A DNA stretch of 64,000 nucleotides from Xestospongia bergquistia (taxonomy: Eukaryota > Porifera > Demospongiae > Haplosclerida > Petrosiidae), in contig OZ014422.1 in assembly GCA_963965975.1 (NCBI GenBank), positions 5,665,155 to 5,729,154 of the forward strand, in the 5' to 3' direction. The notes beneath the pieces are model-generated. The model was not told where the DNA came from, did not search any database, and was given only the letters and a program-made list of their open reading frames with translations. The position numbers and the translations under genes were made by a program. Of this stretch, positions 1 to 64,000 are shown one piece after another; positions within the stretch are counted from its first letter, which is position 1; each line of letters starts with the position of its first letter.

Positions 1-335
1 TAATAATAAAATACTAAATTAATAATTACACTACTAATTAACAATCATTCATTAAAATAGGTTCATTCTTAACTCCGTCCATAGTGGGTCTTAAGGGATG
101 TGAATGAGATTGCTGTGGCATTGGTTGTCAGTATTACAAAGTAAATTACTGACATTAATTATTTTATAAGATATACACACAGCAAAAAGAAGACTTAAAA
201 GATAGATACTTTAAAATGAAAGTCACAGTATACGTATTTTGCCCAACTGGGCCTAATTGAATCATGACAAGACAAATTTAGTTATATCTAGTAAACAGAC
301 TACTATCTAAATGTCATACAACAAACGTCATCTAC
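1..335 (-). other. Intron 1 of a receptor gene cut by the left edge
   Basis: No coding exon is visible here. Bases from about 43 to 335 match the first introns of the receptors at 2713-5843, 9226-12055 and 14344-17655, with the same conserved stretch about ACTCCGTSSATAGTGGGTC. The first 42 bases instead resemble the intron after the stalk exon near 10190 and 15325, so the left edge looks rearranged or has lost the first SRCR exon. Seen directly by comparing copies. Confidence 0.6.
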
Positions 336-402
336 CTTGTCCATCGACAGTTGAAATACTATGAAGGCCAAGAAAGACAACCAAGATCACAGCAAACTCC
401 AT
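336..402 (-). CDS. Signal-peptide exon of an SRCR receptor, gene partial
   Basis: A 67-base first exon reads on the minus strand from an ATG at 402-400 to a GT donor at 335-334. It encodes a hydrophobic leader that begins MEFAVILVVFLGL and ends DGQ, in phase 1. It matches the first exons of the receptors starting at 5843, 12055 and 17655 in length, phase and sequence. The rest of the gene would lie to the left of the window. The leader should direct the product to the secretory pathway. Whether a full gene follows cannot be seen; the rearranged first 42 bases make that doubtful. Confidence 0.6.
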
Positions 403-490
403 CAAGATAACTTACAGGGCGCAAAGTGATTGATTATGCAAAATTAAGGGCTCTATTCTTACTATTTCCGCAATTGTGTGATTAGGAGAA
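403..490 (-). promoter_or_regulatory. Candidate promoter shared by five receptor copies
   Basis: Directly upstream of the ATG, a stretch with an octamer-like TTTTGCATAATC and a TTGCGGAAATA block recurs upstream of the leader exons at 5844-5930, 12056-12140, 17656-17740 and 22604-22690. The copies are recent duplicates, so conservation alone is weak evidence. Position is the main argument for a promoter or 5' leader. Confidence 0.3.
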
Positions 491-659
491 TATCTGGTTT
501 AATTAATAATTATTATTGTGCTCAAATAAAATAAACCAGCTTAATATCAAAGAAAAGAAACTACTACACAACACAATACAGCATAAACTACTATAGTCTA
601 ATTTATTAATATATATGTTTAATATCTTTGAATTACTAAGCTCTAGCTAGAGATAGATC

Positions 660-960
660 TACTTAGGGGGGTTAGGGGCAGAAGGTTAAACACCAGGTTG
701 CTGTGGTGGATACCCTCCAGGAGGATATGCTCCAGGATAGTGTGTAGGATAGCCAGCAAGAATTTCTTGTGAATATTTTATGGCAGGATAACCTTGCAGA
801 GGATATCCACTGGCAGGATAAGGAACTGGAAGTTGGGGGAGGTGCATTGACAGTCATTTTGCTATCAGTAGTAGCAATGACAGTAGTGGTGGTGGTAGCA
901 GCAGGTGTACCTTATACAAGAGTGGTCTGAGGTGTGTGGCTACCTTCATGACAAACAGAG
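660..960 (-). pseudogene. Relic of a receptor tail exon, copy 1
   Basis: On the minus strand this matches the tail exon of the intact receptor at 22863-23287: the MTVNAPPP segment, the Pro/Tyr-rich tail and the stop region are recognisable. It is broken by about 8 missing bases next to the PPP motif (near 830-840), which shift the frame, and by a TAT to TAA change at 687-685. The transmembrane part is absent: homology ends just after the GTACCTT-TTACAA region near 950. It cannot encode a membrane anchor. Confidence 0.75.
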
Positions 961-1210
961 GAATTTTGGTAGTATTAAATTATTATTAGCACCAAAATAT
1001 AATGAAATTCCATATTAAAATAATGAGTATATAATAAGCAAGAATACAATAAACACATGTACAGAGTTGATTATATAGCTTACAATACATGATGTAATTA
1101 GCTTACAACAAGATATATATATATTATATATGTGTACAATATCATAATAACGTTAAGTCATGTGTCAAAGTTAACATTATCTTTTATTGAGTATATAAGG
1201 TAGCAGAATC

Positions 1211-1511
1211 TCATTGTAGATGTGCTGTGCCTGGATAATATTCACTAGTAGAATAAGCAGCAGGAGACTGATGAGAATGTGGAGGAGTTTCCTGTTGTTA
1301 TCCATCAGGTCTGTTTTTAGCAGCAACAGCAATAACTATAAAGTTGTGGTTCTAAGTGTACATGTCCCTCTCGCAATTACATTTGAATTACCTTTATGAT
1401 AAGCTGAATAAATCCTTGAATCAAAACAAAAGCAAGCACAACACAAACCACCAGCTATAGCAGCAATTGATATTCCAATGATAGAAAGTATATGCTTAAT
1501 ATCATGATTAT
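1211..1511 (-). pseudogene. Frameshifted membrane-and-short-tail exon, copy 1
   Basis: Homologous to the open exon at 6574-6872: an acceptor, a hydrophobic segment, a Cys-rich juxtamembrane stretch and a tail ending HLQ-stop. Two extra bases (AACTATAAAG against AACTAAAG) near 1340 shift the frame within the tail. No SRCR exon lies close upstream. This is a decayed alternative terminal exon or the remnant of a deleted gene. Confidence 0.65.
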
Positions 1512-1649
1512 CTATATGGGAAAGAAGAAACAGTACTCTGTGTGCTTTTGCAAAGTATTAAACAATGTGTACATTATGTTCATAAATAGTAAATGAAATG
1601 ATACAAATAGTTCAGAATGTGTAATGTACATGTGTGTATTATAATATAC

Positions 1650-1713
1650 CTTGTCCATTAGTAGATTATAACAGAATCAAAAAGAAAACAATCAGAGCTA
1701 AAATGACCTTTAT
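1650..1713 (-). pseudogene. Dead signal-peptide exon, copy 1
   Basis: A hydrophobic 64-base exon with the usual NGQ-G end and GT donor, but the expected ATG is ATA and an in-frame TAA interrupts it. A second copy at 13317-13380 also has ATA but no internal stop. It was probably the first exon of the unit that owned the membrane exon at 1211-1511, before its SRCR exons were lost. Confidence 0.55.
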
Positions 1714-1719
1714 TGTCAC

Positions 1720-2700
1720 CTACAGCAGAGTGACAAAAGGTGGAAATAAGAATTTTAAAAGAAATAACCACAATTTTAGCTTTCCTAGTTTATTCATTTA
1801 CACAAGTGGGGGTATGTTGAACAAAAAATATTTCTTTTGTTTGTTAATCAATCATTGTTTAGTTGTTTTGTTGAATTTGCATTTTTTTAATTACACTAAA
1901 CAACAACATCTAATGTGTCCTGTAGAAGATATTATATTAATATTAAGTAACAACAAAAGCAAATAAAAATTAGAAATGGCACACATGCCAAGAATGAAAC
2001 AGGAATTAGAACTTATCAATTGGGTTATTAATTGGAACCAATTACACAAAGGTGTGTGGAAGAAAAAGGTAGTATGAACTGGGATGTTTGTTCTTGGCTT
2101 TAATAGTCAGACCATCATATTTCTAGTACATATCATTAACAATGTGTTATACCAAATAAACAACCATACATAATATGTATTACTAAATGAAATTATAAAA
2201 GTAATACCTATTCAACTAAATGATTAAGTAATAAACTGCCACTATATATCATGATAATGGGCCTTGTGATCTTTATAGCTTGTCCAAAAATAGAGAAAGA
2301 TAAACAATCACATAAATAAAGTGAATTTCATTTTCCTGTTAATTATATAGGCTTTTAAATGTTTGAGCTTTATTTGTATCATTGATGACATATTGTCCTT
2401 GTTAAATAAAAGTAATGAGTGTAAAGTTGTAAAATTAATTGTATATTATTTTCACCATCATTATCACTTGTCTGACCTGTCGTTATAACACAGAAGTCTA
2501 TGCAAACATAACCTAATACTTCATAGATATATGTGTTTATTGTTCTGACGTCTACTTAACCAAACAGACCACACCATATGTAAAGCTACAATTAAAAAAT
2601 ATTGATCAATAGGAGCAAAATGATTACATAATGAGCAAATCACAACTAAGAATTACAGGGGAATAACTACTACTAATATTTTTAATTAGTTTGTTAATGT
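1720..2700. repeat. Non-coding part of a segment duplicated three times
   Basis: No supportable gene. The sequence recurs at about 6960-7540 and 13440-14290, including the TGTCCTGTAGAAGATATTATAT block and the CTTTATAGCTTGTCCAAAAATAG block. Reading frames here, for example 1634-1966 on the plus strand, are not conserved between copies. Confidence 0.7.
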
Positions 2701-2712
2701 TCAGACACCAGA

Positions 2713-5700
2713 CTAGTACTGTTGCTGAGGATACCCTCCAGAAGGATAGATGGCAGACTGTTGAGGAGGATATGTTCCTGCAGGAGGATAAGCAACAGGT
2801 TGCTGAGGTGGATATGCTTCAGGGGGATAAACAGGTTGTTGAGACGGATATGCACCTGGTTGCTGTGGAGGATAGACACCAGTGGGTTCTTGAGGATATC
2901 CTGTGGCAGGATAACCCTGTGGAGGATAGCCACTGGTAGGATAAGCAGGTGGAGCCTGAAAATATGGAGGAGGCGCATTAGCAGCAGAATTATCCATTTT
3001 GGTTTCAGTAGTAATAACAGCAGCAGTGGTAGTAGCAACAGGTGCACCTCTTACAACAGTAGTCCGAGATCCGCGGCTACCTTCACGACAGGCAGCACCA
3101 ATTCCCACACCCAAACAACAACATATACACAGTGGAATGACAATGACAAGAATACAGATAAACACAATGAAAGCAATTACTCCTCCCACAATAGCAGCAA
3201 CTGCAGAGCCAACTGTAAACATAAAACAGAGCTATTAATGCTACATTCAAACTACACACACACATATGCAGGGTCATAAATCAATTATTGTGTTATATAT
3301 ATTCACAAAGCTAATATACGTCTACTTCAACTACACAGAAGGTGAGTGATCATACATCATAATATCAAACTAAACACTATTGTGTGTGCTCACAATTTAC
3401 TGACTTGGCAACAACCTATGATCATTTACAAGTGACAATATACAAAGTCAATGTTATACTTTTTAAAATGAAACTTGAGTCAACTTAACAGGCAGAGAAG
3501 ATTTGGACCATAAAAATGTTTTAACCCCTATTTCTGACTTTCAAGGTTAGACTATATGTTTCAGACTAAAACATCTCCTTTGTGCTAACAATACATCTAT
3601 GACATGAAATAGTATGACAGCTAGAGCTTTGACTTTGTGGGATGTGGTAAAAAGGGGTGCTATCTGGTGAGCCTGGAAAAGTCATGCTCAAGAATAAACA
3701 AGATGTAATAAATAAATAAGATGTAATTGTCTGGTAATCAATAACTTTATTAAAAACATGAACATACAGTGAATGATCTAGAACTAATAATAATATACTA
3801 AATTAACAATTATAACTGCTAATTAATAATTAAGTGCTAACCTGATGATGAATCAGCATAGCGACAAGTATCAAGTGTAGCATATGGACCACTGGTACGA
3901 GAAAGAGAAAACTCTGTGGGCAAATACTGTCATGGTCTCACATTTATTAACTATGCTACTCACCACACTCCAAAGAGATATCTTCACTATGACTACAGTC
4001 ATGATATTGAGATGATGGACAATTCTCACAATAAGCAAGACAACTAGTAGATGAACTTGAGCATTGAACATTGTCCAACCAAATTGGCTGAGAACTGGAT
4101 CCATCACTAAAGACAACCACAAGAAATAAAAAAAATGTTTTATTAAATCCATATGCATTAATTAGTGCTTAAACTGGATTACTATCATTGTTGTTATGGA
4201 TAAAAGTAAAAAGCATTTGAAAATGGGACAATGAGCAATAGGGAAAGTTGTTATTAAATTCATGCAAAAATGTTATCTTTCAGGAAGCCCAATAAGACAG
4301 TCCAATCTTCAGACTTGAACCAACAGAACAGTCCAGACTTTGGGCCACATACTTCAATGCTTAATCTTTAGGGTTTCAGACTTAGAGTAAACTTACTAAA
4401 TTGAAGTATAATCATAACGAGAATAGTCTGAATATCCCAGTTGACGACAGGCAACATTAGCATCAGTTAAACCAAAACTATCATCACACACTGTTCCCCA
4501 CTGTCCATTACAATAGACCTCAAGACGTCCTTGGTTAGAATAAGTCCCACCCACAATACGAAGTTGTCCTGAATAGGGATTACTATTCCAGATCTTAGTG
4601 GTATCTAAATAACACATTTGACATTGTATGATACTGGTAAATGATCTTAAAACTTACAACAAACAACAAAAGCATCACGAGTATTATCATTACAAGTTGA
4701 AGAGATTATAGTGCTGTAACTACACTGTAGCAGAACCAGGTAACTACTGGATGAACAGTCAACATCATCTAATAATGTTGATCTGGTGTCTGTTCCATAA
4801 CTGTAAAAAGGATTCGAGTGACAACATTAAGATATTATTACAGATCAGTATGTTAATAAGTTATAGTAAAACATGTTTGTCATCTTGATCTTACTTAAAA
4901 GTATTGATATTTATAGTAAAGGATTTTATTTTCATTTTAGTATTATTAAAGATGCCTTGTCTAATATAGACTTGTTCAGTATTAGTTCTAGCACTGTTTT
5001 TAATTAAATTCTATTCTTTATAAGTAAACTCAATTAACTCATAGACACTAACAATGTACTAATAATGTTAATATCCTTATTAAATTATGTTGATACAACA
5101 TCACAGTGTATACTGATGTGTAGGAGTACAGATAACATAACATTCAACAGATTATGTTACAGAATTTAGTACCAATGGAATGTGTTTACATTAGACTAGA
5201 TAACATAACCATGTGTTATAATAATTTGAAATATTTTTTATTGGGAGAGAGTAAAGTCAAGAAGAGTTATTACCTTGAAGTACTTCCAGCATTACCATAA
5301 CTTGAGACACCAGTAAAGGCCAATTGATGACATATCACATTAGCTTCGTTGTAGCTAAATGAAGCATCATCACAGATGTTACCCCAACTACTACCATAAT
5401 AGATCTCCACTATACCAGAGGTATAGGCTTGTGTTGACGAGAATCCACCATTTCTAATCAGACGAAGTGCTCCAGTACCTGAATAGAGAGATCTTTAGGT
5501 TATAAACCATTCATTAAAATAGGCTCATTCTAACTCCGTGGATAGTGGGTCTTAAGGGATGTGAATGAGATTGCTGTGGCATTAGTTGTCATTATTACTA
5601 AGTAAATTACTGACATTAATTATTTTATAAGATATACACACAGCAAAGAGAAGACTTAAAATATAATCTAAAATGAAAGTTACCCAGCTGGGCATAATTG

Positions 5701-5843
5701 AATCATGACAAGACAAATTTAGTTATATCTAGTAAACAGACTACTATCTAAATGTCATACAACAAATGTCATCTACCTTGTCCATCGACAGTTGAAATAC
5801 TATGAAAGCCAAGAAAGGCAACCAAGATCACAACGAAATCCAT
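2713..5843 (-). CDS. SRCR receptor 1: two SRCR domains, TM, PPPY tail
   Basis: Seven exons: 5777-5843, 5274-5478, 4658-4800, 4397-4604, 3964-4106, 3842-3913 and 2713-3212. Their lengths sum to 1338 bases in one open frame, giving 445 residues. Residues 1-22 are a signal peptide and 23-138 SRCR domain 1 (six Cys, group A pattern, split over two exons as is usual for group A). Residues 139-255 are a Cys-richer SRCR domain 2 with the classic GQWGTVCDD and ACRQLGY motifs. Then come a short stalk, one helix near 285-310 followed by PLCICCCLG, and a tail with [11 protein letters not shown] and many YPPQQP repeats. SRCR domains bind proteins or polyanions; the PPPY could recruit WW-domain proteins. 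Likely a type I surface receptor; the ligand is unknown. A neighbour of the same build lies upstream. Confidence 0.88.
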
Positions 5844-5939
5844 CAAGATAACTCACAGGAAGTGAACAGTGATTGATTATGCAAAATTAATAGACCTATT
5901 TTTATTATTTCCGCAATAGGTGTGTTTAGCAGAATATAT

Positions 5940-6360
5940 TAATCAACACTTTGTTCAAACAACCAGCTCAAAATCATACTACTATACAACACACTACAAC
6001 ATAAACTGCTATAGTCTAATTTACTAATATAAATGTTAAATATTTTTGAATTACTAAGCTGGAGATATATGGGCATTGAGTTACTGAGAGGGATAAGGTG
6101 CAGGAGGATAAGCACCAAGTTGTCGTGGTGGATACTCTCCAATAGGATATGTTCCTGGATACTGTGAAGGATAGAGAGCGAGGGTTGCTGAGAAGTTGGG
6201 AGAGGTGCATTGACAGTCATTTTGCTATCAGTAGTAGCATTGACAGTAGTGGTGGTGGTAGCAGCAGGTGTGTCTTATACAAGAGTGGTCTGAGGTGTGT
6301 GGCTACCTTCATGACAAACAGAGGAATATTGGTAGTACTAAAATATTATTAGCACCAAAA
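5940..6360 (-). pseudogene. Relic of a receptor tail exon, copy 2
   Basis: Minus-strand remnant of the Pro/Tyr-rich tail exon with the same MTVNAP start and the same truncated junction at about 6350 as the copies at 660-960 and 12312-12640. A deletion after NAPLPTSQQP removes part of the tail and shifts the frame, and no membrane helix is attached. It lies 3' of the membrane exon at 6574-6872. Confidence 0.7.
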
Positions 6361-6573
6361 TATAATGAAATTCCATATTAAAATAATGAGTATATAATAA
6401 GCAAGAATACAATAAACGCATGTACAGAGTTGATTATATAGCTTACAATACATGATGTAATTAGCTTACAACAAGATATATATATATTATATATGTGTAC
6501 AATATCATAATAACATTAAGTCATGTGTCAAAGTTAACATTATCTTTTATTGAGTATATAAGGTAGCAGAATC

Positions 6574-6872
6574 TCATTGTAGATGTGCTGTACCTGGATA
6601 ATATTCACTAGTAGAATAAGCAGCAGGAGACTGATAAGAATGTGAAGGAGTTGCCTGTTGTTCTCCATCAGGTCTGTTTTTAGCAGCAAGGGCAATAACT
6701 AAAGTTGTGGTTCTAAGTGTACCTATCCCTCTCACAATTACATTTGAATTACCTTTACGATAAGCTGAATAAATCCTTGAACCAACACAACAGCAAGTAC
6801 AACACAAATTACCAACTATAGCAGCAATTGATATACTAATGATAGAAAGTATATGCTTAATATTATGAGTAT
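6574..6872 (-). CDS. Orphan membrane-and-tail exon, possible alternative end of receptor 2
   Basis: An open 299-base exon: the acceptor AG lies at 6874-6873, entry is in phase 1, and it reads through a hydrophobic segment (about HILSIISISIAAIVGNL), a CCTCCC cluster and a short polar tail ending HLQ and TGA. Every receptor stalk exon in this cluster also leaves in phase 1, so the stalk exon of the next gene upstream (10243-10317) could splice here in frame and skip its own terminal exon at 9226-9602. The two sister copies (1211-1511 and 12882-13176) are frameshifted. Function as an alternative C-terminus is inference. The alternative is a fossil that happens to be open. Confidence 0.4.
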
Positions 6873-7574
6873 CTATATGGGAAGGAAGAAACAGTACTCG
6901 GTGTGCTTTCCAAAGTATTAAACAATCTGTACGTTCATGTTCATAAATAGTAAATGAAATGATACAAATAGCTCAGAATGTAGAGTCCTGTAGAAGATAT
7001 TATATTAATATTAAGTACAACAAAAGCCAAATAAATTTAGAAATGGCACACATGCCAGGAATGGAACAAGGAATTGGAACTGATCAACTAGGTTATTAAT
7101 TGGAATTTTCAATTATGTGAAGGTGTGCAAAAGAAAAAGGTAGTATGAACTGGGATGTATGTTTTCAGCTTCAATAGTCAGACCATCATATTTCTAGTAC
7201 ATGTCATTAAAACTCTTTGTGTTATAACAATAACAATCATACATAATATGTATTACTAAATGAAATTATAAAAGTAATACCTATTCAACAAAATAATTAA
7301 GTAATAAACTGCCACTATATATCATGTATAGATAATGGGCCTTGTGATCTTTATAGCTTGTCCAAAAATAGAAAATGATAAACACTCACCAAAATAAAGT
7401 GAATATCATTTTTTCTGTAATTATATAGGCTTTTAAAATGATTGATCTTTATTTGTATCATTGATGACATATTGTCCTTGTTAAATAAAATCAATGAGTG
7501 TAAAGTTATAAAATTAATTATATATTATTTTCACCATCATTGTCACTTGTCTGAACATACATACCAATACATAA
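6873..7574. other. Non-coding duplicated segment
   Basis: Copy of the segment at 1512-2480, lacking the dead leader exon (deleted near 6985). The open frame at 7442-7693 on the plus strand runs into the inverted-repeat element and is not conserved. No gene seen. Confidence 0.6.
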
Positions 7575-7811
7575 CAATTAGTGTCAGGTTATTGATAAGT
7601 GACTTTCGCGGGGTTAAAATAGTTAAATATATTATTACTATTTTTGTTATTGTTGTTATTTTTGTTATTAAAGCATGGTCTGCTTTGAGATGAAGGCATA
7701 TAAGACTACGAACAATAATAATAATAATAGCATTAGCAATAATAATTAATACATTTTATTTAACTATTCTAACCCTGCGAAAGTCACTTATCAATAACCT
7801 GACACTAATTG
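7575..7811. mobile_element. MITE of 237 bases with inverted ends of about 50 bases
   Basis: The ends are nearly perfect inverted repeats of about 50 bases, beginning CAATTAGTGTCAGGTTATTG at 7575 and ending with its complement at 7811. The repeats include ATAAGTGACTTTCGC. The core is AT-rich with ATT/AAT triplets and has no coding capacity. It is absent from the homologous place in the segment copies near 2470 and 14050. A non-autonomous DNA transposon is the simplest reading. Confidence 0.85.
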
Positions 7812-8330
7812 TATTCATTGGCTTTAATTAATGAAAATCGATTATTCATTATCAAGATGGCGACTTTTGCACTGTTAGATATTGTTGTTGTGATATTTGA
7901 TTCTATGGATAATGTAACAACCTGCTGACAAGTTCAAGAACGAAAATGATCAATTTTTAGTACTTTTACGGATGCATTTCTTTGTACGATTTGTATAACA
8001 TATAATAATAATAGTGATTAAAGTAGGGAAGGTTTATAGCTTTGTAAAAATGTCAAATATTATTGTAGAAATAAATCCATCCGTATAATTGTAGTAATTG
8101 ACTTCATCTTTAATTTTCAAAAGTTTCAGCTCTCTAGGTTCTTTAATATTATTATTTGATGTCTCCAAAGCATTGCAGATATTAAGGAATCAAACTACAT
8201 TTCTGCAAAGTACTAGGGTTTAAAAAAATTTTTAAAGCATGATCAATTATTAGAACAAATATCTTTATATGATTCCATCAAAAAAAGCTGAAAAAAAATT
8301 TCAGATATTTTTACCTTAAATAACAAGCAA
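7812..8330. other. Unrecognised unique stretch
   Basis: AT-rich sequence not shared with the other segment copies and with no long open frame. It includes AAGATGGCGACTTTTG near 7853 and short poly-A/T runs near 8220-8310. I recognise nothing in it. Confidence 0.4.
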
Positions 8331-8417
8331 ATCACAACTATACAAGAAATACAGGGGAATAACTACTACTAATATTTTTGCTTAGTTTGTTGATGTTCAG
8401 ACACCAGACTAGTACTG

Positions 8418-8790
8418 TTAAGGAGTACTTCCTCCAGAAGGACAGATGACAGACTGTTGAGGAGGACTTGCTCTTGCAGGAGGAGAAGCACCAGGTTGCT
8501 GAGGTGGATAAGGTTCGGGGGAACAAACAGGTTGTTGAGGCAGATATCCACCTGGTTGCTGTGGAGGGAAAGAAGCAATGGGTTGTTGAGGATGTCCTGT
8601 GGCAGGACAACCCTGTTGAGGATTGGCAGGTGGAGCCTGAGAACATGGAGGAGGTGCATTAGAACCAGAATTATCCATCATGATTTCATGTAGTAATAAC
8701 AGAACTAGTGGTAGTAGCAGCAGGTGAATCTCTTACAACAGTAGTCCGAGATCTGTAGTTATCTTCACAAATAATAAAGGTTTCATCTTC
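8418..8790 (-). pseudogene. Tail exon relic without membrane helix
   Basis: An 87-residue frame on the minus strand matches the tail of receptor 1 (MDNSGSNAPPPC, then PPQQP repeats), but the Tyr residues of many YPP repeats are changed and PPPY is PPPC. The frame ends at a shifted stop near 8418. Upstream of MDN the sequence is frameshifted and passes into a weakly similar, disrupted remnant of the membrane exon of receptor 3 (near 14620-14680). It is a remnant. Confidence 0.65.
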
Positions 8791-8845
8791 ATACAATAAT
8801 ATAACCACAGTCCTCAAACTACAGATTCAGCATCTACAGATTCAT

Positions 8846-9195
8846 ATCTACAGATCAGCCTCTGGAATATCTTGTTCCCCAGCAACACCAACCATATGTG
8901 TAATCCGATATAACATCACTGTGTCATATACAGTAGTATGTATTTTGTTAATGATATAGATATAGTACTTACTAAGTTATCACTTTTGTGATATATGACA
9001 GAAGAAAACGTTTGTGTCCTAATATTAATTTTATTAATCTGTAATCATAAATTATTTTACATCTTATTATGAGGATGATATATAATAAATGATATATAAT
9101 ATTGTTAGTTTAATTGTGCATCAAAGCAAATAACCATTAGAACTTTTTCAATTTGTCTTCATTTAATTCTAAGTCTCTCTTTTTAACTTGAACAA
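8846..9195 (+). repeat. Inverted copy of the 3' end of receptor 8
   Basis: This stretch is the reverse complement of about 31370-31690. It includes the last residues of that gene's tail, read here on the plus strand as PLEYLVPQQ ... QPYV and a stop near 8890, and about 300 bases of its 3' flank. The fragment has no receptor of its own and sits between the tail relic and the terminal exon of receptor 2. Confidence 0.8.
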
Positions 9196-9225
9196 GTTAA
9201 AATTTGTTGTACTTAGATTGGTGCT

Positions 9226-12055
9226 CTAGGTAGAGCTAACTTGCTGTAATTGAGCTCGCGCTCGGGCATAAGCTTTAGGGGGATAAACAGGTTGTTCAGG
9301 CAGACATACAACTGATTGACTTGGAGGCAAACCAGAAATGGGTTCTGGAGGAAGTCCTGTGTCAGGAGAATCCTGTTGAGGATTGCCAGCTGGTGCATTA
9401 GAAGCACATTTATCTATCAAGGTTTCAACAATAATGGTAACAGCAGCACATACACATCTTATCAAAGTTCTGCATTGAGCTTCACAATTAAAACAAAGAA
9501 TTCCTACCTGACATAAACACACCGTAATGACAGTAAGAGCCACAGTAAAAACTGTAGCAGAGCCAAATATCATTAACCAAAAAGCAAGATCTTTCTTAGT
9601 ACCTGTAAACATAAAACAAAGCTATTATTGTTACATTCAAACTGCACACACACACACACACACATGCAGATTCATAAATCATTATATATATATATATATA
9701 TTCACAAAGCTAATAATGTCCACTTCAACTACACAGAAGGTCAGTGATCCTATATAAATTGTGTTCTGATACATCATGATATCAAACTAAACACTATAGT
9801 GTGTGCTTATAATTTATTGACTATGTAACAACCTACGATCATTTTGCAAGTGGCAGTAAGAAAAGTCAATGTTACACTTTTTAAAAATGAAACCTGAGTC
9901 AGACAGGAAAGGGGATATTTGGGACATACAAATGTATTAACCCTTATTTTTGGTTTTCAAGGCCAATGTTTGTTTCATACTAAATATGTCTCCTCTGTGC
10001 TATCAATATGTCAATGACAAACATAGCATCATGTAACTTTGACTTTGTTGAATACAGTATGCAAAGGTGATGTCTGGTGAGCATGGAAAAATCAAGCTTG
10101 AGAATGAAAAAGATCCCTACAACCCATTGTCTGCATTCAGGCAATCAATAACCTTTTAAACACACACACAGTGAATGAGCTAAAACTAATAATAAAATAC
10201 TAAATTAACAATTACACTATTAATTAACAATTAAGTGGTTACCTGATGATGATGATAAATCAGCATAGCGACAAGTATCAAGTGTACCATATGAAGGACT
10301 ATTATGAAGTGAGAACTCTGTGGGCAAAGACTCTCTTGGTCTCATGTTTATTAATTATGCTACTCACCACACTCCAAAGAGACATCTTCATAATGATGAC
10401 AGTCATTATTCAGAAATGATGGACATTTCAGACAATAAGCAAGACAATCAAAAGATGAATTCAGACACAAAACATCATCAAACCAAATTGGCTGATCAGG
10501 GTTGCCATAACTACAAAAGAGACAATTGTTTAATTATATTCTTGTCTTTAAAGTTTACCATATTAACATAACATAATAATATAATCACTAATCACCTATT
10601 TAAAAGTACTTACTAAATTGAAGTATATTTAAAACGAGAATAGTTTGAATACCCCAGTTGACGACAGGCCACAATAGCTTCAGAAATATCAAAACCATCA
10701 TCACATACTGTTCCCCATTGTCCATTACAATAGACCTCAAGACGTCCTTGGTTAGAATATGTCCCATTCATAATACGAAGTTGTCCTGAATATGGGTTGT
10801 TCCAGATCTTAGTGGAATCTAAATGACACATATGACATTGTATTATACTAGTAAATGATGTTAAAACTTACAACAAACAACAAATACATCACTGTCATCA
10901 CTATAACAAGAAGGGGAGATTTCAGTGCTGAAACTACACTGTAGTAGAGCCAGGTAACTACTGGATGAACAGCTAACATTGTTTAGTAATGTTGATCTAG
11001 TGTCTGTTCCAAAACTGTAAAAAGAATTTGAATGACAACATTAAGATATCATTGGTCAGTATGCTAAAGTATTCTTAATTTACGTTTATCATCTTTGTAT
11101 TACTTAAGTGTCACATTTATAGTGAAGAATTTTGTTTCCACTATTAACATTATTGAAAATGCCTTGTCTAATCTAGGCTTGTTCAGTATTAGTTCTAGCA
11201 CTGTTTTTAATTTAATTCTATTCTATATAAGTAAATTTATAGACACTATAACAATTAACAAATAATGTCAATATCCTTATGATATTATGTTTGTACAACA
11301 TATCAGTGCATACTGATGGTAGGAGCACAGATCACATAACACTCAACACAATTATGTTATAGGATTTAGGACCTGTGGAATGTGTTTATATTAAACTAGA
11401 TAAATATGGTCATCATGTTATAATTTTAAAATAGGTGAGAATACAATCAAGAAAAGTCATGACTAATCACCTTGAATTACTTCCAGTATTATCATAACTT
11501 GAGGCACCAGTAAACGCCAGTTGATGACATATCACATCAGCTTCACTGTAGTTAAATGAAGCATCATCACAAATGTTACCCCAAGTAATATTATAGTAGA
11601 TCTCTACTATACCAGAAGTAAAGGCTTGAGTTGATGAGAATACATCATTTCTAATCAGACGAAGTGCTCCAGTACCTGAATAGAGAGAGATATCTTTAGG
11701 TTTATAAACCATTCATTACAATAGGCTCATTCTTAACTCCATGGATAGTGGGTCTTAAAGGATGTGAATGAGATTGCTGTGGCATTAGTGTCAGTATTAC
11801 AAAGTAAATTACTGACATTAATTATTTTATAAGATATACACACAGCAAAGAGAAGACTTAAAAGATACTCTAAAATGAAAGTCACAGTGTTTTGCCCAGC
11901 TGGGCATAATTGAATCATGACAAGACAAATTTAGTTATATCTAGTAAACAGACTACTATCTAAATGTCATACAACAAACGTCATCTACCTTGTCCATCGA
12001 CAGTTGAAATACTATGAAGGCCAAGAAAGGCAACCAAGATCACAAAAAACTCCAT
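9226..12055 (-). CDS. SRCR receptor 2: two SRCR domains, TM, tail without PPxY
   Basis: Exons 11989-12055, 11471-11675, 10872-11014, 10614-10818, 10368-10510, 10243-10317 and 9226-9602 sum to 1215 bases, open, 404 residues. The signal peptide begins [14 protein letters not shown] 1 keeps six Cys; SRCR 2 has GQWGTVCDD and ACRQLGY, with one codon fewer at NNPYSG than most paralogs. The stalk ends in four Ser codons. The membrane exon differs from receptor 1: a helix near [19 protein letters not shown] followed by several spaced Cys, then a shorter tail where the PPPY site is replaced by NAPAGNP. It therefore probably signals differently or not at all through WW proteins. The orphan exon at 6574-6872 is a possible alternative end. 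Confidence 0.85.
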
Positions 12056-12311
12056 CAAGATAACTCACAGGGCGCAAAGTGATTGATTATGCAAAATTAA
12101 GGGCTCTATTCTTATTATTTCCGCAATTGTGTGATTAGGAGAATATCTGGTTTAATTAATAATTATTATTGTGCTCAAATAAAATAAACCAGCTTAATAT
12201 CAAAGAAAAGAAACTACTACACAACACAATACAGCATAAACTACTATAGTCTAATTTATTAATATATATGTTTAATATCTTTGAATTACTAAGCTCTAGC
12301 TAGAGATAGAT

Positions 12312-12640
12312 CTACTGAGGGGGATAAGGTGCAGAAGGATAAACACCAGGTTGTTGTGGTGGATACCCTCCAGGAGGATATGCTCCAAGATAGTGTGTAG
12401 GATAGCCAGCAAGATTTTCTTGTGAATATCTTATGGCAGAATAACCTTGCAGAGGATATCTACTGGCAGGATAAGGAACTGGAGGCTGAGAAGTTTGGAG
12501 AGGTGCATTGACAGTCATTTTGCTATCAGTAGTAGCAATGACAGTAGTGGTGGTGGTAGCAGCAAGTGTGCCTTATACAAGAGTGGTCTGAGGTGTGTGG
12601 CTACCTTCATGACAAGCAGAGGAATATTGCTAGTTTTAAA
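12312..12640 (-). pseudogene. Relic of a receptor tail exon, copy 3
   Basis: An open 68-residue tail (MTVNAPLQTSQPPVPYP to YPSAPYPPQ-stop) with the usual TAG end at 12312, but PPPY has become PLQT. The part upstream is frameshifted (ACAAGAGTGGTC instead of ACAACAGTAGTC), and the membrane helix is missing beyond about 12640. It is the least damaged of the three tail relics, but still has no anchor or acceptor-linked helix. Confidence 0.65.
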
Positions 12641-12881
12641 ATGTTATTAGCACCAAAATATAATGAAATTCCATATTAAAATAATGAGTATATAATAAGC
12701 AAGAATACAATAAACACATGTATGGAGCTGATTATATAGCTTACAATACATGATGTAATTAGCTTACAACAAGATATATACATATGTATATATATTATAT
12801 ATGAATACAATATCATAATAATGTTAAGTCATGTGTCAAAGTTAACATTATCTTTTATTGAGTATATAAGGTAGCAAAATC

Positions 12882-13176
12882 TCATTGTAGATGTGCAGTG
12901 GCTGGATAATATTCACTAGGAGAATAAGCAGCAGGAGACTGATGAGAATGTGAAGGAGTTGCCTGTTGTTCTCCATCAGGTCTGTTTTTAGCAGCAAGGG
13001 CAATAACTAAAGTTGTGGTTCTAAGTGTACATGTCCCTCTCACAATTACATTTGAATTACCTGATAATCTGAATAAATCCTTGAACAAAAACAAAAGCAA
13101 GTACAACACAAACCACCAGCTATAGCAGCAATTGATATTCCAATGATGGAAAGTATATGCTTAATATCATGATTAT
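12882..13176 (-). pseudogene. Frameshifted membrane-and-short-tail exon, copy 3
   Basis: Homolog of the open exon at 6574-6872, with the same acceptor region and TGA stop. Four bases are missing near 13060 (TATCAGGTAATT instead of TATCGTAAAGGTAATT), so the helix and the tail are in different frames. The deletion also creates a CAG|GTAATT sequence that could act as a splice donor. No transcript evidence is available here. Confidence 0.6.
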
Positions 13177-13316
13177 CTATATGGTAAAGAAGAAACAGTA
13201 CTCTGTGTACTTTTGCTAATTATTAAATTTAGCCTGTCCATTCATGTTCATAAATAGTAAATGAACGATAAAAATAGCTCAGAATGTGTGATGTACATGT
13301 GTGTATTATAATATAC

Positions 13317-13380
13317 CTTGTCCATTATTGGATGATAAAAGAATCAAAAAGAAAACAATCAGAGCTAAAATGACCTTTAT
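13317..13380 (-). pseudogene. Dead signal-peptide exon, copy 3
   Basis: The reading is a good leader (KVILALIVFFLILLSSNNGQ) with a GT donor and phase 1 exit, but its first codon is ATA, not ATG, as in the copy at 1650-1713. It lies directly upstream of the membrane exon at 12882-13176 with only an intron-sized gap. This pair looks like a receptor unit that has lost all SRCR exons. Confidence 0.55.
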
Positions 13381-14300
13381 TGTCACCTGCAGCAGAGTGA
13401 CAAAAGGTGGAAATAAGAATTTTAAAAGAAATAACCACAATTTTAGCTTTCTTAGTTTATTCATTTACACAAGTGGGTGTATGTTGAACAAAAATATTTC
13501 TTTTGTTTGTTAATCAACCATTGTTTAGTTGTTTTGTTGAATTTGTATTTTTAATTACACTAAACAACAACATCTAATGTGTCCTGTAGAAGATATTATA
13601 TATTAATATTAAGTAACAACAGAAGCCAAATAAATTTAGAAATGGCACACATGTCAAGAATGGAACAAGGAATTGGAACTTACAACTAGGTTATTAATTG
13701 GAATTGTCAATTCTGTGAAGGTGTGCAAAAGAAAAAGGTAGTATGAACTGGGATGTTCATATTCCTAGTACATGTCATTAAAACTCTTTGTGTTATAACA
13801 ATAACAATCATACATAATATGTATTACTAAATGAAATTATAAAAGTAATACCTATTCAACAAAATAATTAAGTAATAAACTGCCACTATATATCATGTAT
13901 AGATAATGTGTCATGTGATCTTTATAGCTTGTCCAAAAATAGAGAAAGATAAACAATCACATAAATAAAGTGAATTTCATTTTTACTGTTAATTATATAG
14001 GCTCTAAAATGATTGATCTTTATTTACATCACAAACACAAACATCTATGCAAATATTACCTAATACCTCATAAATATATGTATGTGTGTGTGTTGTTCAG
14101 AAGTACCTGTCATTATATAGCACAGATGTCTATGCCAACATGACCTAATACTTCATAAATATATGTTATTGTTCTGAAGTCTACTAAACCAAACAGACCA
14201 CACTAAATGTAAAGCTACAATTACAAAAAACATTGATCAACAGGAGCAAAATAATTAAATAATGAGCAAATCACAACTAAGAATTACAGGGGAATAACTA
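13381..14300. other. Non-coding duplicated segment
   Basis: Third copy of the segment at 1720-2700. It contains a short local duplication of the AACATCTATGCAAATATTACC region near 14030-14170. No gene seen. Confidence 0.6.
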
Positions 14301-14343
14301 CTACTAATATTTTTCCTTAGTTTGTTGATGTTCAGATACCAGA

Positions 14344-17300
14344 CTAATACTGTTGCTGAGGATACCCTCCAGAAGGATAGATGGCAGACTGTTGAGGAGG
14401 ATATGCTCTTGCAGGAGGAGAAGTACCTGGTTGCTGTGGAAGGAAAGCAACAATGGGTTCTTTAGGATGTCCTGTGGCAGGACAACCCTGTTGAGAATAT
14501 GGAGGAGGTGCATTAGAAGCAGAATTATCCATCATTGTTTCAGTAGTAATAACAGAATTAGTGGTAGTAGCAGATGCAACAATACTCGGAGGCCTGAAGC
14601 AATCTTCAAAAATAATGAAAAAAAATTTCGTCTCCATACAATAACATAAAATCCCCACAATGATAAGAATAACAATACAAAAAAATATAAGAGAGGCAAT
14701 TATCCCTCCTAAAACAGCAGCATCTTTGTTGATACCTGTAAACATACAATAGAGCTATTATTGTTACATTCAAACTACACACACACACGCACACACATGC
14801 AAATTCATAAATCATTATATATATATACATTCACAAAACTAATAATGTCCACTTCAACTATACAGAAGGTCTGTGATCTATACAAATTATGTCCAGATAC
14901 ATCATAATATCAAACTAAACACTATAGCATGTGCTCACAATTTATTGACTAGGCAACAACCTACGATCATTTTGTAAGTGGCAGTAACAGAAGTCAATGT
15001 TACACTTTTTAAAAATGAAACCTGAGTCAGACAGGCAGGGGATATATGGGGCATAAAAATGTATTAATCCTTATTTTTGGTTTTCAAGGCCAATGTTTGT
15101 GTTATACTAAATATGTCTCCTCTATGCTATCAATATGTCAATGACAAACATAGCATCATGTAACTTTGACTTTGTTGAATACGGTAAGCAAAGGTGATGT
15201 CTGGTGAGCATGGAAAAATCAAGCTTGAGAATGAAAAAGATCCCTACAACCCATTGTCTGCATTCAGGCAATTAATAACCTTTTAAATACACACACACAC
15301 AGTGAATGAGCTAGAACTAATAATATAATACTAAATTAACAATTACACTGCTAATTAACAATTAAGTGGTTACCTGATGGTGATAAATCAGCATAGCGAC
15401 AAGTATCAAGTGTACCATATGAAGGACTATTACGAAGTGAGAACTCTGTGGGGAAAGACTGTCATGGTCTCACATTTATTAACTATGCTACTCACCACAC
15501 TCCAAAGAGACATCTTCATGATGACGACAGTTATGATTCTGAGATGATGGACATTTCTTACAATAACCAAGACAATTTAAAGATGAACTCTCACACAAAA
15601 CATCATCAAACCAAATTGGCTGATAAGGGTTGCCATAACTACAAAAGAGACAATTGTTTAATTATATTCTTGTCTTTTAAATTTACCATATTAACATAAC
15701 ATAATAATATAATCACTAATCACCTATTTAAAAGTACTTACTAAATTAAAGTATATTTAAAACGAGAATAGTCTGAATACCCCAGTTGACGACAGGCCAC
15801 AATAGCTTCAGGAAAATCAAAAATATCATCACATACTGTTCCCCATTGTCCATTACAATAGACCTCAAGACGTCCTTGGTTAGAATATGTCCCATTCACA
15901 ATACGAATTTGTCCTGAATATGGATTGTTCCAGATCTTAGTGGAATCTAAATGACACATATGACATTGTATGATACTAGTAAATGATGTTAAAACTTACA
16001 ACAAACAACAAATACATCACTGTCGTCACTATAACAAGAAGGGGAGATTTCAGTGCTGAAACTACACTGTAGTAGAACCAGGTAACTACTAGATGAACAG
16101 CTAACATTGTTTAGTAATGTTGATCTAATGTCTGTTCCAAAACTGTAAAAAGGATTTGAATGACAACATTAAGATATCATTGGTCAGTATGCTAAAGTAT
16201 TCTTAATTTATGTTTATCATCTTTGTATTACTTAAGTGTCATCATTTATAGTAAAGAATTTTGTTTCCACTATTAACATTATTGAAAATACCTTGTCTAA
16301 TCTAGGCTTGTTCAGTATTAGTTCTAGCACTGTTTTTAATTTAATTCTATTCTATATAAGTAAATTTATAGACACTATAACAATTAACAAATAATGTCAA
16401 TATCCTTATGATATTATGTTAATACAACATTACAGTGTATACTGATGGTAGGAGCACAGATCACATAACACTCAACACAATTATGTTATAGGATTTAGGA
16501 CCTGTGGAATGTGTTTATATTAGACTAGATAAATATGGTCATCATGTTATAATTCAAAGAAACAGGGTTGCTGTGATTACAGGATAAAAATAATGATTAT
16601 AATTACTTAGTGGATAGTAAATGTAATGATTAAATTACTGATTTTTTTGAAGTAATGATTACAATTACAATTACACTTTGACTTTTTGGTTAATCAATAA
16701 TATTTCTAAATTTATTCCAGTCAAAATTCTTCAAAATTGTATTCACTGTTTACTTTCAATTGACTGCTTAGTGCATAATGCATAATTACACATTGCACAA
16801 TATGTAAAGTGCTAAACTCACATTTACACACTTGCTTTGAGTTATTATCCAGCAAAAAATGCTGACATATTTAACACATTAAACTATAAGGCACTGAATT
16901 ACTAATAGAATACAATTACTTGGTGTAATTACAATTACATTATAATTAGAAAATGCTGATTACAATTACAATACATCACTTGACATATTGTAATCATTAA
17001 TAATCATTATAATTACAATTACTGATTACAACACCTTGGAGAGACTATAATCAAGAAAAGTCATGACTAATCACCTTGAAGTATTTCCAGTATTACCATA
17101 ACTTGAGACACCAGTAAAGGCCAGTTGATGACATATCACATTAGCTTCGTTGTAACCAAAATAACTATCATAACAGATGTTACCCCAAATCTCCTTATAA
17201 TAGATCTCCACTATACCAGAAGTATAGGCTTGAGTTGATGAGAATACATTATTTCTAATCAGACGAAGTGCTCCAGTACCTGAATAGAGAGATCTTTAGG

Positions 17301-17655
17301 TTTATAAACCATTCATTAAAATTGGCTCATCCTTAACTCCGTGGATAGTGGGTTTTAACGGATGTGAATGAGATTGCTGCGGCATTAGTTGTCATTATTA
17401 CAAAGTAAATTACTGACATTAATTATTTTATAAGATATACACACAGCAAAGAGAAGACTTAAAATATAATCTAAAATGAAAGTCACAATGCTTGCCCAGC
17501 TGGACATAATTGAATCATGACAAGACAAATTTAGTTATATCTAGTAGACAGACTACTATCTAAATGTCATACAACAAACGTCATCTACCTTGTCCATCGA
17601 CAGGTGAAATACCATGAAGGCCAAGAAAGGCAACCAAGATCACAACGAGCTCCAT
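14344..17655 (-). CDS. SRCR receptor 3: two SRCR domains, TM, short PPPY tail
   Basis: Exons 17589-17655, 17075-17279, 16000-16142, 15742-15946, 15496-15638, 15374-15445 and 14344-14735 sum to 1227 bases in one open frame, 408 residues. The signal peptide starts [19 protein letters not shown] 1 has six Cys plus NICYDSYFG, where paralogs have NICDD. SRCR 2 carries GQWGTVCDD. The helix is near AAVLGGIIASLIFFCIVILIIVGILC. The tail has NAPPPYSQQG but only a few YPP repeats, having lost a middle block relative to receptor 1. The large intron between the two halves of SRCR 1 holds an inserted element (16560-17042). SRCR exons are closest to receptor 2, from which it probably separated by tandem duplication. 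Confidence 0.86.
16560..17042. mobile_element. AT-rich foldback or MITE in an intron of receptor 3
   Basis: The insert starts CAGGGTTGCTGTGATTACAG and ends with an imperfect complement (GATTACAACACCTTGG). The ends are full of ATTAC/GTAAT repeats, and there is no coding capacity. It is absent at the matching intron position of receptors 1 and 2. A short piece with the same terminus (ATTACAACAACCCTGG) lies at about 20848-20888. Confidence 0.7.
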
Positions 17656-17907
17656 CAAGATAGCTCACAGGAAGTGAAAAGCGCAACGTGATTATGCAAA
17701 ATTAATGGGATCTACGCTTATTATATCCGCAATTGTGTATTATGGTTTAATTAATAATCATTATTGTGGTCAAACAAGCCAGCTCAAAATCAAAGTAAAA
17801 GAAACTACTACACAACACAACACAACACAGTATAAACTGCTATAGTCTAATTTATTAATATATATGTTTAATATCTTTGAATTACTGAGCTCTAGCTGGT
17901 GATAGAT

Positions 17908-18738
17908 CTACTGAGGGGGATAGGGTGCAGGAGGATAAGTACCAGGTGGTTGTGGTGGATAACCTCCAGGAGGATATGCTCCAGGATACTGTGTAGGATA
18001 GTCAGCAAGGTTTTCTTGTGAATATCTTATGGCAGGATAACCTTGCAGAGGATATCCACTGGCAGGATAAGCAACTGGAGGCTGAGAATTTGGAGGAGGT
18101 GCATCAACAGTCATTTTAGTTTCAGTAGAAGTAATAACAGCAGCAGTTGTGGTAGTGGCAGGTGTACCTTTTACAACAGTAGTCCGAGGTGTGCGGCTAC
18201 CTTCACGACAAGCAGCACCAATTCCTACACCCAAACAACAGCATATACACAGAGGAATGGCAATGATAAGAACACAGATAAAGATGATGAAACCAATTAC
18301 TCCTCCCACAATAACAGCTATGTTAGTGGTACCTAATATAAATGAAATAGAATCATGTACAATGTTTTTGATATCTAAAAGTAATATAATTATAACTACT
18401 TGCTATGTTATGTAAATGGTCTTATTAAGGGACACCTAAAAGGTATAAACTATATTATATATATAGTGGTTACCAAGTCTCTTTGTATAAATTATATATG
18501 TACTATTACAGAATACAATATCACAATTATTACATTACAGATACTATAAACTTACTTGTACTTGGAGAATCTATATTTTTTTTATGTAGAAGAGATAAGA
18601 AAAAACATACAAGTAACTGGATATGAATTATCTCCTAGTTGATTACAGGCAGTGTTTACTATGTCTATGCACATATATTTATACCACAAAATAACATCAT
18701 AGCTCTTACATCTATAAACATATATGTACTTGGAGTAG

Positions 18739-18779
<41 letters not shown>

Positions 18780-20622
18780 AAAAGAGAAAAATGAAATATA
18801 ATATTAATTTTACTCTAGTATAATTCCAGTTATGATAGATAAATATCATATGCATCATCTCAATTTCAATAAAACAGGTTCAATTGTTATTTTAATTATA
18901 TATATCCTCTAACTTACTTGCTCCATTACAAGTACTAATTGTAGTATATGGACCACTAGTGCGAGAGAGAGAAAACTCTATGGACAAGAGACAAATATAA
19001 TATGACCATATTATTGGTCCATTTTACTTACCACACTCCAAAGAGACATCCTCACTATGACCACAGTTATGATACTGAGATGATGGACATCTCTCACAAT
19101 TAGCAAGACAAATAGTAGATGAACTTGTACATCTAACATTGTCCAACCAAATTGGCTGAGTACTGGAGCCATCACTAAAAAAACTCTTAATAAACATCTA
19201 CAATGTCCAGATCCAACAAAAATATAAACTCACATTATGGTCTATTCAATATATGATTTTATTTAAAATCAATCAATCTAGCAACATTATTATAAACTCA
19301 TGAACTTACTAAATTGATGTGTACTCATAACGAGAGTAATCTGAGTACCCCAGTTGACGACAGGCAACATTAGCATCAGTTGAACTAAAACTATCATCAC
19401 AAACTGTTCCCCACTGTCCATTACAATAAACCTCAAGACGACCACGATTGGAGTAGTCTCCACCCACAATACGAAGCTGTCCTGTATAAGGATTGCTACT
19501 CCAGATCTTAGTGGTATCTAATGACATAAGTATTTGCACAACAATATAGTGAATGATATAAATACTATGTACTTACAGCAAACAACAAAAGCATCACGAC
19601 TATGATCATTACAATAAGAGGAGTAGCGAGACCTGTAACTACACTGTAGTAGAACCAGGTAACTACTGGATGAACAGTCAACATCTTCTAGTAACATGGA
19701 ATTAGTATCATTTCCATAACTATATAACAAATGAAACATTTCTTAAGTCAATTTAATGTCTTTAACATTGAAGAGTTTAAAGTATAGATCAATTGATAAC
19801 TTGATAAATTGGTATTTTACTTGTTTACTAAAATGTTTAATAATGTTAATATTGTTATATGTATTCATTACCATATATGTGTTTAAAATATGTTTATATC
19901 TTAAGCTTGTTGTTTTTGGCACACTCCTATGATATTTGATATGTCTTGTCATAACTTAAAGGATTGCAAGCCCTTACTGAATAACTTTCAAAATGACAAA
20001 TTAGAATGTTTGTGTATCAGTAATTTGTATTCTGTAACATAATAGAGTTCTCTGTATATTAGCATGAACAACAACATGATTTGATCTATGATCCAAGTAT
20101 TTATAAAAATGGATGCTACAGTAATAAAATAGTTTAAAAAATTCAGGGTAATTAATTTAATTTTGTTAATATGATCTATAATTAACTTTTTGTTTTATAT
20201 GAAATAATTATTCTTACAGTGTTGTACTTCCAGAATTGCCATAAGTAGAAACACCAGTAAAGGCCAGTTGATGACATATCACATTAGCTTCATTGTAACT
20301 AAAATAAGTATCATCACAGATGTTACCCCAAGTACTACCATAATAGATTTCCACTATACCAGAGGTATAGGCTTGGATTGTGGAATAGTAATTGTTCCTC
20401 ACTAGACGAAGTGCTCCAACACCTAAGTACAAAAATATCACTGTAGACTGGTTGTTATTTTATGTACCATTAGCTACAATGTATCTACAATCACTTTACA
20501 ATATTTCTAATGACAACCATTAAAATAATCAAAGTGTTTATATCATAATAATTCTGCTTACCTTGTCCATTAACATTTGCAATCAGACCAAGAATACTAA
20601 CTAAGATTACTATGAGATCCAT
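17908..20622 (-). CDS. SRCR receptor 4: two SRCR domains, micro-exon stalk, TM, tail
   Basis: Exons 20562-20622, 20218-20422, 19577-19719, 19310-19517, 19032-19174, 18918-18977, a 15-base micro-exon 18556-18570, and 17908-18332 sum to 1260 bases, open, 419 residues. The leader starts [17 protein letters not shown] 1 has six Cys and SRCR 2 about ten. The stalk is extended by the micro-exon, which adds NSPST. The helix is [20 protein letters not shown] followed by [11 protein letters not shown]. The tail has [10 protein letters not shown]: the Tyr of the PPPY motif is Asn here, unlike the near-identical tail of receptor 5. A second micro-exon copy at 18724-18738 has lost its GT donor (GT to AT). 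An AATAAA on the minus strand near 17850 could be the poly(A) signal. It ends 253 bases upstream of the start of receptor 3. Confidence 0.88.
18740..18778. repeat. (TA)n microsatellite in the stalk intron of receptor 4
   Basis: About 19 TA units run directly beside the acceptor of the disabled micro-exon at 18724-18738. Seen directly. Confidence 0.9.
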
Positions 20623-20639
20623 AGTATTATCAGCAACAG

Positions 20640-20840
20640 GAGTAAGACAGTTTAAAAGATAAATAGTGACTCAATATACTAAGCAGGAAATGAGTAATGT
20701 CAAAACTTACCCTGTCATTTATACAGATTGAATATCATAAATTAACACAATTAGGTCAATCTAGATGTCTAAAGTGAGTGTCTGTACTCCATAAGATGTT
20801 ACTGTGACCATCTGTATAGTGCAATAGCACCAAATAATGT
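20640..20840 (-). promoter_or_regulatory. Candidate promoter of receptor 4, repeated at 26060 and 31200
   Basis: On the minus strand a CTGTATAAATGACAG sequence (TATA-like, near 20710-20725) lies about 95 bases upstream of the ATG at 20622 and is followed by a GGTAAGT that could be a 5' donor. The block recurs upstream of receptor 5 (26060-26290) and at 31190-31400, upstream of the leader exon at 30350. These are duplicates, so the promoter role is inferred mainly from position. Confidence 0.4.
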
Positions 20841-20844
20841 GCAT

Positions 20845-20888
20845 TACCATACAATTACAATTACAATTACTAATTACAACAACCCTGG
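20845..20888. mobile_element. Solo end of the AT-rich element seen at 16560
   Basis: About 44 bases of ATTACAATTAC repeats end in ATTACAACAACCCTGG, the complement of the terminus at 16560. It lies beside the broken receptor at 20924-22603. Confidence 0.5.
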
Positions 20889-21102
20889 AGAGAATACAAT
20901 CAAGAAAAGTCATGACTAATCACCTTGAAGTATTTCCAGCATTACCATAACTTGAGACACCAGTAAAGGCCAGTTCATGACATATCACATTAGCTTCACT
21001 GTAGTTAAATGAAGCATCATCACAGATGTTACCCCAACTCTCTTTTAATAGATCTCCACTATACCAGAGGTATAAGCTTGAGTTGATGAGAATACATCAT
21101 TT

Positions 21103-22118
21103 CACAGTAAAAAGTGATGGGTAGAAAGTACCCAAACTTTTGGGTCAAAACACCTGCAACTCAGGTAACCCATGTCTTTGGTTAAAATAACCCAATGAAA
21201 ATTATAGTTAAAGCAACTGTCAAATGTATTGGTTATTATAACCCACACTTATAGTTAAAGTAACATCTGACATAAGTAGTTGATGTAACAATTGCTGTTA
21301 CTTTAACTTCGTGCACTGTGGTTACTGTAACACTTAGTAGGTTTGATTCTATGTGGTTATCATAACTAGCAAAATAGGTTGTTATAACTAATATTGTTAA
21401 TATAAATCATTGGTGGTGGGATGCTTCTTTGTTTGGTTTCATCATGTAATGTACTTTATTTTGATAGCCACACTGAAAAAAACCATGTTGTCATTTTAAC
21501 TATAGTTACATCAATATGATGTAAGCCCAATTCAAAGTTCCTACAAGGCCAATACTAGTGTAACTCAATAAGCATGAAGCAAACTAGTTGCATCTACAAC
21601 CACATTGCTTTTACACCCACTTTGCTATAGTAGTCGAATCATGGCTTCAATTGAAGCTATAAGTATATACTATTTCAACTTAATTAACCTAGTTAGTTAG
21701 GTTGAAACAGTATCCACCTCTCCCTCATAATTTCAGTTATTGGTGGTAAGTACTATGTCACAGAATATAGAAAATGTAAGTATTAGATACAAATATTATA
21801 ATAGTAACAGTATAATATTCATTTTGGTCTTCTTCCTATCAGAAAACAGGCATAACAATTCTATGTTATGTAAACTAATATAATATTGCTTTTCCTCCCT
21901 TTTACCAATTTGTTTAATAACATTATTATTCTGATGTTAAACTAGTTATAGTAACAGTCAGTCAACATGGTAGCTTCAACCAACTTAGTTACATTAACCC
22001 ATTTTAATTAAAGTTACCCAGGAGTGTCACTTCAATTACATGTAAGTTAATATAACCAATTTGTACTGTAGTTGATACAACCATTGCAGGTAGTTTTAAC
22101 CTTGTGTTTTTTGCTGTG
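21103..22118. mobile_element. Non-autonomous transposon of about 1 kb inside an SRCR exon
   Basis: The element starts CACAGTAAAAAGTG and ends with the near complement GTGTTTTTTGCTGTG, flanked by a TT (or TTC) duplication. Without it the exon reads continuously across ATTT/CTAATCAG, as in receptor 3. The interior has many degenerate repeats of GTTAYAGTTAAAGTAAC type and no long open frame. It is a MITE-like insertion; the autonomous family is not identifiable from this copy. Confidence 0.85.
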
Positions 22119-22364
22119 TTCTAATCAGACGAAGTCCTCCAGTACCTGAATAGAGAGATCTTTAGGTTTATAAACCATTCATTACAATAGGCTCATTCTT
22201 AACTCCGTGGATAGTGGGTCTTAAGGGATGTGAATGAGATTGCTGTGGCATTAGTTGTCAGTATTACAAAGTAAATTACTGACATTAATTATTTTATAAG
22301 ATATACACACAGCAAAGAGAAGACTTAAAATATACTCTAAAATGAAAGTCACAGTGTTTTGCCC

Positions 22365-22446
22365 AACTGGGCCTGATTGAATCATGACAAGACAAATTTA
22401 GTTATATAACTAAATTTGTCTTGTCATGATTCAATTAGGCCCAGTT
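22365..22446. repeat. Perfect-centre palindrome, arms of 41 bases
   Basis: The two arms meet at 22405/22406 with one mismatch. The left arm is the normal intron sequence shared with other copies (AATCATGACAAGACAAATTT) and the right arm is its inverted copy. It lies in intron 1 of the broken receptor copy. Confidence 0.9.
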
Positions 22447-22448
22447 AT

Positions 22449-22518
22449 ATGACATTTAGATAGTAGTCTGTTTATTAGATATATATATCTAGTAAACAGA
22501 CTACTATCTAAATGTCAT
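22449..22518. repeat. Second adjacent palindrome, arms of about 35 bases
   Basis: The normal intron sequence ACAGACTACTATCTAAATGT (right arm) is preceded by its inverted copy, with the centre near 22483. It sits two bases from the palindrome at 22365-22446, so both probably arose in one template-switching event. Confidence 0.88.
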
Positions 22519-22862
22519 ACAACAAACGTCATCTACCTTGTCCATCGACAGTTGAAATACTATGAAGGCCAAGAAAGGCAACCGAGATCACAACAAACTC
22601 CATCAAGATAACTTACAGGAGGTAAAAGCGCAAGTGATTATACAAAATTAATGGATCTATGCTTATTATTTCCGCAATTGTGTGATTAGGAGAATATCTG
22701 GTTTAATTAATAATTATTATTGTGCTCAAATAAAATAAACCAGCTTAATATCAAAGAAAAAAAACTACTACACAACGCAATACAGCATAAACTACTATAG
22801 TCTAATTTATTAATATATATGTTCAATATCTTTGAATTACTGAGCTCTAGCTAGAGATAGAT

Positions 22863-25800
22863 CTACTGAGGGGGATAAGGGGCAGAAGGATAAACACCAG
22901 GTGGTTGTGGTGGATACCCTCCAGGAGGATATGCTCCAGGATAGTGTGTAGGATAGTCAGCAAGGTTTTCTTGTGAATATCTTATGGCAGGATAACCTTG
23001 TAGAGGATATCCACTGGCAGGATAAGGAAATGGAGGCTGAGAATATGGAGGAGGTGCATCAACAGTCATTTTAGTTTCAGTAGAAGTAATAACAGCAGCA
23101 GTGGTGGTAGTGGCAGGTGTACCTTTTACAACAGTAGTCCGAGGTGTACGGCTACCTTCACGACAAGCAGCACCAATTCCTACACCCAAACAACAGCATA
23201 TACACAGAGGAATGGCAATGATAAGAACACAGATAAAGATGATGAAACCAATTACTCCTCCCACAATAGTAACTAGGTTAGTGTTACCTAATAGAAATGA
23301 ATAAATAGAATCATGTACAGTGTTTTTGATATCTAACAGTAATATAATTATCTGCTATGTAATGTATCTTATTATGGGGCACCTCCTAGCTAACTATATA
23401 TATGTATAGTGACTACCAGGTCTCTTAATATAATCATACATGTGCTATTACAGAATGCAATATCATAATTATTACATTACAAATACTATAAACTTACTTG
23501 TACTTGGTGTAGCTATATTGTATAAGAAGAGATAAGAAAAAAAACAAATAAATTGAGATAAAACATCTCCTACTTTTGTTTACTATGCCTATGCACATAT
23601 ATTAATACCAGAAGATAATATCATAATTATTACATCTATAAACTTACATGTACTTGGAGTAGCTATATTATATATAAAAGAAAAGAGACAACAATAAAAT
23701 CAAGTAACTGGAAAGTAACACATTTCAGTTGTTCATTTTGTCCATGCACACATGTTAATATCACAAAATAATATCATAACTATAAACTTACATGTACTTG
23801 GAGTAGCTATATTAAATATAAGAGAAAAGAGACAACAATAACATCAAGTAACTAGATAGTAATATATTCCAGTTATTCACTTTGTCCATGCACACATGTT
23901 AATATCTCAAAATAATATCATAATTATTACATCTATAAACTTACATGTACTTGGAGTAGCTATATTAATATAAGAGAAAAGAGACAACAATAAAATCAAG
24001 TAACGAGATAGTAATATATTCCAGTTATTCATTTTGTCCATGCACACATGTTAATATCACAAGATAGTATCATAATTATTACATCTATAAACTTACATGT
24101 ACTTGGAGTAACTATATTATATATAAGAGAAAAGAGAAAAATAAAGTATAATAATTGTACTCCATTATAATTCCAGTGATGATTTATAAACGTTATGTGC
24201 ATCATCTTACTTTGTTTAAAACAGGTTCAATTTTTTTTATTTATATTATATATATCTCTAACTTACTTGTTCTATTACAAGTACTAAATGTAGTATATGG
24301 ACCACTAGTACGAGAGAGGGAGAATTCTATGGACAAGAGACAAATATAACATGACTATATTATTGGTCCATTTTACTTACCACACTCCAAAGAGACATCC
24401 TCACTATGATCACAGTTATGATATTGAGATGATGGACAACTCTCACAATTAGCAAGACAACTAGTAAATAAACTGGTACATCTAACGTTGTCCAACCAAA
24501 TTGGTTGTGAACTGGATCCATAACTAAAATTACATAACAATGGAAACACTCAAATTATGTTAAAAATTAACATACTATTTAAACACAGTAGTCTAGTAAC
24601 ATTATCATAAATTCGTAAACTTACTAAAGTGAAGTGTACTCATAACGAGAATAGTCTGAATATCCCAGTTGACGACAGGCAACATTAGCCTCAGTTGAAC
24701 CAAAACTATCATCACACACTGTTCCCCACTGTCCATTACAATAGACCTCAAGACGACCACGATTGGAGTAGTCTCCACCCACAATACGAAGTTGTCCTGT
24801 ATAAGGATTGCTATTCCAGATCTTAGTGGTATCTAATGACATAAGTATTTGCACAACAATATAGTATATGGTATGTACTTACAGCAAACAACAAAAGCAT
24901 CACGATCATGATCATTACAATAAAAGGAGTAGCGAGACCTGTAACTACACTGTAATAGAACCAGGTAATTACTGGATGAACAGTCAACATCTTCTAGTAA
25001 CATGGAATTAGTATCATTTCCATAACTATATAACAAATGAAACATTTCTTACGTCAATTTAATGTCTTTAACATTTATACACATTATTTGCAATGATAAA
25101 ACTTTGAAGAGTTTAAAGTAGAGATCAATTGATAACTTGATAAATTGGTAATTTACTTGTTTGTTATAATGTTGATATTGTTATATATATTCATTACCAT
25201 TAATGTGTTTACAATAATGTTTTATATTATGTTTTATTTGTTAGCACACTCCTATGATATCTGATATGTCTTGTCTATAACTTAAAGGATTCAAGCCTTT
25301 ACTGAATAACTTTCAATATGACAAATTAGAATGTTTGTTTATCAGTAATTTGTATTCTGTACATTAGCATGAACAACAACATGATCTGATCTATGATCCA
25401 ATATTTATAAGAATGGATGCTCAGAAAGGAAATTAGAGTTAAAGCTTTATATTAATTGATGATGTCTGTTACTAGGTCTACACAGAAATTGACACAATAA
25501 AAAAATATTTACATAAACATCATTATGATCTTTGCCTCAAACTATATTGACTTAATTTACAAGTTCTCATCTCTCTCTCTCTCTCTCTCTCTCCTAATAC
25601 AAATGCAGAATAATTAATTTTATTAGTAATGAATCTTACAGTGTTGTACTTCCAGAATTGCCATAAGTAGAAACACCAGTAAAGGCTAGTTGATGACATA
25701 TCACATTAGCTTCATTGTAACTAAAATAAGTATCATCACAGATGTTACCCCAAGTACTACCATAATAGATTTCCACTATACCAGAGGTATAGGCTTGGAT

Positions 25801-26044
25801 TGTGGAATAAAGATTGTTCCTCACTAGACGAAGTGCTCCAACACCTAAGTACAAAAATATCACTGTAGACTGGTTGTTATTTTATGTACCATTAGCTACA
25901 ATGTATCTACAATCACTTCACAATATTTCTAATGACAACCATTAAAATAATCAAAGTGTTTATATCATAATAATTCTGCTTACCTTGTCCATTAACATTT
26001 GTAATCAGACCAAGAATACTAACTAAGATTACTATGAGACCCAT
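22863..26044 (-). CDS. SRCR receptor 5: five micro-exons in the stalk, PPPY tail
   Basis: Exons 25984-26044, 25640-25844, 24883-25025, 24625-24832, 24381-24523, 24267-24326, five 15-base micro-exons (24097-24111, 23945-23959, 23792-23806, 23648-23662, 23498-23512) and 22863-23287. With all micro-exons the sum is 1320 bases, open, 439 residues. Leader [17 protein letters not shown] 1 with six Cys, SRCR 2 with GQWGTVCDD. Each micro-exon has AG and GT borders, enters and leaves in phase 1, and adds five residues (mostly STPST), so any number may be included without a frame change. The helix [20 protein letters not shown] and the tail are almost those of receptor 4, but with intact [10 protein letters not shown]. 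Probably a surface receptor with a variable, O-glycosylatable stalk. Confidence 0.87.
23490..24120 (-). repeat. Tandem array of 150-base units, each with a micro-exon
   Basis: Five units spaced 150, 144, 153 and 152 bases apart. Each holds AAACTTACATGTACTTGGAG (donor plus most of a 15-base exon on the minus strand), the ATATAG acceptor, and an intron with a GTCCATGCACACATGTTAATA block. The three middle micro-exons are identical; the outermost two differ by one or two bases. Confidence 0.9.
25565..25593. repeat. (CT)n tract in intron 2 of receptor 5
   Basis: About 12 CT units. The flanking sequence recurs with CT tracts at 39718-39742 and 40153-40175. Confidence 0.85.
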
Positions 26045-26059
26045 AGTATTATCAGCAAC

Positions 26060-26290
26060 AGGAGTAAGACAGTTTAAAAGATAAACAGGAAACTCAATAT
26101 ACTAAGCAGGAAATGAGTAATGTCAAAACTTACCCTGTCATTTATACAGATTGAATATCATAAATTAACACAATTAAGTCAATCTAGATGTCTAAAGTGA
26201 GTGTCTGTACTCCATAAGATGTTACTGTGACCATCTGTATAGTGCAATAGCACCAAATAATGTGCATTACATGTTAATTTGTCTAAGTTA
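26060..26290 (-). promoter_or_regulatory. Candidate promoter of receptor 5
   Basis: Copy of the block at 20640-20840, with the same TATAAATGACAG near 26135 at a similar distance from the ATG at 26044. Duplicated with the gene, so the function is inferred from position. Confidence 0.35.
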
Positions 26291-26309
26291 AAACGAGAGA
26301 CTTACAATT

Positions 26310-27960
26310 AACTGAAGAAGGGTTGAACTATGACTACACTGTAAGTAGAACCAGATAGCTACTGGATGAACAGTCAACATCTTCTAGTAACATGGGGAGT
26401 TAGTGTCTGTTCCATAGCTATAAAAATAAATTGCCTGAAGCTCTACGCAAATCGCAAATTCCAAAATTATCATACACTCTAAGTACATACCATCAATGTC
26501 TTTGTTCATCTTGTGTATATATGAACTAACAATAGCAGATATATATGAAAGTTATAAACAGATATAAAACTTGTTCCATATAGTTAATAAATAAATAAAG
26601 ATCTCAAATTACAAATTTTGTCATATGTTGTATGTAAAACTGAAGCGACAACAAAGCATTACTAGACATATTAGAAATGAAAGCAAACACATTTTATGTA
26701 CATTTATACAGACATTTAAGGTACATAATTTATACTGTATGTATTAATAGTGTAAATATGTGACAATTGTATTCTTCTATAAAGAGCAAATACTGATACT
26801 TGGCATAATGTTTAGTAAAGTCACTTAAAAATATGGCTCGTGTTGATATTTTGTGATAAAAATTTTGGCAGTTGCTATGAAATGCACAAAATCCATGAAA
26901 TTTATGCACCTTAACACTAGACTATGTTATTCTATTTAAGGCTCCACTATTAAAACTTACAACATAATTAAATAACAAGTAAAACAAAACAAGATTACCT
27001 TACAGTAATGTACTTCCAGCATAACCATAACAAAACAAAATTACCTTACAGTAATGCACTTCCAGCATAACCATAACAAAACAAAATTACCTTACAGTAA
27101 TGCACTTCCAGCATAACCATAACAAAACAAAATTACCTTACAGTAATGTACTTCCAGCATAACCATAACAAAACAAAATTACCTTACAGTGATGCACTTC
27201 CAGCATAACCATAACAAAACAAAATTACCTTACAGTAATGCACTTCCAGCATAACCATAACAAAACAAAATTACCTTACAGTAATGCACTTCCAGCATAA
27301 CCATAACAAAACAAAATTACCTTACAGTAATGTACTTCCAGCATAACCATAACAAAACAAAATTACCTTACAGTAATGTACTTCCAGCATAACCATAACA
27401 AAACAAAATTACCTTACAGTAATGTACTTCTAGCATAACCATAACAAAACAAAATTACCTTACAGTAATGTACTTCCAGCATAACCATAACAAAACAAAA
27501 TTACCTTACAGTAATGTACTTCTAGCATAACCATAACAAAACAAAATTACCTTACAGTAATGTACTTCTAGCATAACCATAACAAAACAAAATTACCTTA
27601 CAGTAATGTACTTCCAGCATAACTATAACTTGAGACACCAGTAAAAGTCAAGTAATGACATATCATGTAGCTTCATTTGTAGCTGAAAAGAAGAGTTATC
27701 ACATACATTACCTCATTGATCACCATAGTAGATGTCCACTATATCAGAAGTGTAGACTTGGGTTGTGGAGTAATACTTGTTTCTCATTAGACAGTGTTCC
27801 AACACATGACAAAATGTATTAGTTATATACATGTATTATACTATTGTTATACTATTATACATTTACTTGGACAGAATTAACATCTTAAAACAATCAATAA
27901 CCATGTCCATTGAAATTAAAGCAAGCGAACCTGCCAAGATCATAGTAGGATTATTGTCAA
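26310..27960 (-). pseudogene. Degenerate SRCR receptor copy with amplified exon end
   Basis: Recognisable pieces on the minus strand are the second half of SRCR 1 (26318-26424, with an insertion after the TGTAG of the LLQC region), the first half of SRCR 1 (about 27625-27800, with frameshifts at the [10 protein letters not shown] and LRL positions), and a weak leader (about 27905-27943, MILAGSLALIS) with no intact NGQ-G donor. No SRCR 2, helix or tail follows. The end of the first SRCR exon has been multiplied into the minisatellite at 26995-27625. Confidence 0.75.
26995..27625. repeat. 46-base minisatellite, about 13 copies, built on a splice donor
   Basis: Unit AACAAAATTACCTTACAGTA continuing through TGYACTTCCAGCATAACCAT, period 46. 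On the minus strand each unit contains the last eight codons of an SRCR 1 exon (GYAGSTLL) followed by a GTAAGG donor and about 20 intron bases. Copies differ only at C/T positions such as TGCACT/TGTACT and TTCCAG/TTCTAG. Seen directly. Confidence 0.95.
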
Positions 27961-28431
27961 AGCATTAATAGAGTACAATATCACTAGAATCAATAAAACT
28001 ATAATGATTAGTTATTGTGAAACAAAGACAAACAATAACAACAAAACAAGGTCATACACTGGTACATGTTGTTTATCTGATATAATGATCTTAGCTATGT
28101 AGTCCCTTAATATTATTAGAAAATTTCAGAAAAGAAACTAGAACAACCAATGAAAGATATATTCTTAACAAAAATGTCTTCATACTCACTGTAGTGTAAG
28201 AATGAAGATATTTTTGTTGATTAGAGCTTTTAATAAAAAGCTTCCAAAGCGTCTTTTCAATGACACATTTTCAAAAAGTCAAAAATTACATAGTTGAACC
28301 AACAATACAAAATAGTTCTACAGGAATTACAGTATCACAACAAATACTCTAGGCTAATCCCATCCAGGGTACCTTATATAAAGTATTTTAGAAGATTATG
28401 TGACTTCCATGTACAGCTGTTGCTACAGTAT

Positions 28432-30350
28432 TTAATTTTTGGACTTTTGTTTGCGAACCCACATGTACGCAAAGAGTAGAAAAGCAATAACTACAATACA
28501 TAACACAATAAAGGAAAACACTCCACTTAAAATAGTACCAACTGTGGAAGAACTTGCTGAATTACCTGTAAGTACACAAAGGTGTAAAGATGTAAATATG
28601 TAATATATTGTCTTAAGAAGAATACACAATATCTCATTGATGTTGTCATCTTTATAAACTTATTATTGTCATGGCTTATCACAACAAATGATGTAGTCTA
28701 ATGTTCTGTTTGTATGACACTCTCCTAGTGGAATGTTAGTGATGAATTCTTTTAAGTAGTTAGCTTTAATAAACATAATAAAGCTGCAAAAATAGTACAT
28801 GAATCAGCATAGCGACAGGTATTTAGTGTAGCATATGGGCCAGTGGCAGGAATACTAGTAAAATCTGTGGACAAATCAAAAATTAACATAATCAACTTAC
28901 GACATTGCAAAGAGATATCTTAACTATGACTACAGTCATGATACTGAGATGATGGACAGCTCTCACAATAAGCAAGACAACTACCCTTGCTAGTATCAGA
29001 GTTAGAACAATGAACATTGTCTAACCAAATTGGCTGGGAACTGGATCCATCACTAGATAACATAAAAATAATAATGTTAGTGTAGTAATATTAGTGATTA
29101 CAATAATATTAGCCACTGCCATTGTGACTACTTACTAAATAGATGTGTAGTCATATCTAGAGTAGTCTGAATAACCCAGTTGACGACAGGCAACAGTAGC
29201 TTCAGTTGAACCAAAACTGTCATCACACACTGTTCCCCACTGTCCATTACAATAAACCTCAAGACGTCCTTGGTTAGAGTAAATCCCTCCCACAATGCGA
29301 AGCTGTCCTAAATATGGATTGTTCCAGATCTTAGTGGTATCTAAACGAGATGTCATTATATGAAATAGTATGTCAGTAATAGAGTATTCCTACTTACAGC
29401 AAACAACAAAAACATCAAGATCATGATCATTACAATAAGAAGTGTATTGAGACCTGTAACTACACTGTAGTAGAACCAGATAGCTACTGGATGAACAGTC
29501 AACATCTTCTAGTAGCATGGAGTTAGTGTCTGTTCCATAACTATAAAAAGAGAATCTAATGTGTTTTGTATATGCAAATATGAAAGAGCCTTTTACATGA
29601 AGACACACACATATATATACTTTGTTAATGCTAATATCATTATGTATTGCAAAATGTCATGAGCCAATATTTCTGTTTTCAATGTAATCATAAACTAAAA
29701 CAATATGTCATCATTTGGAATGCTTTGGGAAAAAATCCAAACAATAACAATACATAAGGACATATACATTAATATTAGCAGAACAAAATAAACATTTCAC
29801 ATGTCAAAGTTATTACAAACAAGTTTTACTATTTAATAAGTACAGTCTGTTATGCTAGCTATAGGTTAATTTTAATGTTTTTCTTTTTTAGTCTTCCCTT
29901 ACATCCAATTGTAACTTACAAACATCCATGTAAAAAAATGCTGTAACTGAACCTCATATGCAGAGCTATATGTAATATAATTATAAATCTTACAGTGTTG
30001 TATTCCCAGCAGAGTCATAGCTAGAGGCCCCAGTAAAGGTCAGTTGGTGACATATGACATTAGCTTCATTGTAGCCAAAAGAAGAGTCATCACAGATATT
30101 ACCCCATTGACTACCATGGTAGATCTCCACTATACCAGAAGTATAGTCTTTGGAGTGGATTCCATGTCTTATAAGACGAAGTGCTCCAAAGCCTGGAAGA
30201 AAAAGCATAGAAATGTGTGACATATAATCATGCTATGATATAGCAAATGGTTTGCTGATAATCTACTTAATGGGTCAATTTTTTAGTACCTTGTCCATTG
30301 ACAGCTGAAATTATAGCAAAAAGGCCAGCAAAAATTACAATAATATTCAT
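28432..30350 (-). CDS. SRCR receptor 7: short tail, one nonsense codon before the TM
   Basis: Exons 30290-30350, 29994-30192, 29398-29540, 29136-29340, 28901-29052, 28799-28864 and 28432-28565 sum to 960 bases in one frame, but codon 247 (28922-28920) is TAA where paralogs have GAA (HSEDVSLEC). As written, the product would be a 246-residue secreted protein with SRCR 1 and most of SRCR 2. Downstream the frame stays open through the stalk, a helix ([24 protein letters not shown] cut by exon design) and a tail of only about ten residues (WVRKQKSKN), without any Pro/Tyr repeats. SRCR 2 has three extra codons near NSDTSKGS. Options are a natural soluble form, a young pseudogene, or a sequencing error at one base. 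Confidence 0.7.
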
Positions 30351-30774
30351 TATTAGGAGGACAATTTGAGAAAGCAATCTGGTACAACTCTTGTAATTAG
30401 TCATATACTACTAATATATACTAAATGTAATGTCACTAGTATATGATACTTATGGATATAGTGAAAACAATTGAGACAACTATGACAAATAATAGTTAAA
30501 GATGTATGTAGTTACAAGTAGTTATAAGGTATATGTTTCAGTACAAATATAAAAGTATTTCTATAAATCCAGTGTTAACAGTGGACTTATTAGTCATCAA
30601 TGTTAATAAAACAACTTATAAACTATTTTAAATTTAATATTAATAGTTTATAGATATCTATGTAACTGAAGTAAAACCACTAGCCCTTATCCTAATCCAT
30701 AGCTTTGTCTATACAACATGCATTATTACTGATATATGTATAGCTGTTTGAATAAGTACTGCATGGTTTTGTCC

Positions 30775-30775
30775 A

Positions 30776-30850
<75 letters not shown>
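30775..30850. repeat. (CA)n microsatellite
   Basis: About 38 CA units followed by TA units, between the leader of receptor 7 and the shared upstream block at 31190. Confidence 0.95.
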
Positions 30851-30862
<12 letters not shown>

Positions 30863-31189
30863 AATGTAGTTTTGTTTGTCTATAGTGAATAAAAGACTAT
30901 ATAAACAAACTTGAAATTACCTTAAAGTCAAGAATATACCCTAGTGCTGCTGAAAAGATCAAAAGTGCATACAAAATACTATATAATAGTAAAAATTGAT
31001 TTACCATTTATTACATCATTACAATGTATTTATATCTGCTAATCCCCTGGCTATATTGCATTAGTAAGGATAAACAGGTTCATATCTTGTTGCGATTGAT
31101 AGACTTGAGACTGCTGAGAAGGACAGAAATCAGTATGAAGTAATGAAATTAGAGCAAGACAAATAAAAGGCAAACGCTGAACTCTATAT

Positions 31190-31400
31190 ACAAAGTAGGA
31201 GTATTGTCAAAACTTACCCAGTCATTTATACAGATTGAATACCCTAAAATATCAGTTCAATTTAGATGTCCAAAGTGAATATCTGGTCTCTATAAGATGT
31301 TACTGTGCTCATTTATATAGAGCTGGCTCTATCTAGACCACCAATCCAAATACAATAAATGTTAAGTTAAAAAAGAGACTTAGAGTTAAATGAAGACAAG
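31190..31400 (-). promoter_or_regulatory. Third copy of the receptor 4/5 upstream block
   Basis: Diverged copy of the blocks at 20640-20840 and 26060-26290, including CTGTATAAATGACTGGGTAAG on the minus strand. It lies 840 bases upstream of the leader exon of receptor 7 and just downstream of receptor 8. It may be the promoter of receptor 7 or a relic. Confidence 0.3.
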
Positions 31401-31633
31401 TTGAAGAAGTTCTAATAGTTATTTGCTTTGATGCACAATTAAGCTAACAATATTACATTATGTGTCATCCTCATAATAAGATGTAAAATAATTTATGATT
31501 ACAGATTAATAAAATTAATATTAGGACACAAAATTCTGTCACATATCACAAAAGTGATAACTTAGTAAGTATTATATCTATATCATTAACACAATACATA
31601 CTACTGTATATGACACAGTGATGTTATATCTGA

Positions 31634-34600
31634 TTACACATATGGTGGATATTGCTGGGGAACAAGATATTCCAGAGGCTGTTGATTGTAGTAATATGGA
31701 TAAACATCTTGTTGCTGTGGAGGGTATACATTGGTATACATAGGATAAGCATCAGGAGGCTGAACATATGGAGGAGCTATGTCTTGTCCCAAGGTAGGAA
31801 TATCCATTTTAGTTTCTGCAACAAGAGTGCAAGGGGGTACAGATGCTGAATTTGTAGTTTGAGGACTGTGATTTCTTCTTCGATAAACTTTCACACAACA
31901 AAAAATACTCAGTGGAATGGCAATGATAAGAATACAGAAAAAAATAGAACCAATAACTCCACCAACAATAGAACCAACTGAAACACTACTGGTACCTGTA
32001 AAAATATTATATCCATTTTTAAATGGATAACAATTATCGATAATAATAATTGTTTTGCATTGTGCTAGGAATTAATTACAAATTATATATAGATATTATT
32101 CAAGAAGTTTTGATGCGGCATTCAACCTTGAAGGTATGATGTTTATTTTCATTGGTAGGATTTCTATGATGCATATTGACCTCTGAGCCATAATATTATT
32201 ACATAGAAGCTGTGATTATCAGTATTACAATTTGATAGTAAGTGATTTAGTTTACCCTTCCATTGATATTAAAGCTACTTATATAAACTTGAGTGGAAAT
32301 AAATAATGGTTAATATGAATAGCAAACCCTAAAGTCTTAACTTTTAGCTAATTTACTGGACATTACACACTATTAAAATGGGGGCTTGTTTTAAAAGCTT
32401 ACAGGTGAAAGTAAATTTTAGCATTCTGAAACAACATATATGTATCTCTACTAATGTTATCATTACAATATACTTGTTGAGGCTGTTGTTGTTGTGCTGG
32501 ATGTTGTCCCTGAAAAAATTATGAAAAAGATATATAATTTGCTGAATAAGAATTTTTAAAAAATAATAATTGAAGCAACATTAGAAGTTAATTATATTTT
32601 ACCTGAATTTACATAGCGACAAGTATTGATTGTTGTATATGGACCACTGGTACGAGAATAGGAGAACTCTGTAGATAAATTACAAATTAAGAGAAGAACA
32701 TATCTCTGTTTAAATAATTATTTACCACATTCCAAAGAGACATCCTCACTATGACTACAGTCATGATACTGAGATGATGGACAACTCTCACAATTAGAAA
32801 GACAACTAGTAGATGAACTGGTACATCTAACATTGTCCAACCAAATTGGTTGAGAACTGGATCCATCACTAAAAAATAGAACTCGTGTATAATTTGATGG
32901 TGTATATTTGTTGTAAACCTTTGTCCCTCACATATATAGCAATATCTCACAAATCTTGTACTATCAATATTGTTGTACTCTATGTTAATGTTGCTGTAGG
33001 CATTATAGATTATAGTAATGTTAATATCACTTATGTGTGCCTTTAGGAGCTAGGTTTCCATATTATATTTGAGAGTCTTTTTAATTAAGCAAGGTTTGTG
33101 TAGTTAAATATCTGAAAATCTAAAATTAATGAAGCTATACATTATCGTTATAAACCTAACCTTGACAATATTATTTAGCTTCAGATATAATTATATATAT
33201 TATCATAATATTAATATTAATTAAGGTTTATATCATATTTAAAATAAACACTTACTAAAGAGATGTATAATCATAACGAGAGTAATCTGAGTACCCCAGT
33301 TGACGACAGGCAACATTAGCATCAGTTGAACTAAAACTATCATCACAAACTGTTCCCCATTGTCCATTACAATAAACCTCAAGACGACCACGATTGGAGT
33401 AGTCTCCACCCACAATACGAAGTTGTCCTGTATAAGGATTGCTACTCCAGATCTTAGTGGTATCTAAATAATGATCACATAATACAATATTATATAGTAC
33501 AAAACTTACAACAAACAACAAAAGCATCACGACTATGATCATTACAATAAGAGGAGTATCGAGAGCTGTAACTACACTGTAGTAGAACCAGGTAACTACT
33601 GGATGAACAGTCAACATCTTCTAGTAACATGGAATTAATGTCTGTTCCATAACTGTAAAAAATATTTATCTAGATATTTCTATTGACCAGTAAAAAGTTT
33701 TACTTTTAAATTTAGATGCTGCAAAAACATTTATAAGACAAAATTAATACCAGTGCTTTGATTGAAACATCAAAGTTGGACAGAAGTTATTCATGCAGAT
33801 ATTGTTTGTTAGTTTTTGTAAGCTAGAATTCATTTTCAATGCAATTATTTGTTGTTTAGATGTTATTTACAAGTGATGAGTCATAGATCCCGAAGGCTAT
33901 GACTGAAACTGCTAAGTTAACATGTACAAGTAGTAACAAACCATAAATGTGTTTGAATAACATCGCCATTGTACCAACAAAAACTAAAGCTATTAGAGGT
34001 CATTTTAACAAGCTTTAGTGTTTACTATGTTTTATTATATACAGCGACAACATAATACAAGAAATGAATGCTATTGAAAAGTTAGTAGTCAATTTAGTAA
34101 CATTATATAAGACTGCATTACACTATGCTATAAATTAATGGTTTAAAGTTTAATGTACCTTTTACACTAAATTAAACATGCAGTTATAACATAATTACCA
34201 GAGAACATACAGTGTTGTACTCCCAGCATAACCATAACTGGAGGCCCCCGTAAAGGCCAATTGATGACATATCACGTTAGCTTCATTAGAATCAAAAGAA
34301 CTATCATCACAGACATTGCCCCATTGACCATAGTATATCTCCACTATACCAGAAGTAAAGGCTTGGATTGTAGAGTAGTGGCTGTTTCTCACAAGACGAA
34401 GTGCTCCAACACCTGAAAGAAGTTGATCTATACTTCAATATCTTCAGTAAATATCATAACACAACAGTTCAAGTTATTTTAGCGAAGTAAGTTGGTGTAA
34501 CACACACATATATATGAATATATATATTATATTTACACACGCATACATACACACATATATGTATAAATTACACAAGCATAAAAAATTAACGTATTTTACA

Positions 34601-34674
34601 ATACCTTGTCCATCGACAACTGAAATTAAAGTAAAGAGACCACCTAAGATCAGAGTAAGATCCATTGCTAACAT
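31634..34674 (-). CDS. SRCR receptor 8: Thr-rich stalk exon, TM, short PPPY-like tail
   Basis: Exons 34605-34674 (ATG at 34674, or the in-frame ATG at 34665), 34211-34412, 33510-33652, 33256-33463, 32726-32868, 32603-32668, a 36-base stalk exon 32474-32509, and 31634-31995. From the second ATG the sum is 1221 bases, 406 residues. SRCR 1 has six Cys; SRCR 2 carries GQWGTVCDD. The extra 36-base exon adds a Thr/Ser run ([12 protein letters not shown]), a mucin-like spacer. The helix is near [21 protein letters not shown], followed by a basic VYRRRNH. The tail has APPYVQPP (PPY without the third Pro) and a few YPP units and ends PPYV. The 3' end of this gene was copied in inverted orientation to 8846-9195. 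Confidence 0.85.
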
Positions 34675-35010
34675 TTTACGAAAGTTGTTCACTAAAACTG
34701 TAGTGTGAAATTGAAACACGATTTATTCTAAACAAGCAAGTACATAATGAGCTTTATTAAATCTTCCAAACTAATCAACTTAATTGACAGGAAGTTGGAA
34801 GAAGCATTAATAAATATATATGTTATAAATATAAGTCTTCAGTGGCTACTAGTACTTGATGATAATTAGGGTAAAGGTAAGCAATTAATGTAATTATTAA
34901 TTATCTTGTAAATAACTATGCTTTACTTAATATGCTGTTTGTATTAATTTTGCCTTAATTATGACCTCTAATTTGTTTAATAGAAGTTAATAAAAAACAT
35001 TTCATAAATA

Positions 35011-35271
35011 TAGGGATGGCTAATATCAGTCTAATAATAAAGAATGCAAACAAGATAGGGGGGGTGGCAATTACGTCATCCTTACATAATTATAATAACA
35101 CAGGCATAGAGTGCAACAATATATCACTGATATTATTATTCAAGTGATTTAGATACTTAGTGGATATCTTAACTTGTTTTTCCACCTGTGCTATTATGTA
35201 AGGATGATGTAATTGCAATTCATACTGTTTTGTTTACATTCCTTGTATTGGACTGATATTAGCCATTCCTA
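35011..35271. mobile_element. MITE of 261 bases with long inverted ends
   Basis: The ends TAGGGATGGCTAATATCAGT and the complementary ACTGATATTAGCCATTCCTA continue as an imperfect inverted repeat of roughly 80-90 bases, including ATTACGTCATCCTTACATAA. The centre is AT-rich without coding capacity. Confidence 0.8.
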
Positions 35272-36299
35272 CATTCGTTTCATTTTTTTATAAAATGTTT
35301 TTTTATTTATTTTTTGCTTAATTTTAAATTGGAGTGTTTTGATAATAGAAAAAGCTGTAGTGTTCTCTAGCATGCAATAACAAAATTGTAATGCTACTTA
35401 ATCTATTACATCATAGCTAGGCTTACAGTCAATATCAGAGCAGGAAATATTCTATACTTAATTAGGAACTAATATTCTTTTGCAATCCGTTTCATCTATT
35501 AAATATTAATTATTCATAAATGGCAGAATAAACTACTGAAAATGTGAGATACAAAAGCGGATAGTTCGTTTCAAATTGTGCTCCATCTATAAAAATGGTG
35601 GCAAATCTTCTTTTACTTTTTGAGTTATTAGTGTGGACAAAAGAAGAAGAAACATGAACATTTCATCATTTTCACTAATTTCTACAGTGATGCTTAGAAA
35701 CATTTGCTTTAGCCTATAAATCAGTCACAACATGGATATTATCCTGGGGAGGAAGACTGACACGTATTGAGTCTGATGAGTTTAGGGTGAGATATTCATT
35801 GTTTTCTGACAATACATTTCAATGGACAATCTATGCCATCCCTACATAGACACTGCTACATTTGCTTAATAACATTATTTTGTGTATTTAAGCCTGTCAA
35901 AGATCGAGTAAACCTATGAGAACTGTATTCATATCCCTTATTTACAGAAGTTATATCTATGTTTGGCTGAGAGAAATGTGAAAAAGCTAGATTCCATAAT
36001 GCACTTATTATTATTGTAAATTTTCAAGATTAGCAACACCGATGATATGTGATCCAAGTATTTATTCTGTGTGCACTTGGTTCAATTATTATATAAAAAA
36101 AGGAACATGAAAACATGGTTATAGCAACTTTGAGTCCAGTCACATGGAAGTAGTTCTTAACGTGCAATAACTATAACTAGTTTTAGTGATATCATGATCA
36201 ACAAAGATCAAATTCAATTGACAATAATGAGCAGGTACATGAACAAGACTCTGAGTTTGACTTGACAAAATTTAAAGTATTGTGATACAATGATATCCA

Positions 36300-36420
36300 A
36301 GTTCACAGTACACAGGATGTTCAAAAGATAGAATGATAACGAAGTCCACAGTACACAGGATGCTCAAATGATAGAATGATAACAAAGTCCACAGTATGCA
36401 GGATGTTGAAAGTGACATCA
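36300..36420. repeat. Tandem repeat of about 50 bases, 2.3 copies
   Basis: Units with GTCCACAGTACACAGGATG, then TCAAADGATAGAATGATAAC, lying downstream of receptor 9. Seen directly. Confidence 0.8.
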
Positions 36421-36772
36421 TATATAGTACTCACGAATTGTAAAGTTTAATAATATGATGTAAATAGAACCAAACTATTCTTCATATCTTATTTATTTTA
36501 ATGTGTACTGACTAACACATTTGGCTTAACAGAATATTATATTTGGATGTATATTTTAAGAAACAACATACACACTACATCATAGCTAATATATCAAATG
36601 TGATACAATAAAGTCTTAGCCTATCTTTAATTGTAATTGAAAAAATTAACCTAAAATTCAGCAAGAAAACAACACCCAATTAAAAAATTAATAAAAACAA
36701 CGCTACTAAAGTGTGTGAGTTAATAGCCTACAAAAGAGCAGCTGAGCAAGGAATCAGTCAGTAGGCACCAAA

Positions 36773-39700
36773 CTACTGAGGAGGATATGCTCCAGACTGT
36801 GGAGTAGGGTATGCTCCAAGTGGGTAAGGGTTAAGCTGCTGAGGAGGATAGGCAACATACTGTTGTGGTGGGTAACCACTGGCAGGATAAGCATTGGAAG
36901 GCTGAGTAAAAGGAGGAGGAGGATCTTGTCCAGAGGCAGGATAGTTAATTTTGGTGTCAGTAATAGCTGTGGTGACAGTGGTAGTGGGTGTGCCTGTTAC
37001 AACAGTAGTCGTAGGTCTTCCATTACGATTACGGAAAGCAGCACCAACCCCTACACCCAAACAGCAACATATACACAGTGGAATGGTAATGATGAGAATA
37101 CAAATGAAGACAATAGAGGCAATCACTCCTCCCACAATAGCACCAACTGAAACACTACCTGTAAATGAAATGATATTAATATGCAGTTTCTTTAGTTATT
37201 ATTCTAATACACAACATTATTTATACAGTGTTTCAAAATAAAACTATTTTCATTATGCACTTAGAGTAAAATTACTTTGCAATCAAACTCTATACTTACC
37301 AGGATCAGCATAGCGACAAGTATCAAGTGTAGCATATGGACCACTGGTACGAGAAAGAGAGAACTCTGTGAACAAGGAGATATTATAAACAAATCAGTCT
37401 TTCTGTTACCTACTTACCACACTCTAAAGAAACATCTTCACTATGACCACAGTTATGATATTGAGATGATGGACAACTCTCACAATTAGAAAGACAACTA
37501 GTAGATGAACTGGTACATCTAACGTTGTCCAACCAAATTGGTTGTGAACTGGATCCATCACTAAAAATACATAACAATGGAAACACTCAAATTATGTTAA
37601 AAATTAACATACTATTTAAACACAGTAATCTAGTAACATTATCATAAATTCGTAAACTTACTAAAGTGAAGTATAATCATAACGAGAATAGTCTGAATAT
37701 CCCAGTTGACGACAGGCAACATTAGCATCAGTTGAATCAAAACTATCATCACACACTGTTCCCCACTGTCCATTACAATAGACCTCAAGACGTCCACGAT
37801 TGGAATAGTCTCCACCCACAATACGAAGCTGTCCTGAATAGGGATTACTACTCCAGATCTTAGTGATATCTAAATAATGATCACATAATACAATATTATA
37901 TAGTACAAACTTACAGCAAACAACAAAAACGTCAAGATTATGATTGTTACAATATGAGGAGTATTGAGAACTGTAACTACACTGTAGTAGAACCAGGTAG
38001 TTACTGGATAAACAGTCAACATCTTCTAGTAGCATGGAGTTAGTGTCAGTTCCATAACTATAAAAATGATATAGACACAATAGCAATAATGTTTTAAGAT
38101 GAATGCATAGATCTAGAGCTACAGCTATTGTTGTCAGCTAGTGTTGGTTGGTTTAATGAAGAATTTTGTTTCATTTTTAGTTACTTTAACTACAGTAGTT
38201 ATTCTATGGTTATTGCTTTTATGTATCTGAATACAGTAGTATATGATGTCATGTATGTAGAACTATGTATGTCACTGTTAAATGGATTAGTTGATTTCAC
38301 AAATTCACAGTCATTGATATAACCAAGGATCACAGGACAAAATCCTGTGAGTATTCATTATTACACTACTGTTATATCTAAGATGTGTAAGGGACTGTTA
38401 CTGTTTATAATAGAACATCCTTGGATACTTGCTACACACAAAATCCTTTTTGGGAAGGGTACAGGAACTTTGTAGCTCCATAGTAAATTAGTAATCTATC
38501 AAAACAGTTTATCTTATAGGGCTCCAAACTATAAAAACTGATAAAATGATTTAACCAATACATGGTAACACAGTTTATATGTAATTATTTGGTGTGAAAA
38601 GAAAGTGTTACTAATGGGTTGACTTTGATATTGCAAACAGTTAATTTTATTGTACATTATGAATGAAAAACAGTATGATGTTTACTTCAGTGCATCATAT
38701 AATTTGTTATATAAATGAAACCAGTATAACCATATATGGTTAGATCAACCAGTAGTGTGAATTTTCTACAAATTCAACACACTAGACTTTTAAAAAGTTT
38801 GTTAATTGTGTATATTTGTTTGTGGATAAATTTACAGAGACATTTGCTATAAATATATCCTCCTATGGACTTTATAAGTTAGAACTTGATTCCATGTACC
38901 ACAGGAGGGAGGACATCCCCTTTCATACCCATTTGCTGTGGTTATAAGGCCATGCAGCCCACTAATACCCTCCTAGCAGTGGACTGACCAACCAAAATTT
39001 GCTTGCACTGGACCTGTCTTGTTAATATCTTTCTTAGGGAAGCAAATAAAAAATGACTATGATTAGTTAAAACAGTTAATCTGTTCCATCATTGAATTGG
39101 CACTGTCTAAGGATGTCATAAGTTTCATGTAGAGTAATAAATACTGTCATCAATATTATTTGGAGCAAAATGTATTATGGAGTCCATCACATTATAATCC
39201 CAAACCAAAGTGGTCCCTTTCTGCAAATCAGCTCACAATTTGTAGCTTACATTGGTGGAACACTATTGAATCTAGAATTATGTGACTGTATAATTTGTTG
39301 CTTTGTAATAGTATAACATAGTAACAAATTATATAGCGAGCAATTTAATATTTCATACATGTAAGCTACAAATTAATATTAATTGTTAACATGTTAAATA
39401 ATGCTAATATAACAATGATATAATAAGACTAGTTGTAATACTTCTTTTTTTTATTTTTAACTATAATTAGCTAAATTTACAAAATCTTACCAGAAAGTTT
39501 AAGTTTTAGTTTAAGTTAACTAAGGCAGCATATCTGGTAATGGGATCTACAAACAGCATAATGCAAAATTTCAGAAAGGAAGTTAGAGTTCAAGGTTTAT
39601 ACTAATTGATGATGTCTGTTACTAGGTCTACACAGAAATTGACACAATAAAAAAATATTTACATAAGCATCATTATGACCTTTGCCTCAAACTATGTTGA

Positions 39701-40607
39701 CTTAATTTACAAGTTATCATCTCTCTCTTTCTCTCTCTCTCCTTACAGCAAACAACAAAAGCATCACGATCATGATCATTACAATAAGAGGAGTAGCGAG
39801 ACCTGAAACTACACTGTAGTAGAACCAGGTAACTACTCGATGAACAGTCAATATCTTCAAGTAACATGGAATTAGTATCATTTCCATAACTATATAACAA
39901 ATGAAACATTTCTTAGAATGTTTGTTTATCAGTAATTTGTATTTTGTACATTAGCATGAACAAAAACATGATCTGATCTATGATCCAAGTATTTATATGG
40001 ATGCCCAGAAAGGAAATTAGAGTTCAAAGTTTATATTAATTGATGATGTCTGTTACTAGGCCTACACAGAAATTGACACAATAAAAAAATATTTACATAA
40101 GCATCATTATGACCTTTGCCTCAAACTATGTTGACTTAATTTACAAGTTATCATCTCTCTCTTTCTCTCTCTCTCCTAATACAAATGCAGAATAATTTAT
40201 TAGTGATGAATCTTACAGTGTTGTACTTCCAGCATTACCATAACTGGAAGCTCCAGTAAAGGCCAATTGATGACATATCACATTAGCTTCAGTAGAGCCA
40301 AAAGAAGAGTCATCACAGATATTACCCCAAGTGCTACTATAGTAGATTTCCACTATACCAGAAGTATAGGATTGAGTTGTAGAGTAAAGGTTATTTCTTA
40401 CTAGACGAAGTGCACCAACACCTGAGAAAGTGTAAAAATAATAGAATATGTTAACATTTTGTCTATATATAATAAATCAAGCATAACTTGTGGAGAACTA
40501 TTAATACATAGATTGGATACTTTCATGCAGGTTACAATCTACTTGCCTTGTCCATTAGCATTTGAAATCATTGCAAGGAAAACAGCAAAAACCACAAAGA
40601 GATCCAT
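36773..40607 (-). CDS. SRCR receptor 9 with two alternative SRCR 1 second-half exons
   Basis: Exons 40547-40607, 40217-40421, then either 39747-39889 or 37915-38057 (each 143 bases), 37662-37869, 37418-37560, 37300-37365 and 36773-37158. With one alternative the sum is 1212 bases, open, 403 residues. Using both would break the frame, since each enters in phase 2 and leaves in phase 1. The two alternatives read [18 protein letters not shown] and [18 protein letters not shown]. Intron 1 starts with GC (CAAG|GCAAGT), a rare but accepted donor. The leader starts [13 protein letters not shown]. The helix is [20 protein letters not shown] with CICCCLGVG, and the tail has [10 protein letters not shown], where PPPY is PPPF. 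The nearer alternative sits in sequence duplicated from receptor 5 introns. Confidence 0.82.
38110..39560. other. Long intron stretch of receptor 9
   Basis: No exon is recognised. An inverted repeat (AATTTGTAGCTTAC at 39236 and its complement near 39362) surrounds a nested one (TATAATTTGTT / AACAAATTATA), forming a foldback of about 140 bases. The rest is AT-rich. Confidence 0.5.
39568..39742. repeat. Duplicated intron block beside the alternative exon
   Basis: This block (CAGAAAGGAAGTTAGAGTTC through the CT tract) recurs at 40008-40175 and, in receptor 5, at 25415-25592. The copies flank the alternative exon 39747-39889, so the exon arrived as part of a duplicated block. Confidence 0.85.
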
Positions 40608-40629
40608 TGTTAAACAAGTAGAGAAATTG

Positions 40630-41100
40630 ATCAGCTAAAGAGGAAGTGTGAATGCTTTTATTTTATTTCAATAATTATAATATAATTCCCTCTCGGAGTA
40701 GAGCCCTTTCATTAAAGCTCGTTTTCTACAAATTGTAGTAATTAACATTTTATAATGTAGTGTTAAACCACACTTTTGTCATCATACTACTTATGTGTGT
40801 TATGTGAAATACTATACAGTTAAGTTCACAAATACATTAATTTTCAGACCTTTTTGAATTTTTGAATATTGTATGCATTTGTCTCATGAACCAGATCCAA
40901 CCCAATGATTGAACAATGGGTAGGTCTGTTATTCCATCATAGGGGTTGGGTCTGGCTTGTGAGACTAGTTTATATAGCTTCATTCTGCTATTGGAGAAAT
41001 ACTTTATTAATAAAAAATCCCTTAATGATGCTATATCACAAGTATTATAGTTTAAATTTACATGAGAATAATTATATGTACTATAGGAATAGTCCTGTTG
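40630..41100. other. Intergenic, nothing recognised
   Basis: Upstream region of receptor 9. An open frame of 101 codons at 40905-41210 on the plus strand overlaps the relic tail exon and resembles nothing known to me. Confidence 0.4.
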
Positions 41101-41149
41101 AAGAGGATATGTCCCAGAAGAATATGACTCCTACTCAATCTAGGCTAGA

Positions 41150-41460
41150 CAAACTAGGTCTCTTCTCTATTCTGTTGCTAGTGGACGTCCTAGGATATCT
41201 ACTAGCATAATAATATGGAGGAGGTGCATTTTGTTCTGAGGTAGGAAAATCCATTTTGGTCTCATTAACAGCTGGGGATTATAGTTGCAATGGAAACAAC
41301 AGATGTAGTTTGAGGATATTCATTTTGACTAGTAGCAATAACAATCCCAACACCTAATAAACAGCATATAACTAGTGACATTAAAATAGCAAGAACTATG
41401 CAAGCAACTATAAAAATAGCAATTCCTAGCAGTATAAATTCAATTATTCAATTCACTCCA
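41150..41460 (-). pseudogene. Relic terminal exon: helix and PPPY tail, frameshifted
   Basis: After an acceptor-like TTTTTGCAG at about 41466-41474 the minus strand encodes a hydrophobic segment (LLGIAIFIVACIVLAILMSL) and CCLLGVGIVIA, and, in another frame, METKMDFPT-like and NAPPPYYYAS. Stops (TGA near 41447, TAA near 41265) and a frameshift between helix and tail make it dead. It is the last remnant of a receptor between receptor 9 and the plus-strand gene. Confidence 0.65.
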
Positions 41461-41474
41461 ATCTGCAAAAATAA

Positions 41475-42142
41475 AAATGCTGATGTCAATCTTAATGTAT
41501 ATATAAGTTGAACTAATATACACAACTTTCTATCATTGAAAAATATGTTATATTATCTAACTTCAAATTCACTTGTAATCATTATATATAAGTAATTGTT
41601 TGACATGTGACCAATATGAATTTAGAAGCATTCTATTGACAACTTTTAAAGGCACTAATTATAACAATAGACTATTATATTAATGCATGTGTTGAGCTAA
41701 TGACTATAATATGAGCTTTACTTGTCTATTATTGTTTTAGGCTACATCACACAATTTTTCAATTAACCTTCCAATCTTAATATTAGAATACAATATATTA
41801 TAATAATGAAACATCATTATACATACCTGTATTAATAATAGACCAGAATAATCAATAATAATAATAAAATAACCAGAAAATATTAAACAAATATAGAGCT
41901 ACATTACCTATTAAACTAATATTGACAGATCAGTGTCAAGTTATGAATTATAACTATTTTAGTTCTAAGACTGAATGTAACTAACTACCTTCAAGTGAAG
42001 CCACAAGATGTCAGGAATTATTCAGTTTATTAGGATGTTTACAATTCACACAGTAAGTATAATGCAATTGTAAGCACTAGCTATGTATTAAGTATGACGT
42101 TTCATGCAAAGTCTTAAAATCTATCGTCTTGTGTGTTGCAAT
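41475..42142. other. Intergenic, probable promoter region of receptor 10
   Basis: No coding exon is recognised on either strand. It lies upstream of the plus-strand leader exon and separates two oppositely oriented halves of the cluster. Confidence 0.4.
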
Positions 42143-44824
42143 ATGAGTGTGGCTTATGGTATATCTATAGCTGTAATCCTTACTTTGATTACAACAACCA
42201 ATGGACAAGGTATGTGATTCTACTAATTTGTAGTTAGATAGATACCTACTATCAAGATTTCATTGCTCATGCATGCTTGTGAGTATTAAATACATTCAAG
42301 AAAATCTATATAATCAACATTTAATTTATACAATGATCTGTATCCAATTCTTTGGTTTGTGTAGGTGATGGAGCACTTCAGCTTGTGATTTATGATAGCA
42401 ATTCCAAAATACAAACCTATAGTTCTGGTATAGTAGAAATCTACTATTTAAGGACCTGGGGTAACATCTGTTATGATGGCTCTTTTGGTTACAATGAAGC
42501 TAACGTGATATGTCATCAACTGGCCTTTACTGGTGTCTCAAGCTATGGAAGTGCATCAATGTAAGATACATTTAGTTACTTATCGTGAACATGAGAATAT
42601 GTCATATATTTTATACAGTTATGGAACAGACACTAATCCTGTGCTACTAGAAGCTGTTGACTGTTCATCCAGTAGTTACCTGGTTCTACTACAGTGTAGA
42701 TATAGCACTGTAATCTCTTCTTATTGTAATGATAATGATCATGATGTCTTTGTTGTTTGCTGTAAGTAAAAATGACTTAGTATGTAATAATACATCAATT
42801 TAGATACCACTAAGATCTGGAATAACCCCTATTCAGGGCAGATTCGTCTTATGGGAGGGAGTTACATCAATCAAGGTCGTCTTGAGGTTTATTGTAATGG
42901 ACAGTGGGGAACAGTGTGTAATAACAGTTTTAGTGGAACAGATGCTAACGTTGCCTGTCGTCAACTGGGGTACACAGATTACTCTTATATTTCTACATGG
43001 TAAGCTAATTTCTTGTCATAATCTAAACATGCATAACATATTTTTAAAATGATTGTGATTGTGAGCGTTTTTTAGTGGTGGACCCAGTTCCCAACCTATT
43101 TGGTTGGACAATGTTCAATGTACTAGTTCATCCAGTATTTGTCTTTCTGATTGTGAAAGTTGTCCATCAACTGAGTATTCTAACTGTGATCATAGTGAAG
43201 ATGTTTCTTTGGAGTGTCGTATGTAACTCAATAAATGATTTGGTTAATTACTTTTTTTCTCATTTGTTCACTAGAGTTTTCCTATTCTAGTGGTGATGGT
43301 CCATATACTACACTTGATACTTGTGATTCTGGTAAATTTGTATTGAATGACTTTAGTGCATGACTGGTAATTCTAAAAAACATTTTCGTTACTGATAGCC
43401 AGAGTTTTTACATTGGACAAATAGTTAGTGGTTATTAGTTACAAGTTTATTGATGACTTAGTTCATGAATATTAAGTTTACAATAGATAAAATATTACTG
43501 TGATAAATTTATCAAGCACTTTTTATTATAAGTGCTTGATAAATTTTATTATTTAATATTCTAAGCACAAACATTATCAAACACCATATACCCAAATGCA
43601 TTTGATCATCAAACAGCACACGCATGAATATCCAAACAGCTTGATAAGTCCATACTTTGTTGTGTTAGCAATATATTATATAGTATGGATTAGACACAAA
43701 TTAGGACTTCATGCATAACAAAAAGCAATGTTTTATAGTTTACTCCTGAAGTAAACCAAGAGTAGTCTTTGAAGTGTATATATTAATTACTATAACAAAT
43801 GTAAAAACTGTTTTATGATCAAATGCATTTGGAATCATTGGTACATGGTGTTTGATAATGTTATATTAATTACTATAACAAATCATTTATTAAGTAAACC
43901 AAGAGTAGTCCTTGAAGTGTATATATTAATTACTATAACAAATCATTTATTTTCATAGGTATCCCAATTGGTGTTATTGTAGGGATTGTGGTTGTTGCAA
44001 TTTGTATTTGTATTGTTGTTGTTATTCTCATCATTGTGTGTATATGTTGCTGCGTTAGTGTGGGGGTTGGTGTTGTTGCTGAAACTACTCCTAGATCTTA
44101 TGTTGTAGCTGGAGGTACACTCTCTACTAGTTATTATCCTGCATATGGACAAGGCTCACCCCCTTCATATTCTCAAATCATCACTGCTTATCCTGCCAGT
44201 AGATATTCTCCTAAACAGCCTGGTAGTTATCATCCTCAACAGCCTAGTACTTTTCCCCCTCAACAGTCAGCCAAACCTCCTGGAGCTGAGCAGCCTGCGG
44301 GTCCACAACAGTATGGAACTAATCCTCAGCAGCCTGGAGTTTCTTCTTCTCAACAGCCTGCAGCCTATCCTCCTCAACACTCAGCCAAACCTCCTGGAGC
44401 TGAGCAGCCTGGTTCACAACAGTATGGAACTAATCCTCAGCAGCCTGGAGTTTCTTCTTCTCAACAGCCTGCAGCCTATCCTCCTCAACAGTCAGCCAAA
44501 CCTCCTGGAGCTGAGCAGCCTGCGGGTTATCCTCAACAGCATGGAGTTTCTTCTTCTCAACAGCCTGCATCCTATCCTCCTCAACACTCAGCCAAACCTC
44601 CTGGAGCTGGTTCACAACAGTATGGAACTAATCCTCAGCAGCCTGGAGTTTCTTCTTCTCAACAGCCTGCAGCTTATCCTCCTCAACAGTCAGCCAAACC
44701 TAGGCCTCCTGGAGATGCACAGCCTAGTCTACAACAGTATGGAACTAATACTCAGCATCCTGGAGCTCAGTACCCTACAATACCTGAAGTCAAACAATCT
44801 GATGATGCAGATTCCCCTGTCTAA
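42143..44824 (+). CDS. SRCR receptor 10 on the plus strand, long repeat-rich tail
   Basis: Exons 42143-42209, 42365-42560, 42619-42761, 42804-42999, 43076-43218, 43275-43331 and 43959-44824 sum to 1668 bases, one open frame, 555 residues. The leader is MSVAYGISIAVILTL. SRCR 1 and 2 keep the family motifs but are three and four codons shorter than the usual exons, and [17 protein letters not shown] has Asn in place of the usual CDD acidic pair. The helix is IGVIVGIVVVAICICIVVVILIIVCICCCVS. The tail of about 250 residues starts with GSPPSYSQ and holds four to five repeats of about 40 residues (PPQQSAKPPGAEQP, QQYGTNPQQPGVSSSQQPAAY). It is the only receptor in this orientation, which suggests an inversion. 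The last intron carries an inverted-repeat element. Confidence 0.88.
43504..43549. repeat. Short hairpin in the last intron of receptor 10
   Basis: AAATTTATCAAGCACTT and its exact complement AAGTGCTTGATAAATTT surround an eight-base loop. Confidence 0.85.
43569..43862. mobile_element. MITE-like element with about 45-base inverted ends
   Basis: The left end AACATTATCAAACACCAT with AAATGCATTTGATCAT is complemented at the right end (ATGATCAAATGCATTT, ATGGTGTTTGATAATGTT). It has no coding capacity. Directly after it, a block with TAAACCAAGAGTAGTC and TTAATTACTATAACAAAT is repeated, up to the acceptor of the last exon. Confidence 0.75.
44262..44720 (+). repeat. Coding tandem repeat in the tail of receptor 10
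   Basis: Four to five copies of roughly 80-125 bases containing CCTCCTGGAGCTGAGCAGCC and TATGGAACTAATCCTCAGCA. Unit lengths differ by multiples of three, so the frame is kept. Confidence 0.9.
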
Positions 44825-45071
44825 TTACAGATCTAATGAACTTATAACACAGACTTGTAGTTCAGCAATATAGTCTAACTAAGGGTATGGGGTATATATA
44901 TATATGAATAGTAATGTAATATGTGTTGATCAGCTTTATATCTGATAAAATCAGAAAATGTTGACATATTGCCAGTAACTGGTCTTGTACAGAAAAAAAG
45001 TAGCAAATTTCTTATTAATAATCAGTCCATCTATTAAATATTAAATTGCTTTAAAAATGTCTTGATGTTAG

Positions 45072-47843
<2,772 letters not shown>

Positions 47844-48009
47844 GAATATTCCACCAAGCTCAGAGTTATACGTTGAATACGTTCACGCCTTACAATAATA
47901 ACCATTAATAATACCGGAAATTAATAGTTAAAAACATGTATGTGTATCATGTTATTCAGTTGTACTGTTATAATACAAATTTCAAGCTAAACTAAGAAGC
48001 TAATTGACA

Positions 48010-48935
48010 TCAGTCATCATCGCTAGTCTGTTCAAGATCTAATGACCGAGACAAATCTTCCATAGATTGTCTTAACTCATCAAAAGCTGCATCCTCCTCC
48101 TTTTTACTTTCTTCTTCTTCATCCTCTTCCTCCTCATCTTCTTCTTCCTCCTCTTCCTCCTCATCTTCTTCCTCCTCTTCCTCCTCCTCATCTTCCTCCT
48201 CCTCCTCTTCATCTTCTTCTTCATCAACTTTGTTGTCTTCTTCACTATCTTCCTCGTCATTGTCAACCATTTCTAAAGGAGGAGCTGTAGCTTTTTCCTT
48301 TTGAAAGGTAGATACTCTAGGTTCATCACTACTGAATGTCCTAGTTAATGCTACAAAAACAACAGATTTTTAGATTTATTAGTATTCACCAAACCTTGTG
48401 TGTCATCTGGCAATTGAAACTCTTCATCTTGTATATCTTCTTGAAAGTTTTCATATGCTATCTCTTGATTTGTGACAGTTTCTGTTACTTGTCGTTTTCT
48501 TTGATACTTTCTCCTTTTCTTTTGTTTCTTCCTTCTCTTATGAGACCCAAAACTAAAGAATGAATGGATAGAGTGTTGACAGGTAGTATATAGTTTTGAC
48601 GTATAAGCAAGAAAATTCTTACCAGAGAAGGAATATATAAAGTGCAAGTATTAAAAACAATAATGTAATCAGACAAGTCCCCACAATAATTAAAATGATG
48701 ACACCAGGTTTTCTGAGAAGTTCAGTGCCTGTTGATGGGGAAGGTGACATACCAGAACCATCCATATTATCTGCAAGAGAGAAAAATGACAACTCTAATT
48801 CAAGATTGGCATCCCATTTTATAATATATTACAATGAACATTTTAGTATCATGTGTATATATTACACTACATACCCTGTCCTCGGGCGTGGCTGAAGAGC
48901 ACTGCCACTAAAAGTAAGAATACTGGTTTCATCAT
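48010..48935 (-). CDS. Small single-pass membrane protein with basic then acidic tail
   Basis: Exons 48875-48935, 48623-48770, 48395-48552 and 48010-48350 sum to 708 bases, open, 235 residues. The last intron is only 44 bases. Two adjacent ATG codons start the leader (MMKPVFLLLVAVLFSHARGQ). The mature ectodomain is only about 25 residues and Ser/Pro-rich, followed by a helix (GVIILIIVGTCLITLLFLIL). The cytoplasmic part starts with a strongly basic run (KRRKKQKKRRKYQRKRQ), passes through a neutral stretch, and ends in about 50 residues made almost only of Glu and Asp. The phase 1 leader end (GQ-G) is like the SRCR receptors, so it may derive from the same gene family by loss of SRCR exons. I do not recognise a named family; function unknown. 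Confidence 0.75.
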
Positions 48936-49373
48936 TTTATTTGAAATCTAAAAACAGTATTGACAATAACATTAGTTGTACAATATATTATAATATATAG
49001 TAGAAAATAAATTGATTAGCGCTAGTTTATTTTACCTGACAACTTGCTATAGGCTATGTTTTCAAAAATGGGTGTAGCTGGTGGACACACCCAAACTGTG
49101 ACAATATTCATCACTTGTGTAATTATATTCATAATAATAAAACAACATAACACTATATTATTATTATTTATAGACCACTCAATACAAATATAATTATAAC
49201 AAAGTCTATGATACTCCAAACATATCATTGACATATTTTGATAGAGTGAATGTACTTTCATTAGTACAGTTCTTTACTGTGTCATATACCTAGAATAAAA
49301 ATAAATATAAATATGACATCAATAAGATAGTAAAAACATTATTAGGAAATAAGACAGAAATGTAAACTCAAGT
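48936..49373. other. Intergenic, nothing recognised
   Basis: AT-rich sequence. A 79-codon frame at 49022-49261 on the minus strand has no leader, domain or splice context that I can support. Confidence 0.5.
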
Positions 49374-49930
49374 TTATTTATTGACCTGTTTTAGAGCTAA
49401 TTTAGAGAAGAAATCCTTTGCATCAAATACTTTAGTAAGACACCATAAGTTAGTAATACTTTTTAATATAACATTACAGAACCCATTTACTAGATAACAA
49501 TGAGGATGAGTACTAAAACCAAACTGAAGTAGCTGATCACAAGTGCCGTTGTGTAAATAGACAGAACTATTGACTAGATTAGTTTCCAAACAGATCCTCA
49601 CATTTTGAATCCATTCTTGACCCTATGTGTAAGAAGAGAAAGGGTTAACTTGAGAAGTATATACCAGTGCAGTATGGAAGACCACATGTTAGATATTTTG
49701 TCCTATACCCCTTCATTAAAGCAGTCTGCATATTTCCCAAATTTTACGCAATATTTTCCTGCATATCCCAAAGCATATCCATCTGGTCCACATGGTATAT
49801 GCTTCTCAACACACTGAGAATAAAAATCACAGTCACCAGATTTTGCCATGCTGGTACAGTTGTCATTGAGAGGAGAAGCACAAGAAGAAGATAGGAATAA
49901 TACTAACACTAAAAATATACTGACAGACAT
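49374..49930 (-). CDS. Small secreted Cys-rich protein, stanniocalcin-like pattern
   Basis: Two exons, 49709-49930 and 49374-49622, joined in phase 0 (GT at 49708-49707, CACATAG acceptor at 49623), give 471 bases and 156 residues. Residues 1-19 are a signal peptide (MSVSIFLVLVLFLSSSCAS). The mature chain has about ten Cys and the spacing CDFYSQCVE, CGPDGYALGYAGKYC, then GQEWIQNVRICLE and later HPHCYLVNGFC. From memory this order resembles invertebrate stanniocalcin-like secreted proteins (a paired CxFxxC, a GY...YC segment, then G-(Q/K)-x-W/F-...-C in a helix). The assignment is by pattern only; a hormone role is not shown. It lies between the membrane protein gene and EPG5 on the same strand. 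Confidence 0.72.
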
Positions 49931-50435
49931 CTGAGGTAAGTATCAGTCTTAACTTGTTACAGGTGACCTTTAAATGACGCAACAAATTTGCTGAGCTTAT
50001 ATCTTAAGATGCAGTATTATAGTAAACTATAGCTAGCAATAACAGTCAAAAGGTCAAAGGTCAAGTCAACACAATGGAAAGAATGTAATAACATACATAA
50101 ATAATTGAATAATAATATTTATGCTCAATTGGCAACGAGTTATAATACTACATGTCTTATGTTACTATGTTACTAGTAATAGTCAGTGATCAATGGCAAT
50201 AAAGTCAATATAGGGGAAATGCAACATCATGAACAAATACAACAAAAACATATTTAATATTATAATACACACATCTACAAGACACATGCATTATCATAAT
50301 AATAATCAATATAATTTATGATCACTATTTTGAATACAAAATTTTTTGAACATAACAAAAATATTAAAAATCAAATAACTTAAAATAGATTAAAACAAAA
50401 AAAATGTTAGATAGTATATACTCAAATGTTTGTTT
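49931..50435. other. Intergenic, 3' flank of EPG5
   Basis: No coding region seen. AT-rich, with several AATAAA-like sequences on the minus strand that could serve the end of EPG5. Confidence 0.45.
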
Positions 50436-53400
50436 TTAAGTCTGTAGGACTCTAAGAGCATCAAGACAACGCTCATTAGGATACATGTTTGATACTAAAT
50501 ATATCAACAATTCAGTTGTGTTAAGTAATGTGTACTGCAAATCATTAACAAACTCTAGCGAGTATGTTACATAGTCTCTTCTATTTAAATATGACTTATT
50601 GCTCAATAATGATTCTAGTCCAGCACAGGCTTGGTCAGCTTGCTTTGTGGCTGAGACTAAGGCCAAGGTACCTGGTTGATACCGCAAAGGATCTTTAACA
50701 TGACCTGGAGCATGAGGAACTACACGTAGGATTGTTGATTGGGAACTGTCTAGTGGCATTTGACAATATATAAAGGTAGCAAGAGCTCTGGAAATAAGTC
50801 TGAATCTGTATTGAATATTGGACTAGTAAAAAAAAAGGAAATATTTTGACTTACTCAAGACTGTAGCTAGATTTACGTCCAAGTCCAATAGCTCCTAGTA
50901 ATCCTTCCGTTGCTTTGTCCTCTCCAAATCGTTGCAATAAGTTAGCTAATGTTGTAAAATGAGTCACTATTGAACTTGTATTGCCACCAAATTGAACTTG
51001 ACGTAACAAAAGATTGATTGCCTTTTCCCATATAAGGAATATCTTGTGCTCTTCAGTAGGCCTAAAAATAGAGTATTTGACATTAATATCAGTTTTAAAA
51101 TAATTATTTTATTATTAAAATTATCAGTGTTTTTCACTGTAAAACTTTGAAGATAAAATATTAACAGAAAAAATTAAACTTATTATATTCAGAAACTTAT
51201 AGCATTTCTCCTTTGAGACTAACAGTCGTTTAAAAGAGATTTACCTGTAGTTAAATATAGGCAAGAGTACACTACATCACTCAAAATGTAACCTTTAGCA
51301 ATCCATAGCTATGGGCTCCTGGCTATAACTTATAATGCACATGTTGTACTTTGAGTGTAGTGAGTACTAACTTTGGTTTCAACTGAGTACACCATTGAAC
51401 TACTTGACTACAAATCTTGAGCTCTTGTTCGATGCTATTACAACGAGGGAACTCTTGTAATAATAGAGAATGAAGAGTAAGACAAGCAGACTCCTGAACA
51501 CAGTTCAAGCTAAAATCTTTATAAGCTGTCTCTGGTACAGTGAGAGCACCCGAGATGTACCGCCAACCATAGCCATCTTCCTTATAAGGTAGTTGTAAAG
51601 TAGAGACGCTAGGTGAGAGTTGATAACTGAAGTATATGCCGAAGGTATCTTCAATCAAATGCACCATGAGTGGTATAGATACAAGTGTACGACATGCTAT
51701 GTAGAGAAAATATAAGAACTCTCAACAAATATTACAAGAGATTAGTTTAATATCAGTATATTTACTTACTACAGTGACTTATGGTAGCTACGCTCTAAAC
51801 CAGTGAACATTAGTTCCTACCACAGTGACTTAAGATAGCTATCATTACTAAGCTCTAGACTAGTAAACATCGATGATTACCACAGTGACTTAAGAATACA
51901 TTAAGATAGCTACCATTACTAAGATCTAAACTAGTGAACATCAGTATTTACCTGCAGTTACTGTTGGAAGACAAATAAAAGAAGCATTAGGTAACTGTGA
52001 TAAACAATTGCTGACGTGACCTAGTAACGATTTTACAAAACTCTCCAAAGGATGACAAGTATTAAACAGATTGAGAATTTCTTGAATGAGTGCAACAAAT
52101 TGATGTGAATGAGTAGAATCAGGTTCTGAGTACAATACAAGAATGAAACTTGTGAGAAGATAATGTTCTCTCCACAAACTTACCATAAACTACAATGTCT
52201 ACTACACATTGTAGCATGAAGGCAATAATATCTCCGTATGAAGAAGTGTGTGTATCTTTTTGTTGACTAGCTGAAGCTACTAACTCTACTACTAGTCTCA
52301 TGAATGCAAAACGTTTCTCCCATCCATCCTATAAGACATAATATAGCAATGATGATAAAACAATAATAATGTAAGATATTACTCTTACATTATGAAGTTG
52401 TAATTGATTGATATCTTGAGAAATTGGATAACTGCCCGCAATTTTGAGTAATCTAAAGGGATATATAACAGTTAACAATATATGAGAGAGAGAGAGAGAG
52501 AGAGACCTCAGTGCTGACAATAAAGCTGAGCCAGTTTGCAGAACAGTAGCAGATTCACAATTGTTCTTCTGCCATGACAAAATGTCTTGATATGTTCTTG
52601 AATGAGAGACATGGCCACAAAATAAATTCAAAGTGTTACATAAAATCATATAGCAATTACTAAAGTTAACAGAGGTACCCTTACTTGCTATCAACATATT
52701 GAAAAGCAAATGACTTAGCATCAGATAGAAGTTCCGGAAGACGTGTTTCCTATTAAAAGATATATGAAGAGAGCAGGGGTAAAAAATTTGTGTTAAACCT
52801 TTTTATTCATGACTTCAGATTCAGCTGCCAACATTACTAATATTTGAAGTAGTGTGATATGAAATTGAATAGGTAGAGCAGAATCAGAACTAGCACTGTG
52901 ATAGATAAAAAATATACTGTAATTGCATCAAAAAAATGAAAAAAGTACAATCCATCCATCCATCTATAAATCATCCCCATTAATTAATTCCACCATCATC
53001 AATCCATCAATCCATCCTGCATTTCCTCATTGGTCCCATCCACAAGCATACCAGTAATGTTCAGCAATAGTTTTCCAGTCAAATAAAGGAAAGATATCTC
53101 CAAGAAATACAAAACAACATCGAGGGAATGCAGAATTAAGTTTTAACTGAAATACATAAAGAAAAACCAATTACATTTCTTTGTCTTTGTTTTATTTAAT
53201 TACTAACTTTTATCATTAAATCCATAGCAGGTAGATTGGGTACATATTGTTGCCATGGTAATGCAGTAAAATGGGTATGATAGCATTGTAGGACGTGATC
53301 GGGAACACTAGGTAATGCTAAATGTTGACAATAATATGACCACAAGAGGCTCAACACACTTTCTCCATAATCTATTGAGTAGTGCATTGATAAGTGGTAT

Positions 53401-56400
53401 AATGTGTGTTGATAATACCTGTGAACTGTGCCTCCATTGAAGATAGTATTCCTACAAACATTTTAACATTTTGTGAGAAAATAGCACTATGTTCAAGTAA
53501 ACAAGGTGACAAACTAAAGGAAATAAAGTAAAATAGAGTGACAAAATAGTGTCATTTCTCACTAACATTTCTGAACCTTCTCCTGTGTGTAATGGAAATA
53601 ACCAAGGATTAAATAAATCTATTACATTATGCCAACATTGATTTAAAGCTAGAAAGAGGGAGGGAGAGGGGGATATTAAAACTGATATAAATCTAAAATA
53701 TCTTACCATCACGAGCAGAGGCATTGCCTAGTTCAATGGTAGCACTATATTTCAAAACCAATGATGATGACAATATAGTAATGAATTGAATCACACTGGG
53801 TATAAAGTCTTTACCAATAACTTCATATAATGTTTCCTAAATGCACATGTATGGTATGTAAAGTAATAATGAAATATGTATAATTAGGAACCTTCGTAAA
53901 GAGTCTTTTTTGGTTGTAATGGGTAACAAGATATTGGGTACTTTCTTGAACAAGTTGAAGTCCGAGACGACAGGTATCGCCTTGTTGTCGTGAGTTGGTG
54001 GATGTGATAATTACAATCAGATCTTCCCAACAGCTAGGGACAATACTACAAGTATCAGTGCCTAGATGAAAAAAATGGAGTAATTAAATAGTACATTATT
54101 AATGATTCATCTGTTCTTCCATCCATCTTCCTGTTCATTCATCCATTTATCCAAACATCTATCTGTCATACCTACCTTCAATAATATGTAGCAATGTTTT
54201 ATTATACAAGAGAGGAAACTGGTAGTTTACTAACTTCCGTAAATGATTCATATAACCCTACACAAGAATATTGTACTATTACAATGAAAATATCATAACT
54301 TACATCCAGTAACATCCGAATATCTCCAGGAGGATCATGTCCACAATAAATGATACCTTGAAATATGTGTTCTAATAATTTAGTACAATCTGTGACAGCT
54401 GGAGAGAAATCATCAAGCCATTGAGGAATGTTGAACTAAATAAAGAAGAGATAAAAAAGAGTGAAGGGTAGAACCACTTGACAATTTTAATGGATAGATA
54501 ACTAGTATCATAAAGACACAAATTCTTAAAGTTAGTAAATGCATTGGACAATTCCTGTCTATCTTCAAAAAGTTTAGATAATAGAGCTCATTACAATGAT
54601 CAAAAGGTGAGTGGTTCAATCAAGTTGGTCTAGTTTTTTTGGATTTCTTTTCCTACTTAGACTAATACCTTAGTAAGCATGGAAAAAGCAATGTTTGATC
54701 CTTCTTTGACTGCTACTTCACAGACATTAGGATACATGGCTACAAAGTCTGAAGGACACAAGTTGGGATCAAAGAGAGGAGCCAAGAGACCTCCGAGGGA
54801 TCTCTGTGTGAGCAACAGTTGTAATACAGTCGCTGTTTGAGAGGGGTCACGTTGAATAAACTCCTAGGGAGACAGTAGACAATTTAAACAATGCTATACT
54901 TATACTAACCTGTCCAAGTATTTCTATACATGATGTCAGAAATTGACAAGATGGCGGGAATTGTTTAGTTTCTGATGTTATGAATTTAAGAATCTCATAA
55001 AACAAGGCTACACCACTTGATAAAGCTAAAAACAAAATGAAAAATAGCAGTCAAAGATTATAAGTAATTGAATAAAAGAGAATGTTGCTACATACAGCTG
55101 GTACTACAACTACTGATTAATATGCATCATATTACTATATACTATATATACTGATAATACACATTAAAGGTCTTACCTTCTGAATCTCTTTGAGATAATT
55201 TAGATAGTTCTCTAGAGAATATAATAATATTTTATTTCATAGTGTACATCTCTGTACACATACCCAACAACATGTTCTGTTCTAGCAACAGCTTTACACA
55301 ATTCTTCTGGTACAGCAATTTGCAAAGATTTAGTAAGTTCATTATGTTCTTCTCTGTTTTGTCTTAAACGCTCCTCCCAGTGTGGATGAGCTGTCATTTC
55401 ATCAAACTAAAGAGAATAGATGTATGGATAGACAGAAGGACAAAGATGTAATGAGACTTACTCTAAATACAATTGTTGCTGGTCCACCACAAACATGATT
55501 CCGATTGAACTTTTTAGTACAAGGAACACTCACATGAAACTGGCGAGGTTGGTTGCTATAGAGATCAGCCACACCTGTCATGTACTCTGAATCCAAAGCA
55601 GCTAATGTATTCATTCTCTCAGAAAAGACTCTAAAAATGAGAATGAGATATTGAAGGTACAAATATGATGGTACAAGGTCTACCTTCCTTGCTGAGCAAT
55701 AAACCCAATGTCAGTCATGATGGTTGGAAGTAGGGCATCTTTAGAGAGAAGGACCTCCATGGAAAGGAGAGAAAAAGGCGGAGATGGTAAGTGAAAGGGA
55801 GGAGGAGGGACAGGCTCAGTACGACGACTGAGACGTTTTTGAATACGAGCAGCAGCTAAAAAGAAAGTAGTTACAAATGGATATAGTGGAAACATATGTA
55901 CACTGCACATATCTTACATGTATTAATGTATATAAATGTACACTGCACATGTCTTACATGTATTAATGTATATAAATGTACACTGCACATGTCTTACATG
56001 TATTAATGTATATAAATGTACACTGCACATGTCTTACATGTATTAATGTATATAAATGTACACTGCACATGTGTTACTATATATGTACAGTACTGTCTAT
56101 ATTATGATACTATAACTCTATCTACCTGTGTCTGGACTTGTGTCATGTGGTTCTGCATTTGACGGGAGGGACTTCTGATATGATGCTACCTGACTCCATT
56201 CTTGTATCATGACTTTTATGATATTTTCTACCTCCCATACACGTACAAACTCCACCCACTCCTCCTAGAGACACAAACCAGTTATAGAACAAATTTTAAA
56301 AGAGAACATTTCTCTAAAAGCAATTATAGTACAATCAAAATACCAATAAATTTAAATTAAAAGGTTCAATTAAAGGTTATTCCTCTTCTAGGAGGCAGTT

Positions 56401-59400
56401 TATGCACGTACCTGTTTTGTTTGAAACACTCTTGACAATCTATCAGGATCATATTGAGCTGGTAGTGATGGCAAATATAGTGCCTCTTCATGTAATCTAG
56501 GTTCTTCTAACCATAGTCGCAACATCTGATAATAACTAAAATAAGAAATAAATCAAAAGACCATTTATCAGGATCATCTATTCCATGACCATTTGTCTAC
56601 CAATCCATCTATCCAATGTACATTTATTATCAACCAATCCATTTCTCTGGTAGTATATCATCTGTCTACTCATTCATTACCTTGAACATCTTGGTAAAAA
56701 ATTAACCAGTAATGTTCTTTCATTTTTTCCTTCTTCTTCATCTCCCTGTCTATCATCCATACTAGATATTTCTTGTTGAAGTGCTCGACAAATAGTGGAC
56801 AAGGTACTCTTCATACTTTTACGAATACTTTGAGCACGATTTGAAGCAAAAAATCTCAAACCTAAACTTCCACGTTCTGGTACGCTACTAATAATATTGA
56901 TCAATGAGGAAATGAGTTTGCAATTTTTAAAGTTACCTATCACCTAATAGTGGTCTCTGGAGGTAGAGAGCAAAAAACTTTTGCCATACAAGAGGCAAAA
57001 GTGGAAAAGTGGAGTCAAGAGTTGTACATAATCCTGCCCATCGATAAATACACAAATGATTTGAATTGAAGGAGGAACTGTTATGATTAAGATCAGACAG
57101 TGTTCTCTGTTAAAGAGAAAGAACAATGTAACCATAGCAACTGTCAATGAATATTTAATATAGTACTTTGAGTCCACTATCAATAGTTATTTTAGTGTCT
57201 TTTTTGATATGAACAAGTAGACTTTTCCATATTCCTTCTTGTTCTTCAAACTGTTGTTCAGCACACAATGTGTAATAAGCTAACCAAGGATACTCTGAGT
57301 GTGTCTAATGGATAAATGAATGGATAGATGGATGAATGAATTGATGGATGAATGGATAGATGATTGAATCAATTGATGGATGAATGGATAGATGGATGAA
57401 TGAATTGATGGATGAATGGATAGATGATTGAATCAATTGATGGATGAATGGATTGATGGATGAATCAATTTGACAATTGAATCAATTGATGGATGAATGG
57501 ATTGATGGGTGAGTGGATTGATGGATGAATGAATTGATGAATGAATGGGTTAATGGATAGCTGGATGAATGGAGGAAGACAAGAAAAAATCAGAAATTAT
57601 TAATGTAACATACAATAGCATTAAACAGAGAGGGTGGTCCACCATCTTGTCCAACAATTGATAGAACTGAAGATGTTACTGATGATATAAGACGTCTATT
57701 TCTCTGTTGTAAAGGTTGCAAAAGCTAGAAAGAGAAAGAGAGAGAGAAAGAGCTGAAATAACTTTAAATATTGTTTAACATTACCTGGTATTGTTCAAGA
57801 AATGTTTGTAATATTACTTTCTCTAATGTTTCATTGCCAAATGCAGCTACACAGATATTGTTTAGAAGATAAAGTATGTTACTTTCTCTGTGAATGAGAA
57901 AATATTATCATTATAAATGAATAAAACATTGTAATACTTTAGCCAAGTGGGTATAGCTAACAAAACTTCAAGCCAAAACACCAGAATCAGTTTGGATTCA
58001 GAATGAGTCTTGGCACAGTGGCTGAGCTGTGCCTAAAAAAATAAAATAAATCATAAAAAATCAAAAGTATATATATAATTTGATATTAATTATGGGAATA
58101 TACTTACTGTGATGAGAGCAGAAAGACGTCGTAGAATTAATGAAGAAGGTGTTGACCAGGAGAATTTGTCCTTAAGAGACACTTGGTTAGCATCAGCATT
58201 AGCAACTGAATATACAAGCTGGATAAAACTAGTGGATAATAGAAATCATTAATAACATTGTCTAGAGCTAATATAACTAGCGTACATCTACAAATATGTG
58301 AATTATAAGTACGCCATGTACCTTTGTTCATTGATGAGCATTTTACGATCTTTAAACATGAGTGGAGTGATGTTACCTAATATTTTCAATACAGGTAGGT
58401 AATAGCCTTGTTCTACTAGTTTGTGCAACATAGGAAGTCCTCGAATAATAAATTCTTGCGGACTAAAAAAATAAATAAGTAAAGATTCGTATTACAACTC
58501 TCTCTCTCTCTCTCTCTCTCTACTTACTCAGAGCCAATGTTAGTAATATGAAGACAGACATAATATGCTAACAATCCTTCTCTTTGAACACCTTCTCTTA
58601 ACTGATCAAATCCTTCTATGCTAGAATCATTCAAACCAGGTAGCTCTCTGTCAAACAAAGCATCTGTTTGTCTTGGTGGCTGCTTATAAACGGAAAGAGA
58701 TTTTGCACCAGACTGTTCTTGATTGGTTGACTTTTGTGATTGTATTGGTTGAGATGGGAGAATGGAGAGAAGTGATAATTGAGAAGGATGTAGCTTTAAC
58801 ATGAGCACTATCTCCCAAAGCCAGCTGGATAAATCTGATTGATCGGGTGATAGCAATGAACGAATGGAGGAAGCATACTAAACATAAAAAGTAAGTTAAG
58901 TGTCATTTTTCTATTGTTTGTGCATTGTATATTAGAGTGGTATTTTTCAGCAGCAAACCTTGCTAATGGTTGATCCAAGTGGGTTGTAGTCCCATCCACC
59001 AGGTAGTCCTGAGAGATGATGTAAATTAGCTTCAACGAGTGAGAGTGCTATATCACGATGTAGAGAAGAAGGTAGAATTAATACCGGAGGAGAACCCTAA
59101 GGAGTGATAAATAATTAAATATGTCAGTTTTTCTTTAGTTTAGATACAGTGACAAATAAATATTTACAAGTAGCTCTCTCCCTCTCTTGTCCCCTCTCTC
59201 TCCCTCAATCATACCTCTTCATTTTCCTTCGCACCCCAGTTAAGACCACTAATCACAACTTTAGCTATAAGATGTTCTGATGATGTCAGTGACCCAGACA
59301 CTAACCATTGTCTTATCAATGTAATATCATGTTCTCCAGGTAACCATAAATGAAGGGGCAATTCTTTGAACAAGAGAATGCAGTTCTAAATAAAAAGAAA

Positions 59401-62400
59401 GAGCATATTGTAATGTATTATATTATTATAGGAAATAGTTTATAATGCAATATAATACAGAAACATAATTTATAATGTAATATATTACAGGAAAATAGTT
59501 TATAATCTAATATATTACAGAAACATAATTTATAATGTAATATATACAGGAAAATAATTTATAATGTAATATATTACAGGAAAATAATTTATAATGTAAT
59601 ATATACAGGAAAATAATTTATAATGTAATATATTACAGGAAAATAATTTATAATGTAATATATTACACAAGTCTATGAAGCTATACTTACCTCTCCTATT
59701 TCATCAACTACTTTTCTTGTTTCTTCTAGTAATGTTGATATAATAAAAGGATGAACTCTAGCTATAGTGTCTAATAAACTATGACCAGTTCGACTATATG
59801 CATCACGAGCATATTCCTCTACTTGTGTAAACTGTGGAAACAAAGGGTTAATAAATGAAAGACATCTGTCCATCCATTTCACTCATCCAATCATTACTTG
59901 AAATATTTCTTGAACAATAACATTGATAAAATCTATTTCTTCAGGACTATCATTGCTTCTTGAGCGAGCCATATTAACAAAAGTAGTTAATAAAAATACA
60001 GCCTCTGATGTATAGGTTTTCATAAGAACGTCAATAAATTGACTGTGACAGAAAGGACCTAGTTATCAGAAAAAAAGAAGACAGTATATTAAAAAAATTT
60101 AACATTATCATTAATTGTGTAGGCAGTGTGGTCAAAGTAATGTACTTCGTATTGATCGAAGGATGTCCTCAGAATTTTCTGGTATGTGATCTAAATCTAG
60201 TCTATCTGTAAGGACACTACCACGTCTCTCTCTTGTCACTTCACCACTCTCATTAAGCCCGGCAAATTCACCAGGAGCAGTTGATTGTCTGCGATTGGTT
60301 GTTTGATAATGATATAAAGTCCACAATATCTTCCATAACATAATAAGAGACAATGAACTGTAGGGCATATCAGCCATAAACTGCCATGCTCCTAGCCTAA
60401 AAAGGAGTTAATTTACTTATTGTGTAATAATGAATCATCTATCCATCCATCCATTCATTCATTCATTTTACTTGTGAGCAGTTAAAATCCATTGTGTAGC
60501 GCGCAATACAAATTGATCAAATTCAATTTGTAATTTCATTAATGAGTATCTTGACATAGGGTCCTCCTCATTAGGCAAGGTAGTCATCAAGTCTCCACTA
60601 GATAACTTCGCTGACTTATAATTACACCAATGATCAGCAACATAATGTACAATTTGACGTATAGTACGACCAACTCGTTTAATAAATTCTTTATAGCGAG
60701 ATTGTCGTAAAGTAGAGAAAGCAGTACCAAACAGTCGTATCAGACAAGTACAAAATGCAATGAGTTGTAGCATTTGGTGACTAGTAGTTCCTTCAGCTGA
60801 ATATTGTCCTAACAAAGAACATGTTTAGTTCATTACATACTTTATTTAATTATACCATTTCTTTTAACTCCAAGGATATGATTGAACAACTCTGATAGTG
60901 GGAACTGATCAAAGAAAGAAATAAAATCACTCTCTTTTAGCATCATAAGATCTTCTTCTTCAATGACACCCTATAAATATTAATGTAAAATAAGTATTGA
61001 TGTTCACTAGTATAGAAGTTATTTGCACTAATGGTAGGCATACTAAGTCACTGTGGTAATTACTGATGTTTACAAGTCTAGAACTTATTAGCACTAATGG
61101 TAGGCATCCTAGGTCACTGTTGTAAGTACTGATATTTGCTAGTCTAGAGCTTACTAATGATAGCTATCCTAGATCATTGTGGTAACTTACTTCTTCAACA
61201 TCTTCTTCTACAAAAGTCCAAGGATGAGATTGCTGTCTGTCAATACCTCCTTCTATAGACGAGGGAGGTGACTTTAAAAGAGATAGGAACTCCTCCCGGC
61301 CTCTATAATGGCAAACATTAATTAATCAAATGACTTTTACATGCATATCATGTGCTTCAGATCATGTTAAGTGATATGACACGTGACACTCACATGATAG
61401 GTTGCAGGAGTGTTCCAATCATTGTTACCCAATGATCAGTAATGGGACCACCACAAGTATACCCACATGAAGATAACTTCCAATCTAATGAATATTCTTG
61501 AGGAGTCATTTCTGTAGGTCATAGAGACACAAGGACAAATAGAATGAATTAAAACATGAATGGATGAACAAACAAATAATTCCTTCAAGTTTTATACTTA
61601 CCATGAGTGTAATTATTTGCGTGTACTTGACGAATTGATCCTTCATATTTAAAAGGAGAGAGTGGTTGTAGATAGCTGATAGCCCAATTACCAACACCAG
61701 GAGGACTACGTAGAAGGTGGTTAAATATGAAGAGGTGGTCTGGTAGAGAAGCTACTCTTAAAAGAGCACTGATCTGGAGAGAGAGAGAGAAAGAGAAACA
61801 TTACAAATAGCACACATTAGTGTCATATGTAAACCATTACTTACTAAAACTATCTTATGACAAAAGTAAATATACTTTTGTACAATATACACATTCAGTA
61901 TATTGTTAATATAGAAAGTCTAACTACATATACTACATCAATACAGGTCTATACACTGACCATTGTATTCAACCAATGGTGACACTCAGCAGAAAACTGA
62001 CTGTCTTTCTGAGGTTTTCTTTCAAACATAAACAACACAGATATACAATCTCTTAATCCCTGGGTATAGAAATCCATAGATCCAGGAGGTGTGTCAGGTA
62101 TATAGCCTAAGATAGAATATATATTATTCTGATGTACCGTCCATCTATCTATCCATCCATCTATCCATCTATCCATTCATCCTTCATCTATACCAGTAAC
62201 AGGAGCAGTTTCAGATAGTTCATTTAATTGAGGAATTGATCTCAATAATTGATGAAGATAATAATCAATATGTATACGAGCTAACTGAGATGAATATGAC
62301 TTCATACTTAATTCCTAAAAAAAACAGACACTAGCTACATTATTTTAATGCATTCTTACCTCTTGTAGTACAATTCTTAGTTGCTTCAAATTATCATCTG

Positions 62401-62699
62401 TTCTGTTTGCTGCCTTGCTGTCATATTGAGCAAATTTATACGAATGGCTGTGTGTGACTTTAGATCCATCTGAACATCGACCCTATAACAACATAGAACC
62501 CACCAAGATAATAATAATAGCTGAATGAAACTTAAGATACATGTGGTAATTGTTGAATAGATGACATTGGATACACTTACATTGGAGCTAATTGCCTTGG
62601 ATTCAATGCTCCAAATTTGTACTTGATTGTCGAAGTAATGCTTCTTCAATTTCTATAAGTACATAACAATTAAAAACAAGTAATCTCTCTCTCTCTCTT

Positions 62700-62757
<58 letters not shown>

Positions 62758-63967
62758 TCACTTCTACTTTAGCTTCTGCAGCTCTCAAAGCTAGCCTTGC
62801 TTTTATATATTGGTTTAATAGTTCATACAAAGGATGTTCACCTTGTTGACTCTCCTATACAATTCAGTAAGTGACCATTAACTCATCTTACACACACTTA
62901 CTTTGAGAAAATTCTCTACAAATTCTGGATTAGATGCTAATTGTGGATTGGGATAAAGTAGAGTGAGATCCTCTTCAGTAAATGGACAGTTAACAGTAGT
63001 CACTGACTCCATTGTAGCTACATGTAAACAGATGAGATTAAAAACATATAACATAAAAACAACAGCAATAAATCTCTCAATATTCAATACAGTAGTAACT
63101 AGCCTTCATAAGAGGTATCCTCAATATTATATTATGTTATACCATTATAACTTATAAGTGTTTTATAAATTTTATTTAATATAGAGGGTGTTCTAAATTC
63201 TGTGTGCCCTTGTCTGAGTTTTATTTATGTTCTTTACCTGCCATTAAGCTATCCAAACGGGGATAAAGGACATTTTGTGTCTCCATTTCCATTACAGGAG
63301 CAGTGGGTATGACAGTTGTATGCTCGGTTGTGATCTGATTGGTCAGTTCGACATTAACAGGTGTATGATTTGTCAGTTCAAATTGGGAATTGGAAACATC
63401 TTCTGCTGTAGTGACTTTAGTCTCTGTTACTATTTGATGGGTCATCTCCTCTTTGTTAGTCAATTCATTCTCTACTGTAATCTGATTGGTCAACTCATCC
63501 ACTGCAGTAATCTGATTGGATGTTTCATTCTTTGCTACATTCTGATCCCTCTGTTCACTAACAGATACTAAATCTTCTAATGCGTCTTCAAATTCATCAT
63601 CATCTCCTGGACCTTCTGTATCAATATGAATCTGATTGGTCAATTCATTCTCTACTGTAATCTGATTGGTCATATCAGTAGTAGATTTATCTTGCACTGT
63701 CAATGGTATACTATCAAACATAATTAAGTCTGTATTTGGGGGTAAGTCTTGAAAAGTTTCCACAGGCGAAGAACGAAACTCTTGAACAGGATCAATTTCA
63801 TTCAAGGACGGTGCCTCAGTAATTATAGGAAGGATAGTAGGGGTATCCTCACTAATTATAGATGGAACAGTAGGTACTTCGTCTTTAGTTACAAGAGGAA
63901 CAGCAGGAGTTTCCTTATTCAAAGACCCAGATGTTGTGAAAGGTTGTACTTCAACAGCATCATCTTC
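50436..63967 (-). CDS. EPG5: EPG5, autophagosome tethering factor, 5' end outside window
   Basis: About fifty small exons with short introns read from 63967 (acceptor; upstream exon off the edge) to a stop at 50436. EPG5 is a large tether on late endosomes/lysosomes that promotes specific autophagosome fusion. Landmarks match the animal protein in order: LTLLYPNPQ (62902-63017), RDCISVLFMFERKPQKDSQF (about 62000), YKEFIKRVGRTIRQIVHYVADHW (about 60650), MADMPYSSLSLIMLWKI (60377), VHPFIISTLLEET (about 59730), LRFFASNRAQSIRKSMK (about 56850), SCIEILGQVSIS (about 54920), and a C-terminal exon 50436-50787 with FIYCQMPLDSS and a final YPNERCLDALRVLQT. A WTFV motif before an acidic run (61220-61209) fits an LC3-interacting region. 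The first visible exon (63238-63967) is low complexity with TNQI repeats. It is unrelated in function to the receptors. Confidence 0.85.
51765..51955. repeat. Tandem repeat of about 60 bases in an EPG5 intron, copy A
   Basis: About three units around CACAGTGACTTAAGATAGCT and CTAGACTAGTAAACATC. The same family lies inverted at 61000-61190. Confidence 0.85.
55897..56072. repeat. 40-base tandem repeat in an EPG5 intron
   Basis: Unit TGTACACTGCACATGTCTTA plus CATGTATTAATGTATATAAA, about 4.3 nearly identical copies. Confidence 0.95.
57305..57570. repeat. GATG/GAAT low-complexity repeat in an EPG5 intron
   Basis: Imperfect repeats of GGATGAATGGATAGATG and GAATTGATGGATGAATGG fill the intron. CCAT-rich complements occur near 52950, 54120, 56580, 60440 and 62150. 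Confidence 0.9.
59400..59668. repeat. AT-rich tandem repeat of about 31 bases in an EPG5 intron
   Basis: About eight units of ATAATTTATAATGTAATATA with TTACAGGAAA, with length variants of one or two bases. Confidence 0.9.
61000..61190. repeat. Tandem repeat of about 60 bases in an EPG5 intron, copy B
   Basis: About three units around GTCACTGTGGTAATTACTGA and TTTACAAGTCTAGAACTTA. It is the inverted relative of the repeat at 51765-51955. Confidence 0.85.
62683..62756. repeat. (CT)n tract in an EPG5 intron
   Basis: Long CTCTCT run with a few TTT interruptions, ending at the donor of the next exon. Shorter runs of the same kind lie at 52484-52504 and 58498-58522. Confidence 0.9.
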
Positions 63968-64000
63968 CTGCAATAAATATACAAATATTCACATTATTAT

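Follow-up and report, generated by a model that had tools for sequence, protein, structure and literature searches.

The system nearest to the locus described here in exon size, symmetry and S/T/P content is that of the schistosome micro-exon genes (MEG). According to the accessible parts of two papers, most MEG exons are 15 bp long (PMC10526429), the micro-exons are mostly symmetrical, the frame is kept when symmetrical ones are skipped, and several MEG proteins have T/S/P-rich disordered regions that are predicted to be O-glycosylated (PMC10526429, PMC4671649). The organisation differs, however. As described in the same partial texts, the central coding part of a MEG consists mostly of micro-exons, with introns of up to ~5 kb, whereas the sponge gene repeats one near-unchanged unit among conventional exons, and its array introns measure 129–210 bases. 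Shared ancestry of the two is not claimed. Tandemly repeated schistosome exons are reportedly the subject of an earlier paper.

The nearest example in logic is human IGHG3. In the available portion of the source, the hinge exon is found in 2 to 5 copies among alleles, and the length of the hinge, 32 to 77 amino acids, follows the exon number (PMC8674132). Both cases involve the duplication of an in-frame spacer exon, with spacer length going by copy number. However, as far as the same portion goes, IGHG3 is a vertebrate antibody gene that changes in steps of 15 residues and varies between alleles, whereas the sponge exon varies in number between sister genes. Another protein of variable length is DMBT1, an SRCR protein in which repeat number and splicing change whole SRCR domains; it is not known to vary by five-residue stalk steps. 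In sponges themselves, expanded clusters of tandem SRCR genes have been described, with related exon structures and a varying number of SRCR domains (PMC10855680). The present locus also consists of tandem SRCR genes; stalk micro-exons are unmentioned in the accessible part of that description.

Within the open-licence literature searched, and as far as the available parts of its papers go, no receptor stalk was met in which one 15-nt exon recurs near-unchanged as many as twelve times. Judged by title and the start of the abstract, the microexon and Amphimedon papers named no sponge micro-exons, and by title, those on sponge SRCR splicing and the listed ones on tandem exon duplication named no stalk micro-exon arrays. 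Among the matches listed, microexon papers mentioning sponge and intron dealt, by title, mainly with circRNA and splicing. A sequence-only reading of the locus had called arrays so short rare. That statement has to be limited, since 15 bp is the size of most schistosome MEG exons in the part of the source at hand (PMC10526429).

The window gene and its five 15-base units

The window is the whole stretch of 64,000 bases that was analysed (C12:5665155-5729154), and the genome searched comprises 146,460,797 bases in 21 contigs. A gene model was assembled on the minus strand from splice sites and the open frame. It has 12 exons and an uninterrupted frame of 439 residues, into which the two exons that the sequence-only reading had placed on either side of the array (24326-24267 and 23287-22863) fit. 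In window positions, the features are:

25984..26044, minus strand, exon 1, start codon and hydrophobic leader, 61 nt (open frame, donor GTAAGC)
25640..25844, minus strand, exon 2, 5' part of the first SRCR domain (gene model; Pfam SRCR)
24883..25025, minus strand, exon 3, 3' part of the first SRCR domain (gene model)
24625..24832, minus strand, exon 4, 5' part of the second SRCR domain (gene model; Pfam SRCR)
24381..24523, minus strand, exon 5, 3' part of the second SRCR domain (gene model; Pfam SRCR)
24267..24326, minus strand, exon 6, constant stalk exon, 60 nt, phase 1-1 (gene model; paralogues)
24097..24111, minus strand, candidate micro-exon m1, I-T-P-S-T, ends in T (ATATAG / GTAAGT)
23945..23959, minus strand, candidate micro-exon m2, S-T-P-S-T after m1, ends in T (ATATAG / GTAAGT)
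23792..23806, minus strand, candidate micro-exon m3, S-T-P-S-T, ends in T (ATATAG / GTAAGT)
23648..23662, minus strand, candidate micro-exon m4, S-T-P-S-T, ends in T (ATATAG / GTAAGT)
23498..23512, minus strand, candidate micro-exon m5, S-T-P-S-T, ends in A, acceptor weakest of the five (ATATAG / GTAAGT)
22863..23287, minus strand, last exon, membrane helix, cysteine patch, PPPY, proline-rich tail and stop (gene model)

The predicted protein runs from a leader through two SRCR stretches, a short constant stalk and the array to a hydrophobic helix and a tail. Both SRCR stretches were found with Pfam PF00530 (136 bits against a cut-off of 26.1); the hydrophobic start and the single long hydrophobic stretch were recognised in the translation by eye only. 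The helix is accompanied by a cysteine patch; the tail contains PPPY and YP-rich repeats, and its PPPY motif presumably points to WW-domain partners. The membrane/tail exon (22863-23287) resembles the CYYR1 or Shisa-like transmembrane adaptors weakly and falls short of membership, as Pfam CYYR1 reached 16.2 bits, below the cut-off of 31 (E 0.015). This exon has 29 matching stretches genome-wide, counting itself and fragments. The introns of the array region measure 155, 137, 138, 129, 135 and 210 bases and the remaining ones 139, 614, 50, 101 and 54 bases; the micro-exons make up 75 of the 1320 nt of coding sequence, stop included. Two further repeats were observed in the window. A 46-base minisatellite (14 copies at 98%, 26983-27629) lies ~0.9 kb upstream of exon 1, and a plus-strand open frame at 44210-44701 has a similar membrane stretch and a proline/glutamine-rich tail enlarged by coding repeats of 96-111 bases.

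The array that had been proposed at 23490-24120, with five complete micro-exons of 15 bases each coding for one S/I-T-P-S-T step, is borne out in its structure. It lies between stalk exon 6, which follows the second SRCR domain, and the membrane exon. Each of the five units has an ATATAG acceptor, a GTAAGT donor and phase 1 on both sides, with start-to-start spacings of 152, 153, 144 and 150 bases; at 15 nt and phase 1-1, all five candidates are symmetrical micro-exons in the sense of exons <36 bp. With all units included the array reads ITPST and then four times STPST, so that S, T or P account for 24 of the 25 residues of an extracellular spacer adjoining the membrane. From this composition, the stalk would be mucin-like and O-glycosylated.

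We regard the units as very probably real exons. The explanation that we consider probable is that they make a mucin-like stalk, that its length depends mainly on how many copies the germline carries, and that most units are included by default. The claim that any subset keeps the frame was confirmed in the gene model, as all 32 subsets of the five units read open without a stop. As evidence this is weak by itself, since stops seldom occur in short stretches coding for S, T and P. The open subsets, together with junction codons that are sense in all ten combinations possible among intact units and their neighbours, also suit a reading that is compatible with the germline one and that we hold tentatively, as somewhat less than probable. 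Here, as the sequence-only reading had proposed, the units would be cassette exons, and by skipping some of them each gene would produce stalks that differ in steps of 15 bases. The near-identical acceptors, spaced by 144-153 bases, might then compete for one upstream donor. Of the 33 micro-exons newly described in schistosomes, 26 are symmetrical; the available part of the report takes this as favouring alternative splicing (PMC4671649). Yet frame-neutral units are equally required for germline duplication to survive, and inclusion of all units with a germline-set length fits equally well, with the IgG3 hinge exons as a precedent.

The strength of the splice sites bears on the same question. 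Sites were scored with an intron-only, deduplicated table whose 82 distinct acceptors come from conventional paralogous exons; it is small, built from relatives and no predictor of inclusion. Against these 82, the acceptors of m1 to m4 stand at the 20th, 33rd, 65th and 29th percentiles, that of m5 scores below all of them, as do those of the final units in the four remaining arrays of the cluster, and most inner-unit acceptors of the large arrays lie at about the 6th percentile. The m5 acceptor reaches the 66th percentile of random AGs. The GTAAGT donors, on the other hand, score equal to the best local hexamer. This table replaced a first one that contained exon bases and duplicate paralogues, under which the acceptors of m1-m4 fell at the 6th-15th percentile of genuine sites, their donors at the 21st and the m5 donor at the 14th. 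Strong donors and weak acceptors, the last unit weakest, are what cassette exons might have, but the acceptor scores come from the paralogue-based table; weak acceptors are compatible with skipping or equally with poor use. At the thresholds of the window array, acceptor-donor pairs 15 nt apart number 17 on the minus strand of C12 versus 1 on the plus strand. The one other high minus-strand count (16 pairs at 23 nt) lies at least partly inside copies of exons 3 and 5. Retrocopies with joined units or with the junction of last unit and membrane exon gave no genome match to either of two patterns, which weighs neither way.

A bolder form of the splicing idea seems rather unlikely to us. Competing micro-exons would act as a ruler that gives many stalk lengths in a single cell, and the choice of the last unit would set a cysteine switch. 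Since m1-m4 end in T and m5 in A, skipping m5 while any earlier unit is kept changes the junction codon from AGT (Ser) to TGT (Cys), and the cysteine form could possibly be locked by a disulphide beside the membrane. If this were true, the length of an innate immune-type receptor and its covalent pairing would be adjusted jointly, and the array in the germline would serve as a setting that evolves fast.

Sister arrays and changes in unit number

Five units in the window had been described, together with a second gene, receptor 4, said to have one live and one donor-dead copy. The account of receptor 4 was accurate, and the extent of the system was understated, as three more arrays, with 12, 7 and 3 units, are present on the left side of the window. 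These came from a minus-strand scan, allowing substitutions only, of 144 kb of C12 (the window, 70 kb to its left and 10 kb to its right). The further features are:

C12:5650423-5648673, minus strand, 12-unit array, ~14.7-16.5 kb left of the first base of the window
C12:5644456-5643508, minus strand, 7-unit array, ~20.7-21.7 kb left of the first base of the window
C12:5639024-5638684, minus strand, 3-unit array, ~26.1-26.5 kb left of the first base of the window
18724..18738 (window), minus strand, receptor 4 unit 1, core unchanged, donor lost (ATATGT) (unit scan)
18556..18570 (window), minus strand, receptor 4 unit 2, intact candidate micro-exon, N-S-P-S-T in frame (unit scan, gene model)
17908..18332 (window), minus strand, receptor 4 membrane and tail exon (paralogue match, gene model)

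With 5 units in the window gene and 2 in receptor 4, the cluster holds five arrays and 29 units. A unit was counted as intact if precisely 15 bases separate its AG acceptor from its GT donor and the donor hexamer can be recognised; this applies to 24 units (5, 1, 10, 5 and 3 in the arrays of 5, 2, 12, 7 and 3), of which 21 have the donor GTAAGT, the commonest local hexamer, two GTGAGT and one GTAGGT. An indel-tolerant profile search returned the same 29 units in the region plus one match at chance level (E 6). In the whole genome, a 31-base unit pattern with up to three mismatches gave 27 matches, all in the cluster, and none in the control; the two units whose donor is displaced (5650122 and 5644155) escape this pattern. 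The bare motif ATATAG-N9..24-GTAAGT is not rare (1202 matches in the genome against 1571 in the reversed control). With fewer matches than the control, and with places taken from the first matches listed, it is uninformative for further arrays. The restriction to the cluster thus applies to this unit pattern, and unrelated micro-exon arrays may exist elsewhere in the genome.

Five units are damaged: unit 1 of receptor 4 and units 2 and 3 (u2, u3) of both large arrays. In u2 of the 12- and 7-unit arrays the acceptor reads AA and the donor GTAAAT. In u3 (C12:5650122 and 5644155) GTAGAT replaces the usual donor and GTAAGA follows six bases on, which makes a 21-nt exon possible; it would be in frame and add Cys-Arg. 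The gene model of receptor 4 with its single intact unit is open from ATG to stop. That of the 12-unit gene is open from exon 3 onward through ten intact units into the long last exon, and likewise with the 21-nt form of u3; its exons 1-2 were not among the blastn matches listed up to 5652500. The 7-unit gene is open from exon 4 onward through five intact units if the exon 6 donor is GTAATT. The 3-unit array and its membrane exon are open on the assumption of phase 1 after an A. Upstream of this array, an exon-6-like stretch has GC at the place of the donor and is followed by an apparent insertion, and a second membrane exon, truncated and ending in another, short tail (C12:5639459-5639262), separates the SRCR exons from the array. 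The gene may have been rearranged; it may be a fusion or have alternative last exons.

The comparison of units, made over 155 bases, suggests how their number changes. Units u5-u10 of the 12-unit array are 92–100% identical to one another. The u3, u4, u5 and u6 of the 7-unit array are 100% identical to u3, u4, u5 and u11 of the 12-unit array, respectively; the two u2 share 99%, the two u1 93% and the two last units 95%. Near-identity of this kind is predicted by recent duplication of units. These identities make the two arrays sisters that are about five inner units apart. As the surrounding genes differ more than the arrays, exchange between genes is likely; their last exons measure 770 and 500 nt, with different tails. 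The 12-unit gene (C12:5648450) has a long, repeat-rich cytoplasmic tail, and so both its stalk and its tail are long. Across all 29 units, identity falls to 39% and the spacing ranges from 142 to 183 bases, and the 15-nt core is without indel in every one. Such a pattern would result if whole units were exchanged unequally and then diverged. The number of an in-frame spacer exon thus differs between gene copies, in five sister arrays of one assembly, and some units are damaged; the gain and loss that had been read from receptor 4 are seen across the cluster.

Constraint on the units and short stalk exons on contig C3

Ten of the 24 intact units were aligned pairwise in both orders. In these 90 alignments no gap opens inside the exon, 4 open in the 29-base core and 379 at the 96 other sites. 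Among nine representative units, with gaps scored as differences, identity is 96% in the acceptor (6 bases), 97% in the donor (8 bases), 86% in the exon and 45–62% in the flanking intron. Each of the six top-scoring 29-base windows overlaps the exon; the highest value is 0.918, and no window outside the exon exceeds 0.782. The exact acceptor-exon-donor window ranks 6 of 187, and 9 of 187 when the four intact units that have diverged most are compared. The length of the exon and its splice sites therefore look kept. The residues appear to be only loosely kept, varying in the models among S, T, P, N and I. Pairwise mismatches amount to 10% in the core, 16% in the exon and 19% in the aligned flank columns, where free gap placement flatters the flank, and the commonest 15-nt core is retained in all five damaged units. 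For these two reasons the conservation of the core is no proof of selection on residues; neither an excess of synonymous changes nor a third-position bias was seen by eye inside the exon.

The same two observations suit an intronic minisatellite whose splice sites are fossils or decoys and which is normally removed whole with the intron. Its units would expand in minisatellite fashion, as these do, and several of their acceptors score no higher than random AGs. We nevertheless think this reading unlikely: exon length and splice sites are constant while the introns vary in length and sequence, and a decoy has no need of phase 1 and 15 nt. Less probable still is that the core is kept for a non-coding reason at the level of DNA or RNA, e.g., as an enhancer or a recombination-prone motif spread by conversion. 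Conservation does extend beyond the donor (GTAAGTTTATAG), and the intact core of damaged units would be expected; but the conserved block begins at the acceptor.

Paralogues on another contig, C3, bear on both of these alternatives. Seven membrane exons there match that of the window gene, and three of the seven genes carry, ~0.6-1.0 kb upstream of this exon, 18 nt flanked by ATATAG and GTAAGT. The candidates are:

C3, 10170137, 10189942 and 10180756, first 18-nt candidate micro-exon (ATATAG / GTAAGT)
C3, 10169382, 10189402 and 10180396, second 18-nt candidate micro-exon (GTATGT donors, 266-267 bases upstream of the membrane exon)

With phase 1 after an A, taken by analogy with C12, the first candidate reads TIPTTT in two genes. 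Its identity across the three genes is 93%, compared with 73% and 56% for the two flanks, and a 30-base pattern of it has three genome matches, which are those three genes (none in the control). The contrast is weaker for the second candidate (78% among four genes, flanks 67% and 62%); in the fourth gene it is present with GC replacing GT. The profile of the C12 units recovers two of the three first candidates with weak scores (E 0.005 and 0.035). In one gene, at C3 ~10181208, another 18-nt stretch that may be a stalk exon, with TTACAG before and GTATGC after, lies upstream of the other two. Single exons with similar splice sites in the same interval of paralogous genes speak against a minisatellite, and a version three bases longer, a difference that keeps the frame, against a non-coding core. 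Our reading is that short stalk exons may be an older trait of the receptor family, of which one was multiplied in the C12 cluster.

A proposed course of stalk growth and its meaning

The preferred explanation, germline copying of real micro-exons, would work as follows. Tandem duplication of a unit of ~150 bases would give the micro-exon array, and each unit would insert one five-residue S/T/P step into the stalk that separates the second SRCR domain from the membrane helix. Whole units would be gained or lost as near-identical ones undergo unequal exchange, and damage to splice sites would retire single ones. The frame would survive every gain, loss or skip, since intact units are 15 nt long with phase 1 on either side, and none of their junction codons is a stop. 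In favour of this explanation we count the open models, the indel-free cores, the identity of the splice sites, the C3 candidates and the near-identity of units; against it, the exon mismatches near those of the flank, the core kept in damaged units and the mostly weak acceptors.

Stalk length would presumably matter for the reach of the receptor. From the SRCR family and the accessible part of the literature on SRCR expansion (PMC10855680), a role in the recognition of microbes may be supposed. If the units are spliced, the reach of the receptor would evolve in five-residue steps through the copying of an exon, not through its lengthening. The five sister arrays, with one to ten intact units, would then form a natural series for relating stalk length to function, and also for studying how tiny repeated exons are recognised where several equivalent acceptors compete.
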